From an uncultured Lachnospiraceae bacterium (GTDB lineage Bacteria > Bacillota > Clostridia > Lachnospirales > Lachnospiraceae): a stretch of DNA of 64,000 nucleotides. The notes below the pieces were generated by a model. That model saw only the letters and a program-made list of their open reading frames with translations, was not told where the DNA came from and made no database searches. The DNA lies in contig CACYTU010000013.1 in assembly GCA_902777355.1 (NCBI GenBank), positions 1-64,000 of the forward strand. Direction: 5' to 3'. Below are positions 1 through 64,000 of this stretch, one piece after another; position 1 is the first letter of the stretch; every line of letters begins with the position of its first letter. Both the position numbers and the translations under genes were made by a program.

Positions 1-62
1 GATGACGCGGCCAGCACGGGGGCGTCGAGTTTCATTTTCCTGGCTTCTTCTCGAATATTCAT
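1..62 (-). CDS. N-terminus of an unidentified leftward gene (partial)
   Basis: Only about 20 codons lie inside the window. The minus-strand ATG at 60-62 follows a strong AGGAGG site (69-74), so the start is reliable. The visible residues begin MNIREEARKMKLDAP. The Lys/Arg-rich amphipathic start would fit an enzyme such as glutamate-5-semialdehyde dehydrogenase (ProA), but 20 residues cannot establish that and no name is assigned. It lies downstream of rlmH on the same strand, with a 220-bp gap. Confidence 0.6.
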   Translation of the reverse strand, partial: MNIREEARKMKLDAPVLAAS

Positions 63-119
63 GAGTTTCCTCCTGTGTAGTGGCAGGACAGCGACCCAGG
101 GCTGTCCCGCTTTGTGTCC

Positions 120-174
120 TATGACATGGCCTGCCTGATATATTGCTCCGCCCTGCGGCGGACACGGGCTGTCT
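120..174 (+). repeat. R1 dispersed repeat, partial copy
   Basis: Begins TATGACATGG and contains the R1 signature hairpin (TCCGCC, short loop, GGCGGA) followed by ACACGGGC. It matches the first half of the full copies at 6557, 47447 and 50414. As in those copies a hairpin lies just upstream (GGACAGC/GCTGTCC around 86-103). The rest of the gap up to 284 contains only a degenerate Phe/Lys-like simple repeat (AAAGTGATTTCAAA-type units) and no gene. Confidence 0.6.
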
Positions 175-284
175 CAAAAAACAGCATTTGCCATTTTTGT
201 CATCTTTGTTATCAAAGTGATCAAAATGATTTCGTGATTTTAAAGCAATTTCAAAGCAGTTTCCAAAGTGATTTCAAATGGCGT

Positions 285-770
285 TCATTTGTGATAGGTT
301 CTGCCGTTCAGAATCATAAATCCCCGGTAAATCTGTTCCAGTATGAGTACTCTCGTGAGCAGATGGGTGAAAGTGAGGTCGGAAAGCTTCCAGCGCTCGT
401 CGGCACGGGCTGTCAGCGATGCCCCCGGCCCCAGAGATCCGGCGATCACAAAGACAAGATCTCCGCCCCTTTGGCCGGATTTTTGCTGCCAGTCACCGAG
501 CCTGCGGGCGAAATCCTCGCTGTTCCACATCCTGCCGTGCAGGTCCAGGAGAACTACCAGGTCGGTGCCGCGCAGTTTGGCGAGAACCCGTTCCGCCTCT
601 ATATCCTTGATGCGCTCTGACTCAGCCTCCCGCTCAGCGTGAATGTTTGATTCGTCCTTGACCTCCAGGATCTCCACTTTGGAAAAAGGAGAGATCCGTT
701 TTGTGTATTCTGATGCCAGCGATACAAGCGCCTTGTCTTTCATCTTCCCGACACATACGATTTTAATCAT
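285..770 (-). CDS. rlmH: 23S rRNA (pseudouridine-1915-N3)-methyltransferase RlmH
   Basis: RlmH is a small SPOUT-class methyltransferase that uses S-adenosylmethionine to methylate pseudouridine 1915 in helix 69 of 23S rRNA on the assembled 70S ribosome. The product has 161 residues, the usual size. It starts MIKIVCVGKMKDKAL, has the central LVVLLDLHGRMWNSEDFA segment, the SPOUT knot glycine stretch FVIAGSLGPG, and the family C-terminus ending in RTYHK, normally ...YHK. The ATG at 768-770 has only a weak ribosome binding site. It lies alone between a partial leftward gene and repeat-rich DNA. The assignment is secure. Confidence 0.95.
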   Translation of the reverse strand: MIKIVCVGKMKDKALVSLASEYTKRISPFSKVEILEVKDESNIHAEREAESERIKDIEAERVLAKLRGTDLVVLLDLHGRMWNSEDFARRLGDWQQKSGQRGGDLVFVIAGSLGPGASLTARADERWKLSDLTFTHLLTRVLILEQIYRGFMILNGRTYHK

Positions 771-886
771 TTTACCGCGAGTTTTAAATGCCTCCGTCAG
801 ATTTACAGGCCCTTTGCAAAGCCTGCAGGATACTACATCTTAACAAGAAGAGAACGGAATTGCAATCGAATGAGGAAAAAGCCAGG

Positions 887-1069
887 TCATGCCTCGGGAA
901 ATGAGCCGTAGATGTCGCCGGATCCGGCCATGCAGTTGACACTGCTGTCATGCCTCAGGAAATGAACCGTAGATGTCGTCGGATCCGGCCATGTAGTTGA
1001 CACTGCTGTCATGCCTCAGGAAATGAACCGTAGATGTCGCTGGATCCGGTGATGTAGTTGACACTGCAG
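887..1069 (-). repeat. Three 61-bp tandem repeats spanning the 3' end and stop codon of the XRE gene
   Basis: Units at 887-947, 948-1008 and 1009-1069 differ at few positions. The 1009-1069 unit is the last 20 codons plus stop of the adjacent leftward XRE gene; the other two are extra copies lying downstream of its stop. Unit length 61 is not a multiple of three, so the extra copies are not a protein repeat. Confidence 0.9.
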
Positions 1070-1257
1070 TCATAAAGCCTGGCCAGGCTGATGATCACAC
1101 CCACAGGAGCGCGCCGGCGGTTCGACTCATAGTCCCGATAAGTGTTTACAGAAATGTTCAGTTTACAGGCGACGGCTCTTTTGGAGAGGCTGTTACATTC
1201 ACGGAGTTTCCGGATTCTTTCGTAGTACTGCATAATTATGTCTTGGCATGGAGTCAT
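1009..1257 (-). CDS. Small XRE-family helix-turn-helix regulator
   Basis: About 82 residues if started at the ATG at 1255-1257 (MTPCQDIIMQYYERIRKLRE); an internal ATG at 1231-1233 is an alternative. The ORF remains open upstream to 1560, but that extension runs through an inverted-repeat region and looks non-coding. The protein is a single XRE/Cro-type DNA-binding domain: RIRKLRECNSLSKRAVACKL, NISVNTYRDYESNRRRAP, then LARLYDCSVNYITGSSD, which is the standard end of this fold (normally ...YLLGRTD). It is likely a transcriptional repressor acting near its own promoter. No obvious ribosome binding site is visible. Its 3' end is the source of the 61-bp tandem repeats. Confidence 0.75.
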   Translation of the reverse strand: MTPCQDIIMQYYERIRKLRECNSLSKRAVACKLNISVNTYRDYESNRRRAPVGVIISLARLYDCSVNYITGSSDIYGSFPEA

Positions 1258-1307
1258 TTTATGTTTGCGAACGCGGGATTCTATCCTCAAGTATAATATA
1301 ATGATGT

Positions 1308-1497
1308 AAAGGTCAAAAGCCAGGAAAAGGCTCTGAGTCTCGTCAATATGCACATACAACCGCAGGACCATTGCGAGCGCCCTTAGTACCGCTGCCAGCG
1401 AGGATTGAGCGAGAGCGTGTCCAAGGTGTTTGTGCATATTGACGAGACGGATTATCTTTAACCACCTTTTGACCTTATCTTTAACCACCTTTTGACC
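1308..1497. repeat. Inverted and direct repeats upstream of the XRE gene
   Basis: An exact 18-bp inverted repeat has arms at 1337-1354 (GTCTCGTCAATATGCACA) and 1431-1448. Outside it, AAGGTCAAAAG near 1310-1320 is complementary to CTTTTGACCTT in two direct 23-bp repeats (1452-1474 and 1475-1497, containing AACCACCTTTTGACC). The arrangement could be a regulator binding region or the remains of a small palindromic element. Between here and 1647 no gene is seen. Confidence 0.7.
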
Positions 1498-1647
1498 CCG
1501 ACATAATATAATCAGAGCGAAAAAAAGTATCTCCCACGGATGATATGGTGCAAAGGTCATAAGCCGTAGTAACCATCGGATAAGGGGTGTCGCAAAAATG
1601 AAATCTTAAGGGGCGAAAAATAAAGAGGGTTCTGCTATAATGGTCAT

Positions 1648-4600
1648 ATGCAGACACCTATAGATTTTGGAAAAGATTTTTTAAATAGATTATTTGATCA
1701 GAGGGACGCGGATGCCTGTAAGGCAATGCTGGCGGGAGATCTGGTGTGGATCACGCCGGAGAGCATGCATCATTTTCTCTCGGAAGGGGCAGTGCTCAAA
1801 TTTCTGAGGAAACAGATCGCGGCAGCGGAAGAAGCCAGATATGTGGATCTGGTTTCGATCAAGAGCTCTCCGAGCGCGGATAATATAATGACGGTGGCAT
1901 ACGAGATCAATCTCATATCCAGGGAGGACGAAAGGCCACTCTATCTGCGGTGTTCCATGGCAATCTGCCGGAGAAGCAAGCGGCTTGAGATCACTTTTTT
2001 ACATTTTTCAAAAAAATCCGAGCGTGACTCTACTGAGCAGATCCGTGACTTTGTCACGAATCTTCCTTGTGGTGTCATGATTCTCGCATGTCTGGACGGA
2101 CGCCGCGAGGAGGCGATTTATTATAACGATTATTTCGCCCACAGGCTCAGGTACAGGCAGGAGGAATTCGCGAAAGCGATCCGGCGGAATCCCTTTTTTA
2201 TGACTTCGGAAGAAGACAGGGACCGGATTCATGAAGAGATTGCCCGCGCGCGCAAAAACGGGGGCAGTATTGCCGCGAATATGCGTTTTTACCGCCGCGA
2301 CGGAAACAGCTTTTATTACAGGATGAAGGGGGCGCCGGCCTATCAGGCCAACGGCGGCACCGTCTTTTATTGTGTCTTTCAGGAGACGACAGGCTTCCAG
2401 CTGAACGCCGACCGGCTTCAGGAGAGGCTGGACTCTGCGACGGAGATCGTCCGTCAGATTCCCGAGGGAATCTGCGGAATCGAATACATGCCGGGCAGCC
2501 GGACTCTGCGGACTTTATCCGGAGCAAAGGCGCCCGATCCGGATACTGATCCGGGAACTGAAGGGCAGAAGGGCGCAGACGCCCGCGCCGTGTCCCAGGC
2601 TCCTGGAAAGGACAGGGGGAAAACTGTCCCTGCTCCTGCCGGGGAAAAGAAGGCAGAGAAGGTGACAGACGCCACTCGTCCTCGCGCATTATCAGAAAAA
2701 ACAGGCTCTGCGGAAGATTCCGGAGAGGCCGGCAGTGCCCGTGTATACAGAGAAAACAAAAACGCGAGGAAACGTCCGGAAAAAGACGCGAGAGTTATTT
2801 TTACAAGCAGAAATATACCTTCCCTTTTCGGAATCTCAAACAGTGCTTACACCAGAAACATTCTTGAGGATCCTTTTTACGGACTGGAAATGACCAGCAT
2901 TACGCGTGAGCGTATCCTGTCATCCTATCTTTTCAATCCTGAGAAGACAAACACCGGAAAGCCTGTTTCCTGTGGAATCTTCCGCCTTCAGAAGCCGGAA
3001 GGAAAATCACTCCGCGTGGAACTGGTGACACGGCGTGTACAGGAAAAGGACGGCACGATGAGGCTGTATCTTTTCTATTATGACCGCGAAGAACAGCAGC
3101 AGGATCTGGAAAAGCGCATTGACCGCGCCATGAAAATGGGGCGCGCGGGCCAGGACCAGCTGAGGAAAGATCTGCAGAAAGCAAAGGAAGGATCGGCCAG
3201 GAAGCAGAATGAGCTGAAAAGTGAACTCAAGGCTGCACAGGAGAAGCACAGCCGGGAACTCGCCCGCATTGAGGATCAGCTGCTGGAAGAAAAGAACAGG
3301 TGCGTGCTGATGTCGCGCCAGCTCGAGGATGCCAGAGCCACCCAGAAACAGATGGCGGAGGAACTGCAGAAGTCGGAAGCGGATGCTTCCAGAAGGATAC
3401 GCAATTACCAGGCGGGTGCGGACAGGAAAGTTGAGGAGGCCAGGGCGGCTGCCGGAAAGGCCCGGGAGCAGGCGGACCAGAAGGTCCGTGAGGCCAGGAC
3501 TGCGGCGGAGCAGGAAACCCAAAGAGCCAGACAGGCGCGGCAGGAAGCGGAAGAAATGATCCGCGGGGCAAAGGCCGCCGCGGAGGAGGAAATAGGCAGG
3601 GCGCGCCGGGAGGCCGGCGAGATGGTCCGCGGAGCCCGGGAGGCGGCTGAGAAAGAGGTTCGCCGGGCTTCGGACGGAAGGAGCCTTCTGGAGGAACAGC
3701 TCCGTGAAGCACAGGACAGAAACCGGATCCTGGAAGCCCAGCTCAAGAGCGAAAAGGCACGCCGGCGCCTGCTTGAAGAACAGATCAGGAATGGCGGCAA
3801 GCCCATACCGGAACTGCTGCGGGAAGACGCGGAGAGAAAGAAGGATGATCCGGCGGGACTCGCCGGGATGGCCGGAACGATTGCGGCAATCGGGACTGCT
3901 GCCGGTGCCGTCTCCCTTGCAGGCGGGGCCGGGGCAAGGGCAGGGGCTGATTGCCCTGCCGGCGGTACAGGGACAAGGTCCGGGGGTGATTCTTCCGCCG
4001 GCAGAGCCGGAACAACGGCAGAAGCAATGCCTCCCGCAGGCGGAACCGGGACAGCGAATGCGTCCCCTTATACCGGACAAAAAGAGAGCCGGGAATACAG
4101 GAGACCGGAGCCCCAAAGACAGGAATCCCGGCCGGGAGACTGGATGACTCTGGAACAGCCGCTGACAGTTTTTTCATCAATAGATCCCGAGCAGTATAAT
4201 AATGAGGACAGGGGAATCATCTCCAAGTCTTCTCTGACCGCGGGCGGAAAGGACCTGACGCCCGGAAAGGAATTTACATCGCAGGCGGTTTTCCGACCGG
4301 GGAAGAAGGCCGGATATCCGGGAAACGGGGCCGGATTTGCCGCAGATGAATCCGGATATCCGGAAGGAGCCGCCGGGGCTGCCGCAGATACATCCGGACA
4401 TCCGGAAAGCACAGCCGGGGCTGCTGCAGATACATCCGGATATCCGGAAGGAGCCGCCGGGGCTGCCGCAGATAAATCCGGACATCCAAAAGGAGCCGCC
4501 GGGCCTGCAGGAGACAAAAACGGGTTTGTGAGTAATACCGAAAAGACGATGCAGAGCGGCGGACCGGTCCTGAGGGAATCTTTTTCCGGGGAGCGGAATT

Positions 4601-5343
4601 CTGCAGGAAAACTTACCCCTGAGGAGGAGAGCGGATACGCGGAAAAGAGACTCCGCGCCCGGGAGTATGACCGGGCAAAGGGACGTCTGACCAGCCTCAT
4701 GGAAAAAGCGGATGTATTTCTCCGCAGCCGGGAACAGGAGAAACAGGAGAAAAGCATCGGTGAAAAGAAGACCGGACCGGGATTTTCGGTGTCCTGCAGC
4801 CGGGAGAATATAGGAAGCCTTATGAACGATTTTCTGGAGGCGGCCTCTCCCCTGGAGCAGCTGCTGCGTGAGAATTCCTTCTCCCCGGAGGAATGCCTTC
4901 GCAATGTGCTGATCTATGAGGGCATAGAATGCGGGAAGAAGGGAATCACCCTCCGCGCCTGCCGTGACAGCAGGCTTCCGGAGACGGTTGAAGGCTTCGG
5001 TGGAATCCTGCAGAGGGCACTCTGTGAACTGCTGGAGCAGGCTATTACCCGCACACACGAGGGCGGTACGATCACTGTTCACAGCAGGGCGGACCGGCCT
5101 TCAGGGGGATTTGTCAACATCTATTTCCGTATCGATGATAACGGAGAGAAAATATCGGAAAAAGAAATGCAGACTCTCTTTGAGTCCCGGACTTCCGGGG
5201 GGACGGACAGTCCGTTCCGTTCCGGTCTGTTTTCCGCCCGTGAAGCAGCTACACTTATGGGCGGGAGCATCCACGCCCGCAGCGGCAGCTCGGGGAGCCG
5301 TTTTACCATGGCGGTGACTCTGCGGGTCCATGAGCCCGGGTAA
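1648..5343 (+). CDS. Large NTF2-like/PAS/coiled-coil protein with degenerate histidine-kinase ATPase domain
   Basis: 1231 residues with an unusual order of parts. Residues 1-130 resemble an NTF2/SnoaL-like sensor domain (FLNRLFDQRDADACKAM). Residues about 135-260 and 385-490 look PAS-like, separated by a charged linker. Residues 490-740 are a long Glu/Arg/Ala coiled coil, then a Gly/Ala-rich disordered stretch including five 14-residue repeats (888-957). The C-terminal 170 residues match the GHKL ATPase fold: an N-box remnant ELLEQAI, a G1-like IDDNGEKI and a G2 region GLFSAREAATLMGGS ending GSRFTMAVTL. No H-box with a phospho-acceptor His is evident, so it may be a sensor or scaffold rather than a standard kinase. 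A TATAAT hexamer lies only 6 nt before the ATG, and AGAGGG is 17 nt upstream, so the start is uncertain. The following hydrolase gene begins 48 nt downstream, suggesting co-transcription. Confidence 0.7.
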   Translation: MQTPIDFGKDFLNRLFDQRDADACKAMLAGDLVWITPESMHHFLSEGAVLKFLRKQIAAAEEARYVDLVSIKSSPSADNIMTVAYEINLISREDERPLYLRCSMAICRRSKRLEITFLHFSKKSERDSTEQIRDFVTNLPCGVMILACLDGRREEAIYYNDYFAHRLRYRQEEFAKAIRRNPFFMTSEEDRDRIHEEIARARKNGGSIAANMRFYRRDGNSFYYRMKGAPAYQANGGTVFYCVFQETTGFQLNADRLQERLDSATEIVRQIPEGICGIEYMPGSRTLRTLSGAKAPDPDTDPGTEGQKGADARAVSQAPGKDRGKTVPAPAGEKKAEKVTDATRPRALSEKTGSAEDSGEAGSARVYRENKNARKRPEKDARVIFTSRNIPSLFGISNSAYTRNILEDPFYGLEMTSITRERILSSYLFNPEKTNTGKPVSCGIFRLQKPEGKSLRVELVTRRVQEKDGTMRLYLFYYDREEQQQDLEKRIDRAMKMGRAGQDQLRKDLQKAKEGSARKQNELKSELKAAQEKHSRELARIEDQLLEEKNRCVLMSRQLEDARATQKQMAEELQKSEADASRRIRNYQAGADRKVEEARAAAGKAREQADQKVREARTAAEQETQRARQARQEAEEMIRGAKAAAEEEIGRARREAGEMVRGAREAAEKEVRRASDGRSLLEEQLREAQDRNRILEAQLKSEKARRRLLEEQIRNGGKPIPELLREDAERKKDDPAGLAGMAGTIAAIGTAAGAVSLAGGAGARAGADCPAGGTGTRSGGDSSAGRAGTTAEAMPPAGGTGTANASPYTGQKESREYRRPEPQRQESRPGDWMTLEQPLTVFSSIDPEQYNNEDRGIISKSSLTAGGKDLTPGKEFTSQAVFRPGKKAGYPGNGAGFAADESGYPEGAAGAAADTSGHPESTAGAAADTSGYPEGAAGAAADKSGHPKGAAGPAGDKNGFVSNTEKTMQSGGPVLRESFSGERNSAGKLTPEEESGYAEKRLRAREYDRAKGRLTSLMEKADVFLRSREQEKQEKSIGEKKTGPGFSVSCSRENIGSLMNDFLEAASPLEQLLRENSFSPEECLRNVLIYEGIECGKKGITLRACRDSRLPETVEGFGGILQRALCELLEQAITRTHEGGTITVHSRADRPSGGFVNIYFRIDDNGEKISEKEMQTLFESRTSGGTDSPFRSGLFSAREAATLMGGSIHARSGSSGSRFTMAVTLRVHEPG
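4309..4518 (+). repeat. Five 42-bp in-frame tandem repeats
   Basis: Units start at 4309, 4351, 4393, 4435 and 4477 and each encodes about SGYPEGAAGAAADT. The first and last are the most diverged. The period is a multiple of three, so reading frame is kept inside the long PAS/coiled-coil protein. Confidence 0.9.
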
Positions 5344-5391
5344 CCCCTGTCAACCATGATGGAGATCAACAGCTTCGACCTGGAGGAAAAA

Positions 5392-6417
5392 ATGAGTAAA
5401 AGTGAAAATAAGCGCGCCGAAGAAGAGCGCACAGAAGCTAAGAAGAAAAACAGCCTGGGCGGACAGATCCGGGAAGCTGCCGGTTTTATGATGTTTGCCG
5501 GTGCGTGTGTCGGGGCAGGAACTCTGGTCGGAGCTGCAAATTATTTTTATAAGAAAATTTTTGTGCCCAAAAAGTACAAAGAGAGTAAATATATGGAAAT
5601 ATTCGGCGGTGAATATGCTGACGGGCGCAGCTGGGTGACCGGTCATCCCGCGAGGGAGCATATTTATATCCGCTCGGAGGACGGACTTCAGCTGCACGCG
5701 AATCTGATTCCGTCCGATAATCCCGATTGTCACCGCTATGCCGTCTGTGTACACGACTACGCTTCGTCATCCGCCAATATGGGGATCTACGCACGCGTTT
5801 ATCACGACAGATACGGGATGAATACTCTGCTTCCCGATCTGCGGGGCTATGGTCTGAGTGACGGAGACTATGTCGGTATGGGATATCACGACAGCCGCGA
5901 TCTTCTGAGCTGGCTGGACTGGATCCTGCAGAAAGATCCGGACGCGCAGATCGTCCTGCACGGCATTTCCATGGGCGCCGCAGCGATTCTGATGGCAACA
6001 GGACTTTCACTGCCTTCACAGGTCAGGGCTGCTGTCTCGGACTCCTCCTACGCTTCGCTGGGGGAGATGATCAGGCTTGCGCTTAAGAAACAGACAAATC
6101 CGAATATTCCGTCTTCGGTGATGCTGGAGTCCCTTCGCGCAGTTGTGCTTGTACGGGCAGGCTATGACATTTGCAAAGTCTCGCCTGTTGAGTCGGTGAC
6201 GCGCTCCAGGACCCCCACGCTTTTCATTCACGGACAGGCTGACAAGAGTGTCCCTCAGGAGATGATGCCCCGTCTGTACAAAGCTGCCTCCTGCGCCAAG
6301 TCATTTCTCTGGATTCCAGGAGCGGAACATGTACAGGCTGTCAATGTGGATCCCGAGACATACTGGGCACGTGTAGAGCGCTTTATCCACGCTCAGGATA
6401 TGGAGTTTTCGGAGTAA
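5392..6417 (+). CDS. Membrane-anchored alpha/beta hydrolase
   Basis: The ATG at 5392 is chosen because CTGGAGGAAAAA immediately precedes it; an ATG at 5356 in frame lacks a site. The 341-residue product has a highly charged N-terminus (MSKSENKRAEEERTEAKKK), one hydrophobic segment (FMMFAGACVGAGTLVGA) and an alpha/beta hydrolase domain. The nucleophile elbow is LHGISMGAA with Ser, the acid is the Asp in FIHGQADKSVP, and the His is in PGAEHVQA. LLPDLRGYGLSDG is the usual strand-4 region. This family acts on esters, amides or peptides; the substrate cannot be told. It follows the PAS/coiled-coil gene by 48 nt and is probably in the same operon. Confidence 0.85.
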   Translation: MSKSENKRAEEERTEAKKKNSLGGQIREAAGFMMFAGACVGAGTLVGAANYFYKKIFVPKKYKESKYMEIFGGEYADGRSWVTGHPAREHIYIRSEDGLQLHANLIPSDNPDCHRYAVCVHDYASSSANMGIYARVYHDRYGMNTLLPDLRGYGLSDGDYVGMGYHDSRDLLSWLDWILQKDPDAQIVLHGISMGAAAILMATGLSLPSQVRAAVSDSSYASLGEMIRLALKKQTNPNIPSSVMLESLRAVVLVRAGYDICKVSPVESVTRSRTPTLFIHGQADKSVPQEMMPRLYKAASCAKSFLWIPGAEHVQAVNVDPETYWARVERFIHAQDMEFSE

Positions 6418-6498
6418 GGGACAGGCAGTGATCTGCGGACAGAGCTGCAAGATCAGCTGCCGGACAGCATGCCTGTTGAAAAGTCCGGAAGAATAAAA

Positions 6499-6556
6499 AA
6501 CCCGTATTTCCGCAGAGTAACATCAGAGATGGTACTGTGGAAATACGGGTTCTTTT
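6499..6556 (+). terminator. Intrinsic terminator after the hydrolase gene
   Basis: A 13-bp perfect stem, AACCCGTATTTCC (6499-6511) with GGAAATACGGGTT (6539-6551), is followed by CTTTTTATG. The A-run on the other side makes it potentially bidirectional. Confidence 0.9.
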
Positions 6557-6644
6557 TATGATGAGACCTGCGTTATGTATTTTCCGCCTTGCGGCGGACG
6601 CGGGCCGGTCGGAGGGGAGAGGGCGTCGTGGCCGCCTCTGCCCT
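6557..6644 (+). repeat. R1 dispersed repeat, full copy
   Basis: 88 bp starting TATGATGAGACC directly at the terminator T-run. Hairpin one is TCCGCC-TTGC-GGCGGA; hairpin two pairs GGGAGAGGGCG... with ...GCCGCCTCTGCCC. It is the same element as 47447-47533 and 50414-50500. Confidence 0.85.
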
Positions 6645-6697
6645 ATTGCCATAATCTGTGTGATGCAGTGCAGTGCTGTGCCGCTGCCCTGTTTTTG

Positions 6698-6784
6698 TCA
6701 GTTGTCTTTGCGCAGCATCACGGTCTTCAGCTGTCCTTGCGCAGCATCACGGCCTTCAGCTGTCCTTGCGCAGCATCACATGTC
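6698..6784 (-). repeat. Three 29-bp tandem repeats spanning the NYN gene stop codon
   Basis: Units at 6698-6726, 6727-6755 and 6756-6784 share CTGTCCTTGCGCAGCATCAC. The last is the final codons and stop of the leftward NYN gene; the other two lie downstream of it. Unit length is not a multiple of three. Confidence 0.9.
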
Positions 6785-7982
6785 GTCCGTTGACCTGGAC
6801 CGACGGAATCATCCGGTTGAGATAGACGGAAAAGCGGGTCACACCGCTCTGACGGATGGTGGCCTCAAGCTTGTCGTTAATCTCTTCGAGTTCTTTTTTG
6901 AGTGTAGTGATGTACATGTCATCTGTATGGTGATTTTCAAAAATGCGGAGGATCTGACTCTCGATGTCGGAGTCCGGGGAACTGCTCAGGGACACCCAGA
7001 CTGCGTTATCGCGGTTTTCAACCACCAGAGAGGGCAGGTCCTTGAGAAACTCGGAAAGCTTGCTGTAGTGATAATTGCGGATATCGAAATCCGGGAAGAT
7101 CTTGACCAGGCGGGAGCCGATTTCTCCCAGGCCGGTCTCTTTGCCCTCCGCGCTGTTGTCTTCGATCATTTTCACGATCGTAGCCTCAATGGTCTCGGGA
7201 GGAGTGAAGAGCTCCTCGTCGTCCCCATCCTGATCGCTGCCGTATCCGTAGCTGTTCTCGCCCAGATATGAGTCCGGACTCTCTGCGTAGGGAGAATAGG
7301 AAGATGCCGAATCCGAAGAGGAAGCGGACTGCCCTGACTTACGCTTTCTGGAACCGCTGTCGGAACCATAGGATGAGGAAGAACCGGAACCATAGCCCGA
7401 AGCAGAGCCGGATCCGCTGCTTCTGCCTCCTGTGTTTCCGGAGAGGCCGGGCGTGTTGTAGTAGTTTACAGGCGCGGGAAGCTGTGCGTTCTTTTTCCGG
7501 GAACTGCGTGTCCTTTTGCCGGAGGAAGTGTCATCGTCGTCACTGTCGTTTCCATTGATGACATCGAGGAAGAAAAAGCGCTCACAGGAGACACGGAATG
7601 ACTCCGGAGTCTTTTTTTCGCCCATTCCGATGACTACCTTGCCGGCCTCGCGCAGGCGCGTGGCCAGTTTGTTGAAATCACCGTCGCTTGAGACGATGCA
7701 GAATCCCTGAACATCTCCGGTGTACAGGATATCCATAGCATCGATGATCAGACCTATGTCGGAGGCGTTCTTGCCGGGGGTATTATTGGGCTGCATGACC
7801 GGAGTCAGGGAATAGCCCGAAGCCCGGTTCAGCCAGGAATGCAGTCTGTCCTGGGACCAGTCTCCGTACATGCGGCGCACTGTTATTTTTCCGTATTTTG
7901 ACAATTCGCTCAGGATTCCGGGAATGTATCTTGAACTGACGTTGTCGGCGTCGATGAGCATGGCGATATTGATGTCGTCCAT
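6756..7982 (-). CDS. NYN-domain protein with OST-HTH (LOTUS) domains
   Basis: 408 residues from the ATG at 7980-7982, which follows AAAGGA with a plausible spacing. Residues 1-160 are an NYN/LabA-type PIN-like nuclease domain: MLIDADN carries the first metal-binding Asp, then DIGLIIDAMDIL and SSDGDFNKL carry the others. Residues 160-250 are a Ser/Gly/Tyr-rich disordered linker with an RKRK patch. About 255-325 is an OST-HTH/LOTUS domain (ETIEATIVKMIEDN...), and 335-408 looks like a second, shorter one. NYN proteins with LOTUS domains are RNA-binding, sometimes RNA-cleaving; here that is inference from family. The gene is monocistronic and converges with the hydrolase gene. Confidence 0.85.
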   Translation of the reverse strand: MDDINIAMLIDADNVSSRYIPGILSELSKYGKITVRRMYGDWSQDRLHSWLNRASGYSLTPVMQPNNTPGKNASDIGLIIDAMDILYTGDVQGFCIVSSDGDFNKLATRLREAGKVVIGMGEKKTPESFRVSCERFFFLDVINGNDSDDDDTSSGKRTRSSRKKNAQLPAPVNYYNTPGLSGNTGGRSSGSGSASGYGSGSSSSYGSDSGSRKRKSGQSASSSDSASSYSPYAESPDSYLGENSYGYGSDQDGDDEELFTPPETIEATIVKMIEDNSAEGKETGLGEIGSRLVKIFPDFDIRNYHYSKLSEFLKDLPSLVVENRDNAVWVSLSSSPDSDIESQILRIFENHHTDDMYITTLKKELEEINDKLEATIRQSGVTRFSVYLNRMIPSVQVNGRHVMLRKDS

Positions 7983-8326
7983 AGGTTTACGGTCCTTTCG
8001 CTTGCTGTTTACGGTTTCTATTTTTCCTTCCTGCACCGCTCCGGTATAAGCTTAAGCCGGTCCCATCGGAGAAAATTCCGGCAGGCAGGAATTTGTATTA
8101 ATACGAATACATATTCTGCCGGTCAGGATGTAAAGCAAAAGATCAAGTTGAAATAAAAGTACCTTTTCGTTATGATTATACGGTATGCATTTTTTGCGGC
8201 CGGATCTGAAGCCCGGTCTGAAGCCGGAGAGACAGATTCTTTTATATTCTTTTGTATTATAAAACAAATGCCGGGGGGATGACAGGGAAAAATGCATTTC
8301 GCCGATATGAACGACGAGCAGGCGAT

Positions 8327-8437
8327 ACTTTCCAGACCGGTACGAAACCCGGGGTGTTTTCGGGCGCTTTAGCGGGAAAACCCGGGTTTTTACAGCGAAA
8401 ATCGCGCTCTCAAGCGAATTGGAAAGCGATTTTCGCC
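8327..8437 (+). repeat. R2 dispersed repeat, first copy
   Basis: Contains CAGACCGG, AAAACCCGGGTTTTTAC, AAAATCGCGCTCTCAAGCG and ATTGGAAAGCG. The reverse complement of 10820-10912 carries the same blocks in the same order. This copy has an extra internal segment with a second ACCCGGG. The 8037-8551 gap otherwise shows no gene. Confidence 0.75.
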
Positions 8438-8551
8438 CGTTGCTGTTTTCGCCCTCGACAGGTCGTGAACAGTAAGGGGCAGGCAATGCGAAAGTACCTG
8501 TCCCGGGGGCGGTCATTGAAAGTGAATAACCCGAAAGGAGAGAACAATATC

Positions 8552-9370
8552 ATGAGCAACGAAAACACACCCAAGTCAAATACCGGAAAGATGGCGCCTC
8601 CGCAGCCCAACTTCAAGATCGATCCAAATCCGGGTACCCATGTGAAAAAGATGATCGCGGTCGTCAGCGGAAAGGGCGGCGTCGGTAAATCCTCCGTCAC
8701 CGCGATGAGCGCTCTGTGGACCGCGAGGCATGGTCATTCCGTGGCCATCATGGATGCGGATATCACGGGTCCCAGTATTCCCAGAATGTTCGGCGTGGGT
8801 CCCTATGACCTGACGGCAAATGACACCACCATCTTCCCCGCTCAGTCGGTCACAGGAATCAAGGTGATGTCCATGAATCTTCTGATGGAACAGGAAGATC
8901 AGCCCGTTATTTGGCGCGGTCCCGTCATCGCCGGCGCGCTCAAGCAGTTCTGGACAGACGTCGCCTGGGGCGATGTGGACTATATGTTTGTCGATATGCC
9001 TCCCGGAACCGGAGATGTACCGCTCACAGTGTTCCAGGCACTGCCCGTGGACGGGATCCTCATTGTCACGACACCTCAGGATCTGGTCAGCATGATCGTC
9101 CGCAAGGCTGTCAGCATGGCAAAGCTGATGGAGGTTCCGATCCTTGGCATCATTGAAAATATGAGCTATGTCAAATGTCCTCACTGCGGAGAGGAAATCC
9201 ACATCTTTGGCAGCAGCCACATCGATGAGACCGCTGCGGCGGAAGGGATTCCGGTGATCGCCCGCATCCCGATCGACTCCTCTATGACGGCTGCATGCGA
9301 TTCAGGAAAGATCGAATACTATGACGGAGACTTCATGAGCGGCCTTGGAAAGGTGCTTCCTGAGATCTGA
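8552..9370 (+). CDS. mrp: Mrp/NBP35-family iron-sulfur cluster carrier ATPase
   Basis: 272 residues from the ATG at 8552, preceded by AAAGGAGAG. The frame is open further upstream but through the R2 repeat. The protein has the deviant Walker A motif SGKGGVGKSS, the MDADITGPSIPRMFG switch, FVDMPPGTGD (Walker B) and the CPHC cysteine pair near residue 210 that holds a bridging [4Fe-4S] cluster in homodimers. The family delivers Fe-S clusters to apoproteins in the cytosol. The N-terminus lacks the extra Cys and the DUF59 domain seen in longer relatives, which is usual for short Mrp proteins of Clostridia. It appears monocistronic, ended by a hairpin at 9557. Confidence 0.93.
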   Translation: MSNENTPKSNTGKMAPPQPNFKIDPNPGTHVKKMIAVVSGKGGVGKSSVTAMSALWTARHGHSVAIMDADITGPSIPRMFGVGPYDLTANDTTIFPAQSVTGIKVMSMNLLMEQEDQPVIWRGPVIAGALKQFWTDVAWGDVDYMFVDMPPGTGDVPLTVFQALPVDGILIVTTPQDLVSMIVRKAVSMAKLMEVPILGIIENMSYVKCPHCGEEIHIFGSSHIDETAAAEGIPVIARIPIDSSMTAACDSGKIEYYDGDFMSGLGKVLPEI

Positions 9371-9445
9371 TCTGTGATTAAAGTGCTGTGAGAGCGCGGG
9401 ACGCGCAAAGCAGCGCCCGGCTTTAATCCGTATTTGTGATCATGA

Positions 9446-9541
9446 AGCCATGGCCAAAAGAAGGAAACAGCATACAGAGCCATGGCCAAAAGAAGGAAAC
9501 AGCATACAGAGCCATGGCCAGAAGCAGGAAACCGCATACAG
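9446..9541 (+). repeat. Three 32-bp tandem repeats
   Basis: Units begin at 9446, 9478 and 9510 with AGCCATGGCCAAAAGAAGG; the first two are identical. They lie between the mrp stop and its terminator and do not include the stop codon. Confidence 0.9.
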
Positions 9542-9556
9542 AAATGTAAATACAGA

Positions 9557-9604
9557 GCGGCGGAGAATGATCGATAAAAAATCAGACTCCGCCGCGTTTT
9601 TTTG
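9557..9604 (+). terminator. Intrinsic terminator after mrp
   Basis: GCGGCGGAG (9557-9565) pairs with CTCCGCCGC (9587-9595), followed by GTTTTTTT. It lies just beyond the 3' end of the convergent coaX gene. Confidence 0.88.
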
Positions 9605-9606
9605 TT

Positions 9607-10410
9607 TTATCGTTTTTCCCTTCTTTTGCCGCCTCTGTTTTTCTCCCAGAGTATATAGAGACCTTTCAGGAGCAGATCAGGATCCATGATAATGTTGTGC
9701 CTGCAGTGGGAGCAGATTGTCCCGGCCAGTCCTCCGGTCGCTACAATACTCCATTCATCGTCGCCTGTGGCCTGAAGGGATTCCGTGAAGCGGTCCAGCA
9801 CACCGTCGATCGCACCGGCAGCGCCGAAGATAATGCCGGCCTTCATGCACTCGATCGTGTTGGTCGCGATGACTTTGTTGGGCGGTGTGATCTCGATCTT
9901 GGGCAGAAGAGAGGTGCCCTGTGTCAGGGCGTCCATTGAAAGTGACACGCCCGGAATGATCGCGCCTCCTATGTAGCGCCCTTTCTGGTCGACAACGGTC
10001 ACTGTGGTCGCGGTGCCCATATCGATGATGATGCAGGGGAGGGGATAGTGCTCCTTGGCGGCGACAGCGGTGGCAACAAGGTCCGCAGCGATCGTACCGG
10101 GATCGTCCAGCATGATCGGCAGTCCCGTCCTGATGCCGGCACCAACCACCAGGGCATCGATTCCCGTGATGTATTTGACAGCCCTCCTGAGCACATGAGT
10201 GAGAGGGGGGACGACGGATGAGATCACGGCGCCTTCCACATTTTTAAGATCGATGCCGCCCATTTCCAGAATGAGCTTCATGCCGGCGGCATATTCATGC
10301 TCTGTTTTATGTGGATTGGTCTCGATCCTCATGATCTGGAGAATCTCTCCCTCGGAACTGATACATCCGATGACAGTGTGTGTGTTTCCTGTGTCTATTG
10401 CAAGAATCAT
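9607..10410 (-). CDS. coaX: Type III pantothenate kinase
   Basis: CoaX phosphorylates pantothenate, the first step of coenzyme A synthesis, using ATP and a monovalent cation. The start at 10408-10410 follows GGGAGGAGG; the ORF continues upstream but that part is repeat-like. The 267-residue protein begins MILAIDTGNTHTVIG (the P1 phosphate-binding loop, Asp6), has ISSVVPP, the GAGIRTGLPIMLDDPGTIAAD substrate region, IIIDMGTATTVTVV and GGAIIPGVSLSMDAL, and ends with ATGGLAG. All are CoaX hallmarks. Type III kinases are typical of Clostridia and are not inhibited by CoA feedback. The gene converges on mrp. Confidence 0.95.
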   Translation of the reverse strand: MILAIDTGNTHTVIGCISSEGEILQIMRIETNPHKTEHEYAAGMKLILEMGGIDLKNVEGAVISSVVPPLTHVLRRAVKYITGIDALVVGAGIRTGLPIMLDDPGTIAADLVATAVAAKEHYPLPCIIIDMGTATTVTVVDQKGRYIGGAIIPGVSLSMDALTQGTSLLPKIEITPPNKVIATNTIECMKAGIIFGAAGAIDGVLDRFTESLQATGDDEWSIVATGGLAGTICSHCRHNIIMDPDLLLKGLYILWEKNRGGKRREKR

Positions 10411-11084
10411 GAGAGCCTCCTCCCTGCTCATAACTGCGCGTGACTGAAAGCGGGGCTCCACCCGCCTCTGAAAATACCGGAAGCAAAGGTCGTCCCACAT
10501 CTGAAAAATTGAAAAGGAGTTCCTCCCGCTTCTGAAAAAAACGAATGTGGAGGCAATCCCGCCTCAGATAAAATGATGAAAGATGTCCCCGGCGGCCGCG
10601 TATATCAACGGATTCTCTCATAATTTGCTCTGAATACCGGCCGGACAGCACGAGACCGCCCTCCTCCCGGAACCGGGGACGCTCCATTTATTTTATTGCC
10701 TGCAATGCTTAATTGCAAGCTGCAGCAGGGAGAACGTCGCATGACGTTTCCCCTCAGTTACAGCATGCTGGAAATAAGGCGCCTTTTGTGCATCACTGCT
10801 GTTTCGGCGGGACGCTCCCGCTCCGTGAAAAACGCATTCCAATGCGCTTGAGCGCGCGATTTTTGCCGTAAAACCCGGGTTTTGTGCCGGTCTGAAAAGT
10901 AACGAAGTCTTTCCTGCGAAGCATTTTCCGACAGATGGCATTTATCCGACCTGCGTTCTTATGCTATTATTAAAAGCAGCCGGAATTAAAGACCTGCCAT
11001 AAAAACCAGTATTAAAAACCGGAATTAAAGACCTGTCATTACAGATCAGATATTACAGAACAGAGGAGAGATTTTGATTCGCCT
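10411..11084. other. Repeat-rich intergenic region upstream of coaX and patB-like gene
   Basis: No credible gene is seen. 10455-10580 carries degenerate repeats built on CCCGCTTCTGAAAA, and 10820-10912 is an R2 copy whose six-frame translation gives a spurious 82-residue minus-strand ORF. GACCTGCCATAAAAACC and GACCTGTCATTACAG near 10991-11045 form a short direct repeat just before the next gene. Promoters for the divergent genes must lie here but none is convincing. Confidence 0.6.
10820..10912 (-). repeat. R2 dispersed repeat, second (inverted) copy
   Basis: Read on the minus strand it gives CAGACCGG, CAAAACCCGGGTTTTACGG, AAAATCGCGCGCTCAAGCG, CATTGGAATGCG, matching 8327-8437. The two copies are inverted and 2.4 kb apart, bracketing mrp and coaX. 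Confidence 0.75.
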
Positions 11085-12296
11085 ATGAAATATGATTTTA
11101 CATCCATTCTGGACCGGCGCGGGCACGACGCGCTGGCAGTAGACGCGCTTGGAAAACTAAGCGGCTTTGCACCCGAGGCTCCCGAAGAGGGCTTTGACGC
11201 GATCCCCATGTGGGTCGCTGATATGAATTTCCCTGTGTGTCCGGCAATTACCGATGCCATCATTGGGAGGGCCTCCCATCCTGCCTTCGGGTATTACAGC
11301 CCCCGCAAAGAATATTTCGATTCCATCATTCGCTGGCAGGAGACCCGCCACGGCCTGGAGGGGCTTATTCCCGAGTATATCGGCTATGAAAACGGGGTGC
11401 TGGGTGGTCTGGTCAGTGCTCTCAATGTTCTTTGCCCGCGTGGGGACAAGGTGCTTCTGCACTCGCCGACCTATATCGGATTTACCAATACGATTCAAAA
11501 TAACGGCTATCAGATCATTCACAGTCCTCTGGTACAGGATCAGGACGGAATATGGCGCATGGATTATGAGGACATGGAGGAAAAAATACGCGCAGGGAAT
11601 ATTCATACGGCGGTTTTCTGTTCGCCTCACAATCCCTGCGGCCGTGTCTGGGAGCGGGATGAGCTCGAAAAGGCATACGCCCTCTTTCGAAAATACGACG
11701 TCTATGTCATCAGCGACGAGATCTGGTCCGACATTATCCTGAAAGGACACACACACATCCCGGCACTGAGCCTGGGCGGGGATGCCCGCAGGAGAACCGT
11801 GGCCCTCTATGCGCCTTCAAAGACCTTTAATCTGGCGGGACTGATCGGGAGCTACCATATCATATATGACAAATGGCTGCGGGACAGGGTGCGCAGGCAG
11901 TCATCACTCTGTCATTACAATGATATGAATGTCCTGTCCATGCATGCGCTGATCGGGGCCTACAGCCCTGAGGGCATGGAATGGGTGGATCAGCTGTGCG
12001 GCGTTCTGACAGGAAATGTGCGGCTGGCTGTTGACTATTTCAGAACTCATTTTGAAGGTGTGTCACTGGCGGAGCCCGAGGGAACTTACATGCTCTTCCC
12101 GGACTGCTCCCAATGGTGCCGTGACCATCACAAGACATTAGAGGAACTCGAGAGCATGTGCTGGCGCGTGGGCGTCTCTCTCCAGGACGGCAGAATGTTT
12201 AATGGTCCCTGGAACCTCCGCGTCAACCTTGCCCTGCCGCGGACCCGCGTGCAGGAGGCCCTGGAGAGACTGGACAAATACGTGTTTAATGCCTGA
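11085..12296 (+). CDS. PatB/MalY-family PLP-dependent C-S lyase / aminotransferase
   Basis: 403 residues of fold-type I pyridoxal-phosphate enzyme. It begins MKYDFTSILDRRG, with the MWVADMNFPVCPAI segment typical of PatB/MalY rather than of general aminotransferases. HPAFGYYSPRKEY, ENGVLGGL, CSPHNPCGRVW, VISDEIWSDII and the PLP lysine in APSKTFNLAG are all present, and NLRVNLALPRTRVQEAL carries the Arg that binds the substrate carboxylate. Members cleave cystathionine or related beta-substituted amino acids to pyruvate, ammonia and a thiol; the exact substrate is unclear. Only a weak GGAGAG site precedes the ATG. The gamma carbonic anhydrase gene follows after 136 bp of degenerate repeats. 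Confidence 0.9.
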   Translation: MKYDFTSILDRRGHDALAVDALGKLSGFAPEAPEEGFDAIPMWVADMNFPVCPAITDAIIGRASHPAFGYYSPRKEYFDSIIRWQETRHGLEGLIPEYIGYENGVLGGLVSALNVLCPRGDKVLLHSPTYIGFTNTIQNNGYQIIHSPLVQDQDGIWRMDYEDMEEKIRAGNIHTAVFCSPHNPCGRVWERDELEKAYALFRKYDVYVISDEIWSDIILKGHTHIPALSLGGDARRRTVALYAPSKTFNLAGLIGSYHIIYDKWLRDRVRRQSSLCHYNDMNVLSMHALIGAYSPEGMEWVDQLCGVLTGNVRLAVDYFRTHFEGVSLAEPEGTYMLFPDCSQWCRDHHKTLEELESMCWRVGVSLQDGRMFNGPWNLRVNLALPRTRVQEALERLDKYVFNA

Positions 12297-12432
12297 GAGC
12301 TTTGGATTTTTATCAAAAAGTTCTGTGGCAGCGCTGCATTTAAGAGCAGCAGTGAAGCGCGGCATTTTAGCAAGGCATTTAAGCGCATCAGTAAAGAGGA
12401 GCAAAAAAGCGCAGTGTCAAAAAGGAGAAGAG

Positions 12433-12948
12433 ATGGGTCAGAAGGAATTGAAGAAATTTCGGATTCACGAGAGCGTTTTTCGGGCTGAGGGGAGCAGGAT
12501 CCTCAGGAAAGTCTCAATAGGTGAGAAGAGCAGTGTCTGGTTTAATGCGGTAGTGCGCGGAGACGAAGGCGCGATCCGGATCGGAAAGCGCACCAATGTT
12601 CAGGACAGTGTGATAATCCACTCGGGAGATAACCATGCGGTCGAAATAGGTGACGATGTGACGATAGGCCACGGCGCCATTGTCCATGGGTGCACGATTG
12701 GAAACTGCACGCTGATTGGTATGGGGTCTGTCATTATGACCGGAGCAGTGATCGGTGAGCACTGTATAGTAGGAGCGGGATCCCTCATAGTCGGAGGAAC
12801 AGTCGTTCCCGACCGCAGCCTTATTATGGGCAGACCCGCGAAAGTTGTCAGGCAGATCAGGGAGGAGGAGATCGGAGTCATCCAGGAAAACGCTGACAAG
12901 TATGTGGAACTGGCCGCGGAATATATCGCGGACGGAATGTCTGTCTGA
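12433..12948 (+). CDS. Gamma carbonic anhydrase family protein (YrdA-like)
   Basis: 171 residues, left-handed beta-helix (hexapeptide repeat) protein. The start at 12433 follows AAAGGAGAAG. Turns such as GKRTNVQDSVIIHSGDNHAV, IGDDVTIGHGAIVHGCTI and VIGEHCIVGAGSLIVGG contain the metal-binding His residues of the gamma carbonic anhydrase fold (H in IIHSGD, GHGAIVHG). GRPAKVVRQIREEE is the usual C-terminal helix entry. Members are trimers that bind a metal ion; many, including YrdA-type proteins, have not been shown to hydrate CO2. The frame is open upstream, but the RBS argues for this start. Confidence 0.9.
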   Translation: MGQKELKKFRIHESVFRAEGSRILRKVSIGEKSSVWFNAVVRGDEGAIRIGKRTNVQDSVIIHSGDNHAVEIGDDVTIGHGAIVHGCTIGNCTLIGMGSVIMTGAVIGEHCIVGAGSLIVGGTVVPDRSLIMGRPAKVVRQIREEEIGVIQENADKYVELAAEYIADGMSV

Positions 12949-12960
12949 GGATGGCTAAGT

Positions 12961-13160
12961 CCCTGCCGGGAGAACGCAAAAGGCGAGGGCCGGGATTCTG
13001 CCGGGGAAAATGGAAAAAGGCAAATGCATGGACCCTGCCGGGAGAACGCAAAAAGGCGAGGGCCGGGATTTGGCCGGGGAAAATGGAAAAAGGCGAATGC
13101 ATGGACCCTGCCGGGAGAACGCAAAAAGGCGAAGACCGGGATTTGGCCGGCAGGGATTGA
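12961..13160 (+). repeat. 72/73-bp intergenic tandem repeats
   Basis: CCCTGCCGGGAGAACGCAAA recurs at 12961, 13033 and 13106, each unit also carrying GGCCGGGAT and GGGGAAAATGGAAAAAGG. Two full units and a partial third fill most of the gap between the carbonic anhydrase and the flavoprotein genes. Short ORFs inside it are artefacts of the repeat. Confidence 0.9.
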
Positions 13161-13231
13161 TAAAAGGACGGAATCGGAATCAGCAGTGCTGTCTGACCGG
13201 GCACTCTGAGCGCTGACAGGAGGGGAAGATT

Positions 13232-14617
13232 ATGAACTATGATGTGATCATCATCGGTGCGGGACCGGGAGGTATTTTTTCTGCCTACCAGCTGATGAAA
13301 AAAAGGCCTGATCTGAAGGTTGGCGTCTTCGAGGGCGGAAACGAACTGGCCGGGAGACACTGTCCTATAGATGGTGTGAAAATAAAGACCTGCGTCGGCT
13401 GCAAGATTTGTTCGATCATGTCCGGCTTCGGCGGTGCCGGTGCCTTCAGTGACGGCAAATACAATATCACCAACGATTTCGGAGGTACACTCTACCAGTA
13501 CATCGGCAGGGAAAAGGCGATTGAACTGATGGAGTATGTGGATTCCATCAACCTCTCGCATGGAGGAGAGGGAACGAAGCTCTATACCACGGCAGGAACA
13601 AGACTCAAAAAGACCTGTATCGAGAACAAGCTGCAGCTCCTTGACGCGTCGGTCCGCCACCTGGGGACGGATATCAACTATGTGGTTCTGGAAAATCTGT
13701 ATGAAGAGATGAAGGACCACATCGATTTTTACTTCCGCACTCCCGTGGATCACATCGAAATCACAGACCGGGATGACGGAAAAAAGGGATACCGCGTGTA
13801 TTATGAAGAAGGCAGCGCGGAAGCGGATTACTGCATTGTCTCCGTGGGTCGGAGCGGCAGCAAATGGATGGAGAAAGTATGCCGCGAACTGGAGATTCCC
13901 ACCAAGTCCAATCGGGTGGATATAGGGGTTCGTGTAGAACTGCCCGCAGTGGTCTTCTCAGATTTGACGGATGAACTCTACGAGAGCAAAATCGTCTACC
14001 GAACGGAAAAATTCGAGGACAGCGTCCGCACGTTCTGCATGAATCCCAATGGAATCGTTGTCAATGAGAACACCAACGGGATCGTTACGGTCAACGGACA
14101 CAGTTTTGAGGATCCCGCCAGAAAGACAGAAAACACCAATTTCGCCCTTCTGGTCTCCAAACATTTCTCGGAGCCATTCAAGGACAGCAACGGCTACGGC
14201 GAGAGTATCGCCCGCCTGTCCAATATGCTGGGCGGAGGAGTCATCGTGCAGAGATTCGGGGACCTGGAGAGGGGACGCAGGAGCAACCCGGCCCGCATCG
14301 CGGAGAGCACGGTCCAGCCGACCCTGCAGGCGACGCCCGGCGACCTGAGCCTTGTTCTGCCCAAACGGATTCTGGACGGGATCATCGAGATGATCTATGC
14401 GCTCGACAAGATCGCTCCCGGCACAGCCAACAACGACACCCTGCTCTACGGCGTGGAAGTCAAATTCTATAATATGGAGGTGGCTCTCAGCTCAGATTTG
14501 GAGACAAATCACCCCGGTCTCTACGTGATCGGCGACGGCAGCGGCGTCACCCATTCCCTCTCCCACGCATCGGCCAGCGGCGTGTACGTCGCGGATCTGC
14601 TTGCGGAGAAAATCTGA
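13232..14617 (+). CDS. COG2509-type NAD(P)/FAD-dependent dehydrogenase
   Basis: 461 residues. The ATG follows ACAGGAGGGGAAG. The N-terminus is a Rossmann FAD-binding motif, DVIIIGAGPGGIFSA, followed by a short Cys-rich segment IKTCVGCKICSIMSGFGGAG, then FSDGKYNI. The C-terminal part closes with GLYVIGDGSGVTHSLSHASA, the second FAD contact. This combination matches the uncharacterised FAD-dependent dehydrogenases of COG2509, which are widespread in anaerobes; the substrate is unknown. The cysteines after the nucleotide loop may be redox active. The gene is followed by four tandem repeats that include its last codons and stop. Confidence 0.85.
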   Translation: MNYDVIIIGAGPGGIFSAYQLMKKRPDLKVGVFEGGNELAGRHCPIDGVKIKTCVGCKICSIMSGFGGAGAFSDGKYNITNDFGGTLYQYIGREKAIELMEYVDSINLSHGGEGTKLYTTAGTRLKKTCIENKLQLLDASVRHLGTDINYVVLENLYEEMKDHIDFYFRTPVDHIEITDRDDGKKGYRVYYEEGSAEADYCIVSVGRSGSKWMEKVCRELEIPTKSNRVDIGVRVELPAVVFSDLTDELYESKIVYRTEKFEDSVRTFCMNPNGIVVNENTNGIVTVNGHSFEDPARKTENTNFALLVSKHFSEPFKDSNGYGESIARLSNMLGGGVIVQRFGDLERGRRSNPARIAESTVQPTLQATPGDLSLVLPKRILDGIIEMIYALDKIAPGTANNDTLLYGVEVKFYNMEVALSSDLETNHPGLYVIGDGSGVTHSLSHASASGVYVADLLAEKI

Positions 14618-14765
14618 AAGAACATCTGAAAGAAAAACCTGAAAGTAGAAAATCTGAAAGAATATCTGATAGAAAACCTGAAAGTAGAAAACCTGAAAGA
14701 TTATCTGTTGGAAAACCTGAAAGTAGAAAATCTGAAAGATTATCTGACAGAAAAACCTGAAAGAA
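14608..14765 (+). repeat. Four 39/40-bp tandem repeats spanning the stop codon
   Basis: GAAAATCTGAAAG or GAAAACCTGAAAG starts units at 14608, 14648, 14687 and 14726. The first contains the last codons and TGA of the COG2509 gene. Confidence 0.88.
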
Positions 14766-14843
14766 TGTCTGAAAAGGGAGATGCCGGTGCCATGGCTTTG
14801 TCTGTGAGACATTAAAAAACTTCAGGCGGAAAGTTTTTTCCGG

Positions 14844-14874
14844 AAAAACAGGCCCCGGCTTGAACCGGGGCCTG
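14844..14874 (-). terminator. Intrinsic terminator of the MATE gene
   Basis: On the minus strand CAGGCCCCGG and CCGGGGCCTG form a perfect 10-bp stem (14849-14874) followed by TTTTTCC. Confidence 0.9.
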
Positions 14875-14912
14875 TGTAATCTGTACGGGATTTGTGCGGA
14901 AGCCGCAAGGGC

Positions 14913-16268
14913 TTATCGCTTTTGTTCCGGGGACGGCGTCTGCTTCCTGAACCAGGGACCCTGAGAGTAGAAGCGGAGAGAGAGGAATGTTGCCACTGCC
15001 CAGCCCACAGGCCAGGCGCACCAGATTCCGGTGGAACCCAGCCGGGTCTGCGATAGGAAGAGCGCCAGGACGACGCGGAGGACCAGGTCGGTGAATGTGG
15101 CGATCATGAACTGAACCATTCTGCCCGTGCCCCTCAGGATTCCGTCCGCGACCAGCTTGGCTGAAATCACGAAATAGAAAGGCGCGATGATCCTCAGGAG
15201 CATGATTCCCGAGTGCATGGCTTCCTGAGAGGGATCTCCCATAAAGAAGAGCAGCAGCCACTTGCTGCAGACCACATACAGGAAGACCAGGGGCAGGGAG
15301 ATGATCCAGACCATCTTCAGCCCGGCTCTGAAACCTGCGTGGATCCGGTCGGGCTTGTCTGCTCCGTAGTTCTGCGCCGCGTAGTTGGACATCCCGTTTC
15401 CAATAGTCGAGAAAGAAGTGATCACCAGGTTGTTCAGCTTGATGCCTGCTGAATATCCGGCCATGACACCGGGACCGAATCCGTTGATGGCGCTCTGGAT
15501 CACGATATTGCCGATGGAGATAAAACTCTGCTGCAGGGTGCTGGGAACCGCGACTTTCAGGAATTTGCCGCAGATCTTTCCTGAAAACAGGGGAGCTTTT
15601 TTCACGGTTTTGACTGTCCGCAGTCTTTTGAAGACAAAAAACAGAGAGAGCAGGCAGCTTACTCCCTGGCAGATAAAGGTAGCCCAGGCCACTCCGGCAA
15701 CTCCCATGTGAAGGCCGGCCACGAACCAGATGTCCATGGCGATATTGGAGCAGGATGAGGCGGCCAGGAAGAAAAAGGGCGTCCTGGAATCTCCCAGAGC
15801 AGAGAAGATGCCGTTGGAAATATTATAAAAAAAGACAAAAGGCAGTCCACGGATATAGATATCCAGGTAGAGGCGGGAGTCGGCGAAGACTTCCTGCGGC
15901 GTCCGGATCAGTTCCAGAAGCCTGCTGCAGAAGAGGTGGCCGCCCAGCATGAGAAGGGCGCAAAAAAGTCCGCTTGCGATCATGGAAGTGGAGACTGCGG
16001 TCTTCATGTCATCGTATTTTCCGGCCCCGAAGAAGGTGGACACGATCACTGAACACCCTATGTTACACCCGAACGCGAAAGCGATGAAGATCAGGGTGAT
16101 CTCGTAGCTGTTGCCGACGGCAGCCAGGGCATTTTCCCCCGCGAATTTCCCTGCTACCAGACTGTCGGCTATGTTGTAGAGCTGTTGGAATATGATACTG
16201 CCGAAAAGGGGCATACAGAATTGCCATAATATTGTCTCGGGGTTCCCTGTTGTAAGATTTCTGTTCAC
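14913..16268 (-). CDS. MATE family multidrug/cation antiporter
   Basis: 451 residues, start codon GTG (16266-16268) with GAGGTG upstream on the minus strand. The protein has about twelve membrane segments and the MATE signatures: TGNPETILWQFCMPLFGS at the N-terminus, ADSLVAGKFAGENALAAVG, IYIRGLPFVFFYNISNGIF, and the internal repeat half beginning with AVPSTLQQSFISIGNIV and GPGVMAGYSAGIKLNNL. MATE proteins export drugs or metabolites in exchange for Na+ or H+; the substrate is not predictable. The gene is single, with a strong terminator. Confidence 0.93.
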   Translation of the reverse strand: MNRNLTTGNPETILWQFCMPLFGSIIFQQLYNIADSLVAGKFAGENALAAVGNSYEITLIFIAFAFGCNIGCSVIVSTFFGAGKYDDMKTAVSTSMIASGLFCALLMLGGHLFCSRLLELIRTPQEVFADSRLYLDIYIRGLPFVFFYNISNGIFSALGDSRTPFFFLAASSCSNIAMDIWFVAGLHMGVAGVAWATFICQGVSCLLSLFFVFKRLRTVKTVKKAPLFSGKICGKFLKVAVPSTLQQSFISIGNIVIQSAINGFGPGVMAGYSAGIKLNNLVITSFSTIGNGMSNYAAQNYGADKPDRIHAGFRAGLKMVWIISLPLVFLYVVCSKWLLLFFMGDPSQEAMHSGIMLLRIIAPFYFVISAKLVADGILRGTGRMVQFMIATFTDLVLRVVLALFLSQTRLGSTGIWCAWPVGWAVATFLSLRFYSQGPWFRKQTPSPEQKR

Positions 16269-16643
16269 TATGCACCTCAGTAAAGATTGACTGCTTAAAA
16301 GATTGAATATTTAACAGATTGACTGCTTAACAGACGATTGTTTTTTGAGCATTCCAATATTATACTTTTTTAGAACACAATTTAAAGAGATCAAGTGCCT
16401 GTTTTTCGGAACAGGAACCTGGTTTTTTTGTGCAAACAGACAGAAAAAACGATATTCTGAAAATCTCTGATTAGAATTTCGACATGTGCGGATGCGGCCG
16501 CCGGATTGGGCAGTCCCCGGAGGATGCTGAAATGAAATGTATTATCCCGGGGAGGGGTATTTCGGACCGGACAGCCATCAGAAGATACACAGGGAGGAGA
16601 ATATCGGAGAAAACGGACAACGGCTTGAAAGAAGGGTACACAT

Positions 16644-17888
16644 TTGAAAAAAGGATCGGAAAAAAAGAAGGTGAAAAGATCGTCTGCCTGCGCCGCCTTA
16701 TGCGGGATCCTGCTGGCTGCTGTGCTGGCGGGGACAGGATGCAGTCAGGCGCAGACCACTCCGGCGGATCAGAACAGGGCAGGAGAAACAGCTGCCTCTG
16801 GAAAGACGGCCGCTGGAATCGCCGCGGAGACGGCGTCGACCGGAAAAACTGCCGGGGAAACCGCCGCGCAGACAGCCGCGACAGGAGAAACTGCTTCAGA
16901 GACTGCTGCCATCGGAGAGACAGCAGGAGAGGAGTTTTCGAAGCCGGGAGAGGAAAAGGAGTATAAAGGCCTGATCGTGATCGATCCGGGACACCAGCAG
17001 TACGGAAATTCGGATCAGGAGCCTGTCGGCCCCGGCGCGTCGCAGACAAAAGCCAAGGTGAGCTCTGGGACCAGCGGGGTGGCCTCGGGAGTTCCGGAGT
17101 ATCAGCTGACTCTGGAAATCAGTCTGAAACTGCGGGATGAGCTCGAGGAAAGAGACTACAAAGTCATCATGTGCCGGGACACCAATGAGATTGATATCAG
17201 CAATTCGGAAAGGGCAGATATAGCCAATGACGCTGAAGCCGACGCCTTTGTACGCATTCACGCAAACGGATGCGGGGACCCGGGCAGAAGCGGTGCCATG
17301 ACGATCTGTCAGACTCCGGGGAATGCTTATAACGGCCATCTCTATGAGAAATCCAGGGCACTGGCAGACTGCATACTGGATGCATATGTGCTCGCTACCG
17401 GGATTAATTATGAATATGTCTGGGAGACCGATTCAATGAGCGGGATCAACTGGAGTCAGGTCCCTGTGACGATTGTTGAGATGGGATACATGACCAACAG
17501 TGAGGAGGACCTCAACATGCAGGACTCCCAAATGCAGGAAAAAATGGTCGACGGCATAGCAGACGGAATTGACGCCTATATGGTTCAATATGGGCAGGAG
17601 AATGAAACAGAAGAAAATGAAACCGAAGAAGATAAAGCGGAAGAAAACGAAGCATTAGAAAACAAAGCAGAAGAAAATAAAGCGGAAGAAAACGAAGAAT
17701 TAGAAAACGAAACCGAAGAAAATAAAGCGGAAGAAAACGAAGCATTAGAAAATGAAACAGAAGAAAATGAAGCAGTAGAAAATGAAAAAGAAGAAAATAA
17801 ATCAGAAGAGAAGGATGCAGTAGAAAACGGATCAGAAGAAAATAAATTAGAAGAAAAGGAAGCAGGAGAAAGTACATATGAAAAATAA
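16644..17888 (+). CDS. N-acetylmuramoyl-L-alanine amidase lipoprotein (Amidase_3) with acidic repeat tail
   Basis: The start is a TTG at 16644 after AAGAAGGG. 414 residues. A lipoprotein signal peptide ends at LAGTGC (Cys near residue 33), so the mature protein is membrane-anchored outside the cell. Residues 34-100 are an Ala/Thr/Gly-rich tandem linker (TGETASE-type units). Residues about 107-310 are the zinc amidase domain: VIDPGHQ, Glu in VPEYQLTLEISLKL, RIHANG and VEMGYMTN supply the His/Glu/His/Glu metal and catalytic residues. It cleaves the bond between MurNAc and the peptide in peptidoglycan. The last 90 residues are an acidic repeat of Glu-Glu-Asn-Lys/Ala-Glu units, presumably disordered. 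The next gene starts within its last four codons (11-nt overlap), implying translational coupling. Confidence 0.92.
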   Translation: MKKGSEKKKVKRSSACAALCGILLAAVLAGTGCSQAQTTPADQNRAGETAASGKTAAGIAAETASTGKTAGETAAQTAATGETASETAAIGETAGEEFSKPGEEKEYKGLIVIDPGHQQYGNSDQEPVGPGASQTKAKVSSGTSGVASGVPEYQLTLEISLKLRDELEERDYKVIMCRDTNEIDISNSERADIANDAEADAFVRIHANGCGDPGRSGAMTICQTPGNAYNGHLYEKSRALADCILDAYVLATGINYEYVWETDSMSGINWSQVPVTIVEMGYMTNSEEDLNMQDSQMQEKMVDGIADGIDAYMVQYGQENETEENETEEDKAEENEALENKAEENKAEENEELENETEENKAEENEALENETEENEAVENEKEENKSEEKDAVENGSEENKLEEKEAGESTYEK

Positions 17889-19095
17889 TTGGAAAAAGAC
17901 AGTGATTGCCTTGTGGACTACAGCCGCGGTCTGCCTGCTCTGCCTTCAGGGCTGCAGCGGGACACCAAACCTGGAGGAGCATGGTTCTGCTGCTGCCGAT
18001 CAGGCAGGAGAGACAAAAGAAGAGAGCGCAGCGGAGGGAACAAACAAGGCTTCGGAGAAAGCTTCGGAGGAAGAGACTTCAAAGCAGGCAGCTGAGCTTA
18101 CAGCCACCCCCGCTTCTGTGGAAGTTAATGAAGCTGAGGGAGAGGCAGCAGAAGCTTCGGGAACCAAACTGTCCCCTGCGATGAATGAACTGAAGGAAAA
18201 GATTGAAAAAGAATTCGCGGAAACAGACGGCCGCTGGTCCATGTATCTGTACAGGCTGGATGACGGAGAGGAATTCGGTGTCAACGAAAAGGACTCCATG
18301 ATCTCAGCCAGTCTGATCAAGCTGTTCATTGCGGGCTGCTATTTTGAACAGATTGAGAAAGGCGAGATCGCGGATGATTATCCCAACCAGCTCTATACAA
18401 TGATTTCCGAGAGCAACAATGATTCTACCAACACTCTGATCGATGTCCTCGGTATGGATACCATCAATGAGTTCATCCGGACACACGGATTTGAAGCCAG
18501 CTCGCTGAAACGTAAGATGCTGGAGAAAAACGGGAAGGAAAACTACACCTCTTCGGAGGACTGCGGCCGTGTGCTGCGAGAAGTTTATGAGGGTACCTAT
18601 ATCAACAAAGAAGCATCCGAAAGGATCATGGAAGCCCTGCGAGGACAGATTGCGAGAAACAGGGGCAAGATTCCTGCCGGAGTGCCGGAGGGGGTCGAAA
18701 CAGCCAATAAGACCGGAGAGCTTTTTACAAACGATGAAAACGGGGTCTCGGTGGATGTGCAGAATGACGCGGCGATCATCTTCGAGAAAGGCCGCCCTTA
18801 TGTCCTGGTTGTGATGACCGCGGTTCACTCGGTAGGAGAAGGGGAGATGCACAAGCGGATCGCAAATCTTTCATCAGAGGTCTATACATCAGTGTGCAGC
18901 GCGGAGTACGGCGGGATTGTCACCGCGGAAGACGGCCACGAAGTAGTGGCCGGCAGCACTGGCAGCACTGCAGATGAGAGCAGTGAAAAGGCCGGAGAGG
19001 CAATAAGCGAAGCGAGCAGCCAGGACGGCGACACAGAGGTCGTGCGCGAAGACAAGGCGGTCAGCCTCCCTATAAAAGCTGATGAAGCCCACTGA
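17878..19095 (+). CDS. Class A beta-lactamase-like serine hydrolase lipoprotein
   Basis: 405 residues. Signal peptide with lipobox CLQGC near residue 26, then a Glu/Ala/Ser-rich linker to residue 100. The rest matches the penicillin-binding/beta-lactamase fold: SASLIKLFI is the SxxK motif, SESNNDSTN stands where SDN is expected (here SNN), and ETANKTGEL is KTG. Substrate could be peptidoglycan peptides or beta-lactams; no Glu166-type omega loop can be assigned by eye, so a lactamase role is not claimed. It overlaps the amidase gene and is likely co-translated with it, giving a cell-wall lytic pair on the outer face of the membrane. The C-terminus has a low-complexity tail (AGSTGSTADESSE...). 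Confidence 0.85.
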   Translation: MKNNWKKTVIALWTTAAVCLLCLQGCSGTPNLEEHGSAAADQAGETKEESAAEGTNKASEKASEEETSKQAAELTATPASVEVNEAEGEAAEASGTKLSPAMNELKEKIEKEFAETDGRWSMYLYRLDDGEEFGVNEKDSMISASLIKLFIAGCYFEQIEKGEIADDYPNQLYTMISESNNDSTNTLIDVLGMDTINEFIRTHGFEASSLKRKMLEKNGKENYTSSEDCGRVLREVYEGTYINKEASERIMEALRGQIARNRGKIPAGVPEGVETANKTGELFTNDENGVSVDVQNDAAIIFEKGRPYVLVVMTAVHSVGEGEMHKRIANLSSEVYTSVCSAEYGGIVTAEDGHEVVAGSTGSTADESSEKAGEAISEASSQDGDTEVVREDKAVSLPIKADEAH

Positions 19096-19220
19096 GAAAA
19101 ACCGACCTCATTAAGCGGAAAGCCTGCTGAGAAGACTGACCTCATTAAGCGGAAAGCCCACTGAGAAAAATTGACCTCATTAAGCGGAAAGCCCGCTGAG
19201 AAAAACTGACAGCATCAGGC
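19085..19220 (+). repeat. Four 34/35-bp tandem repeats spanning the stop codon
   Basis: AAGCCCACTGAGAAAA-like units start at 19085, 19120, 19154 and 19189. The first is the end of the serine hydrolase gene with its TGA; every copy keeps the TGA. Confidence 0.9.
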
Positions 19221-19277
19221 GGCAGGAATACATTCCCCTCATTTACCGCATAGAAACCGCATAAAAGGAAAAGACAT

Positions 19278-20102
19278 TTGAGCTATTTTACTTTAAAGAA
19301 CGGAGAAAAACTTTATTATGAGATTCATGGAACCGGGGAGAAGACCATTGTGATGCTCCACGGATGGACCACGACACATGATATCTATGAACCGGTCATA
19401 CCTGAAATCAGCGAACATGCCAGATGTATTGTCTACGACCATAGGGGACACGGGAAAAGCAAAGAGGCAAACAGTGAACAAGTGACCATGGACACGCTGG
19501 CAAAGGATCTGCATGAAATCATCCTTGGGCTTGACCTGCACGACATCACCCTGCTCGGATGGTCTATGGGGGCCGGAGTCGTTTTGAATTACACCCGGCT
19601 TTTCGGCTGCGAAGAAATCGGCCGGATCATTTTGTGTGATATGACACCCAGGCAGATGAATGATGATGACTGGAAACTGGGACTGTACCAGGGACAATAC
19701 ACGAAGGAGGACATGGAGCGGGACAGCGGTGAGGAATTTTACAAGCTCTATTACAAATTCGCGACTGGTGCCATGCCCAAACTGAAGAAAATCCCGGAAA
19801 TACTGCTCCGCCTGCCCCTGAAAAAAAAGCTGGATGAATGCGACACAGATGTGCTGCAGACCCTTTCCGCTTCCATGAAGGAAGAGGATTACAGGGATTG
19901 TGTCGGGCAGATTACAGCCCCCCTTCATTACTTTTACGCAGTGCCGGGTTCTCTGTTCTCCCCTGAGCTGGCAGGCTGGTATGAAGAACATGTCAAGTCT
20001 CCCTTCAGCGCGGTTGTTTTTGAGAACTGCACCCATATGATGATTGAAGACCAGCCCGAAAAGTTCACGGAAGAGGTCATCAAAGTGCTGGACCAGGCAT
20101 GA
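19278..20102 (+). CDS. Alpha/beta fold hydrolase
   Basis: 274 residues, TTG start at 19278 with AAAAGGAAAAG upstream. The catalytic elements of the fold are clear: VMLHGWTTTHDIYEP (oxyanion loop), YDHRGHGKSKEA, the nucleophile elbow LLGWSMGAGVV, and a C-terminal His in FENCTHMMIEDQPEKF. It resembles small soluble esterases/haloperoxidase-like hydrolases; the natural substrate cannot be inferred. A lid domain lies at about residues 130-200. It may be transcribed with the upstream lipoprotein genes, although 180 bp of repeats intervene. Confidence 0.88.
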   Translation: MSYFTLKNGEKLYYEIHGTGEKTIVMLHGWTTTHDIYEPVIPEISEHARCIVYDHRGHGKSKEANSEQVTMDTLAKDLHEIILGLDLHDITLLGWSMGAGVVLNYTRLFGCEEIGRIILCDMTPRQMNDDDWKLGLYQGQYTKEDMERDSGEEFYKLYYKFATGAMPKLKKIPEILLRLPLKKKLDECDTDVLQTLSASMKEEDYRDCVGQITAPLHYFYAVPGSLFSPELAGWYEEHVKSPFSAVVFENCTHMMIEDQPEKFTEEVIKVLDQA

Positions 20103-20275
20103 TCCTGTTGCCCCGGACCAGGGAACGACCTGCTCTCTGCAGGAAAAATCTGCCGGCCAGGCATGATCCTGCTGTCCCGGACCAGGGAACGACCTGCTCT
20201 CTGCAGGAAAAATCTGCCGGCCAGGCATGATTCTGTTGCCCCGGAACAGAACATAACCTGCCTGAGCGCCGGCCT
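20093..20275 (+). repeat. Three 64-bp tandem repeats spanning the stop codon
   Basis: CCAGGCATGATCCTG starts units at 20093, 20157 and 20221 (the third partial and diverged). The first contains the last codons and TGA of the hydrolase. 64 is not a multiple of three. Confidence 0.9.
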
Positions 20276-20328
20276 GCTCCGGTCTGACGGCGGCTGCTGA
20301 TAAAATGCATTGAAAAAAGGAGAAAAAA

Positions 20329-21159
20329 ATGCTCAAGATGATATCCTGGAATGTGGATTCCCTGAATGCCGCCCTGACCTCGACGTCTCCCAGAGCCCAA
20401 CTGTCCAGAGATGTGCTCAAGACCATTCAATATGAAGATGCCGACCTGATTGCGATTCAGGAGACCAAACTGCCCGCCTCAGGACCGGCAAAAAAACATA
20501 AAGAGGCTCTGGCGGAGTATTTTCCGGGCTATCACGCCGAATGGGTCAGCTCGGAACCGCCTGCCAGAAAAGGCTATGCGGGAACCATGGTCCTCTATAA
20601 AGACGGAATGAAGGTCGAGAGGATCATTCCCAGGATCGGAGCACCTGCTCCCATGGATGATGAGGGAAGAATACTTGTCCTTGAGGGCGAAGACTTTTAT
20701 TTTGTGAATGTGTATACGCCGAATGCGGGAGACGGACTCAGGAGACTGAGCGAGCGGCAGGAATGGGATAAGCTCTATGCGGATTATCTGGCGGAACTGG
20801 ACCGGAAAAAGCCTGTGATCGCATGCGGCGACTTCAATGTGGCGCACAGGGAAATCGATCTCGCCCACCCGGAGAGCAATCATATGTCCGCGGGCTTTAC
20901 GGATGAGGAGAGGGAAGGCTTCTCCAACCTGCTGAGCAGGGGATTTACTGATACTTTCAGATATATCCACGGAGATGTGAAGGATGTCTACTCCTGGTGG
21001 GCCCAGAGGATCCGGACCAGCAAGATCAACAACTCCGGATGGAGAATCGATTATTTCCTGGTCAGCGACCGGATCAGGGACAGGGTCAAAAGATCAGAGA
21101 TGATCGACTCAGGGCCCAGGCAGGATCACACACCGATCATGCTGGAAATTGATTTTTAA
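20329..21159 (+). CDS. xth: Exodeoxyribonuclease III (AP endonuclease family)
   Basis: 276 residues, ATG after AAAAGGAGAAAAAA. It is a complete exonuclease III/APE1-type enzyme: MISWNVDSLNA, DLIAIQETKLP (metal-binding Glu), FVNVYTPNAGDG, VIACGDFNVAHREIDL (Asp/Asn), the RIDYFLVSDRI segment and the catalytic DHTPIMLEI at the end. It nicks DNA 5' to abasic sites and has 3'-phosphatase and exonuclease activity in base excision repair. The WWAQRIRTSKINNSGWRIDY loop is as in other bacterial Xth proteins. It stands alone between the hydrolase and the adhesin region. Confidence 0.95.
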   Translation: MLKMISWNVDSLNAALTSTSPRAQLSRDVLKTIQYEDADLIAIQETKLPASGPAKKHKEALAEYFPGYHAEWVSSEPPARKGYAGTMVLYKDGMKVERIIPRIGAPAPMDDEGRILVLEGEDFYFVNVYTPNAGDGLRRLSERQEWDKLYADYLAELDRKKPVIACGDFNVAHREIDLAHPESNHMSAGFTDEEREGFSNLLSRGFTDTFRYIHGDVKDVYSWWAQRIRTSKINNSGWRIDYFLVSDRIRDRVKRSEMIDSGPRQDHTPIMLEIDF

Positions 21160-21596
21160 TAATGACGTGCTTTCTGTGTACGCCATTTATACAGCAGCCG
21201 GCATTTGAGCCGGTTTAGCGCTGCTTATGACGCAACCGTCACGCTCGGTTTCGGGTGTGGCGGTTATGCTGCGTTTAGAGGGCTTTTTCTCTTCGCAAAA
21301 GCCCGGATGACAGATGCCTTTCAACACAGCTTTTCACTTTGGAAGAAATCTCAAAACAGCTCCTCAGGGCTGATGTAGTGTGGCCGGTATGCCTCCCGAG
21401 AGATTCTGTATTCTTCTTGCACGGTCTTTTTTTGCAGGGTTTACGTATTGTTAATATTCACGCAGTATTTTTCGGAAACAGTGTCTATTTTTTTACGGGA
21501 AAAAATATATAATATATAACATGAGACTTTCACGCATATATATTCGCGCATATGAATACTGTCATTGAAAAAGTCCAGTTAATTGTCGAATGTTTT
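21160..21596. other. Non-coding region upstream of first adhesin
   Basis: No gene is seen. A hairpin near 21193-21225 (AGCAG/CTGCT outside CCGGC/GCCGG) and a second at 21281-21305 (GGGCTTTT/AAAAGCCC) follow xth and may end its transcript. Toward the adhesin the DNA becomes AT-rich and contains TATAAT at 21508-21513, a possible -10 element without a clear -35. Confidence 0.5.
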
Positions 21597-21648
21597 ACTA
21601 GTTAAAGCCTGCACACAAAAACTAGTTGTTTTTGAGGCAATTTTCAGA
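21597..21648 (+). promoter_or_regulatory. Conserved leader of adhesin 1
   Basis: ACTAGT at 21597-21602 and 21621-21626 frame GCCTGCACACAAAA; TTTTTGAGGCAATTTTCAG precedes the ATG. Almost the same leader is found before adhesin 2 (29560-29612), so the duplicated unit extends beyond the coding region. GAGG is about 13 nt from the ATG, a rather long spacing. Confidence 0.55.
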
Positions 21649-24600
21649 ATGAATAAAAAAATCGGAGTTTACACAAGAAAGAAATTTCATAAAAAACGCT
21701 GGCGGCAGTTCGCCTTCATGATGGCATGCATTGTGGTATTCTGCACTACGTATGCCCTTCTTCTTCCTGCGGTCACACTCGAAAAGAAGGCCGCGTGCGG
21801 CCTTGAAGAACATCAGCATGAAGAAAGCTGTTATGAAGACCGTTTGGTCTGCGGACAGGAGGAGAGCGGGGAACACCGGCATTCAGATATCTGCTACCGG
21901 AAGGTATTGGCATGCGGAAAAGAAGTTCACGTACATTCTGCTGACTGCTTTCAGGACAAGTTCCTGGAAGGAGCAATGGACGGAGACTTCCTGGCAGATT
22001 ATACCGGGGAAGACGCCGGGACATCTCTTTTGGAAGCGGCGGCGGACGCCGGGGAAGAGACCGGAACATCTCTTTTGGAAGAGAAGGAGGACGCCGGGGA
22101 TACAGCTGTGAATGAACAGGCAGCTGACTCAGCCCTGGATTTAGAAGCAGAGGAAGCCGAAGAAACTGCCGGAGAAGCTCAAACCCTGTCGGAAGAGATT
22201 GCCGTCGGAGAAGTCGGATCAGATGAAGAGCACTCCGCGGGGGAAGCCGAAGCAGCAGAGAACCAGTTCTCTGAAGAGGAGGGCTTCGAAGCAGGGGAGA
22301 ACCTGACGGAAGAGACGGAAGAGACTGTCAGCGGGGAAACCGGATCAGTTGAAGAGAACCCCGCAGGACAAACCGGATCAGTTAAAGAGAACTCCTCAGA
22401 GGAAAGTGAAACGGCACAGGAACAGTCCTCTGCGGAGGAAGCTGCCGCAGAAGCGGAAACCCCGTCGGAAGAAACACTTGGCGAAACTATCGGCGAGAAC
22501 GCCGGTGCGACAACAGAACAGACGACACCGGACGAAATGGCGGTAAATGAGGCTGCGCCCGTACAGGGAGTTGCAGCCGATTTGGCATGCCAGGGACAGG
22601 ACTATGAAGTGACTGTCACTGCCGGAGAAGAAGCAGGCATCCCCGAGGGTGCCTCCCTTAGTGTATCCGAAATTATGCCTGAGACGTCCGCAGACAATAC
22701 AGACACAGATAATAATACTGACACAGAGCTGACATACGAGGAATATGCATCCCGGACAGAAGAGGCTCTGGGTCTGGAGAAAGCTTCTGATTTCAATATC
22801 CGGCTTTTTGATATCAAAATTGTCGATGCTTATGGAGAAAAGATCAAGATTCAGGCCCCTGTGGACGTGAAAATCCAGCTGACCGATCAGGAAGGCAGCA
22901 ATGTTTCGAATGCTCAGGTCGTGCACTTTGCGGATGAAACGAATGAAACAGACATCGCAGAGGGAACGAACGGAACAGAGAAAACAGATACCGAAACTCT
23001 TTCTGAACCTGCAGAAAAAACTTCAACGACCCCTTCGAGAAATGCTGCAGCAGGTAAAGCTAAAAAGATCAAAAAGGCTGCGAAAGCTAAAAAAGAGAAA
23101 AAATGCGATGTAATCCAGGATGTGACTGTCGAAGCCGGAATGCTGCCGGAAGACGGGACCTCCCTCTCCTTTGTAACGGAAGGATTTTCAGTCTTTGCGG
23201 TTGTCAGGACAACAATCGAGAAGACTGTCCTGGCCAGCGATGGACATAACTATCGCATTACTGCGACCTATGGAGCCGAAACAGGCATTCCGGATGAGGC
23301 AGATCTCAGCGTAGAGGAGATTACAGAAGACTCCTCTGTTTATAATGAATATGCGTCAAAGACTGAGAAAGCACTTGGCAGGGAAGAGGGGAGTGCAGGG
23401 TACATTCGGCTGTTTGATATTAAGATTGTTGATGAAAAGGGCGAAAAGATTCAGCCTAAGGAAGGTAGTACCGTTGATGTGAAAATCGAACTGGCAGACG
23501 CTCAGAGCGCCGGCCTCAATGTCGTACATTTTTCCGACGGGGCCGAGAACGGAGATGTGGTGGAGGCTTCCATCCGTGACGCCGATGACGGGAAGACTGT
23601 TAGCTTTGTGGCAGACGGATTCTCGATTTATGCAATCACAGACGAGCCGGGTGAAAACGCCCGGATTGGTTATCGCTTCTGGTACAATGACGGCACTCAG
23701 AACGTTCTGCTGTCAACTCAGTATTTCCGGTATAAGGATGTGCATCCAAGCGAAGGGACCGCCTTGACGATCAACGAACCCAGTATTCCGAACATTGACA
23801 GCACAACCTGGAATCGTATTTTCAGAGGCTGGAGCAAGACAACCTTTAATGACAATGACAGCAACCTGATTACAGTGGAAACACTTAATACCGAGTTGAA
23901 TGGACTGGCGGAAAACGACTATACAGAAGGCACATTCGTTGATCTTTTCGCAAACCTTAAAGATGTATATTACGTAACTTACGTGGATGTGAATCCCAAC
24001 AATATTCTTGCCACAGAAATTGTCCCTAAGGCAGAGTCAGGTAATACCACATTTAATATTAAACCGGAATCTGAACTGCGCCCTACGATCGACTCTGATA
24101 CAGTTCTTCAGGGTTGGTATGACATAAACATTCCCGATACAGTGTATCTCCCTAATCAGGGAAATGTTGTTGTCGATAAAAATATCACACTGTACCCGAA
24201 AATTGAAGGAGGATACTGGCTAATCTTCGATGACAATGACCTTGTGGATGACGGCAATGGCAATATGGTCAGCGGCGGCGCAAGCTTTACTCCCCCCGCG
24301 TTTTATTTGGATGAAGCGACACAGGAGCCTGACAAACCTGTATGGGCGGGATATGAATTTGGCGGCTGGTATACTGACCGGGAATGCACAACGCCGTTTA
24401 CATTCGGTGAAAACCTTTCCCATGACACTACTGTTTATGCAAAGTGGATCCCTTCGGCATCGCAATACCGTGTGATATATTGGAAACAACGAACGACAGA
24501 TACATATGATGCTGCTGAATCAGATAAAACATATGATTATGCGGGAAGCCGATTAGTTGATACAGGCGTGGTTACTGGCCAAGTGGTAACATTATCAAAT

Positions 24601-27600
24601 TCTGATACCAGGGTATATGGTGCAGGAGGAAGTTCGGGTGAATCCGATCAGGAGTATTTCACCTATAATGCGGCTAAAACAGATCAGTCTATTACCGTAA
24701 AAGCTGATGGAAGTTCCGTTTTGAACGTTTACTATGACCGACAGGTTATAACGATTAATTTTACCGGAAATCTATATCATTATGAGGAGACTGACTCGAC
24801 AACTGGTGAGCTGTACGCATATGTTAATGGTGAGTATGTAAGGGTCTATTTTGACGATGAAGGGAATCCTTATACTATTTCCACCGAAACGGTTACAAAT
24901 CATTTAACCTACACGGGCACTCGTTATTACGCGGTTAATAATGACAATGATAATGATCCTGAAAAGTATTTTTTATATAATAATATCATGACTCGAATAT
25001 ATCGTTCCGGTAGCCGCTGGTACAGGACATGGAATGGTGGCAATTCCTATTCTAACAGAGTTACTAATCCAGGCACGATCTATGCTGTAAGTAACAATAA
25101 TACCGGTACTCAGTATACAGATCACGGAACAGTATTGATTTATGAAGACGGTGAATGGAAGTATGAAGATACGGAGACTGTAACCACAAATATTCCTTAT
25201 ACCGGCACTGTGTACAAATATGTTTCACAAAACGGGTTGACATTAAAGGGGCTTTATGGCCGTTCAATGTATCCCGGCGAATGGCCGACAGCAGTCAGTT
25301 ATGGTAATGAACAATGGTGGCGATTTGCTAATAATAATGGCAGTAATACAACATTAAATGCTCCTTGGAATTCATATAGAATATCACCGGCAGCATCTTC
25401 AGCACAAATATTAAGTAGAACATGGAATCTAACGCAGACATCTAAGAGTACAGGTCAGAATATATATTATTATGGCGAAGATATAGAGGGAAATTATTCA
25501 ATCCTGTTGGCTGAAACTGCACGTGGCAGTACTTCTAGCTTAACAGTAAATAGTGAGAAGTTTTACGGATATGAAACTGATTATTGGACATATGGCGTTG
25601 ATGGTACGAAAAACTACCTAAATGGTGGTCAGACATCTATATCTACTTCATATTACAGCACCACAAGACCTCTCTATATTTATTACAGACGTGATAAATA
25701 TTCACTGACATTTTATACAAACAATGGCAGCAATCAGGTAGATATTGTATCAAATGTTCCTTATGAAAAATCGCTTTCTTCGTACGCAAATCATAATGAG
25801 GGGCAGCGTAGCGGGTACTATTTCCTTGGTTGGTATTCTGATCCTAGTTGTACGGAAGTATTTGATTTTTCACAGACAATGCCTCACAACGAGGTTGCGG
25901 TCTACGGCAAGTGGAGACTGGAGCGTTTCCGAATTGTAATCGAACCGGGAGCAAACAATGTGTATATGGGCAGCCAGACCACTCGGTTCCGTCTGGACTA
26001 CGACGAGCGGATCGACGGTGGCCTGCTTGAAACCGCGACCCGTGCTGGATATATCCTCGACGGATGGTATACGGATCCGGATTTCACGAACCGTTTTTTG
26101 TTCAGCAGTCCGGTCAATGCTTCCACCCCCGGCGTGGATATGACATACCATGATTCTCCTAACTGGGCGGCGGCACGCGCGGCCTACGGAGATGACACGG
26201 AGGCATATGATAATGTGCGTGGTATCCTTCATCTGTATGCCAAATGGGTTCCCGATCCCAGCAGCACGGGTATCAATGTCGTCTATGATCCGGGCGACGC
26301 GGCGATTTATGATTCCCTCGGGGCACTACTGACAACAGTCCCAATCGATACGAGCATGTACGGTTTTGACGGCACTTCTACTGCCCGTGAAGCGCCCTCC
26401 AACTATAATGATTTATACACGTTCAAATACTGGGAGGCTGCAACAGAAGATGGAGAAATAGTGCACTTTTATCCCGGTGAACCGGTCATGTTGGCCGACC
26501 TGACTTTCACGGATCAAATCTATGATGAGGGAACCGGGGAACTGGTCAGGAAAACAGTTACACTACGTGCTGTTTATGATCAGACAGGCGATCCCTCCCG
26601 CATGACGCATATTACTTACGACGGAAATACATTTACAGACAATCTGTACAGTGGGTCTTCGGCAGAAATGCGTGGCGAGACGAGGGACGGTACACACCGT
26701 TATTCAGTTACACTGGATGAGGCAATCAACGAGACAATCACACTGCCTTCCGCAGATGATTTTTATCTAGAAGGCTGGGAACTGGCTGGCTGGTCGTTCA
26801 CGGAAGGGACCTATGCGGAGCAGGTGGCTGCGGCTACTCCGGAGGCACCGAACTTTACTCCGGGTCAGAGGGTCGCGGCGGACAATCTGATTGTCAGCAG
26901 CCTGAACAATGAGGAAAACACGCTCTATGCCATGTGGCAGCCAAAAGAATACAACGTGACGGTCAGACAGGTGATCGAAGAAGGAGTGCCCCTCAACAAT
27001 TTTGCATATGTTTACAGGCGGGGTGTGGAGAATAATATAGAGAGTTCAACAGAGCAGGTAAAAACGCTGACCGGGAGCAATTCGTCATTTACTGAAGAAC
27101 ATTTCGAGTATTATGATCGGGCAGGACATGTCATTCGCATAACGACTCCAACTCCGACGGATGACACTTACGATGTCCGTGTAAATGCGGTTGTGACCAA
27201 GGATGATGGCACCACAGAAATCCTGAATCCGACGGCGGCAGGAGATTATCAGATTCTCGGTGATGTCGTGATTACCTACACATATTCTTTGAAAGTACCG
27301 GTAAAACTGCAAAAACGCGACGCCACAAATCACAGCACGACTCTCACAGGAGCGGAATTTGTCCTTACACCTGTTGAATTTAATACGTCTACTCAGAGAT
27401 GGGAAAACGCAGGTTCCGGCAGGACAATCACCATCGATGCCGCAACGATTGAACAGTATCTGCAGGAAGGCACCTACCGCATCACGGAAACAAATGCTCC
27501 GGATCAGTATGCAAAAATCAGTGAAGATCTGTATTTGACAGTAAAAAAAGACGAGTCGTTCACGCTTTTTACTGCAAGCGGAGGTACAGTTGATTCTTCG

Positions 27601-29262
27601 GTTGCGAAGCTGGATAACACCGGCAGGATTTTGACTGTATACGATAATCCGGTTCGTACAGTTACGTTGACCAAGATGGTTGAAGGCGGCGGAGAAGATA
27701 CTTTTACCTTCAAGGTGACAGTTTTTAACAGCGACGGCGTGACAAGGCTCGCCGGTTACACAATCGGAGAAAAAGGAGGTAATGTACTTACTACAAATAA
27801 CATCGGTGAAGTGACGCTTTCTCTGGGTGACCAGGAGAGTGTTGCGCTGAATATTCCGCACGGATCAAAGATCACTGTGGAAGAGACACAGAATTCCCTG
27901 TATCTGGCAAGTTATACCTGGAATGGCGGGGATGCAGTCGAGGGCAATGTTTTCGGGAGCGAACCTGTGGAAATAACAGCTGATGGCGCGCTCACATACA
28001 CAAACAGGCACGCTCTTCAGAAGCTGCGCATCAAAAAGACCAGAGATGATGCGCCAGACGATGCGCTGGACGGGCTTGCGGGCGCAGTGTTCAGCCTGAA
28101 AGCAAAACAGGGAACGACCATCAGCGGCTTTTCCGACCTAACAGGCCTTACATCGATGGATGGAACTGCGAATGCATCGAATCTCGGTTTTCTTCCAGGC
28201 AACGATGCTTCAGATCCGACGTTGTTCACACTGCCCAACGGCACATATACTCTGACCGAGACTGGGAACCCTGATTATTACGCCGGTCTTGACAGTGCGG
28301 TCACGCTGACTGTCAATGCGGATGGTATCACGGCAGCGGTCGGTGTGAATAAAGACGAGTCCCTGATCAGCATGAGCGATCCTGATGCAAGTGGTATCTA
28401 CACCCTCACGATTACCAATACTCGCAAACTGGCTACGGTTACTATTATTAAGTATGTGACCGGAACCGATTCAGATAAAGATGCTGAGTATAGTTTTACA
28501 GCAACGGGACTGACTGCAGCGCAGGACACATTTAAGCTGCATGGGCGTCAGGTGCCGGAAACTGTTGAAGAGGGAACTTCTCCAACACAGGAGAACACAA
28601 AGGTATATACGAATATCCCGTATGGTACTGTGTTTTCAGTTACTGAGGACAGCACATACACTGATTTCGATACAACGATTGTTATCAGCAATGAAGAAAC
28701 GCCCGTAACAACACCCCGCTTGACGACGGGGGATATTACTGTGGACGGTGATGTGACGATCACATATACCAACACAAGGAATAAGCAGCCGGTTAAGGTT
28801 TTTAAATTCGAGACAGGCACCAGTCCGGAAAAGCCTCTGTCAAATGCGGTTTTCTCACTGACAGGTCCTGATGGAAGCAATATTTCATACACAGATCTGA
28901 CCACGAACAGTGATGGATATCTGGTTCACGATGGTGACGTTATCTTGAAGCTGCCTGTGAACAGCGGGGCATATACTTTAACAGAAACACAGGCGCCAGC
29001 CGGTTACCAGATCATTGGTGATGGGAATACAGCTTTCACGGTAAGCGCGAATCAAGTGATCGGAGCTGTTGCTGAAGAGCAGTTGATTGATGGCGAAGAG
29101 ACTCCTACAGGTGTCTTCATCATCAAGGTCCAAAACTCTGCCGGCGCTGAGCTTCCTTCCACCGGCGGCCCCGGCACCAGCCTGATCTACATCCTCGGTG
29201 TCCTGCTCACAGGACTTGCAGGAATCGGGTTGGTAATGAGGAAGAGAAGGAAAACAACATAA
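21649..29262 (+). CDS. Giant LPXTG surface adhesin 1 (InlB-type repeats and SpaA/Cna-B domains)
   Basis: 2537 residues from the ATG at 21649 (MNKKIGVYTRKKFHKK), chosen because adhesin 2 has the same start and leader; the frame is open 22 codons upstream. A basic stretch and hydrophobic segment (FAFMMACIVVFCTTYALLL) form the signal peptide. Next is a Cys/His module (CGLEEHQHEESCYE, CGQEESGEHRHSDICY, CGKEVHVHSADCF) and a very acidic Glu/Ala/Ser region. From about 24200 come Listeria-Bacteroides/InlB B-type repeats (GYEFGGWYTDRECTTPF, FLGWYSDPSCTEVF, ILDGWYTDPDFTNRF), then Cna-B/SpaA domains with the isopeptide-forming pattern (YRITETNAPDQY, YTLTETQAPAGYQ). It ends in the sortase signal LPSTGG, a hydrophobic segment and RKRRKTT. 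It is displayed covalently on the cell wall; ligand unknown. No sortase gene lies in the window. Confidence 0.92.
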   Translation: MNKKIGVYTRKKFHKKRWRQFAFMMACIVVFCTTYALLLPAVTLEKKAACGLEEHQHEESCYEDRLVCGQEESGEHRHSDICYRKVLACGKEVHVHSADCFQDKFLEGAMDGDFLADYTGEDAGTSLLEAAADAGEETGTSLLEEKEDAGDTAVNEQAADSALDLEAEEAEETAGEAQTLSEEIAVGEVGSDEEHSAGEAEAAENQFSEEEGFEAGENLTEETEETVSGETGSVEENPAGQTGSVKENSSEESETAQEQSSAEEAAAEAETPSEETLGETIGENAGATTEQTTPDEMAVNEAAPVQGVAADLACQGQDYEVTVTAGEEAGIPEGASLSVSEIMPETSADNTDTDNNTDTELTYEEYASRTEEALGLEKASDFNIRLFDIKIVDAYGEKIKIQAPVDVKIQLTDQEGSNVSNAQVVHFADETNETDIAEGTNGTEKTDTETLSEPAEKTSTTPSRNAAAGKAKKIKKAAKAKKEKKCDVIQDVTVEAGMLPEDGTSLSFVTEGFSVFAVVRTTIEKTVLASDGHNYRITATYGAETGIPDEADLSVEEITEDSSVYNEYASKTEKALGREEGSAGYIRLFDIKIVDEKGEKIQPKEGSTVDVKIELADAQSAGLNVVHFSDGAENGDVVEASIRDADDGKTVSFVADGFSIYAITDEPGENARIGYRFWYNDGTQNVLLSTQYFRYKDVHPSEGTALTINEPSIPNIDSTTWNRIFRGWSKTTFNDNDSNLITVETLNTELNGLAENDYTEGTFVDLFANLKDVYYVTYVDVNPNNILATEIVPKAESGNTTFNIKPESELRPTIDSDTVLQGWYDINIPDTVYLPNQGNVVVDKNITLYPKIEGGYWLIFDDNDLVDDGNGNMVSGGASFTPPAFYLDEATQEPDKPVWAGYEFGGWYTDRECTTPFTFGENLSHDTTVYAKWIPSASQYRVIYWKQRTTDTYDAAESDKTYDYAGSRLVDTGVVTGQVVTLSNSDTRVYGAGGSSGESDQEYFTYNAAKTDQSITVKADGSSVLNVYYDRQVITINFTGNLYHYEETDSTTGELYAYVNGEYVRVYFDDEGNPYTISTETVTNHLTYTGTRYYAVNNDNDNDPEKYFLYNNIMTRIYRSGSRWYRTWNGGNSYSNRVTNPGTIYAVSNNNTGTQYTDHGTVLIYEDGEWKYEDTETVTTNIPYTGTVYKYVSQNGLTLKGLYGRSMYPGEWPTAVSYGNEQWWRFANNNGSNTTLNAPWNSYRISPAASSAQILSRTWNLTQTSKSTGQNIYYYGEDIEGNYSILLAETARGSTSSLTVNSEKFYGYETDYWTYGVDGTKNYLNGGQTSISTSYYSTTRPLYIYYRRDKYSLTFYTNNGSNQVDIVSNVPYEKSLSSYANHNEGQRSGYYFLGWYSDPSCTEVFDFSQTMPHNEVAVYGKWRLERFRIVIEPGANNVYMGSQTTRFRLDYDERIDGGLLETATRAGYILDGWYTDPDFTNRFLFSSPVNASTPGVDMTYHDSPNWAAARAAYGDDTEAYDNVRGILHLYAKWVPDPSSTGINVVYDPGDAAIYDSLGALLTTVPIDTSMYGFDGTSTAREAPSNYNDLYTFKYWEAATEDGEIVHFYPGEPVMLADLTFTDQIYDEGTGELVRKTVTLRAVYDQTGDPSRMTHITYDGNTFTDNLYSGSSAEMRGETRDGTHRYSVTLDEAINETITLPSADDFYLEGWELAGWSFTEGTYAEQVAAATPEAPNFTPGQRVAADNLIVSSLNNEENTLYAMWQPKEYNVTVRQVIEEGVPLNNFAYVYRRGVENNIESSTEQVKTLTGSNSSFTEEHFEYYDRAGHVIRITTPTPTDDTYDVRVNAVVTKDDGTTEILNPTAAGDYQILGDVVITYTYSLKVPVKLQKRDATNHSTTLTGAEFVLTPVEFNTSTQRWENAGSGRTITIDAATIEQYLQEGTYRITETNAPDQYAKISEDLYLTVKKDESFTLFTASGGTVDSSVAKLDNTGRILTVYDNPVRTVTLTKMVEGGGEDTFTFKVTVFNSDGVTRLAGYTIGEKGGNVLTTNNIGEVTLSLGDQESVALNIPHGSKITVEETQNSLYLASYTWNGGDAVEGNVFGSEPVEITADGALTYTNRHALQKLRIKKTRDDAPDDALDGLAGAVFSLKAKQGTTISGFSDLTGLTSMDGTANASNLGFLPGNDASDPTLFTLPNGTYTLTETGNPDYYAGLDSAVTLTVNADGITAAVGVNKDESLISMSDPDASGIYTLTITNTRKLATVTIIKYVTGTDSDKDAEYSFTATGLTAAQDTFKLHGRQVPETVEEGTSPTQENTKVYTNIPYGTVFSVTEDSTYTDFDTTIVISNEETPVTTPRLTTGDITVDGDVTITYTNTRNKQPVKVFKFETGTSPEKPLSNAVFSLTGPDGSNISYTDLTTNSDGYLVHDGDVILKLPVNSGAYTLTETQAPAGYQIIGDGNTAFTVSANQVIGAVAEEQLIDGEETPTGVFIIKVQNSAGAELPSTGGPGTSLIYILGVLLTGLAGIGLVMRKRRKTT

Positions 29263-29559
29263 CACAAATCACAGAGAAGTCAGTCACTCAGGTGGCTGGC
29301 TTTTCTTTCGTCACTCTGGCGGCCGGCTTTTATTCGCTATTTTGGTGGCTGGCTTTTCCTTCGTTTCCCCACTGTGACAAAAAATAGTGCAGCTTTTCCT
29401 TAATTTTCGCACTATAAAAAATAGTGCAGAAATATTCAGCCTTGTTCCAATAATTGAACGGCACCATTTTTGCTTAAATATAAAAACATGTACTATTTTT
29501 TGAAAATAATGACGTATTTTTTTCACATGTAGGGTTTATAATCAAACATTATAGAACTG
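29263..29559. other. Intergenic region between the adhesins
   Basis: Starts with three degenerate copies of a GGTGGCTGGCTTTTC/TTCG unit (29285-29365), then an AT-rich tract with two copies of a TTTTCGCACTATAAAAAATAG-like segment around 29370-29430. TATAAT at 29537-29542 is a possible -10 for adhesin 2. No gene seen. Confidence 0.5.
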
Positions 29560-29612
29560 ACTAGTTAAAAGCCTGCACACAAAAACTTGTGGTTTTTGAG
29601 GCAATTTGCAGA
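29560..29612 (+). promoter_or_regulatory. Conserved leader of adhesin 2
   Basis: Matches 21597-21648: ACTAGTTAAAAGCCTGCAC, ACAAAAACTTGTGG, then TTTTTGAGGCAATTTGCAG before the ATG. In this copy the second ACTAGT has become ACTTGT. Confidence 0.55.
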
Positions 29613-32600
29613 ATGAATAAAAAAATCGGAATTTACATAAGAAAGAAATTTCATAAAAAACGGCTGCGGCAGTTCGCCTTCATGATGGCATGCATTGTAG
29701 TATTCTGCACAACGTATGCCCTTCTTCTTCCTGCGGTTACGCTCGAAAAGACGGCAGAGTGCGGTCTGGAAGAACACCAGCATGAAGACAGCTGTTATGA
29801 AGACCAGCTGGTCTGCGGACAGGAGGAGAGCGGGGAACACCGGCATTCAAATATCTGTTACCAGAAGGTATTGGCGTGCGGAAAAGAAGCCCACGTACAT
29901 TCTGCTGACTGTTTTCAGGACAAGGTCCTGGAAAGCGCGATGGACGGAGACTTCTGGATAGATTATACCGGGGAAGAGGCCGAGGACGCTGGGGAAGAGT
30001 CTGGTACATCTCTTTTGGAAGAGGCGGAGGACGCCGGGGATGCAGCTGTGAATGAACAGGCAGCAGGCTCAGCCCTGGGTTTAGAGGCAGAGGAAGGCGG
30101 TCAGGAAGTCGAAGAATCTGCCGGAGCAGCGGAGACCCTGTCGGAAGATATATCCGGAGAGGAAGCTTTCGAAGAAGAGCAGGCCTTTTCAGACCAGTTG
30201 CCCCAGGAGGATGCTGGAGAAGCTCAAACACTGTCGGAAGAGACTGCCGGCGGGGAAGTCGGATCAGATGAAGAGAACTCCGCGGAGGAAGCCGATGCAG
30301 CAGAGAACCAGTTCTCTGAAGAGGGGGGCTTCGAAGAAGGGGAGAACCTGACAGAAGAGACGGAAGAGACAGTCGGTGAGGAAACCGGGCTGGTTGAAGA
30401 TAACCCCGCAGGGGAAAGCGGATCAGATGAAGAGAGCCCCGCAGGGGAAACCGGATCAGATGAAGAGAGCCCCGCAGGGGAAACCGGATCAGTTGAAGAG
30501 GACTCCGCAGGGGAAACCGGATCAGTTGAAGGGAACTCCTCAGAGGAAACTGAAACGACACAGGAACAGTCTTCTGTAGAAGAAGCTGCCGGAGAAGCGG
30601 AACCCTCGTCGGAAGAAACTTTCGGCGAAACTCTCGGCGAGAACGCCGGAGCGACAACAGAACAGACGGCACCGGACGAAATGACGGAAGCTGAGGCTGC
30701 GCCCGTACAGGGAGTTGCAGCCGATTTGGCATGCCAGGGGCAGGACTATGAAGTGACTGTCACTGCCGGTGAAGAAGCAGGCATCCCTGAGGGTGCCTCT
30801 CTTAGTGTGTCTGAAATTATGCCGGAGACATCTGCCAACAATACAGACACAGATGATAATACTGGCACGGAACTGACATATGAGGAATACGTATCCCGGA
30901 CCGGGGAGGCGCTTGGCCTGGAGGAAGTTTCCGACTATTATATCCGTCTGTTTGATATCAAAATTGTTGACTCCTACGGAGAAAAGATTAAGATCCAGGC
31001 CCCTGTAGACGTGAATATTCAGCTGACCGATCAGGAAGGCAGCAATGTTTCTAATGCTCAGATCGTGCATTTTGCAGATGAAGCGGATGAAACGGACATT
31101 ACCGAGGAAACAAACGGAATAGAGGAAACAAACGGAGCAGAGGGAGAAATAAGCGGAACAGAGGAAGCAAGCAGAGCAGATGGAGAAATAAACGGAACAG
31201 AAAGTGCTTACGGGGCAGACAGTATAAACCAGGCTGAAGGAACAGATTCAGAATCCGTAACGACCCCGGCCGGCAGGGCGAAAAAAGCATTAAAAGCCAG
31301 GAAGACCGAAGGCGTCAAAAAGGCCCAAAAAGCCGAAAAGGCCGGAAAAGAGAAAAAAGCAGATGTGATTCAGAATGTGACAGTCGAGTCCGGAAGAGCA
31401 CCGGAGGAAGGAACTACTCTTTCTTTTGAAGCGAATGGGTTTTCTGTCTTTGCCGTCGTGGGCACAACAATCGAAAAGAATGTACTGGCCAGTGACGGAC
31501 ACAATTATAAGGTGACCGTGACGTACGGACCGGAGACCGAGATTCCGGAGAATGCCGATCTGGCTGTGGAGGAGATCACGGAAGGTTCCTCAGCAGCTGG
31601 AAAAAGCTATGAGGATTATGTGACATACACAGAGAATGCACTCGGAATGGAGGAAGGCAGCACCGGTTATATCCGTCTCTTCGATATCAGCATTGTCGAT
31701 AAGGATGATCCTGAGATTAAGTACCAGCCGGTGCAAGGCAGCAGCGTGGCAGTCCGGGTCGAACTGGCGGACAGCAGCAGTGACCGCCTGGACGTGGTTC
31801 ATTTTTCTGATGGATCAGAGGAAGGTGAAAAGCTTCAGAGCAGCACTGAAAACGGAGAGAACGGATCAGCCGTGGAGTTTCAGGCTGATGGCTTCAGTGT
31901 CTATTCCATCGTGGATGCGCCCGAACCGGTACCTGTGTACGAGACTGTCAGTACTCTTGATGAAATTGAGGAGAATCAGGAATATTATCTGGCAATTGCC
32001 AGAAGCGGCACTAACTATATGACCAGTACAACGGTGTTATCTAATGGAAATAGTGGAACAGTTCAGCTTAAAGGTGATACAAACCGTACATCCGGCGAGA
32101 ACTGGTTTTTTGAGCGGCCCGAAGACGGAAAAGTGAATATCTATTACCTTGATCCGGATAACAACAAAATGTATCTCAATGTAGATGACGCCAGGAACAT
32201 CAGCTTTTCCGATACTCCTCAGCCGCTGTCTATAGAGCAGACTAAAAACAATGCAGGCACATTTTACATCTATACGGTAATCGGAAATAAGAATTATGCG
32301 CTCAGCGTCAGAGGTAATCGGAATTTTTTCTTTGAGCAGAGAGATAATGGGAAAGATCCAAACGAGCGTGTCGTTCTCACCAAGTACATGAACGACCCGT
32401 ATAAACTGGACGGAAAAACTTTCGGTATCGCATATCACGACAATTCTGCTGCTGCGGCTGCTATGTCTGCAACAAGCAAGACGGTGAACAGTCAGAACCG
32501 CCTGGAAGGCGTCGATCTGCTCATGCGCGCTGACGTGCTCAACAACAAAGGCATTCTTCTGGTCGCAGAGAACAGCGATATCCAGGAGTGGACATTCGAA

Positions 32601-35600
32601 TCCGCCGGCGAAGACAAGTACTATATTAAGACAACGGTAGAAGGAGAGGAAAAATATCTTAGCATCAACGGCGCCAATGTGACGCTGGTCGATAGTCAAG
32701 CCGATGCTTCAAAAATTCAGGCTATGCCCGGGTCGGATGAGAACAGTGGAAAGTGGCATTTCACAGTCAACAATCGTTCGCTGAATTTTTCCGGAAGCGC
32801 TGCTAATGGCTTTAACGCGGCAACCGGTAGCGGCGCAACCACCTGGCTGAATCTGGTCGAAAAGTCCACGCTGTCTGATGATGACTTTGTGGAATATTCT
32901 GCCCGCAAAATCAGCGCCAGTGACGATATCCTCAGCGCGACGGAAAAAGATGACCGCGGTAATATCCTGATAGATGATGACGGAAATCCCGTTTATAAAC
33001 CGAAAAAGACCAAGGTTGTCATCTATACCCGTGTGTGGAACGAAACGACCAAGAAATATGAGTTTTATGCCGTGGATCATGATGGGTCGCTTGTACGCGT
33101 CTATGAAAGCGGTGATCAGATCAACTGGGTCGGCAATCAGGTCAATTCAGCTCTCTGGGAGTTCACGGAATACACCAATACTGACGGCACTCCGACCTAC
33201 TTCTATGAATTGGAGAACACTGCTTACGCCGGGAAATATCTGGCTCCTCAGTCCGACAGTATCATATCTGATCAGCCTGTCGGCATTAATCTGAACGGGC
33301 GCCGGGAGGGCTATGACTACACGTCCATCATTGCGTGGGATGATCCCGCATATGCATATTCCGGTCTGAAAATAGAGCGGGATGAAGACGGTTCACTCAG
33401 GGTCGTTACCTGCCCTCTCGAGGAAGCTGCTGATTTTCACTTTGCGGTGATAACACCTCCTGTTGAGGAAGCAGATCCTGTTACGACAGTAGAGACAGTG
33501 GACAACGAGGAATTTGGTATCAGCATCAAGATGATCGATTTCAATCATGCGATTGTAGGCAACCGCGATACCGTACAGACATCCTATCTGGGATCAAAGG
33601 CGTGGGATGCGGCTCATGCGTATGAAGCTGAAACAGGACTGGTCTCGACCAATCTGGAAAACGGGTATCCGAGGATTACAGCGCCAACCGAAATGAACGG
33701 TGAAAGCCTGTCCGGACTCTTTAACAACATGGCGCCTGCCAATCACCTGTTCATTCAGAGCGTCTATAATGAAAGCGGTTATTTCGAATACGACAGCACC
33801 CAGAACTTCGCGCATTATAATACAGAAGGAGATGAGGCTGGAAACTTTACTGTCTACAATCAGCTTGGCGCAATCGGAACTGATACAAGATCCACCAGAG
33901 TCCATGGACAGTTTATGCCCTATAACGATATCAGCGCCGAAACAGGCTACGCGCATGATAGCCAGGGCAATTTAATTACAAACCAACGCAATATTCGAGG
34001 GGAGGAGCTTCCGGATACAGATCCGCGCAAGGGCGAGCCTCTGTACTTGATTCCGCAGAATAATGCTGATTATTATTTCGGAATGGAACTTTCCGCCGTA
34101 TTTACCCAGACGCCTGATGGCGTAGACAACTGGGGACACGACATTATCTTTGAATTTACCGGCGACGATGACTTCTGGTTCTACGTTGACGGCGAGCTTG
34201 TGCTGGATTTGGGCGGTGTTCACAGCGCCCTGGGCGGTTCTGTAAACTTCAGAACAGGCGAAGTGATCAGCAACGGTGTACATACAACACTTTATGATGT
34301 TTTCAAAAGCAATTACGAAGCGCGCGGGGGAGCGGAGCTCAACAAACTTGATGAGATCTTCGTGACCAAGGAGGTGAACGGCCAGACAGTTCATGTTTTC
34401 AGCGATTACACTACACATGAGATGAAGATGTTCTACATGGAGCGGGGCGCGGGCGCATCCAACCTGAAGATGCGTTTTAACCTGGCTTCCGTAAAGCCCG
34501 GCACAGTAGAACTGTCCAAAAAGCTCAAAGGGGGCAGTAATGCATCGAACAAACTGATCCAGTACCCCTATCAGATCTGGTATCAGACAGCTGATTATCA
34601 GCAAAATGACGATGGTACATATGTGCTTGATGAGAATGGTCATCGTGTTATAACCCACTATCATACTCCTGTCCTTCTGTCACAGCCGCCTGCGAACACG
34701 AATCTGACCGGGCGGGTATATGCAGTTTATAAGGGAACAAAAAAACTGATCCCTTTCAGGGAATCCATGAAGATAGGAGGAATCACATACAACAATGTAT
34801 TCCTGCTCAGAGCAGGTGAGACAGCAGTAATTAATTTCCCCGAGAATACTTACCGGTATAAACTCGTTGAATGCGGTGTGGATACGGCTGTATATCAGCA
34901 TGTCTACGTAAACGGCGATGAGAGACAGAATGAAATATTCGGAAAGGCATACAATAATACTGATGGATGGGGCGACACCAACGTACCGGAAACGCCGCCT
35001 AAAGAAACTACGACATATGAAGGAACGACGCGGTCTGATTTTGGCATCACTTACTATACGACAGAGGGACGCCCGAGAGTAGAGTACACAAACGAGGTCC
35101 CTCCGGAGGTCATGCGCACTTTATCTTTCGAGAAGGTACTTTACGATACAAACGGCGTGCGCCTTACCGATGAGCAGGCTGCACAGATTAAAGATGCATT
35201 CACTTTCAGGCTTTATCTGGGCAATGAGTTTGCGGAACAGGAGAATCTTCTCCCGGCAGACATGTATACTTACTATATCAAAGGGCCGGACCACAACTAT
35301 TGCAAATGGGATAAGGCAAACAAAAAATTCGTATCGCTGGGAGTTAATACATTTGATGCATTTAATAATCTGAGTGAAGCGGACCGCCAGGCAGGGACAT
35401 TCACCACATCCATGTATGGCGCGATTTCAAAAATCCCCGCCGGATATACCGTTGAGGTGCGTGACCTGATCGTCGGTACCAAATACAAGGTCGATGAGCC
35501 CGACAGGGAGATTCCCAAAGGCTACACACGCCGGGACAGCGACGGCTATGTCCGCATGGATCTGGCCGGCGGACCTGTTGTCTATTATACAGATCAACAG

Positions 35601-37412
35601 GGCGCTTATGGGCGGCATCCGGAGCAGGGCAACAAGAAAACGGCGGAAGCCATCAGTGATACTATCGCTGATAAGACAGAATCGCCCAATATCGAGATCC
35701 GTAACCAGCAAGGCTGGGGCCTGACGGCCAAAAAGGAATGGACGGACAAGGACTTTATCATCCACGATCCGATCTATATGGCGGTCTACCTGGATGAAGG
35801 AAACGGAAATCTCAGGCTCATAGACGGAACCGTCCGTATGCTGAACACAAACGATACGGAGATCTACTGGTTTTTCCCGGATCTGAAGATAGACGACGAG
35901 CCGAAAACTTTTGATAAATTCATCGTTCGCGAGGTGGAACTGACCGTGGATCCGGAAGGTACGCCCGCAACGCCCGACACGCTCACTATAGACGAAAAAG
36001 GCGTCGTGACAGGCTATACCGGCATCACACCTGTCGATCATGGCGGCAGCATCAGTGTCAAAGGCAAGACCTATAGCGGCACTGATCGAACGGAGAATTA
36101 TACCGTCACCTATGCCACGGGCGAATCCACCGGACAAAACACAAATATCCGCACCGACACCGTGAAGAATTCCCGGCCGGGCATTCAAATCTATAAGACG
36201 GACTGGACCGGTAACAATTACCTGTCCAGAGCTGTATTCACGCTCAAAGACTCCTCCGGGCACGATGTGGGACATGCTTCCTATACTTCAGACGGCAATG
36301 GCCTGGTGACTACGGCCTATCTGAATGAGGGGACATTCACCCTGGAAGAGATAAAAACTCCGTCCGGGTATACGGCCCTGGACGAGCCGATTACGATCAC
36401 AGTGACGACAACACAACCTGCTGATTACGATCTGACTGTGACATCGGGAATCACTACATACTATATTACTGTGAGCGGACCAGAAGACTTCTATACGACC
36501 ACACCGGCGACGGAGACGGACATGGCGCGCATCACGGTCAGGAACCGGACTGTACAGGAACTCAAAGTCATCAAGGAAGGTGTTGACGGCAGCACGAGAA
36601 CTCCCTTGAGCGGCGTCCATTTTGCCCTGTATGACCAGGTTAAAGACAATGAAGGCAACGTGCGTCCGGCTTATAATCCCAAGACCGGCTATGAAGATAT
36701 TGTGACCAAGGATGGCGGCCTTCTCGAGGAAATAACGATAAGCCTCGGGGCAGGCACCTATTACCTGAGGGAGAAGGCGGCTCCCAGCGGCTATAAGAAG
36801 CTGGTGGAAGACCTGTGCTTCACGATCGGCGCGGACGGAACCGTAAGGATCAATAACGCCGGATATTCGAACTGGCTGACCAGGGACACCTCCACTCCGG
36901 GCGCCGTTTCCTATCAGATCAGCATAGAAAATACGCCCCTTGGCATTACTGTCCGCAAGACAGATGAAACAGGAGAAGCATTGCCCGGATCGAAATTTGT
37001 GCTATATCAGAAGAACAAACAGGGCATCTTTGTGATCGTTCACGAATACGGCCTCGGGGAAGAAGGTCTGATCGATTTGACTGACAGAACGGAAATGACT
37101 TTTAGCGGCATGTCCAACGGCACCTATAAGCTTTCTGAGACAAATGCTCCTTCGGGCTATATTATTCTGACCAAAGACATCTATTTCAGCCTGTCCGACG
37201 GAACAATGACGCTTATCGATGAAGACGGAAACGCAAAAACGTATACCGACGTATCACTTCTGGACGATAACACGACCATCGCGGTAAAAAATAATCCCGG
37301 TCCGGCCCTCCCGTCTACCGGCGGGCCCGGAAATAGATACATCCATATCCTTGGCTTGATGATGACCGCAGGCGCAGGATTGCTGCTTTGGAAAAAGAAA
37401 AGGCTGCTTTAG
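29613..37412 (+). CDS. Giant LPXTG surface adhesin 2 (fibro-slime/PA14-like and Cna-B domains)
   Basis: 2599 residues, start at 29613 (MNKKIGIYIRKKFHKK). The first 600 residues parallel adhesin 1: signal peptide, Cys/His module, acidic repeats and two copies of a beta domain with YEVTVTAGEEAGIPEGASLS. The middle differs: about 34050-34300 encodes a PA14/fibro-slime-type carbohydrate-binding region (NWGHDIIFEFTGDDDFWFYV, DGELVLDLGGVHSALGGSV). The C-terminal third has several Cna-B/SpaA domains (FTLEEIKTPSGYTAL, YYLREKAAPSGYKKL, YKLSETNAPSGYIIL) and ends LPSTGG, hydrophobic helix, WKKKRLL. It is cell-wall anchored by sortase; the fibro-slime region suggests a glycan ligand (inference). The two genes are tandem paralogues that share their 5' part but not their ligand-binding middle. 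Confidence 0.92.
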   Translation: MNKKIGIYIRKKFHKKRLRQFAFMMACIVVFCTTYALLLPAVTLEKTAECGLEEHQHEDSCYEDQLVCGQEESGEHRHSNICYQKVLACGKEAHVHSADCFQDKVLESAMDGDFWIDYTGEEAEDAGEESGTSLLEEAEDAGDAAVNEQAAGSALGLEAEEGGQEVEESAGAAETLSEDISGEEAFEEEQAFSDQLPQEDAGEAQTLSEETAGGEVGSDEENSAEEADAAENQFSEEGGFEEGENLTEETEETVGEETGLVEDNPAGESGSDEESPAGETGSDEESPAGETGSVEEDSAGETGSVEGNSSEETETTQEQSSVEEAAGEAEPSSEETFGETLGENAGATTEQTAPDEMTEAEAAPVQGVAADLACQGQDYEVTVTAGEEAGIPEGASLSVSEIMPETSANNTDTDDNTGTELTYEEYVSRTGEALGLEEVSDYYIRLFDIKIVDSYGEKIKIQAPVDVNIQLTDQEGSNVSNAQIVHFADEADETDITEETNGIEETNGAEGEISGTEEASRADGEINGTESAYGADSINQAEGTDSESVTTPAGRAKKALKARKTEGVKKAQKAEKAGKEKKADVIQNVTVESGRAPEEGTTLSFEANGFSVFAVVGTTIEKNVLASDGHNYKVTVTYGPETEIPENADLAVEEITEGSSAAGKSYEDYVTYTENALGMEEGSTGYIRLFDISIVDKDDPEIKYQPVQGSSVAVRVELADSSSDRLDVVHFSDGSEEGEKLQSSTENGENGSAVEFQADGFSVYSIVDAPEPVPVYETVSTLDEIEENQEYYLAIARSGTNYMTSTTVLSNGNSGTVQLKGDTNRTSGENWFFERPEDGKVNIYYLDPDNNKMYLNVDDARNISFSDTPQPLSIEQTKNNAGTFYIYTVIGNKNYALSVRGNRNFFFEQRDNGKDPNERVVLTKYMNDPYKLDGKTFGIAYHDNSAAAAAMSATSKTVNSQNRLEGVDLLMRADVLNNKGILLVAENSDIQEWTFESAGEDKYYIKTTVEGEEKYLSINGANVTLVDSQADASKIQAMPGSDENSGKWHFTVNNRSLNFSGSAANGFNAATGSGATTWLNLVEKSTLSDDDFVEYSARKISASDDILSATEKDDRGNILIDDDGNPVYKPKKTKVVIYTRVWNETTKKYEFYAVDHDGSLVRVYESGDQINWVGNQVNSALWEFTEYTNTDGTPTYFYELENTAYAGKYLAPQSDSIISDQPVGINLNGRREGYDYTSIIAWDDPAYAYSGLKIERDEDGSLRVVTCPLEEAADFHFAVITPPVEEADPVTTVETVDNEEFGISIKMIDFNHAIVGNRDTVQTSYLGSKAWDAAHAYEAETGLVSTNLENGYPRITAPTEMNGESLSGLFNNMAPANHLFIQSVYNESGYFEYDSTQNFAHYNTEGDEAGNFTVYNQLGAIGTDTRSTRVHGQFMPYNDISAETGYAHDSQGNLITNQRNIRGEELPDTDPRKGEPLYLIPQNNADYYFGMELSAVFTQTPDGVDNWGHDIIFEFTGDDDFWFYVDGELVLDLGGVHSALGGSVNFRTGEVISNGVHTTLYDVFKSNYEARGGAELNKLDEIFVTKEVNGQTVHVFSDYTTHEMKMFYMERGAGASNLKMRFNLASVKPGTVELSKKLKGGSNASNKLIQYPYQIWYQTADYQQNDDGTYVLDENGHRVITHYHTPVLLSQPPANTNLTGRVYAVYKGTKKLIPFRESMKIGGITYNNVFLLRAGETAVINFPENTYRYKLVECGVDTAVYQHVYVNGDERQNEIFGKAYNNTDGWGDTNVPETPPKETTTYEGTTRSDFGITYYTTEGRPRVEYTNEVPPEVMRTLSFEKVLYDTNGVRLTDEQAAQIKDAFTFRLYLGNEFAEQENLLPADMYTYYIKGPDHNYCKWDKANKKFVSLGVNTFDAFNNLSEADRQAGTFTTSMYGAISKIPAGYTVEVRDLIVGTKYKVDEPDREIPKGYTRRDSDGYVRMDLAGGPVVYYTDQQGAYGRHPEQGNKKTAEAISDTIADKTESPNIEIRNQQGWGLTAKKEWTDKDFIIHDPIYMAVYLDEGNGNLRLIDGTVRMLNTNDTEIYWFFPDLKIDDEPKTFDKFIVREVELTVDPEGTPATPDTLTIDEKGVVTGYTGITPVDHGGSISVKGKTYSGTDRTENYTVTYATGESTGQNTNIRTDTVKNSRPGIQIYKTDWTGNNYLSRAVFTLKDSSGHDVGHASYTSDGNGLVTTAYLNEGTFTLEEIKTPSGYTALDEPITITVTTTQPADYDLTVTSGITTYYITVSGPEDFYTTTPATETDMARITVRNRTVQELKVIKEGVDGSTRTPLSGVHFALYDQVKDNEGNVRPAYNPKTGYEDIVTKDGGLLEEITISLGAGTYYLREKAAPSGYKKLVEDLCFTIGADGTVRINNAGYSNWLTRDTSTPGAVSYQISIENTPLGITVRKTDETGEALPGSKFVLYQKNKQGIFVIVHEYGLGEEGLIDLTDRTEMTFSGMSNGTYKLSETNAPSGYIILTKDIYFSLSDGTMTLIDEDGNAKTYTDVSLLDDNTTIAVKNNPGPALPSTGGPGNRYIHILGLMMTAGAGLLLWKKKRLL
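30405..30545 (+). repeat. 39-bp in-frame repeats in adhesin 2
   Basis: Units of 13 codons encoding AGETGSDEESP-like sequence, four to five copies with small changes (GETGSDEES, GETGSVEED, GETGSVEGN). Adhesin 1 has only two matching units at 22340-22400, so copy number differs between the paralogues. Confidence 0.8.
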
Positions 37413-37525
37413 GAAAAATGCTGTTTTAGAAAAAGAAAAGGCTGCTTTAGAAAAAGGCTGCTTTGGAAAAAGAAAAGGCTGCTTTAGGAAAAATACTGTT
37501 TTAGAAAAAGAAAAGGATGCTTTGG
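37391..37525 (+). repeat. Four 37/38-bp tandem repeats spanning the adhesin 2 stop codon
   Basis: GAAAAAGAAAAGGCTGCTTT recurs at 37391, 37429, 37466 and 37504. The first copy is the C-terminal KKKRLL coding sequence with its TAG. Alternate copies are most alike, so it may also be read as two 75-bp units. Confidence 0.88.
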
Positions 37526-37589
37526 TGAGCCGATAACCCGGATTTCAAGATCCGCCTGTCTGATGCAGCGTGAATAAACGTTACAATGA

Positions 37590-37662
37590 TTCAAGACTCG
37601 CTCGCGAGTCTTGCGCACGTATCCCACGACTGAAGTCACGGGTATTGCGCGATGAAGAATAA
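37590..37662 (+). repeat. R3 palindromic repeat, first copy
   Basis: CAAGACTCGC/GCGAGTCTTG palindrome followed by ATCCCACGACTGAAGTCACG and GGTATTGCGCGATGAAGAAT. The same blocks occur inverted at 59400-59610. The CCCACGACTGAAGT-type hairpin resembles the ends and guide-RNA scaffolds of IS200/IS605-group elements, but no transposase or TnpB is present. Confidence 0.7.
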
Positions 37663-37725
37663 ACAGCGGGCAGGCTGCTGCAAAGATGAAATTGCCTGCA
37701 TCACCGGAATCAAATTTCAAAAAAT

Positions 37726-37790
37726 AAAGACCCTTTCAGGTACAGTGTCGCCAGAGGAAAAGACACTGTTCTTGAAAGGGTCTTTTTTCT
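37726..37790 (+). terminator. Strong bipartite-stem terminator
   Basis: AAAGACCCTTTCA and TACAGTGTC pair with GACACTGT and TTGAAAGGGTCTTT across a short loop, followed by a T-run. It separates the adhesin region from the kinase-NACHT gene. 37791-38060 contains repeats built on GGCCGGGCAGGTCATGGC and no gene. Confidence 0.88.
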
Positions 37791-38076
37791 TTTTGATGAC
37801 AAGGCACGTGAAATGAAATAATTCTCCCCGCGGGGAATGCGGGCAGGTCACGGCAGAGGGAGACACGTGCAAGTCATGCCGGAGGTCGGCCGGGCAGGTC
37901 ATGGCAAGCCTGTTCAGAGGCCGCCAAGTCCGATCAGTAATGGCAGGTCTGTTCAGAAGGCGGCAAGTCCTGACGTTTATGGCGGACCGTGCCAGACCGG
38001 TGTAAAGAGCTGCATGCCCTCTCCGCCTTGTTACGTGATATAATTCAAATACGCACGAGATTTTCAGGAGCATATT

Positions 38077-41000
38077 ATGGATACACGAATCGAACTGCAG
38101 AAAAATGACAGGCTGTTATTTCCCGGCATGGAATGTACCATTGACCATTCGGTCGGGCGGGGGTCCAATGTCATCGCCTATGTCGGGCATTACAGAGACC
38201 ATCAGAATCCTTCTCTTTCTCACAGTCCTGATCCGGGAGCTTTTTCCTTATGACCGGGAAGGCGGAATATGGAGAAGTCCCGACGGGGACATTCATGTTG
38301 AAAGTGGTGCGGGTTCAATCTATGAACTGAACAGGATGACCTTTCTGAGGGGAAATGAAGTTCATATCCGCCTGCTGGAAAAAATTCCCGCGGACATGGA
38401 TGTCAATATCAACACATATGAATATCACAACACGCTGTACAGTCTGGTGGGATATACCGGAGGGCGGAATCTGAATGAGGAGCTCGACAGGGCGCAGTGG
38501 CAGGACCGGGGTGCCGGCGGCACGGAGCTGCTTCTGCATACGGTCCGGATCATCAAGGGCGCGCTGGATGTACTGCAGTCCTTCCATCAGGCCGGCTATC
38601 TGCACCTCGACATCAGCCCGGACAATATCCTGCTGATCGGAGAGGGGGAGAAAGAGCGTGTGACACTGATCGACTACAACAGTGTTCACACGATGGATGA
38701 AATAAGGCAAAAGAACTCTGTCTACTACAGTATAAAAGAGGGATTCACAGCTCCGGAGGTCCGGATGGGCAGATTCTCCAGGATCGGGGAGTGGACAGAC
38801 CTGTACTCCCTGACTGCCGTGCTCTATGTATGCCTGACAGGCAGAAAGCTGACTCCCCTGCAGATGACAGGCAATTCCCCGGTCAGCCTTGACCCCGCCG
38901 AATTCCCTTTTCTGAAGGAATGTCCGGAGACAGTCTTGTCCCTGCTGCGCCGGATTCTGCGCCGGGGCATTGAGATCACACCGCGCAGAAGATATCAAAA
39001 CGCGGAGCAGATGCGCGCGGATATCTCGGAACTGGAAGACAGGATCCTGGGCAGGGGCATTACCCACTGGGCTCTGTGGGAAGCCGGCCGTGCCCGCATC
39101 AGGCGTTCACTGAGCGAAAATCCCGCTCTGGACTATCTGCGGGATGAAAAAAGAATTTATCCCCTTTATGCCATGTCGGAAGAGGGGGAAAAGATTCCCC
39201 TGCTTCCCGGGGCAGGCAGCGCACCCTTCCATCCTTTCGGGAGAGGCGGCTCACCCCACACACCCATTCTGCTTCTGGGGGGAGGCGGCACGGGCAAGAC
39301 GACGACGCTGCTGCGCATTGCCTGCGGACAGGACAGGAGATATACTCCTGCCTCAGCAGTTGTCTACTATATATCTCTGTATGGGTACAGGAATAAGGAA
39401 CAGAATTATATCTGCGACAGGCTTTTGGAGAGCCTGAAATTCAAGCCTCACACCGACAGCATGGAGAGTGCCCGCAGGGAACTGATACAGCTTCTGGACA
39501 GGCCGGCCGGGGGACGGACACTGCTTCTTCTGGATGGCCTCAATGAGGCGGCCGGAGACACCGGACCGCTCCTTGAAGAGATCAGCAGGTTCTCCGGTCT
39601 TGCCGGCCTGCAGGTCATCCTTACCAGTCGGACCGATCCGGGTCTCGCCGGTTACCGCAAGCTGACCCTCTGCCGCCTGGAACAGGAAGAAGTCAAAAGA
39701 ATCCTGTCCGGAGAAGGGATCCTGCCTCCGGAAAACATGGAGGTTTTTGACCTGCTGACATTTCCTATGCTGCTGGCCATGTATATCAGGACAGTTCAGA
39801 GCAGGGAACATCAGGTCCGGCCCGACAGCCGGGATCAGCTCATCACAGGATATCTCGCGGCCATTCTGGAAAAAGAAAAAAGAAATCTGCCGCAGGAAAA
39901 CAGCTTTTCCATGGGCTGTGAAGCGGCTGTCCGCTATCTTCTTCCGGAAATCGCCGGCCTGGCAAGTCAGAAAAAACATGCGCTGTCCGGCCGGGAACTG
40001 CGGCCGCTCGTCGAAGCATGCTTTGGGGAATTATCCAAAAGGACGATCACAACGGTCTATCCGGACTGGATCGGGCACACGGCGGACCTTCGATTCGGCG
40101 CAAAGACCGCAGATGAGTGGTACGGCATCGCTGTCCTGGATCTCCTGTGGAAGCGCCTGGGTTTCCTGGTCAGGGATGAGCAGGGAAATTTCAGGATCCT
40201 TCATCAGATGATCGAGGACTATCTGGCGGAGAAAAGCCGGCAGTTTCACAAAGAATTTGACCGGGAGAAGCGCCGTGAAAAGACCCTCAGGGGATTTTTC
40301 CTTCTGTGCGCGGGCATATTCCTGGTTTCGGCAATCGTCGGTTACACCTCTTTCATGAATGCGCAGCTGGCAGCCAGGCGCCGCGAGATCATACAGAAGG
40401 ACACGGAGACTCTGGTCAGTATGAGTGAGACCGCACTCGAACAGGGAAAGCGGTATGAAGCCAAGGAGGCCGCCATGCAGGCACTGCCGGCAGAAGACCC
40501 GGACCGCCCGGCCACCACAAAAGCCCAGCATGCGTTGGCTTCTTCCCTTCTGGCCTATCAGGCCCCGGAATACCGGCTGATCAGTTCAATCGATCTTCCG
40601 GCAGAGTTAAAACAGGCGGCAGTTTCTGAATCCGGAAGATATCTGGCTGTCGTTGATGAGTTGGACGTTTTACGCTGCTATGACGGAAATAAGGGCACGG
40701 TCCTCTGGGAAAAAACAGACATGGCTGAAGGGTCGCCAGGTCCATTCTACGTCCTGGAAGACACAGGGGGCATTCTGGCGGTCGGGAAGAACCATCTCGT
40801 ACTGTACTCCCTCCGGGACGGCAGCATCAAATGGAAAATAGACTGTGGAATAAACGACTTGTATCTGGATGGAGAAAACCTTCTGGTCCTTGAGGAATAC
40901 AAGGAAGAAAAAGAAGACAAGGAAAACAAAGAAGGAAAAGACGACAAGGAAAAGTGGCTATTCCATACATTCAGGACCGCAACAGGAGAGGAGACGGCTC

Positions 41001-43222
41001 CGGCCGTGAGCTTTGCCCCCGGCTGGGGGGATGAATATTTGAACATACCCGGAACGGGCGGTTTCGTTCAATATTCAGATTCTTTAACCTGTTTTATCAA
41101 TTACCGTGTTTATGAAAACAATGATGCCCCCGCCGCGTTTCTGGACTGGATCAACACCGCTACAGGAGAATGTGTGCGGTCAGTTGCTTTACCCATAGGA
41201 GAAGGCGAAGTCAGCTCTTTCTATAACCTGAATACCAGTGGGATCAATATGAAGTATATTGCACCTGACCGGAAGACATGGGAAAAAGGGGGACTTTTTG
41301 TCTGTATGGCTTGTCCCCGTCCATTAAAAAATCCTGAGCTGATCTACGGATTCGTGGAGGACGGAAGCGACAGTTTCAAATATTCCGGACGAATCGAAAC
41401 GGATTTTTTCAATCTGCCTGACGCTGAACCCCGGATTCCGCAAATGAATGTCCCGGTTGTTCTGGAATTATCCAGTGGAAGAATTATGATCCTGTACGGA
41501 GGAAATGACATTACCATAGAAAGAAAAGACGGCAGGGAGTTTGTACGGAAACTGCCGCTCATAAATGAGAATTACATGTATACGGGTCAGATATTTCCAG
41601 GCAGCGATGTGATTGCATACAGATTTCAGGAAGATCCATTCCGGCTTTTTGTTTTATATAATGATGGAACCGCAGAGTCTTCCTCCCGGGCAGGCGGGAA
41701 TATTCGTCTGCCGGATACGTGTATAGCGAAGACTTCCGCTGCCGGCATGTTCAATGCATATGGCCTGTGCAGCAATCCCGACGCGGGTTCCACTGTGGCA
41801 GATAGCCTTGAAAAATATGGTGCCGCTTTCTGCCTGGTTCCGTCCTCGGACCAGAGAAAAATCTATATCGTCGGATATGCAGGAGACCGGAACGGAGTGT
41901 CCATGTCGAACATCTCTTTTGACAGCGATTGTTTCCCGGGCAGTCACCTCGAGCCTACAGGCAAAAAAATGCTATGGCACGAAGTCCTGGATTCCCGCGC
42001 TGATATAAAGCATGATGATCTCACGGGGCAGAATCTCTTTCTTTTCCCTGAGCAGGGGATTCTTGCGGCGATGGGAGAGATCGGGGAGATGATCCTGATA
42101 GAAGATGCCGATTATTCTGTGAGCATTTCTGACCTCAGGGACCTGTCGGTATCAAAGAAGTACTATTTCTCTTTTCCGGATGAATACAGCGAAATCTGCG
42201 GAATTTCCGAAGACGGAAAAACCCTGTATTTCAAAGATTTCTCTCTTGATCTGGAAAGCGGAGAAAGAACAGAGTTCGCGGGAAACGGCACGGTGCCTGA
42301 TGATTCAGATTCTGTTTCAAATCCCGGTGATGATGCTTATTCTGTTGATGATGCCGGGCAGATTATCTTTTCGAAAAAACAATTTATTTGTGAAGACAGC
42401 GAACAGTTATATTCATTAGAAGACGGAAAATGGGAACTTGAAAATGAAGACGGCTGGGACGGGGAAAATCTGCACTGGATCTTTGACGGAAAAATTCATA
42501 CTGTAAGTATGCTTCATGAAGGCGGGAATATACTTGACCATCGCGTGCTGGAACATGAGCTGCATCATTATTATTCACTGCATGATATTGTGTCCGGAGA
42601 CAACGGTCTTCTTTTTGTCAGATGCACCGGCCGTGAAAAAGGAGACGCTGATCTTTCAGACGTTGAGTATTTTATGGCCTACTCTTTGGAAACCGGACAG
42701 TGGACACGGATTGACATTCCCGCGCTTTATCAGGGTAGGATCATGCCTTATCCCGCAAAAAGCAGCAAGTGGTTTGCGGTGGCCTGTGGTGACAATATAC
42801 TTCGGATTTACGATTTTGAAAAAGGTGAGTTTATCCGGCAGTGTTCCGGAACAGTCTACAGTGCGGATATCCAGAACATGGAATTTGTGATGGAAGACAG
42901 GTATCTGGCGGTCTGGGGCAAAAATGACGTGTCTGTCTTCGACACATCCACCGGCGACCGCCTTTTCTACAGAAAAGCAGGCACAAACACTATTGTGGAT
43001 GATACACTGTCCCTGAAGGTTTATGAGGACGGCGAAGACCTGTATTTCACGGGCAAAACAGGTTTCTGCCTGGATACGGAGGAATGGGAAATCAGGTATG
43101 ATATCCCGTGGCTGGCAGCGGTGACGGACGACTGGATCTTCACACAGGAAGGAACTGTGATTACCCGATATCCCAAATATACCCTGCAGGACTTGATTCA
43201 GGCAGGGCGGGAAGAAGAGTGA
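38077..43222 (+). CDS. Protein kinase-NACHT-transmembrane-beta-propeller protein, 5' end frameshifted
   Basis: The true start appears to be the ATG at 38077 (CAGGAG upstream), giving MDTRIELQKNDRLLFPGMEC and a Gly-rich loop SVGRGSNVIAYVG. That frame stops at 38251, while the rest of the kinase (VLIRELFPYDREGG...) continues in the next frame; one extra base near 38224 explains it. Downstream are HLDISPDNILL (catalytic loop), LIDYNS (DFG position), a NACHT-type NTPase with Walker A GGGGTGKTTTL (39271) and Walker B LLLLDGLNEA (39521), one membrane helix (40300-40350, FFLLCAGIFLVSAIVG), and about 870 residues of WD40/PQQ-like propeller. The VAIK lysine position is Arg. Kinase-STAND-propeller proteins are candidate sensors with an effector domain, including antiviral ones; the function here is not known. 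Two WYL proteins follow. Confidence 0.8.
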
Positions 43223-43520
43223 AAAATCGCGCCGATGCGCCGATTTTTCACTCAGGATGTTTGTGCCGCGAAACGGCGCAAACATCCACTGATGTCAACG
43301 AGAAATCGTCTTCACGAATTTCTCATTGACGATGCCTTCGCACTTACGTGCTCCGGCATGCTGCGGAAGAGTGAAAAATATCGTCGATACGATATTTTTC
43401 ACTCAGGATGTTTGTGCCGCGAAACGGCGCAAACATCCACTGATGTCAACGAGAAATCGTCTTCATGAATTTCTCATTGACGATGCCTTCGCACTTACGT
43501 GCTCCGGCATGGTCGGAATG
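43214..43520 (+). repeat. Two 151-bp repeats of hairpins spanning the stop codon
   Basis: Units begin GAAGAGTGAAAAAT at 43214 and 43366. Each holds four hairpins: GTGAAAAATCG with CGATTTTTCAC; GGATGTTTGTGCCG with CGGCGCAAACATCC; GTCAACGAGAAAT with ATTTCTCATTGAC; GCAC with GTGC. The arms vary between copies but stay complementary: the inner part of the first hairpin is CGCCGATGCG in one and TCGTCGATACGA in the other. The first unit includes the TGA of the kinase-NACHT gene. Confidence 0.88.
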
Positions 43521-43549
43521 AGTAATAAATAATAAGGTGGGTTATCCAT

Positions 43550-44752
43550 ATGGCTTACAGCGAACTGATCAAAAACTTCAGCCGGATCCGGGCTTATCTG
43601 CGCTCCTTTTATGTCTACGGTTTCAGGCACCGCAATGAGTTTACCCAGAAGAGCGCGCGAAGCTATGACAATGAGCGCAGGCGGGTCGAGAGCTGGCTGG
43701 GTGACTATATGTCATTCGGCCGTGACGCGGAGGGACGCCGCGTATTCTTATCCGTGGACAGCAGGGCCATAAAGGAAAACCCCCTTTACAGAGCCTTCCG
43801 GGCCAAAAGCTTCACGGACCGGGACATCACCCTGCATTTTCACATTCTGGATATTCTGAAGGTTACGGGCGGACAATCCATCACAGAAATAATGGACGAG
43901 TTGTCGAACCGGATGTCAGAGTTTGAAAACGATGAACTTCCGGACGAATCCACTATAAGAAAAAAGCTCAGGGAGTATATCTCCCTTGGCCTGATCGAAA
44001 TGAAAAAACGCGGAAGGGAGACGGTTTATACGCTAAGTGAGGACCACATCGATTTCTCCTCCTGGGATGCGGCGGCGGCTTTTTTCTCGGAAGCCTCGCC
44101 GCTGGGTGTGGTCGGTTCCTTTTTACAGGACCGCCTGCCGGGGAAATTTGATAAGTTCCGTTTCAAGCACCATTATATCCTGAACGCTCTGGACAGTGAG
44201 ATCCTGTACGAACTGTTTTCGGCAATCGGGGAAAGCCGGTTGATCACATTTACTTCCCGAAAGCAGCGCACGACTGCTTTACCCTTGAAGGTGTACATTG
44301 GAACCCAGACGGGCAGGCAGTACCTTCTTGCCTGGTCCCCTGTAAAAGAAGGATTTTTCTTCCACCGCGCTGACCTGATTGACAGCGTTAAAGCAGGTGA
44401 TATCTTTCCTTTTCCGGAAGCCCAGAAAAAACGTCTGGACGAATTCTGTTCCTTTGCATGGGGCGTGACCGGCAATAATCACACCCGCCTGGAACATATC
44501 GAGATGACGGTTTTCGCCGGACCTGAAGAAGGACATATCGTCGAAAGACTGGAGAGAGAAAAAAGATGCGGCAGAGTGGAAAAGCTGGATGACAGCCACT
44601 GGAAATTTACCGCGGATGTTTATGAAGCCTTTGAGATGCTGCCCTGGCTGCGGACATTTACCGGACGGGTCACAGATCTTCAGTGCACAGACAAACGCGT
44701 TATCAATCGATTCTGGAAAGACTTTCACGAAATGATGCAAATGTATGAATAA
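43550..44752 (+). CDS. WYL-domain transcriptional regulator-like protein 1
   Basis: 400 residues. An N-terminal region (SYDNERRRVESWLGDY) resembles the winged-helix part of WYL proteins, and DILKVTGGQSITEIMDEL plus STIRKKLREYISLGLIEMKK looks like a second DNA-binding winged helix. The WYL region spans about 215-300 (ITFTSRKQRTTALPLKVYIG, RQYLLAWSPVKEGFFFHRAD), followed by the C-terminal extension domain. WYL proteins bind nucleotides or nucleic acids and often control defence or stress genes. The gene is followed closely by a second WYL gene, a conserved tandem arrangement in Lachnospiraceae-type genomes (from memory). Start ATG at 43550 after AAGGTGGG. A ligand cannot be named. Confidence 0.82.
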   Translation: MAYSELIKNFSRIRAYLRSFYVYGFRHRNEFTQKSARSYDNERRRVESWLGDYMSFGRDAEGRRVFLSVDSRAIKENPLYRAFRAKSFTDRDITLHFHILDILKVTGGQSITEIMDELSNRMSEFENDELPDESTIRKKLREYISLGLIEMKKRGRETVYTLSEDHIDFSSWDAAAAFFSEASPLGVVGSFLQDRLPGKFDKFRFKHHYILNALDSEILYELFSAIGESRLITFTSRKQRTTALPLKVYIGTQTGRQYLLAWSPVKEGFFFHRADLIDSVKAGDIFPFPEAQKKRLDEFCSFAWGVTGNNHTRLEHIEMTVFAGPEEGHIVERLEREKRCGRVEKLDDSHWKFTADVYEAFEMLPWLRTFTGRVTDLQCTDKRVINRFWKDFHEMMQMYE

Positions 44753-44983
44753 ACAGCGAGCAAGCGGCCGCAAATGCCGAGCTCGCTCGAGCATTTGCGG
44801 ACATTTGCGAGCGCCCACACATGAGCATAGAGATATTTTTTGCACAAAATGTGCAAAAAAGATCGGGATGCGAATGTGTGGAGCGATGCGAGAGCTCGCA
44901 AGAGCGGAGCAGCGCGTAGTTTATTCATACATGCTTATAAACAGCGAGCAAGCGGCCGCAAATGCCGAGCTCGCTCGAGCAAG
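44749..44983 (+). repeat. Two 45-bp direct repeats, 188 bp apart, the first containing a stop codon
   Basis: ATAAACAGCGAGCAAGCGG with CCGCAAATGCCGAGCTCGCT follows at 44749 and 44937. The first starts with the TAA of WYL gene 1. Between them are inverted segments (GAGCTCGC, TTTTGCACAAAATGTGCAAAA, and TAGTTTATTCATACAT, which is the inverse of the WYL gene end). The short ORFs here are artefacts. Confidence 0.82.
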
Positions 44984-45027
44984 CTACTGCCAGGACATGG
45001 GTACAAGCAGGAAAGGAGATGCCGGCA

Positions 45028-45984
45028 ATGCTCTTTCATGAAATATACAGCAGTTATTATCTTGCTGCCGCCTCCATACTCAGAGAGGCGGTGCGCGGCA
45101 GGCTTACTGGAAAGGAAATGAATGCCCTTGTGCAGAAGCATGCCTTTGGTGAGAGTCTGCTGACGATCCCTGACGGGCTGAAGGGAGGAAAATGGAGACT
45201 GCTTCACAAGGATTTCTCCACGCCTCTTGAAGAGGAGCCCTCCATGCCGCTGACAAAGCTGGAAAAGCGCTGGATGAAATCCCTTCTGCTTGACCCGAGG
45301 ATTCAGCTGTTCAGACCGGATATGACAGGTCTGGAGGATGTCGATCCCCTGTTCACGCCTGACACGGTCGTTTATTATGACAGGTATTCAGACGGCGATG
45401 ACTATCAGAATCCCGACTACATCCGCCACTTTGGCACGATCCTCCGTGCGCTCAGGGAAAACCGGAATCTCTATATAAGCTTTGAATCCAGGCGGCTTGC
45501 CCAGCCAAAGCTGGTCGTGACGCCGCAATACCTGGAATATTCCGAAAAGGATGACCGGTTCCGGCTGGTAGCGGCAGGCCGCAGGCGGCGCTGGGTCATC
45601 AATCTGTCCCGGATTACGGCCTGCGAACCCGCATACAGCAACGAAACAATACCGCTGAAAGAGGCCCCCTCCAGGACGATTACTTTTGAACTTGAGGACC
45701 GCCGCAATGCCATGGAGCGCGTGCTCCTGCATTTTTCCCATCTGGAGAAGGAAACAAAAAAACTGGACGACCGCAGATACCGGGTCACACTCAAATACGA
45801 TAGCAATGATGAGACAGAGATGGTGATCAGGATACTCTCATTCGGGGCAGCAATCAAAGTGACAGAACCCGAGAGTTTTATCGCTCTCCTCAGAGAGAGG
45901 ATTGAAAAGCAAAAACAGTTGGCGGTCATTACCCCTGAAACGCTTAAAGGAGAAGCAAAAACAGCTGGCAGTCATTTCCCCTGA
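45028..45984 (+). CDS. WYL-domain protein 2, C-terminus altered by a tandem duplication
   Basis: 318 residues from the ATG at 45028, which follows AAAGGAGATG. N-terminal helical domain (LFHEIYSSYYLAAASILREA), then LLLDPRIQLF, and a WYL core at about 140-215 (ILRALRENRNLYISFESRR, VTPQYLEYSEKDDRFRLVAAG, RWVINLSRITACEP). The C-terminal WCX-like domain follows (RNAMERVLLHFSHLEKE). It is the partner of WYL protein 1. The last residues are read out of frame: a 46-bp duplication makes the frame continue as GEAKTAGSHFP, while the second copy still encodes KQKQLAVISPETLK with TAA at 45995 in the ancestral frame. The change probably has little effect on fold. Confidence 0.82.
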   Translation: MLFHEIYSSYYLAAASILREAVRGRLTGKEMNALVQKHAFGESLLTIPDGLKGGKWRLLHKDFSTPLEEEPSMPLTKLEKRWMKSLLLDPRIQLFRPDMTGLEDVDPLFTPDTVVYYDRYSDGDDYQNPDYIRHFGTILRALRENRNLYISFESRRLAQPKLVVTPQYLEYSEKDDRFRLVAAGRRRRWVINLSRITACEPAYSNETIPLKEAPSRTITFELEDRRNAMERVLLHFSHLEKETKKLDDRRYRVTLKYDSNDETEMVIRILSFGAAIKVTEPESFIALLRERIEKQKQLAVITPETLKGEAKTAGSHFP

Positions 45985-45998
45985 AACGCTGAAATAAA
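45907..45998 (+). repeat. 46-bp tandem duplication at the 3' end of WYL gene 2
   Basis: AAGCAAAAACAG(T/C)TGGC(G/A)GTCATT and the following CCCCTGAAACGCT occur at 45907 and 45953. 46 is one more than a multiple of three, so the second copy is out of frame with the gene. Confidence 0.92.
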
Positions 45999-46376
45999 TG
46001 ATGATCCTGAATTATTTATAGCGGTAAGTCATAAACAATGCTTTTCCGCGCAGCTGTAATGTGATCAACAGAATATTGCTTTCATTGATCTGGCGAATTA
46101 AAAAAGAGCCCAATCCATGGTGATGTTCAGGTGTCTAAGCTAAAAACATACCATCAGAAACAGACAAGGATTACGACATGGTTTAAGAAACAAGCTTGAC
46201 ACTTTCAGGAGTATTTCAAATTGTAAAAAAACTTTACAGACAACTATGATAACATCATATGGAGTGAAACGAGGGAAATACAGTGGAATTATCCACCGTA
46301 TCACCCTGGTAAAATACCATCGCAGACGGAACGGTTTGTATTTTTTGTGACATAAGGAGGATAAACAGATCAAGAA
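45999..46376. other. AT-rich intergenic region
   Basis: No supported gene. One frame at 46245-46350 is open and could encode a short remnant (IIWSETREIQWNYPPYHPG), and a minus-strand ORF of 77 codons is Phe/Leu-rich; neither has a start with a ribosome binding site. The composition is like the following membrane gene, so both may have arrived together. Confidence 0.45.
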
Positions 46377-47306
46377 ATGAGGAATATTATTACTATAACA
46401 AAAAGACTTACAAAAGATTCATCAATTCTTGGCATACTACTAGCCCTGATTCTCATTACCCAATTTATTGCTATATTGACGTCGTTCTCTCCGTTTATAT
46501 ATTTTGATAGTTTTGGGGCTAAAACAATTTATGAATTAGTAAGTACAAGAGCTCATCAGTTATTAATGTTGTCTTTGATCGAAGTCTTATTTGTGCTGAA
46601 AAAGAAGGAGAAAATCTTTATTCCTTTAGGGTTCATGAATTTACTTTTTTGGAGTATTATAATAAATTATTCGTTGCAGCAGACCGCTGAAACAAATGAT
46701 TTTTCAACAACACTTTATACGGTATCTAAACCACTTATTGAAGGTTTTTACAGTTTGCTGACTTTTGGACTTGTGGGTCCGGGATTAGTTCCGGATTTTA
46801 GTATTCCTGTTGTGGTATTACCAGGCCTGAGACGTATGCAGTTTGTATTATGGTTGAATGCGATTGTGTTAATTGCATATTTATTTTTTAGATTTTTCAA
46901 GAAGGTGGAGTTGAATCAGTCACCAATGATTAATACCCTGACAATCTCCTCACTAAAATGTGCCTTTGCCAATAACAGATCATTGTTCATCGTATCGATT
47001 CTCCTCATAATAGCTCCTTTTCAGTTTTTTACAAGGAATGAATATCAGGCACTTACTGCTTTTTCAGCAAAACCATATGTCGCATTTCTTATCGTCATAA
47101 CAGCATTTCTGATTTTGATGACTATTGCAAACGGAACAAGTAGAAATATCAACAAGTATCTTATTATCGAGCTGCTGACTTTTGTTATTTTTAATCCGAT
47201 TTACATATTTAGGAGCAGCCGTCTAAGACTTGGTTATATCATGTATATAATAGCTTTATTCATGATTGTCATTTACCTCGTACGGCAAAAGAAGACAATA
47301 GAATGA
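46377..47306 (+). CDS. Unrecognised multi-pass membrane protein
   Basis: 309 residues. I do not recognise the family. It has about seven hydrophobic segments (ILGILLALILITQFIAIL, LLMLSLIEVLFVL, FIPLGFMNLLFWSIIINY, FVLWLNAIVLIAYLFF, FIVSILLIIAPF, FLIVITAFLILMTIA, IMYIIALFMIVIYLV) with short basic loops (RFFKKVELN, KKTIE). Codon choice is AT-rich (ATT, TTA, ATA, AAT), unlike the GC-rich neighbours, which suggests horizontal acquisition. GGAGG lies 16 nt upstream of the ATG, an unusually long gap, and a stop codon precedes it in frame. A strong terminator follows at 47394. Confidence 0.7.
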   Translation: MRNIITITKRLTKDSSILGILLALILITQFIAILTSFSPFIYFDSFGAKTIYELVSTRAHQLLMLSLIEVLFVLKKKEKIFIPLGFMNLLFWSIIINYSLQQTAETNDFSTTLYTVSKPLIEGFYSLLTFGLVGPGLVPDFSIPVVVLPGLRRMQFVLWLNAIVLIAYLFFRFFKKVELNQSPMINTLTISSLKCAFANNRSLFIVSILLIIAPFQFFTRNEYQALTAFSAKPYVAFLIVITAFLILMTIANGTSRNINKYLIIELLTFVIFNPIYIFRSSRLRLGYIMYIIALFMIVIYLVRQKKTIE

Positions 47307-47393
47307 AAAAGAGTCCTGGAGAGGGCCTCTCTTGTAACTCACTATCTATAAAAGAATTAACACCGACACGGCGGAAACAGAAAACAGATTAAA

Positions 47394-47447
47394 GGGGTTG
47401 TCGCATCTGCTCAATGAAGTTCAGTTAATGCGACAGCCCCCCTTTTT
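47394..47447 (+). terminator. Intrinsic terminator after membrane-protein gene
   Basis: GGGG-TTGTCGCAT pairs with ATGCGACAG-CCCC (47394-47440), followed by CCTTTTT. An R1 repeat begins at its last T. Confidence 0.9.
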
Positions 47448-47533
47448 ATGACACGGTCCGTGCAGCGTATTTTCCGCCTTACGGCGGACACGGGCCGGTC
47501 GGGGGTAGAGGGCGGCGCGGCCGCCTCTACCCT
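47447..47533 (+). repeat. R1 dispersed repeat, left flank of the RNA array locus
   Basis: 87 bp, TATGACACGGTCC to CCTCTACCCT, both hairpins intact (TCCGCC/GGCGGA; GTAGAGGGCGGC/GCCGCCTCTAC). It is nearly identical, and in the same orientation, to 50414-50500. Confidence 0.9.
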
Positions 47534-47875
47534 TTTTTCGGCCTTTTTACATGATCTTTTTTGCTTCTTTTTCAGTCCTGCCTTTTTTAAGAATCCTGTC
47601 CGAATTATGCAATCCAGCCTGAATCCGTCAAACCCATCTGAATTGCACTTCCCTTCCTGAATTATAAACCCGGCCCGGATCCGGCGATTCAATCTGAATT
47701 GTGCAGCCCCGCTTTACTTATGTGCTCTGCCTGAATCCGGCGATTCGGCCTGAAAGATGCAAAGCGGCATACAATTGAGGATTTTTTCTAAAAAACTCTG
47801 ATATGCGTTAGTTCGCAACTTTTTTGCCGGGAAGTCTGCCGCGGGACATGGTATCTTACAATTACCGAAAGGAAA
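47534..47875. other. Non-coding region before the RNA array
   Basis: Contains degenerate repeats of CCTGAATCCG/GGCGATTC (47620-47750). TTGAGG at 47776 with TGATATG 18 bp later is a possible weak promoter for the RNA array. ACAATTACCG at 47859 foreshadows the CAATTAC motif found in the RNAs downstream. No gene seen. Confidence 0.4.
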
Positions 47876-47989
47876 AAAGCACATACAGCAATTACCAAAA
47901 CCCACTCACGGTACAATTACAGGTTCGAGTCCTGTCAGCATCGGAAGATGCTGTGGTGAAACAGGTTATCACGGTTAAAAATGTGCTTT
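47876..47989 (+). ncRNA. RNA A: closed-stem RNA containing a circularly permuted tRNA-like fold
   Basis: The ends pair perfectly (AAAGCACAT 47876-47884 with ATGTGCTTT 47981-47989). Inside, in order: a T-arm ACAGG-TTCGAGT-CCTGT (47919-47935); a 7-bp acceptor-like stem CAGCATC/GATGCTG closed by a GGAA loop (47936-47953); T and G in the places of U8 and N9; a D-arm GTGA-AACAGGTTA-TCAC (47956-47972) with G18G19 and flanking A14/A21; then GGTT, which can pair with AACC (47899-47902) as an anticodon-stem remnant. So the tRNA parts are present but in permuted order, T-arm before D-arm, with the acceptor end sealed. Bacterial YrlA RNAs that partner Ro60-like proteins use the same design. The identification as a Y-like RNA is inference. 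Confidence 0.72.
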
Positions 47990-47995
47990 GTATCC

Positions 47996-48068
47996 GGCCC
48001 GGCAGCTCAATTGGCTGAGCAACTGACTGTCTCTCAGAAGGATGTGGGTTCGAGTCCCATCCGGGTCG
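47996..48068 (+). tRNA. RNA B: tRNA-like gene with anticodon GUC (Asp by position), atypical
   Basis: A complete cloverleaf can be drawn: acceptor GGCCCGG/CCGGGTC with one G-U; D-arm GCTC-AATTGGCT-GAGC; anticodon arm ACTGA-CTGTCTC-TCAGA; 5-nt variable loop; T-arm GTGGG-TTCGAGT-CCCAT; discriminator G. Oddities: C instead of U at position 8, an A-A mismatch at the top of the anticodon stem, U at position 37 instead of a purine, and no encoded CCA. These make it doubtful as a working tRNA-Asp and better described as tRNA-like. It starts 6 nt after RNA A. Confidence 0.6.
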
Positions 48069-48084
48069 TTACCGCATTACTGGT

Positions 48085-48205
48085 GTGGTAAGACATATAC
48101 AGTAGTAAGACATCTTCAGTAATAAGACATCTTCTACAGTAAGATTTTTGCAGCAATAAGACATTTTGCAGCTGTAAGAAAACTGCAGCAGCAAGACATC
48201 TGCAG
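48085..48205 (+). repeat. Degenerate short tandem repeats inside the RNA array
   Basis: About six copies of a CAGTAATAAGACATCTT-like unit of 17-24 bp, progressively diverged (CAGTAGTAAGACAT, CAGCAATAAGACATTT, CAGCAGCAAGACATCT). They fill the gap between RNA B and RNA C. A hairpin AATGGATC/GATCCATT lies further on at 48221-48246. Confidence 0.75.
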
Positions 48206-48280
48206 AGCGGGCGGACAGAGTAATGGATCACGATGCCGGATCCATTGTCCCGGGGCCCGAAGCCTGTCAGAAACAAATAT

Positions 48281-48514
48281 GCATCTGTAACTCAATTGGC
48301 AGAGCGGCGGTCGTTTCTGGTCACAGCCTGATCAGGCTGTGACCAGAAACTCCACAAATGCCCATTCCAAATCCCCTTCGGGGATGGGCATTTGCCCCTG
48401 AACTCGGGTTTTCGCGCAAAAAATGCGCGAAAACGCCTCGAGACTGGAGCGTAAGTGATTTGTGGCTAATAGCCTCTAAACCGTAAAGTGCAGGTTCGAA
48501 GCCTGCCAGATGCA
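48281..48514 (+). ncRNA. RNA C: tRNA-like RNA with a 168-nt structured insert in the anticodon arm
   Basis: Acceptor GCATCTG (48281-48287) pairs perfectly with CAGATGC (48507-48513); U8, a D-arm ACTC-AATTGGCA-GAGC with A14, G18G19 and A21; T-arm GCAGG-TTCGAAG-CCTGC; 5-nt variable loop; anticodon stem GCGGT (48307-48311) with ACCGT (48480-48484). Instead of a 7-nt loop there are 168 nt containing a perfect 36-nt palindrome (48314-48349), a 10-bp stem AAATGCCCAT/ATGGGCATTT capped by a C(UUCG)G tetraloop, a 10-bp stem GTTTTCGCGC/GCGCGAAAAC, and CCACAAAT/ATTTGTGG closing them. No conserved group I core (P7) was recognised. It may be an intron, an expanded arm of a stable RNA, or a palindromic insertion into a tRNA. 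No CCA is encoded. Confidence 0.7.
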
Positions 48515-48518
48515 CGCA

Positions 48519-48625
48519 AAGGCACGTACAGCAATTACAATCATGCAGATACCTTTTAAGTATTGTAAGTGCGGCTTCGGGGTTACTGCGACAAACCGCA
48601 AGCTGCGAGCAGAACAACGTGCCTT
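48519..48625 (+). ncRNA. RNA D: second closed-stem RNA related to RNA A
   Basis: Ends AAGGCACGT (48519-48527) and ACGTGCCTT (48617-48625) pair perfectly. Compared with RNA A the stem has two compensatory changes (A-U to G-C at pair 3 and pair 8), and the 11 nt after the 5' strand, ACAGCAATTAC, are identical in both. The interior differs: possible hairpins ATAC/GTAT with a 7-nt loop and TGCGG/CCGCA, but no T-loop consensus, so tRNA mimicry is not claimed. It ends 5 nt before RNA E, as RNA A ends 6 nt before RNA B. Confidence 0.65.
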
Positions 48626-48630
48626 GGCCT

Positions 48631-48702
48631 GGCTCCTTGGTCTAATGGAAGCGACATCAGGTTCTCAGCCTGAAAATGTGAGTTCGATCCTCACAGGAGT
48701 CA
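48631..48702 (+). tRNA. RNA E: tRNA-Glu(CUC)-like gene
   Basis: Acceptor GGCTCCT/AGGAGTC (one G-U), U8, D-arm GTCT-AATGGAAG-CGAC (three pairs and one mismatch), anticodon arm TCAGG-TTCTCAG-CCTGA with anticodon CUC, 4-nt variable loop, T-arm GTGAG-TTCGATC-CTCAC and discriminator A. CCA is not encoded (ACTGG follows). The GGCTCCT-TGGTC start is like genuine bacterial tRNA-Glu, so this one may be functional, but its place in the array beside RNA D suggests a role linked to the downstream DUF2828 gene. Confidence 0.7.
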
Positions 48703-48782
48703 CTGGAAGCCCGTAGCTTTAATCATGCATGTTTGTGAAAAGCTGATCATGGGCACAAATTTTTAAGAAAGGAGAGAATATC

Positions 48783-50237
48783 ATGCTGAATTTTCTGAAG
48801 AAGACTGCAAATCGTACTTTTACTGAGAACGGCGCAGTGACATACCGCAGCACTGGTTCCGAGTGTCTGAACCTGTTCGCGACAATTGGTGCTCTGCGTA
48901 CAGCCGGCGATTCTGTGATCCAGAACCGTTTCCTGCGCGCATATGCTGAGAATCCTGATCTGGCGATGAAGATTCTCTTCTATGCCCGCGACATTCGGGG
49001 CGGCCTCGGTGAGCGTGCAGTGTTCCGCACCCTGATCAAGTGGCTGGCAGTAAATGAGAAGCCGTCACTGGTACGGAACCTTCCCTATATTGCTGAGTAT
49101 GGCCGATGGGATGACATCCTTGTCCTTCTGGACACTCCGGCACGACAGGAGGCGGAGGCTGTACTGTTCAAGCAGTTCCTGGCAGACATGGAGGCACTGG
49201 AGAATGAGGGCCAGGTCTCTCTGCTCGGCAAGTGGCTGCCGTCTGTGAACGCTTCCAACAAGGAGACTGTCCGCATGGCAAAGCAGCTTGCGCGCACCTT
49301 CGGTATGAATGATGCTGCGTACCGCAAGGCTCTGTCCGCCCTTCGCGCTCAGATCCGCATCCTTGAGAACAACCTGCGCGAGATGGACTACAGCTTCGAC
49401 TATGCAAAGCAGCCCTCCAAGGCTATGTTCAAGTACCGCCGTGCCTTTATGCGCAACGACAAGCAACGCTATCAGCTGTTCATGACACGGGTGAAGAAGG
49501 GCCAGGCAGTTCTGCATACAGGCACACTGATGCCTTATGAGATTGTAACTTCCGCCTACACCGCTTCTGAGCATGAGCGTGAGGCTCTGGATGTGACATG
49601 GCAGGCGCTGGAGGACTTTACAAACAACGAGAACGCGCTTGTTGTCGCGGACGGCTCCGGCTCCATGTACTGCTATGGCAGCCCTAAGCCTGCGGCAGTT
49701 GCCCAGTCCCTGGCGATTTATTTCGCGGAGCGCAACCGCGGCGCCTTCCACAACCACTTTATCACTTTCTCTATGACACCGCAGCTTGTGGAGATTAAGG
49801 GCAGGGATATTGTGGAGAAGGTTCGTTACTGCCGCTCCTTCAATGAGGTTGCCAACACAGATCTTCAGGCTGTATTCAAGTTGATTCTGTCTACAGCTGT
49901 GAAGTACCGCTTGCCTCAGAAGGATCTGCCCTCCACTTTGTACATTGTGACCGACATGGAGTTTGACTCGTGCGCGCGCGGCGCGTCACTCACAAACTTT
50001 GAGAAGGCGAAGGCGCTGTACCGCAAGCACGGCTACAAGCTGCCCAGGGTCGTGTTCTGGAATGTACAGTCCCGCAACAGCCAGCAGCCTGTAAAGCAGA
50101 ACGAGCAGGGTGTGGCACTGGTCTCCGGCTGTACTGCAAGGATTTTCTCGCAGGTGATGAGCGGCCACATGGACCCCTATACAAACATGATGAATGTGAT
50201 CGGCAGCGAGCGCTACCAGGTCATCCGAGCCGGCTGA
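48783..50237 (+). CDS. DUF2828 protein: helical RNA-binding-type region plus vWA domain (Ro60-like architecture)
   Basis: 484 residues, ATG after AAGAAAGGAGAG. The N-terminus carries the DUF2828 hallmark TFTENGAVTYRSTGSECLNL, then KILFYARDIRGGLGERAVF and YIAEYGRWDDILVLL, a HEAT-like helical region of about 280 residues. From residue 283 there is a von Willebrand A domain with an intact MIDAS: VVADGSGSM (DxSxS, about 289), Thr in ANTDLQ (about 358) and Asp in IVTDMEFD (about 389). This two-part layout matches TROVE/Ro60 proteins, which form a ring that binds misfolded RNAs and Y RNAs. Biochemical function of DUF2828 is not established as far as I know. It follows the array of tRNA-like RNAs by 80 nt and probably shares their transcript; a hairpin (GCCC..AGCTTT/AAAGCT..GGGC) lies between. 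Confidence 0.85.
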   Translation: MLNFLKKTANRTFTENGAVTYRSTGSECLNLFATIGALRTAGDSVIQNRFLRAYAENPDLAMKILFYARDIRGGLGERAVFRTLIKWLAVNEKPSLVRNLPYIAEYGRWDDILVLLDTPARQEAEAVLFKQFLADMEALENEGQVSLLGKWLPSVNASNKETVRMAKQLARTFGMNDAAYRKALSALRAQIRILENNLREMDYSFDYAKQPSKAMFKYRRAFMRNDKQRYQLFMTRVKKGQAVLHTGTLMPYEIVTSAYTASEHEREALDVTWQALEDFTNNENALVVADGSGSMYCYGSPKPAAVAQSLAIYFAERNRGAFHNHFITFSMTPQLVEIKGRDIVEKVRYCRSFNEVANTDLQAVFKLILSTAVKYRLPQKDLPSTLYIVTDMEFDSCARGASLTNFEKAKALYRKHGYKLPRVVFWNVQSRNSQQPVKQNEQGVALVSGCTARIFSQVMSGHMDPYTNMMNVIGSERYQVIRAG

Positions 50238-50239
50238 TT

Positions 50240-50340
50240 ACTGTGGGGAAACAATCTGCGTAACTGAAACCGGAACAAAACCAAGCGGAAATGAAAATGG
50301 AACAAAAACCAGCGTAACTGAAAATAAAATATACTGAAGG
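50240..50340 (+). repeat. Short degenerate repeats downstream of DUF2828
   Basis: GCGTAACTGAAA(A/C)CGGAACAAAACCA-like units of about 28 bp, roughly three copies. The stop codon of the gene is not part of the unit. Confidence 0.6.
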
Positions 50341-50366
50341 CAACTGATAATAGAATGAACGAAAAA

Positions 50367-50413
50367 ACAGAGAACCCGGACGGCAGCAAAATGCCGGTTC
50401 GGGTTCTCTGTCT
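50367..50413 (+). terminator. Terminator-like hairpin after the DUF2828 gene
   Basis: ACAGAGAACCCG pairs with CGGGTTCTCTGT (50400-50411) around an inner GCCGG-type loop, followed by CTTATGA. The T-run is weak. An R1 copy starts at 50414. Confidence 0.7.
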
Positions 50414-50500
50414 TATGACACGGCCCGCGTATTGTATTTTCCGCCTTGCGGCGGACGCGGGCCGGTCGGGGGTAGAGGGCGGCGTGGCCGCCTCTACCCT
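50414..50500 (+). repeat. R1 dispersed repeat, right flank of the RNA array locus
   Basis: 87 bp, same length and orientation as 47447-47533 and differing at only a few positions. Both hairpins are intact. Confidence 0.9.
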
Positions 50501-50620
50501 ATTTTACGACACAGCCTGCGAAATTCTTTTACGACATGGATCGTGAAATTCTGTTAGAACACTGCCCGTGAAATTCTGTTAGGACACTACCCGTGAAATT
50601 CTTTCAGAACACTGCCCGTG
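50496..50620 (+). repeat. 25-bp tandem repeats
   Basis: GTGAAATTCTGTTAGAACACTG-like units with AAATT at 50521, 50546, 50571, 50596 and AAATG at 50621. They link two R1 copies. Confidence 0.85.
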
Positions 50621-50691
50621 AAATGTATTTTCCGCCTTGCGTAGGAAACGACCCGGCCGTGGGCAGAGGGAGGCGTGGGCGCATCTGCCCT
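50612..50691 (+). repeat. R1 dispersed repeat, diverged copy
   Basis: ATTTTCCGCCTTGCGTAGG replaces the first hairpin's second arm, so that hairpin is broken; the second (GGGCAGAGG/ATCTGCCC) remains. It ends at the 3' end of the convergent lipoprotein gene. Confidence 0.7.
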
Positions 50692-50698
50692 ATAATAT

Positions 50699-51160
50699 TC
50701 ACTCTGCGGTTTTTACATTGGCATATATGTCTCCGACAGCATCCTCCTCAACTGAAAAAGTGACCATGTAATTGCCGGGCTTGATCTCGTAATAATCTGT
50801 GACACCGCCTTCCTGATCGAATGTGTAGTCGATTGTCGCAGGTTTGTCGTTCGCCGTGGGGGCAGTATTCACATCATCTCCGCCGGCAGTCACAGTGATA
50901 TGCACCCGGCCTTCGGTGAGCCGGTTGTCAATGGAGAGGTACTGGCCTTCTTCGATTGAGATGCCGGAGCCGCCTGCCACTCCTTTGTCCTTTCCGTAAA
51001 AATGCGCGACCAGTCCATCGTCTGTGACATCGATAAATGTTTTGGGCTCGTCTTCTTTGGCTTTTTTAGCTCCGCATCCGGTAAAGACAGCGGCCATTGA
51101 GGCAATCAGCATCATCACAACAAAAACATGTATTATTACCATGGGTATACGTTTTTTCAT
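50699..51160 (-). CDS. Small lipoprotein of unknown function
   Basis: 153 residues from the ATG at 51158-51160, chosen because AAAAGGAGACCAGCT precedes it. The signal peptide has a basic start (MKKRIPMV), a hydrophobic core and lipobox AVFTGC, so the protein is exported and lipid-anchored. The mature part is acidic with beta-rich character: FIDVTDDGLVAHFYGKDKG, GRVHITVTAGGDDVNT and YYEIKPGNYMVTFSVEED look like one immunoglobulin-like or jelly-roll domain. I do not recognise the family. It is the last leftward gene before the RNA-array locus. Confidence 0.8.
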   Translation of the reverse strand: MKKRIPMVIIHVFVVMMLIASMAAVFTGCGAKKAKEDEPKTFIDVTDDGLVAHFYGKDKGVAGGSGISIEEGQYLSIDNRLTEGRVHITVTAGGDDVNTAPTANDKPATIDYTFDQEGGVTDYYEIKPGNYMVTFSVEEDAVGDIYANVKTAE

Positions 51161-51257
51161 AGCTGGTCTCCTTTTCAAAGACTATTTCAATCATTAACCA
51201 CGTCAGGAATAGTATTATTTGCGATCTCGCCCAGGGTGTCTCATCGCTCATACGACT

Positions 51258-52196
51258 TCAGTCCTTGTAGTAGCGCTCTATTCCGCGCATGATTCTGGAG
51301 AAGTCAATGCTGCATTCGCTGCCCGAGATCAAAATCGGGATGCGGTCTTCAAACGAATACTTTTCAGGATAGTAGTTTTCATGTCCCAGGTCGTAGACGA
51401 GCACGGTCTGTTGGTCCGGATCCACGATCCAGTATTCCCGCACGCCTGCATTTGCGTATTTGTACAGCTTGAGCAGCATGTCCTTGGAGCGGGTGGAAGG
51501 AGACAGGATCTCCAGGGTCAGATCCGGTGCCCCGTCAAAGGCTTTGGCACCGATATCATATTCCTCGCATACGACCAGCAGATCGGGCTGCACCATGGTG
51601 CGGTTATCCCGGTCCAGACGGACGTCGCAGGGGGAAAGATATACTTCACAATTGCCTTCGTGCCGATCCATACACTCTCTGAACAGAATGAATAGTTCTC
51701 CCAGGATTTTCTGGTGAATGATCGCGGGTGCGGACATGTCATAGATCACGCCGTCGATCAGTTCGACGCGGCGTTCATCCGGCAGGGCATAGTAGTCGTC
51801 CAGAGTGTATTCGCCCTGCTTCTTTTCGCTCAGAACATCCCTCTTTTCGACACGATAGACACCTGCCGATTCCTCCAGCCTGTCCGGATACCCGGTACTG
51901 CCATTTTCTCCATACAGACTCCCGCTGTAGAGACTATCATAGTCCTTCCCGCAGGAACTGTTTGTGTCAAAGGTCGATTCACGAATGGCGGAAGTGGTTT
52001 CAAAAGGAATTCCCTCCATTTTCGCCTGTCGCTCCAATGCGGAGAGGATGGCATCCAGGGTCGCTCTCCTGGGGGATTTGGTCACACCGCTGAAGATTTT
52101 CTGTACGGTGCTGAGAGGAACCCCGGAGGCTTCGGAGATTTCCCCGGAGGTCATACCCAGAGTACGTTTCCATTTTTTTATTTCTTCTATTGCCAT
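51258..52196 (-). CDS. XRE helix-turn-helix fused to a Uma2-family (DUF820) nuclease-like domain
   Basis: 312 residues; start ATG at 52194-52196 after GTGGAGTCGAGAAT on the minus strand. Residues 1-60 are an HTH (WKRTLGMTSGEISEASGVPL, STVQKIFSGVTKSPRRATL). Residues about 125-305 are a Uma2/DUF820 domain: YTLDDYYALPDERRVELIDG, then VQPDLLVVCEEYDI, PDLTLEILSPSTRSKDMLLK and YANAGVREYWIVDPDQQTV, with the PD-(D/E)XK-like residues E, D, E and K in place. DUF820 proteins are nuclease-fold proteins of uncertain role, usually stand-alone and numerous in cyanobacteria. The XRE fusion suggests a self-regulated or DNA-guided version. The 52197-52368 gap on the 5' side is AT-rich and presumably holds its promoter. 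Confidence 0.85.
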   Translation of the reverse strand: MAIEEIKKWKRTLGMTSGEISEASGVPLSTVQKIFSGVTKSPRRATLDAILSALERQAKMEGIPFETTSAIRESTFDTNSSCGKDYDSLYSGSLYGENGSTGYPDRLEESAGVYRVEKRDVLSEKKQGEYTLDDYYALPDERRVELIDGVIYDMSAPAIIHQKILGELFILFRECMDRHEGNCEVYLSPCDVRLDRDNRTMVQPDLLVVCEEYDIGAKAFDGAPDLTLEILSPSTRSKDMLLKLYKYANAGVREYWIVDPDQQTVLVYDLGHENYYPEKYSFEDRIPILISGSECSIDFSRIMRGIERYYKD

Positions 52197-52368
52197 ATTC
52201 TCGACTCCACTTTGGAATGTAAATTTCCACTTTTGTAATAGAATTATATGGTAATGGACAATTAATATCAATATAAATGGAAATCATTTATATATTTGGA
52301 AAAATTATATTACAGTACACGCCCTATCGAGGGAGTGTACTTGCGTGTGTATCACTCTGCGCAGTCTT

Positions 52369-53010
52369 TTAACGAACACATTGCTCCGGTCGGCAGTGCA
52401 GCGCTGCTGCGAGGCGATCAACTGTCTCCCAGGCTGCCCTGCGGATATTTTTTTGACCTTGTTCGTACTGCTGGATGGTCCGGACGGGGACGCCGGTGGC
52501 TTCCGCAAGTTCCCGCTGGCTCAGCCCTGCCTGCTCCCGCAGGCTCTTTAATCCAATGCTGCCGGCATATGCGGAAAGACGGCGCAGCCGGTTGATTTCG
52601 TCAGCGGAATGCTGCAGATCCATCTCATGATATTTTTGGTACATTCCGGCAACGGAGGAAGGCGGGACTTCCTCAAATAATTCCCGGGAATTACAGCCTG
52701 TCCACCACTGATACCAGGCAAGGGTGTACCCGGTCCACCATGCGTCGGTACGGTCTGCATAGGGCTCCGGCTCCGGATCGCAGCCATGTCCGGTCACACG
52801 GCGCAGGACTTCATCCGCCAGTTCTGTCCCGGACATACCCACCACAAAACGCGGATTTCCTCTCCCGAACTGGTCTGCCACTCCAGACTGGACAAATAGT
52901 CTGCAGTAAGGATTATATTCCATCCCAAGATCATAAACGACATAATGCAGCATGTGTCCGAAAACTTTCTGAGCGTTCTCAATATACAATTCGCTGTATG
53001 CGCGCGTCAT
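52369..53010 (-). CDS. XRE-family protein, probable partner of the truncated DUF3990-like gene
   Basis: 213 residues. The first 130 residues (IENAQKVFGHMLHYVVYDLG, VADQFGRGNPRFVVGMSGTELA, AWWTGYTLAWYQWWTGCNSRELF) form a helical domain that in related loci sits with DUF3990/DUF3791-type genes. The last 70 residues are a canonical HTH: LKSLREQAGLSQRELAEATG, VPVRTIQQYEQGQKNI. The start overlaps the upstream gene by 32 nt, as in toxin-antitoxin-like pairs. By position it would be the antitoxin and autoregulator. This family link is from memory and should be checked. Confidence 0.75.
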   Translation of the reverse strand: MTRAYSELYIENAQKVFGHMLHYVVYDLGMEYNPYCRLFVQSGVADQFGRGNPRFVVGMSGTELADEVLRRVTGHGCDPEPEPYADRTDAWWTGYTLAWYQWWTGCNSRELFEEVPPSSVAGMYQKYHEMDLQHSADEINRLRRLSAYAGSIGLKSLREQAGLSQRELAEATGVPVRTIQQYEQGQKNIRRAAWETVDRLAAALHCRPEQCVR

Positions 53011-53539
53011 CCGGTCCTATCTCCTCATCCAGAATCCGGGGCATGTAGAGCTGCCCCTTTTGCCATCCCTCCCGGTCCTGACGAAAGTACCGCTGCCTTG
53101 CAGACCGATCCCGTTTTTCTCTCTTTGGATACCAGATTGAAGCATCCACCGGTTCGTAATCGAGATAACGTATCTGCTGGTAACTCTTTTCGCTCTTAAG
53201 TACAATCTGTTCTCCGGGCTTTCCAAGATACATAGCCTCTTCCAGCCGGGAAAGTGAGATTGTACCGTTCAAAAAATCCGCGGCGAATGAAAAATAACTA
53301 TCATCAGCCCGATATCCCACGATGATATCTGCATCCCGGTATGGAACTTGAAAGCGGGTCATTAGGTATCGCCGTGCTTCCCGGGGAAGACGGGCGGTGA
53401 TCTGGAAGCGCCGGTTTTCCAAAAGTATTGCAAGCCAGTGCAGAATGCTGTAGCTGCCTCCATTTAGATATAGAACTTGCAATCCTGACAGATTCAGCTC
53501 GTAACTGTTCAGGAAGCTGTCAGTTATAATTACCTGCCA
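52979..53539 (-). pseudogene. 5'-truncated DUF3990-like protein gene (possible ADP-ribosyltransferase-type toxin remnant)
   Basis: The frame is open from 53539 but begins right after a stop codon. Family-like residues start at FLNSYELNLSGLQVLYLNGG, followed by ILHWLAILLENRRF, IIVGYRADDSYFSFAADFLN and GEQIVLKSEKSYQQIRYLDY, which are the central and C-terminal parts of DUF3990-like proteins. Their N-terminal portion, with a YHGS-type active-site motif, is absent. The only start codons are a TTG at 53480-53482 and non-ATG codons, without a ribosome binding site. It therefore looks like a decayed toxin whose partner gene is intact. The break point lies near the catabolic operon. Confidence 0.6.
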
Positions 53540-53574
53540 TTAATTGACAAATATTGGAAATACCTGCTTTTGGC

Positions 53575-54564
53575 TTATGGCTGCAGAAGGATTTTTGCCG
53601 CCTGTTTCTCTCTGGCGCAGAGTTTTTCAAAAGCCGTCTTTCCTTCTTCAACGGGGAAGACATCCGTGATGATGGGGGAGACATCGACGCGTCCCGAAGT
53701 GATGAGGTCCGCTGCGGTCACCAGGTCCTCTCTGTCATAGCAGTTGCAGCCGATCAGGGTGATCTGCGAGCACACGAGGATGTTGGCATCGATTGTGACA
53801 TTTTCCTCGAAGACGCTGACGACAAGGACGGTTCCGTTGGCGCGGACGGATTCCAGGGCCATCTGCAGGGTGGAAGGGCTTCCTGCGGATTCCACGACCT
53901 TGTCAAAATGCTGTCCCTGCGGAATGGCGGCAAGGGCCCTGGCGCCAAGTTTCTCTGCGATCCGGCGCCTTGTTTCGGACCGGTTCACGATGGTGATATC
54001 CTGAAGTCCGTAGACGGAGTGCGCAACTGCTGCAGTCAGGAGACCGATGGGGCCGGCGCCTATGATGGCGAGGCTGTCATCAGGTTTCAGAGATGCTCTT
54101 TTGCAGATATTGACGGCTACTGCAAGGGGCTCGGCCAGCGCCATCTGCTTCATGTCCGCGTCTGCAGAGACACGGATCAGACGGTCGGCAGGGAGCGCGA
54201 TATAGCCGGTAAAACATCCCTGGCGGACTTCACCGATAAAGCCCAGGTTTTCGCAGGTATTAAAACTTCCGCGCAGGCAGCTCTCGCATGTGCCGCAGGG
54301 CACCATGGGATTGGCAATCACACAGTCTCCCGGAGCGAAGCCGCTTCCTTCGAAAGCCTCCTCTACGACACCGCAGAATTCGTGTCCCATAGTCTCGGGA
54401 ATATTCTGGATAAACATGCCTTTATTGTAAATATGCAGATCCGATCCGCAGATACCGGCGTAGAGCACGCGGACCAGGACTTCCCCGGCGGCGGGGACGG
54501 GCTTATCGATTTCCTCCGCCCTGACATCATGGATTCCGTACCAGCGCAGCGCTTTCATTTTCAT
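53575..54564 (-). CDS. Zinc-dependent medium-chain alcohol/polyol dehydrogenase
   Basis: 329 residues from the ATG at 54562-54564, with AGGAGG on its upstream side. Catalytic-domain features: GICGSDLHIYNKG (zinc Cys), MGHEFCGVVEE (zinc His/Glu), the structural zinc lobe CGTCESCLRGSFNTC with four Cys, and a Rossmann motif IIGAGPIGLLTAA. Closest in style to galactitol-1-phosphate, sorbitol or threonine-type dehydrogenases; the exact substrate is unknown. It oxidises a secondary alcohol with NAD(P)+. It is the last gene of the leftward catabolic operon after the SDR, 247 bp downstream of it across a repeat tract. Confidence 0.9.
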   Translation of the reverse strand: MKMKALRWYGIHDVRAEEIDKPVPAAGEVLVRVLYAGICGSDLHIYNKGMFIQNIPETMGHEFCGVVEEAFEGSGFAPGDCVIANPMVPCGTCESCLRGSFNTCENLGFIGEVRQGCFTGYIALPADRLIRVSADADMKQMALAEPLAVAVNICKRASLKPDDSLAIIGAGPIGLLTAAVAHSVYGLQDITIVNRSETRRRIAEKLGARALAAIPQGQHFDKVVESAGSPSTLQMALESVRANGTVLVVSVFEENVTIDANILVCSQITLIGCNCYDREDLVTAADLITSGRVDVSPIITDVFPVEEGKTAFEKLCAREKQAAKILLQP

Positions 54565-54760
54565 GAAAAACCTCCTGTGAAAAAGCATCTATGGTATGCT
54601 CTGCAAAAAAGCTTCTGCAGTAAAGCTTCTGCAAAAAACTATTTTAAAAGCTTCTGCAAAAAACTATTTTAAAAACTTCTGCAAAAAGCTTCTGTAAAAA
54701 CGTTTTCAAAAAACTTCTGTAAAAAAGCTTCTGCAAAAACCTCCTGTGAAAAAGCAGTGT
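54565..54760 (-). repeat. Repeat tract duplicating the ribosome-binding region of the dehydrogenase
   Basis: The 22-bp AAAAACCTCCTGTGAAAAAGCA, including the AGGAGG complement, occurs at 54566 and again at 54735. Between them AGCTTCTGCAAAAAAC-like units recur about six times with ACTATTTTAAAA interruptions. This is a duplication at the 5' side of a gene. Confidence 0.8.
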
Positions 54761-54810
54761 ATGAAAAAGCTTTTGTGGTCCCCTGTAATCACAGGAAACA
54801 GATGGAATCA

Positions 54811-55587
54811 TCAGCTTGCCAGCCAGCCGCCGTCCACTTTGATCGTGGCTCCGGTGACGTAATTGCTGGCGTCCGACGCGAGGAAGAGCATGGGACCTGC
54901 CAGGTCCTTTACGGTGCCCCAGTTGTGCAGAGGAATGCGGCTCTCAATCCAGGCGCGGTGCTCAGCGTCATCGTAGAAAGGCTGAGTCATGGGCGTGATA
55001 AAATAGCCGGGCGCGACGCAGTTTACCTGGATATTATCCGGACCCAGTTCGATGGACATAGTCTTGGACATCTGGATGACACCGCCTTTTGTCGTGCAGT
55101 AGACACTGGATTCCGCGAGGCCAATGTAGCTGCCGAGGGAACCGATATTGATGATCTTTCCGCCGCCCTGCTTTTTCATGATTTTGGCAATTTCCTGCGC
55201 GACAAAAAAGACTCCCTTGAGATTGACAGAAGTAATGAAATCGTAATGCTCCTCGCTCACTTCTGTGAAGGGTTCGATGTGCTCGACACCGGCATTATTG
55301 ACGAGGACATCGATGCGGCCGTATGCCTGCAGAATTTCAGCAGCCATTTTGCGGATACTTTTCTGACGGGTGACATCGACTTCGAAAGCTTTTGCCTCAA
55401 AGCCCTGCGCGCAGATATCTTCCGCGGTCTGACAGACCTTCTCAAACTGTATGTCCGCGCAGGCGACTTTGCATCCGGATTCCGCGAAAATATGCGCGTA
55501 CCCTTCGCCGAGTCCCGTCGCAGCCCCTGTGATGAGCACGACTTTTCCGCTGACATCAAACAGGTTCTGTCCGTTCAAGATATTCAT
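54811..55587 (-). CDS. Short-chain dehydrogenase/reductase
   Basis: 258 residues from the ATG at 55585-55587 (MNILNGQNLFDVSGK); GGGAGG lies 7 nt upstream, whereas the ATG two codons earlier is inside it. Classical SDR: cofactor motif VLITGAATGLGEGYA, NNAG in VLVNNAGVEHIEPF, and the Ser/Tyr/Lys catalytic set in GSLGSYIGLAESSVYCTTKGG. The Asp in ACADIQFE after strand 2 points to NAD(H) rather than NADP(H). C-terminus NYVTGATIKVDGGWLAS is typical. It probably oxidises a sugar or polyol intermediate along with its operon neighbours. Confidence 0.92.
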   Translation of the reverse strand: MNILNGQNLFDVSGKVVLITGAATGLGEGYAHIFAESGCKVACADIQFEKVCQTAEDICAQGFEAKAFEVDVTRQKSIRKMAAEILQAYGRIDVLVNNAGVEHIEPFTEVSEEHYDFITSVNLKGVFFVAQEIAKIMKKQGGGKIINIGSLGSYIGLAESSVYCTTKGGVIQMSKTMSIELGPDNIQVNCVAPGYFITPMTQPFYDDAEHRAWIESRIPLHNWGTVKDLAGPMLFLASDASNYVTGATIKVDGGWLAS

Positions 55588-55722
55588 TGGCATCCTCCCT
55601 TCACTTGTAAAAAAGATTCAGGCACTGTGAGAGCGCGGGACGCAACAGGCAGTGCGCAGCTTTGAATCAGAAAATTTCGTGAGTTGGTTTTGCTCATTAC
55701 TACAAGCCTGTCTTTGAACCGG

Positions 55723-56091
55723 TCAGGAATCCCGCGTAGCGATCACATTGCTTCCGGTTCCACAGAGGTCGCGGATCAGGATATCGCCGCGATGCACAGG
55801 AGTCTTCGGATGAGTGTGATAGATTTCCGAGGCGCATTCGAAAAGCTTTGCCTTGGGAACCGGGCGGTCGGTCTTTACACTGACCGGTTTTTCCGTGTCC
55901 TGCAGGCGCATGAGAGCTGTCATAACGCGCACGGGATTAGTGAGTTCCTGCTTCCCGTATTCTTCGCCGCGGGGGCAGAAATTACCGCTGATCTCAATCC
56001 CGCCATCTGTCTCCTGTGCAGTCAGCAGGCAGCCCCTGGGACAGGTAATACAGACGAGTTCTTCTCTTTTCTTCTCCGCTGTCAAGGTCAT
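55723..56091 (-). CDS. DUF1667 protein, small Cys-rich subunit of a GlpA/GlpB-like dehydrogenase
   Basis: About 122 residues if started at MTLTAEKKREEL (ATG 56089-56091, GGAG 6 nt upstream); a longer start adds eight residues. CITCPRGCLL and NFCPRGEEYG give the CxxCxxxC and C pattern of DUF1667, expected to hold an iron-sulfur centre. VMTALMRLQD, PVPKAKLFEC and TPVHRGDILIRDLCGTGSNV complete the family. DUF1667 genes are nearly always found with a GlpA-like and a GlpB-like flavoprotein, as here, and are thought to act as their third subunit. The gene is 132 nt after the second flavoprotein and 135 nt before the SDR. Confidence 0.88.
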   Translation of the reverse strand: MTLTAEKKREELVCITCPRGCLLTAQETDGGIEISGNFCPRGEEYGKQELTNPVRVMTALMRLQDTEKPVSVKTDRPVPKAKLFECASEIYHTHPKTPVHRGDILIRDLCGTGSNVIATRDS

Positions 56092-56282
56092 TTTCTTCTC
56101 CATATTTTTGCTCATTCATGAGTCTTTCATGAAGTTTTTTTTAAAAATAATAAATGTTTTTATGAATGATTTAAGTTTTAGAATGACTTTTCCGGTCATT
56201 GGACTTATGTCATGCACAAGAGCATCAGACAATTCATTTCAGCAACAAATGTCTCAGACAATTCATGCCGGGCGGCAGTGTC

Positions 56283-57656
56283 TCAGACGACCGTTCCCTC
56301 TACAGAAAACCTGATTTCTGAGGCTTTTGCCAGCTTTTCGGCAGGAATAGTCACACGGCACATTTCACCGGGTGTGAGGGCGATGGCTTTTTTACAGATC
56401 AGTTCGTCGCTGCCGGAACTGGCCGTGATGACGGCATCCCTGAAACGGTTCCTGGGACGGAACATGAAAGAAATCTCTCTCTTTTCCGTGCCGCGGCGGA
56501 CAAACTGGGGTACAATGCCTCCGACTCCGCTGCCGGAGACAGCGGGGATGATGTCATCTCCGGAAGTCTCCGAAGCCTCCTGAGAAAGCCTGCTTTCGGG
56601 GGATTCGGGAGATACGGAAGATTCGGGAGATTCGGGAGAGGGTTCTGCCGGGACTTCCTGAGCGGGGGCTCCGGAAAATCTGCCGCTTGCGGCAAGCCAG
56701 GCAGCTGCGTTCTGCCCTGCTTCTTCAGCCTCCTCGCTGACGAAATCGACGAGGTCGTGCACGTGGAGCACGTTGCCGCAGGAGAAGATGCCGGGGATGC
56801 TGGTCTCAAGATCCTCGGATACTTCCGCGCCTTTCGTGGCCCGGCTCAGTCTGATACCGGCCTGTTCGGTCAGCTCATTCTCCGGGATCAGTCCGGCGGA
56901 GATGAGAAGGGTGTCGCATTCAATCTCAAATTCCGTGCCGGGAATGATCCGGCGGTTTTCGTCTACACTGGCAACAAGGACTGAACTCACGCGTTCCTTG
57001 CCCTTTACCTGGGCGATGACGGAATTGTAGTAGACAGGGATCCCAAAGTCTTCGATGCACTGTTTCATATTGCGGGGAAGTCCGCCCGACCAGGGCATGA
57101 TCTCCACGACAGCAGCCACCTGGCAGCCCTCCAGCACGAACTGGCGGGCCATGATCAGGCCTATGTCTCCGGAACCCACGATGACGATCCTGCGTCCGGG
57201 CAGGTATCCGTCGATGTTGAGGTAGCGCTGGGCTGTGCCGGCCGTCATGATGCCGGCGCCGCGGGCACCGGGAATCAGGAGAGCATTGCGGCTGCGCTCC
57301 CGGCAGCCCATGGCCAGAATGATGCTATGAGCGCGGATCTCGATCAGACCCTGCTGGGGATTGACAGCTGTGATGGTCTTATCGGGCTTCAGTTCGATGA
57401 CAAATGTATTGAGAAGGAAAGGGATTTCCATTTCCCTGACCATGTCTTCGTATTTGGCGGCAAATTCCACCCCGGTCAGGTCCTCTTTGAAGCGGTGAAG
57501 GCCGAAACCGTTGTGGATGCACTGCCGCAGGACGCCCCCCAGGGAGTCGTTCCTCTCCAGGATCAGGATGTCCTGCACCCCGTTTCTGCGCGCGCTGACA
57601 GCAGCGGCCATACCGGCGGCGCCTCCGCCGATGACAACAAGTTGTACTTCTCTCAT
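56283..57656 (-). CDS. GlpB-like NAD(P)/FAD-dependent oxidoreductase
   Basis: 457 residues, ATG at 57654-57656 with GAGGAAAAA upstream. N-terminal FAD loop VVIGGGAAGMAAAVSARRNG, second nucleotide-binding motif IVIVGSGDIGLIMA, and GIFSCGNVLHVHDLVDFVSEE near residue 300. This is the pyridine-nucleotide disulfide-type subunit that accompanies GlpA-like dehydrogenases with DUF1667. A Pro/Glu/Ser repeat (ESPESSVSPESPESRLS) of about 40 residues lies between the FAD domain and the C-terminal beta domain and is absent from most relatives as I remember them. Its job would be to pass electrons from the first subunit to a quinone or carrier. Confidence 0.87.
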   Translation of the reverse strand: MREVQLVVIGGGAAGMAAAVSARRNGVQDILILERNDSLGGVLRQCIHNGFGLHRFKEDLTGVEFAAKYEDMVREMEIPFLLNTFVIELKPDKTITAVNPQQGLIEIRAHSIILAMGCRERSRNALLIPGARGAGIMTAGTAQRYLNIDGYLPGRRIVIVGSGDIGLIMARQFVLEGCQVAAVVEIMPWSGGLPRNMKQCIEDFGIPVYYNSVIAQVKGKERVSSVLVASVDENRRIIPGTEFEIECDTLLISAGLIPENELTEQAGIRLSRATKGAEVSEDLETSIPGIFSCGNVLHVHDLVDFVSEEAEEAGQNAAAWLAASGRFSGAPAQEVPAEPSPESPESSVSPESPESRLSQEASETSGDDIIPAVSGSGVGGIVPQFVRRGTEKREISFMFRPRNRFRDAVITASSGSDELICKKAIALTPGEMCRVTIPAEKLAKASEIRFSVEGTVV

Positions 57657-57785
57657 GTATTTTTCCTCATGGAATCAGAATGGAATGAAATTCCTCATGG
57701 AGCAAAACGGAATCAAATTTTTTTATGAACCAAATTGGAATCAAATTCCTCATAGTATCAAAATGGAATCACTCCTCATGGAAGA
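57657..57785 (-). repeat. 27-bp tandem repeats overlapping the ribosome-binding region
   Basis: TTCCTCATGGAATCAGAATGG-like units at about 57668, 57690, 57718 (diverged), 57746 and 57772. Each carries the complement of the Shine-Dalgarno GAGGAA and CAT of a start codon. Several GAGGAA-ATG-like signals therefore precede the real start. Confidence 0.8.
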
Positions 57786-57807
57786 TGTTTTGCGGGCACG
57801 CAGGCGG

Positions 57808-59382
57808 TCAGAGTCCCTGGCAGGCTCTGCCGGAAAGGATGGTCGATCGGCCGCCGCACTGGGTGACTTCCAGCGGGCTGATGCCCAGCTCTTCGCTCAG
57901 GATTTCCAGGACGCGGGGGCTGCAGAAGCCTCCCTGGCAGCGTCCCATGCCGGCACGGGTACGAAGCTTTACCTCCGAGACGGAGCGCGCGCCCAGGGGA
58001 CGGCGGATGGCGTCGCGGATCTCGGCTTCCGTGACCATTTCACAGCGGCAGACGATTCTGGCGTAATCGGGATTCTCCGCGATGGCAGCCCGTCTCTCGT
58101 CGTTTGTCATGTCGCGGAAGGCCTTCTTCATCTTCCGGTAAGGATCGAAGGAAGGATTTTTTTCCGGTTTGAGCCGGTCAATGCAGATGCCGGCCACATG
58201 CTGCGCGATGGCGACACAGGCCGTGAAGGCCGGGGATTCAGTCCCGCCGGCATTTACAAAGCCGGGCGCGTCCTCTGCCTCGCCGATCACGAAGTCATTG
58301 GTGTCCGCATGGGGACGGCAGCCTCCGAAGATGGAAATGATGGCGTCCTCGGGGAAAGGGGAGCCGTCGCTTCCTGTGGGAAGGTCCTTCCATGCAGCCT
58401 TGAAATAATCGACGATCTGCTCGATGGATTCACGCCGGGTATCTGTAAAATCGGGATCTCCGACTTCGGTCGCGTCACAGCCCAGGAGCATGGTCCCGCC
58501 CAGGGTCGGGATGATTGCCATTCCCTTGGTGTGTCCCCCTCCGGGCAGGTCATGCGGAGTCTCCATGAGAGTGGTGGTGAGCTTTTCGGAGAACTTGCGG
58601 TCCAGCACCACGTGGGCTCCGAAGCGGGGAATAATATGATAATGGCTGGCGGATACCATGTTGTTGATCACGTCGGAATGGCCGCCGGCGCAGTTGATGA
58701 TCATGCGGGTCTCAAAGCTGCAGGTGACGGGGCTGCAATCTCCGGCAGAAGTGCTTCCTGCGGCTGTCTTTTCAAAGGAGACATAGGAGGCCTGTGAGGA
58801 GATTGCGGCGGGATCCAGTGTGGAACGGGCAGTCACGGTAAAGCCGCTGTCTGTTTTGCGTATACCTGTGACTTCGGTCTCCTTGAGGAACTCTACTCCG
58901 TTGTGGTAAGCATTTTCCGCCAGGGCGAAAGTGACGGAGAAGGGATTGGTGACACCTCCGTCCGGCACCCAGAGGACACCGAGAACATCCTTGCCGATGT
59001 CGGGCTGCAGGTCGTAAAGCTCAGGGGGAGTTACGATTTGTGCGCGCACATGATTGAGCTCTGCGTAATGCAAAAGCTTCTGCAGCTCCTTCATGCCGTT
59101 GTCGTCGGTCGCGAAGATGGTCGTCCCGTTTTTCAGATAGGGGACATCCAGTTCATCGCAGATCTGGTACATGAGGGAACATCCGGGGGCGTTAAATTTT
59201 GCCTCATTTGTTCCCGGAATGGGGTCGTAGCCCGCGTGGATCATGCCGGAATTACATTTGCTGGCGCCTGCGCACAGATCATGCCCCTTCTCCAGAACCA
59301 GCACACTGAGCTGATAGCGGGACAGTTCACGGGCGGCAGCGCTGCCGACGCTTCCCGCGCCGACAATGATGACGTCATACAT
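57808..59382 (-). CDS. GlpA-like FAD dehydrogenase with C-terminal BFD-type [2Fe-2S] domain
   Basis: 524 residues from the ATG at 59380-59382, with GGAG upstream. FAD motif DVIIVGAGSVGSAAARELS, GASKCNSGMIHAGYDPIPGT and the GGHSDVINNM region of the DAO/GlpA family; HTKGMAIIPTLGGTMLLGCD, then FVNAGGTESPAFTACVAIAQ at the end of the oxidase domain. Residues about 430-520 add CRCEMVTEAEIRDAI and MGRCQGGFCSPRV, the four Cys of a BFD-like [2Fe-2S] domain. Catalytic subunit of the operon, expected to oxidise a glycerol-3-phosphate-like polyol phosphate. It is the first gene of the leftward operon; the R3 element lies upstream. Confidence 0.9.
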   Translation of the reverse strand: MYDVIIVGAGSVGSAAARELSRYQLSVLVLEKGHDLCAGASKCNSGMIHAGYDPIPGTNEAKFNAPGCSLMYQICDELDVPYLKNGTTIFATDDNGMKELQKLLHYAELNHVRAQIVTPPELYDLQPDIGKDVLGVLWVPDGGVTNPFSVTFALAENAYHNGVEFLKETEVTGIRKTDSGFTVTARSTLDPAAISSQASYVSFEKTAAGSTSAGDCSPVTCSFETRMIINCAGGHSDVINNMVSASHYHIIPRFGAHVVLDRKFSEKLTTTLMETPHDLPGGGHTKGMAIIPTLGGTMLLGCDATEVGDPDFTDTRRESIEQIVDYFKAAWKDLPTGSDGSPFPEDAIISIFGGCRPHADTNDFVIGEAEDAPGFVNAGGTESPAFTACVAIAQHVAGICIDRLKPEKNPSFDPYRKMKKAFRDMTNDERRAAIAENPDYARIVCRCEMVTEAEIRDAIRRPLGARSVSEVKLRTRAGMGRCQGGFCSPRVLEILSEELGISPLEVTQCGGRSTILSGRACQGL

Positions 59383-59399
59383 ATTTTTTTCTCCATGTT

Positions 59400-59610
59400 T
59401 ATTCTTCATCGCGCAATACCCGTGACTTCAGTCGTGGGATACACGCGCAAAAAGGGAAACTCGCTTCACCGTGGGTACAATCCCGCGATGAAGAATAACC
59501 GCTCCGCGAGGATGCGCACGGATGCGGTACGGAAGATGTTGACATGTCTTTGAGAAACAAGACATGTCAACCCGCATCCGGCGCGCAAGACTCGCGAGCG
59601 AGTCTTGAAA
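59400..59610 (-). repeat. R3 palindromic repeat, second (expanded, inverted) copy
   Basis: ATTCTTCATCGCG (59401-59413) is inverted at CGCGATGAAGAAT (about 59483-59496); CCGTGACTTCAGTCGTGGG and the AAGACTCGC/GCGAGTCTT palindrome match 37590-37662 in reverse. An internal segment not in the first copy forms a long interrupted stem: GGATGCGG, then GTTGACATGTCTT/AAGACATGTCAAC, then CCGCATCC. It sits in the divergent promoter region of the two catabolic operons. Confidence 0.75.
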
Positions 59611-59850
59611 TAAAAGTGCAGTAATAAACGTGCATTTGTGTGCGTGCGGACCTGACGGAAGCAGTTGCCCGGTCTGTGAGTGTCCGCACGGCTTTGCTTC
59701 TCAAATAATAAAGGGGATGCGGGGCGACGGTCAAGGAAAAGGGCCGTATTTTGCTTATTTTGCGCAGCTGAGTTTTACAATTGACCCGTGATTTTGGTAT
59801 TTTGCGTATTTGCTGGCGTATTTGCTGAAAGCTGAAAAAAAGCAAAACAA

Positions 59851-59879
59851 TTGCACAGTATTTCGATATCGGTTATAAT
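59851..59879 (+). promoter_or_regulatory. Sigma-70-type promoter of the FGGY kinase/ABC operon
   Basis: TTGCAC (59851-59856) and TATAAT (59874-59879) with the optimal 17-bp spacer, 132 nt upstream of the kinase start. Strong by inspection. Short AT-rich repeats (GATAAAGAATT) follow before the gene. Confidence 0.75.
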
Positions 59880-60011
59880 ATATAAGCTTTTCTTTAATTT
59901 AACAAGGTAAAGCGTTGATTTGATAAAACTATAACGAGATAAAGAATTAAAGCTGTAACGGGATAAAGAATCTGAAAAAGACCGGAAAAGAAACCGAAGG
60001 ACAGGATTGCG

Positions 60012-61613
60012 ATGAAATATATTCTCACGGCAGATATAGGAACCACGGCGCTGAAGACTGCGCTGTACAGCCAGAACGGGGACTTTGTTGCCGGCTGCTC
60101 GCGGGAATACGCTTTTGTGACACCGGAGCCCGGACAGGCTGAACTGGCTGCGGAGGTCTATACGGAAACACTGGCGGCCGGAATAAGCAGCCTTCTGTCG
60201 GATACGGGGATTGATCCGTCGGACATAGAGGTGATCGGATTTTCGACACAGGGAGAGACCATGCTGCTTCTCGATGATGAGAATCGTCCTCTGCGCAGGG
60301 CAGTCCTCTGGTGTGACACCAGGGCGACCGCTGAAGCGGCGGAAATCGCGGAGCATTTCGGACAGAAAGAAATCCGTGAGCATACCGGCCAGGTGGGGGC
60401 GGACCCGATCTGGCCGGGGGCAAAACTTCTGTGGATCAGAAAGCATGAGCCGAAGGTGTTTGAAAAGACTGCCCGCATCGTCCAGCTGGAGGGATGGTTT
60501 TCCCTTCTTCTGACCGGAAGGGCGGCGGGAGAGGATTCTATTCTGGGATCTTCGGTTTACTTTGATATACGCACGCGCACATACTGGCCGCAGATGATGG
60601 AATATCTCGGAATCCGGGAGGAACAGCTCCCTGAGATCGTCCTGCCGGGCGCGATCGTCGGACAGGTCACGGCAGAGGGAGCGGAGCGCTTCGGCCTGGC
60701 GGCAGGAACAAAAGTCAGCATCGGCGGCATCGACCTGGCAGTCGGGGCAGTGGGAGTCGGAAATATCCGTCCGGGCAATTTTTCGGACGTGACCGGATCG
60801 GCTCTGTGCACGATGGCCATGACGGACCATATTATCCTTGACCCGGCAGGAGAGATGCCCTGTTACTGCAGCGCTGTGCCGGGGCTGTACATGATTCATG
60901 CCTATGCAACCGGCGGCATGTGTCTGCGCTGGTTCAGGGATGTTTTTTTCAAAGAGGCTGAGAAAGAAGCTGAAAAAGAATCTGAAGCCGAAGAAAAAAA
61001 TGCCGCAATGACAGAAGCCGAAGGAATAGAAGCCGAAGGAACAGGAGAGGAAGGCAGGGACGGCGGGGGATTAAATGCCTACGACCGCATGGATCTTCTT
61101 GCTGCGGACTGTCCTCCCGGGGCGGAAGGGCTCCTGGCGCTGCCTCACCTGACAGGATCCGGACCGCCGGATCTTTGCCCGGAAATGAAAGGATCCCTGA
61201 TCGGACTGACCCCTGCCCACGGACAAAAACATATCATCCGGGCACTCATGGAGGGGGTCGCCATGATCCTGTGCAGAGTCCTGGAGGCAACAGAGGGTCT
61301 GGGACTTACAGCCGACCGCATTGTCTGTCTGGGCGGAGGCGCCAAAAGCCCTGTGTGGTGCCAGATCAAGGCGGATGCCACGGGGCGTGAAATCGTCACA
61401 ACAGACGGGTATGAGAATGCCGGATGCCTGGGGGCGGCAATGCTTGCGGGCACTGCGGCAGGTATGTTCCCCAGTCTGGAGGAAGCAGTGGACAGGCTGG
61501 TCCGGGAGGACCGGTGCTATCTGCCCGATCCACAGAACGCGGCTGTCTATCGGGATCTTCGCACGCACTATAACGAACTCATGCAGTGCCTTCTGCCGGT
61601 ATTTAGGCGGTAA
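60012..61613 (+). CDS. FGGY-family carbohydrate kinase
   Basis: 533 residues; ATG after GAAGGACAGGATTGCG. Actin-like ATPase fold: TADIGTTALKTALYS (phosphate 1 loop), IGFSTQGETMLLLDDENRP with the GFSxQ substrate loop, AVLWCDTRATAEA, DVTGSALCTMAM, GGMCLRWFRDVFF and VCLGGGAKSPVWCQIKADAT (adenosine motif). It phosphorylates a sugar or polyol such as a gluconate-, xylulose- or erythritol-type compound. A 40-residue Glu/Ala/Lys-rich insert (KEAEKEAEKESEAEEKNA) sits at 60950-61075 between two normally adjacent elements. First gene of the rightward operon with an ABC sugar transporter. Confidence 0.9.
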   Translation: MKYILTADIGTTALKTALYSQNGDFVAGCSREYAFVTPEPGQAELAAEVYTETLAAGISSLLSDTGIDPSDIEVIGFSTQGETMLLLDDENRPLRRAVLWCDTRATAEAAEIAEHFGQKEIREHTGQVGADPIWPGAKLLWIRKHEPKVFEKTARIVQLEGWFSLLLTGRAAGEDSILGSSVYFDIRTRTYWPQMMEYLGIREEQLPEIVLPGAIVGQVTAEGAERFGLAAGTKVSIGGIDLAVGAVGVGNIRPGNFSDVTGSALCTMAMTDHIILDPAGEMPCYCSAVPGLYMIHAYATGGMCLRWFRDVFFKEAEKEAEKESEAEEKNAAMTEAEGIEAEGTGEEGRDGGGLNAYDRMDLLAADCPPGAEGLLALPHLTGSGPPDLCPEMKGSLIGLTPAHGQKHIIRALMEGVAMILCRVLEATEGLGLTADRIVCLGGGAKSPVWCQIKADATGREIVTTDGYENAGCLGAAMLAGTAAGMFPSLEEAVDRLVREDRCYLPDPQNAAVYRDLRTHYNELMQCLLPVFRR

Positions 61614-61649
61614 GCATAGGCTGATGACACAGGACGCAAAATGTCACGC

Positions 61650-61905
61650 AAAATGTAATGTAATTTCCGCCTTTGGGCGAATGCCGGCCGGAATGTAATT
61701 TCCGCTTTGGGCGGACGCGGGCCGGAATGCATTGTCCGCCTTTGGGCGGATGCGGACCGGAATGTAATTTCCGCTTTGGGCGGCCGCGGGCCGGAATGTA
61801 GTTCCCGCTTTTCGGAAGACGAGGATCGGAATGCATTTTCCTGCTTGCGGAGGATGCGGGCCGGCCGCGGGCAGAGGGCCTCAGAGCCGCTTCTGCCCTG
61901 TTCAG
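61650..61905 (+). repeat. R1-derived tandem repeat cluster
   Basis: Six AATGTAATTTCCGCTTTGGG/CGGACGCGGGCCGG-type units of about 35 bp (first R1 hairpin only), ending with one near-complete R1 copy (61830-61905) including GGGCAGAGGG...CTTCTGCCCT. It shows R1 expanding in tandem within the kinase-ATPase gap. Confidence 0.8.
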
Positions 61906-61923
61906 GAAGGAATCTGACCAGAT

Positions 61924-63477
61924 ATGTCTCACACAGAAAACAGTGCGGCGCCGGCGGCGCTGTCACTTCAAAATATCACAAAACTGTATGCCGGAACGGT
62001 CGCGCTGCGGGATGTGAGCCTGACAGTGCGCCGCGGAGAGGTACACGGATTGATCGGCAAGAACGGCGCCGGTAAATCCACGCTGGTAGGCGTCATGTCA
62101 GGCCTGGTCACGCCCAGCAGCGGAGAGATCCTGCTGGACGGGGAAAAATATCACACGCTCACGCCGATCGAGGCAAAGAAGCATCGCATCTCCATCATCA
62201 CGCAGGAACCCCAGGTCATCGAGGAGTCCACTGTGGCCGAAAACCTCTTTTTTCCCCGTTATCTGGAGGGAAAGGAGATTATCGACTGGAAGGGACTTTC
62301 GAAACAGGCAGACAGTATCCTGCGGGAAGCCGGCATGGTCCTGGACCCGGAAATGAAGGTGCGCGACCTGTCGGTCAGCGAGCGCCAGCTGCTCCTCGTG
62401 ATCAAAGCATGCTTTGTGGAAAAGGGCGAGCTGATCATTATGGATGAGGTCTCGGCCTCCCTGTCCAACAGAGATCAGCATATTTTATACGAAATCATCC
62501 GAAAGCTGACCCGGGACGGGAAGACGGTCATTTTTATATCCCATCACACCAAGGAACTGCTGGAAGTCTGTGATGTGGTCACGGTGATCCGCGACGGGCG
62601 GGCTGTGCGAAGCGTGCGCCGGGAAGAGCTGGACCTGAAGACTTTGGCCGGACTGATTGTCGGAAACGAGAGTTATGAAGCCCGAAAAGGCGAGGACCTG
62701 TCGTCGCAGGTCACAGACGAAGAGATCTTCTCCCTGCAGGGATTCACGAGCTACGGGAAATTCCGCAGTATCAGCCTTACACTCCATCGTGGAGAAATCG
62801 TCGGCCTGGCCGGTCTGCGGGGCAGCGGACGGACAGAACTCTTCCGCAGCATCATCGGGGCTGATCCCCACGACAGCGGAACCATGATTCTGTGCGGAAA
62901 GGAAGTCAGCTATTCATCCCCTTCCAAAGCTGCCAGAGATGGTGTGGTCTATCTGACGGAAGAGCGGGAGGCGGAGGGCCTTGTCCCGATCGCTTCCGTG
63001 CGTCAGAACCTGACAATGAGTATTTTACAGAAAATCACCCGCGGAGGACTCCTGCACGGCCGGACCGAAAGAGAAACGGCTGCCCGCAGCATTAAAAAGC
63101 TGGATATCAAAGTGGCATCGCAGCAGCAGGAAGTGCAGCAGCTGTCCGGCGGCAACAAGCAGAAGGTTCTGGTCGGCCGCGTCATGGAACAGCAGCCCCG
63201 GGTCTGCCTGCTGGATGAACCGACCCGCGGCGTGGATATAGAGGCCAAGGACAGTATCCTGCACAGCATCAATCACGGATTCCGTGATAATGCCTGCGCT
63301 CTCATCACATCGCCCGGCGTCGAAGACCTCATGAAGATCTGCGACCGCATCCTGATCCTGTATCAGGGCCGGATCACTGAAGAATTTACCAGAAAAGAGT
63401 TTTCCGAAGAGGATATTTATCGCGCCATGCAGGGCGAAGTTCTGCACGGCCAGGCAGTCCGCGGAGGGGAGGCATAA
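61924..63477 (+). CDS. Sugar ABC transporter ATP-binding protein (RbsA/MglA type)
   Basis: 517 residues, two fused ATPase domains as in the CUT2 family. Domain 1: Walker A GKNGAGKST, signature VSERQLLLVIKA, Walker B ELIIMDEVSASL. Domain 2: degenerate Walker A GLRGSGRTELFR, signature LSGGNKQKVLVGRV, Walker B VCLLDEPTRGVDIE. It energises uptake of a monosaccharide or polyol through the permease encoded next. The start follows AGGAAGG with a long 13-nt spacer. The gap to the permease is 3 nt, so they are translationally linked. The binding protein and any further subunits lie beyond the window. Confidence 0.95.
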   Translation: MSHTENSAAPAALSLQNITKLYAGTVALRDVSLTVRRGEVHGLIGKNGAGKSTLVGVMSGLVTPSSGEILLDGEKYHTLTPIEAKKHRISIITQEPQVIEESTVAENLFFPRYLEGKEIIDWKGLSKQADSILREAGMVLDPEMKVRDLSVSERQLLLVIKACFVEKGELIIMDEVSASLSNRDQHILYEIIRKLTRDGKTVIFISHHTKELLEVCDVVTVIRDGRAVRSVRREELDLKTLAGLIVGNESYEARKGEDLSSQVTDEEIFSLQGFTSYGKFRSISLTLHRGEIVGLAGLRGSGRTELFRSIIGADPHDSGTMILCGKEVSYSSPSKAARDGVVYLTEEREAEGLVPIASVRQNLTMSILQKITRGGLLHGRTERETAARSIKKLDIKVASQQQEVQQLSGGNKQKVLVGRVMEQQPRVCLLDEPTRGVDIEAKDSILHSINHGFRDNACALITSPGVEDLMKICDRILILYQGRITEEFTRKEFSEEDIYRAMQGEVLHGQAVRGGEA

Positions 63478-63480
63478 ATC

Positions 63481-64000
63481 ATGAGACGGACAACGAAAAT
63501 ACAGCTTGCACTGCTCGACAACCTGGTGTGGGTCATGGTTGCGGTGTTCTTTATCATAAATGCTGTCTTCACACCTCAGTTTTTGAGTTCCAGGAACCTC
63601 CTGAATATTCTGTTTCAGTCGGCGACTCTGGGGCTTATGGTTCTGGGACAGGGCATAGTAATGATGGTCGGCGAACTGGATCTTTCCATGGAGGCGACGC
63701 TTGCCTTTGCGCCCGGAATTGCCATCCTTCTGGGCAGTAAGCATGGGCTTTCTGCTGTGGTCTGTGTGATCCTGACATTGCTCATCGGCGTCGCGGTCGG
63801 ATGGTTTAACGGAACCTGTCTGGTGAAACTCCAGACCAACTCCTTTCTGCTGACCATGTCGACACAGATCGTCATGCGGGGGTTGGTACTGTTTCTGGTG
63901 CCTTTCTCACTGGCGAAACTGAATCCTTTTTATACCTGGCTGGGCCGCGGCAAAATCGGTCCCCTTCAGGTGGCGGTTTTAGCCCTCTTTCTTATCTATG
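63481..64000 (+). CDS. Sugar ABC transporter permease (RbsC type), partial at window end
   Basis: 173 residues are visible, and the gene continues past the end. MRRTTKIQLALLDNLVWVMV, then LSSRNLLNILFQSATLGLMV and GELDLSMEATLAFAPGIAIL (the conserved ggiDLSvG-type loop of CUT2 permeases), GWFNGTCLVKLQTNSFLLTM. Multi-spanning membrane protein. GAGGCATAAATC before the ATG supplies the ribosome binding site inside the end of the ATPase gene. Confidence 0.95.
   Translation, partial: MRRTTKIQLALLDNLVWVMVAVFFIINAVFTPQFLSSRNLLNILFQSATLGLMVLGQGIVMMVGELDLSMEATLAFAPGIAILLGSKHGLSAVVCVILTLLIGVAVGWFNGTCLVKLQTNSFLLTMSTQIVMRGLVLFLVPFSLAKLNPFYTWLGRGKIGPLQVAVLALFLIY

Follow-up and report, generated by a model that had tools for sequence, protein, structure and literature searches.

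The window analysed here, a 64,000-nucleotide stretch of contig CACYTU010000013.1 from an uncultured Lachnospiraceae bacterium, contains five structured RNAs (RNAs A to E) that follow one another head to tail on the plus strand from 47876 to 48703, ahead of a gene encoding a DUF2828 protein (Table 1), which confirms the arrangement described in the original prediction. Only RNAs B and E are recognized as tRNAs in the array by ARAGORN and Rfam. RNA C, which no program called, was likened by eye to the Lys(CUU)-type array tRNAs of three other loci (L012, L015 and L028), and its anticodon loop is interrupted in the fold by about 190 nt of hairpins. The anticodon loop of RNA B reads CTGTCTC, versus CTGTCAC in the other tRNA-Asp of the genome.

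Table 1. Features of the DUF2828 locus in the window.
Feature	Position	Strand	Description
RNA A	47876..47990	+	Closed-stem RNA around T-arm, acceptor hairpin and D-arm (permuted tRNA core); member of alignment A4
RNA B	47995..48069	+	tRNA-Asp(GUC)-like, anticodon loop CTGTCTC (U at 37); ARAGORN and Rfam
RNA C	48281..48514	+	Lys(CUU)-type array tRNA, anticodon loop split by hairpin-rich insert; by eye and fold
RNA D	48519..48626	+	Closed-stem RNA with Lys(UUU)-type anticodon hairpin; models R1 and R2, alignment A3
RNA E	48631..48703	+	tRNA-Glu(CUC); ARAGORN and Rfam
DUF2828/DUF7788 protein gene	48783..50237	+	484 aa, predicted Ro60-like fold; Pfam, AlphaFold2, Foldseek, VIA-align
Promoter element TTCGCAACTTTTTTGCCGGGAA	47812..47833	+	Conserved; likely activator site
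-10-like box TACAAT ahead of RNA A	47857..47862	+	Read off the sequence
Likely WYL-type regulator	43550..44752	+	By-eye homologue of the L080 ORF
WYL/WCX-type regulator	44962..45984	+	Pfam WCX, 1.6e-06

RNA A encloses a core of T-arm, acceptor hairpin and D-arm within a 9-bp closing stem. The YrlA-like design proposed for it holds for this permuted core but not for the Rfam YrlA family (RF02553), against which RNA A scores 23.8 bits, under the cut-off of 69. RNA D combines a closing stem of the same kind with an anticodon hairpin (GATAC-CTTTTAA-GTATT) and, like most other closed-stem RNAs, lacks the permuted core, which is present in the A-type RNAs. RNAs A and D are members of one family that shares a closing motif consisting of the stem and ACAGCAA. 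RNA D is matched by both models R1 and R2, and it belongs to the training set of R2 and not to that of R1. In the A-type alignment, one or more sequences have both bases changed for 13 of the 20 consensus pairs, which include four of the eight pairs of the closing stem.

These pair changes bear on a reading of the locus as a plain tRNA cluster, in which extra tRNAs that serve codon supply or stem from a phage array, together with decayed ones, lie beside an unrelated vWA gene. Real tRNA genes are present, as that reading would have it, and DUF2828 also lies within the tRNA arrays of several phages. However, decay would give neither the both-side pair changes nor the recurrence of the closing stem and the ACAGC motif in phages. 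Furthermore, the array tRNAs are mostly of the Lys, Glu, Asp, Arg and Asn types, and the anticodon set of the 42 free array tRNAs is narrow, with Ala, Val, Pro, Thr, Ser, Cys and Phe absent; we therefore regard a plain tRNA cluster as extremely unlikely. The genomic-tRNA control leans to good tRNAs because its 34 tRNAs came from the best 30 of 47 tRNA places.

The regions upstream of 81 DUF2828 genes, 190,795 bases in all, gave 143 matches with a closed-stem detector, versus none on the opposite strand and zero to four in each of 20 first-order shuffles. Thus, the closed-stem RNAs upstream of DUF2828 are not a product of chance. A count based on the inner six bases of the closing stem gave 112 of 142 versus 7.8 (maximum 16). 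Together with the matches of models R1 and R2, the detector matches show that other genomes, too, have conserved RNAs ahead of DUF2828, where the original prediction had suggested looking for them. Outside the training set, 156 of 173 R1 matches are located within 2.6 kb upstream of DUF2828 on the same strand, and six lie directly behind the gene. R1 cross-matches ordinary tRNAs at 3 of 16 tRNA loci (E<=0.01), with a few partial matches elsewhere; one full-length cross-match (E 0.001) spans two tandem tRNAs.

The predominantly upstream position would be expected if the RNAs were structured 5' elements that sense tRNA and control DUF2828 expression in cis rather than separate molecules, and a T-box-like logic would account for their tRNA-like parts. 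However, a leader of this kind accommodates neither the copies behind the gene nor the one to seven copies per locus at varying distances from it. In addition, whole tRNA genes are interspersed among the closed-stem RNAs, whose closed ends mark stand-alone RNAs, and cis-regulation is thus improbable to a high degree.

Dozens of related bacteria, and phages as well, show the pairing of DUF2828 with closed-stem RNAs (viral loci L087-L094 are excluded from the bacterial counts), and we hold this protein-RNA pairing, taken by itself, to be highly probable. DUF2828 is carried by 681 of 50,697 phage records. A stricter detector found no closed-stem RNAs in 9 of 19 phage regions; in phage LP-048, which is negative by that detector, a 7-bp version yielded three. 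Because nine phage regions are negative and no such RNAs lie beside the two other DUF2828 genes of the Lachnospiraceae genome, DUF2828 can exist without these RNAs or with unrecognized ones. In Listeria phage CKA15, three closed stems lie directly upstream of CKA15_055, a member of the same protein family, and tRNAs and RtcB are found nearby in Listeria phages. CKA15_059-061, for which transcripts are indicated in the excerpted text of PMC12282133, were considered as closed-stem RNAs and ruled out by their coordinates. The view that DUF2828 has no established role stands only with qualification: mycobacteriophage homologues are already annotated 'Ro-like RNA binding protein', and the same 2025 paper on CKA15, in the excerpted text, offered Rsr and Y RNAs as a guess. 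The DUF2828-array system was not found in print in the literature searched, which comprised publications other than bioRxiv preprints.

The window protein contains the Pfam domains DUF2828 and DUF7788, and its AlphaFold2 model has a pLDDT of 91.7. Foldseek and VIA-align match up to 416 of its 484 residues to a Ro60-like helical-repeat ring and vWA fold, resembling Xenopus Ro60 (1yvr and 2i91), Deinococcus Rsr (2nvo) and Thermus phage phiLo (9l5y), and the structural alignments with Ro60/TROVE proteins show 9-18% identity. The helical repeat and intact vWA MIDAS that had been read from the sequence are borne out by this model, which is Ro60-like over almost its whole length, and by residues D290, S292, S294, T359 and D391, which we take to be the MIDAS positions and which are invariant in 50 aligned DUF2828 sequences. 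Both this model and the conserved upstream RNAs favour the original prediction, whose refuting conditions included a structure unlike TROVE proteins and a lack of such RNAs. In contrast to Ro60/TROVE proteins, the window protein has no match to Pfam TROVE (PF05731) at E<=0.01, and its neighbouring RNAs carry a different motif. An NCBIfam search gave nothing above the cut-off, and an hhalign profile comparison of DUF2828 with seven TROVE proteins aligned the vWA part alone (probability 65, E 6e-5). Within the window's family, TROVE turned up in none of 299 genomes, and within its class in 7 of 391.

YrlA and other bacterial Y RNAs share closed ends with the DUF2828-side RNAs and the permuted core with the A-type RNAs, and a model of the DUF2828-side RNAs picks up RNAs next to the TROVE gene at all seven TROVE loci searched. 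However, all eight TROVE-side RNAs carry TACTTCG after the closing stem, where the DUF2828-side RNAs have ACAGC (ACAGCAA), and the DUF2828-side RNAs occur in many copies per locus. Knowledge of bacterial Ro60/Y-RNA systems comes from a small number of models, which mostly have one or two RNAs. Burroughs and Aravind are said to have possibly described related scaffolds with tRNA-like RNAs in 2016.

Of the 81 loci, 3 with fewer than 400 bases upstream were set aside; among the other 78, the TTCGCAACTTTTTTGCCGGGAA-type element occurs upstream in 56, on the opposite strand in 5 and in the gene or the 4 kb downstream in 1. In 25 of the 49 cases measured, the next closed-stem RNA begins 55-67 nt past the element, which is likely an activator site. 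By eye, boxes like TACAAT occupy the same position at many loci. WYL clusters lie upstream in 43 of 60 loci, and the window was left out of these 60 as well as of the 72 loci of the same neighbour analysis. The L080 ORF cluster occurs in 38 loci, mostly upstream; L080 scores 18.2 bits against WYL, below the cut-off of 21.8, and Pfam gave no match in the by-eye homologue in the window. The cluster of L007, a homologue of the second regulator in Table 1, occurs in 27 loci. The WYL clusters suggest a control other than RtcR and sigma-54. A sigma-54 promoter driving the array was considered and dropped, the GG-N10-GC spacing having been spotted, by eye, on the opposite strand alone.

Of the 81 bacterial loci, 31 have RtcB near DUF2828: behind the gene in 25, within 1.6 kb upstream in five and at 4.3 kb in one. 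In the other 50, the window included, RtcB is absent from the fetched stretch, which is incomplete in several cases. RlaP is also among the neighbours, besides RtcB and WYL. In the excerpted text of PMC7790460, the Salmonella rsr-yrlBA-rtcBA RNA repair operon likewise brings together a Ro60-like protein, tRNA-like RNAs and RtcB, as do the 31 loci. It has RtcR and sigma-54, however, whereas the DUF2828 loci have WYL-type genes, another promoter element, RNA arrays and extra tRNAs.

The interior of a closed-stem RNA can be anything from a bare anticodon hairpin to a whole tRNA, and one is likely a 23S piece. By a detector that excludes T-arm loops, an anticodon hairpin is absent in 101 of 163 RNAs (163 of 168 kept, those above 135 nt dropped), and a detector without this exclusion finds neither such a hairpin nor a T-arm in 60 of 138 (138 of 143 kept, those above 130 nt dropped); related RNAs are counted separately, and the Lys count comes partly from one lineage, the RNA D type. 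The anticodon-hairpin count of the latter detector was rejected: its 72 of 138 is inflated, and its reverse-complement control (40) is invalid, since CTNNNAA and its complement both pass. Against E. coli rRNA (E<=0.1), there was no clear excess, with 13 plus-strand, 3 minus-strand and 8 shuffled RNAs matching; against the Oscillibacter rRNA operon (E<=0.01), the numbers were 15, 1 and 0-3, nearly all matches being to the operon's tRNAs. Helix 71 of 23S rRNA is the one outstanding rRNA site (21/21 in L064 and 19/21 in L043), and its mimicry by array RNAs is likely. A by-eye look at the recurrent GAACCTTA stretch did not establish 16S mimicry. rRNA family searches in 13 relatives found 23S in none and 16S pieces in two. 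Some array tRNAs have altered anticodon loops, as do the phage tRNAs with nuclease-evading loops in the excerpted text of PMC10264068; resistance is putative here, and the bacterial arrays, unlike those phage tRNAs, are tied to a Ro60-like protein.

What could be the function of such an assembly? DUF2828 may bind RNA and act in RNA quality control or tRNA surveillance, as the original prediction envisaged. With somewhat more confidence than doubt, we propose that the window encodes a second kind of Ro60-Y RNA particle, whose RNAs likely serve as baits when the cell responds to tRNA damage. Such damage would come from tRNA-cutting enzymes of rivals, phages or the cell's own toxin systems. A WYL regulator would sense it and fire the TTCGCAACTTTTTT promoter, and cleavage of the array transcript would release the tRNAs and the closed-stem RNAs. 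The latter would be taken up by DUF2828 rings via the common stem and the ACAGCAA motif, the tRNA-like interiors would draw the cutting enzyme off real tRNAs, the extra array tRNAs would refill the tRNA pool, and RtcB, where present, would reseal broken RNAs.

The RNAs could instead be gates or tethers whose tRNA-like part docks RtcB, modification or decay enzymes on the DUF2828 ring, which would repair or degrade damaged RNAs. In Deinococcus, Rsr is linked to PNPase through a Y RNA, and the Ro60-like fold, the YrlA-like core of the A-type RNAs, the RtcB and RlaP neighbours and the many RNAs that lack an anticodon hairpin are all consistent with docking. However, one adaptor would suffice, and up to seven closed-stem RNAs with unlike interiors better fit diversifying targets, making this role rather unlikely. 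As to the bait role that we favour, baiting by tRNA parts cannot be the whole story because of the RNAs devoid of anticodon hairpins and T-arms. In the excerpted text of PMC7790460, Salmonella YrlA was uncut by an anticodon nuclease, which was counted against the bait reading, and the authors raise competitive inhibition. We tentatively advance, as a possibility, that the array is a bait library, in which the closed-stem RNAs, mounted on the Ro60-like ring, each present a different site attacked by an enzyme that cuts tRNAs or ribosomes (the anticodon loops of Lys, Arg, Asp, Asn, Tyr and Met, or 23S helix 71). An arms race would keep changing the interiors but leave the stem that binds the ring constant, and phages would use the same library against their hosts.

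DUF2828 and the array RNAs probably assemble into a particle of RNA and protein with which cells better withstand attacks on their tRNAs. This would constitute a large second Ro60-like branch in bacteria and phages, set apart by a separate protein family and by an RNA family that has many members and changes fast. DUF2828 would gain a testable function and Rfam a new family. Each locus offers a series of mimics made by nature, so that the question of why Y RNAs mimic tRNAs becomes directly testable, and, as the plant literature mentions DUF2828, the question may extend to plants.

The original prediction placed five structured RNAs, in one orientation, directly before the DUF2828 gene, and this array was confirmed as a head-to-tail run from 47876 to 48703 on the + strand that is followed by the DUF2828 ORF. 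RNAs A and D are closed-stem RNAs, in which the paired ends form a closing stem and an ACAGCAA motif is present. The anticodon loop of RNA B reads CTGTCTC, and that of the ordinary tRNA-Asp of the same genome reads CTGTCAC. By eye, the tRNA type of RNA C matches the Lys(CUU)-type tRNA of three other arrays (L012, L015 and L028). Its anticodon loop is interrupted by ~190 nt, predicted to form strong hairpins, which may represent a small mobile insertion or an element resembling an intron.

Features of the window and of two compared loci (L064 and L043)
Feature	Position	Strand	Description
Protein-coding gene	38105-43222		1705 aa; kinase and NACHT matches, weak propeller matches; just upstream of the WYL-type genes
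Clostridiales-1 RNA	44748-44925		Rfam RF01699, 95.4 bits; between both WYL-type genes
RNA A	47876-47990	+	starts AAAGCACATACAGCAATTAC; last bases pair with first nine
RNA B		+	called tRNA-Asp(GUC)
Repeat region	48080-48200		between RNA B and RNA C; degenerate repeats around TAAGACATCTTC(A)GTAA (by eye)
RNA C	48281-48514	+	Lys(CUU)-type tRNA by eye; acceptor, D- and T-arms kept
RNA D	48519-48626	+	starts AAGGCACGTACAGCAATTAC; last bases pair with first nine
RNA E		+	called tRNA-Glu(CUC)
DUF2828 ORF	48783-50237	+	484 aa; Pfam DUF2828 and DUF7788
23S-like closed-stem RNA, L064	-339 relative to gene start
23S-like closed-stem RNA, L043	-130 relative to gene start

Closed-stem RNAs constitute a family that is tied to DUF2828, a protein with a Ro60-like model. 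We compared 81 bacterial genes, comprising the window and the best 80 of 146 DUF2828 loci (protein identity 58-91%), using a detector that consists of AAR-N5, one or two bases, ACAGCR, the complementary arm and then G. The detector yielded 143 matches within 2.6 kb upstream of these genes (69/81 loci), none on the opposite strand of the same regions, 0-4 per shuffle in 20 shuffles, and nine in the gene and the next 4 kb, of which six immediately follow the gene. Taking only the heptamer ACAGCAA as its starting point, a second test with less bias looked downstream for a sequence complementary to the arm that precedes each heptamer. Upstream of the genes, the heptamer occurs 167 times on the coding strand versus 14 times on the opposite one. 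A complement to its own arm follows in 87 of the 167 cases; with arms exchanged between RNAs, the mean was 5.0 and the maximum 11. The paired arms comprise 23 different six-mers. The corresponding controls gave 1/14 on the other strand and 5/33 in the gene and downstream. The narrow pattern AAGGCAC-NN-ACAGCAA-N50-80-GTGCCTTG, outside which the window's own closed-stem RNAs fall, occurs in 4 of 299 genomes of the window's taxonomic family, 0.1-1.5 kb upstream of a DUF2828 gene in each. By our own arithmetic, a random draw would place all four among the 32 DUF2828-bearing genomes with a chance of ~1e-4.

Covariance models likewise recovered conserved RNAs upstream of other DUF2828 genes, as the original prediction had anticipated. 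In the alignment of 12 A-type RNAs, which have a permuted tRNA core (10 bacterial, 2 phage), 13 of 20 consensus pairs show both-sided changes in at least one sequence, namely four of the eight closing-stem pairs and, for the remainder, pairs in the T-arm, acceptor hairpin and D-arm. D-type RNAs, which resemble RNA D, are less variable (3/25 pairs). The A-type model R1, run on both strands of 93 sources (971,310 bases), gave 185 matches at E<=0.1, with no match on the strand opposite DUF2828. At E<=0.01, it gave 113, including 101 outside the training set, of which 93 lie within 2.6 kb upstream and four just behind the gene. Sources with a match number 59/81 bacterial and 8/12 phage at E<=0.01 and 75/81 and 8/12 at E<=0.1. 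The model R2, built from 13 D-type RNAs, likewise matched only the DUF2828 strand, 113 times at E<=0.1. All these E-values are approximate, and ordinary tRNAs account for a few of the partial matches. A second R1 run covered 56 further sources (rRNA, tRNA, other DUF2828 and TROVE loci). R1 found nothing at two rRNA loci and matched three of 16 ordinary tRNA loci at E<=0.01, one in full length (L146, E 0.001), where the junction of two consecutive tRNAs imitates the permuted order. At the same threshold, it matched 11/12 further DUF2828 loci of 52-62% identity and 10/17 more distant ones (36-46%). The window's genome holds two more DUF2828 genes (L134 on contig C107 and L135 on contig C83; 40% and 45% identity). 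Both loci are without recognisable closed-stem RNAs or R1 matches.

R1 also detected an RNA adjoining the TROVE (Ro60 family) gene in 7/7 genomes of the window's class with a true TROVE gene (L178-L184; best E per locus 1.5e-5 to 1.4e-3). These RNAs contain the closing stem, T-arm, acceptor hairpin and D-arm, and three carry the Lys-type anticodon hairpin TCGC-CTTTTAA-GCGA. The detector found no ACAGC closed stem at the TROVE loci. After the stem, all eight TROVE-side RNAs listed have TACTTCG, whereas DUF2828-side RNAs have ACAGCAA; the two groups therefore share an architecture but differ in the presumed protein-binding motif. The proposed YrlA-likeness of RNA A holds for its permuted core, which Rfam YrlA matches, but the score of 23.8 bits is below the cut-off of 69.

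DUF2828 is present in 681 of 50,697 phage records, where it is labelled Ro-like RNA binding protein (mycobacteriophages) or RNA-binding protein (PHROG 850). Across 19 phage regions, all 17 closed stems share the strand of the gene, the opposite strand having none (0-2 in shuffles); at least one is present in 10/19 regions, two of which belong to near-identical phages. Bacillus phages carry permuted-type members. In Listeria phages LP-048 and CKA15, three closed stems directly precede the DUF2828 gene (7-bp detector version), tRNAs surround it, and a tRNA ligase (RtcB) gene lies behind it. According to PMC12282133, the CKA15 DUF2828 protein is found in virions and matches Rsr by HHPred, and upstream CKA15_059-061 yield very abundant transcripts, which its authors guessed to be Y RNAs. 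These transcripts, the most abundant of the phage, are not the closed-stem RNAs, as their coordinates define a different region (L192 4050-4600). That region contains no closed-stem RNA of the ACAGCAA kind; its predicted fold is strong (-65 kcal/mol over 300 nt, a value without a shuffle control).

The interiors of closed-stem RNAs differ widely, and many are tRNA-like. An anticodon-type hairpin, T-arm loops excluded, is present in 62/163 (shuffles 3.9, maximum 9), and the classical loop CTNNNAA in 33 loops versus 0.1 in shuffles. Counting related RNAs separately, the anticodons denote Lys 13, Met 10, Arg 7, Asp 5, Asn, Phe, Ile and Leu 4 each, and others 1-2 each. A T-arm hairpin occurs in 49/138 (1.2 in shuffles), and 60/138 have neither hairpin. 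ARAGORN called 58 tRNAs upstream of DUF2828 genes, all on the gene's strand. Sixteen sit inside closed-stem RNAs (Met 8, Leu 4, others 4). The remaining 42 stand free and comprise Lys 13, Glu 10, Asp 6, Arg 5, Asn 3 and others 5. The U33 or purine-37 rule is broken in 12/58 array tRNAs versus 0/34 genomic tRNAs of the window's genome. Two interiors point to rRNA: 21/21 bases of the L064 RNA and 19/21 of the L043 RNA are identical to Oscillibacter 23S at the site of E. coli 1942-1962, which we take to be helix 71, and on this identity both likely carry a copy of that helix. A GAAATT stretch comes next that looks, by eye, like a permuted arrangement of nearby 23S sequence.

Repair genes adjoin DUF2828 in part of the loci. 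An RtcB cluster, identified by the PF01139 match of its L049 member, occurs in 31 of the 81 bacterial loci (the window and the best 80 of 146). In every case it shares the strand of DUF2828, lying immediately behind it in 25 loci, within 1.6 kb upstream in five and at 4.3 kb in one. RlaP, an RNA-repair nucleotidyltransferase, is found in six loci. WYL-type regulator clusters lie upstream in 43/60 loci with at least 4 kb of upstream sequence, an assignment based on one Pfam-searched member for each of three clusters, one of them under the cut-off. From its domain matches, the window's 1705-aa protein looks like a STAND-type conflict protein. The element TTCGCANCTTTTTT is located upstream in 56/78 loci versus five on the other strand. 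In 25/49 measured cases, 55-67 bases separate its start from the next closed-stem RNA, with a -10-like box in between (by eye). It is missing from most Butyrivibrio loci and some others among the 78.

The Ro60-likeness of DUF2828 was already hinted at by annotation and one paper. Neither Rfam nor the literature searched, which left one key review outside, yielded any account of ACAGCAA closed-stem RNAs as a family, of arrays that combine unlike Y-type RNAs or of a link between these and DUF2828. We propose that tRNA damage would induce the array via WYL, that the array RNAs would be cut apart, and that DUF2828 would bind the closing stem and motif. The interiors may serve as adaptors, a serious rival to a role as baits. 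Baits are favoured on three grounds: a fixed stem carries varying interiors, anticodon loops of tRNAs that nucleases commonly attack are frequent, and the RNAs are accompanied by free tRNAs whose loops are altered. Such targets are given in part in PMC10264068, and PMC7790460 describes Salmonella YrlA as uncut by the nuclease there and possibly competing with tRNA.
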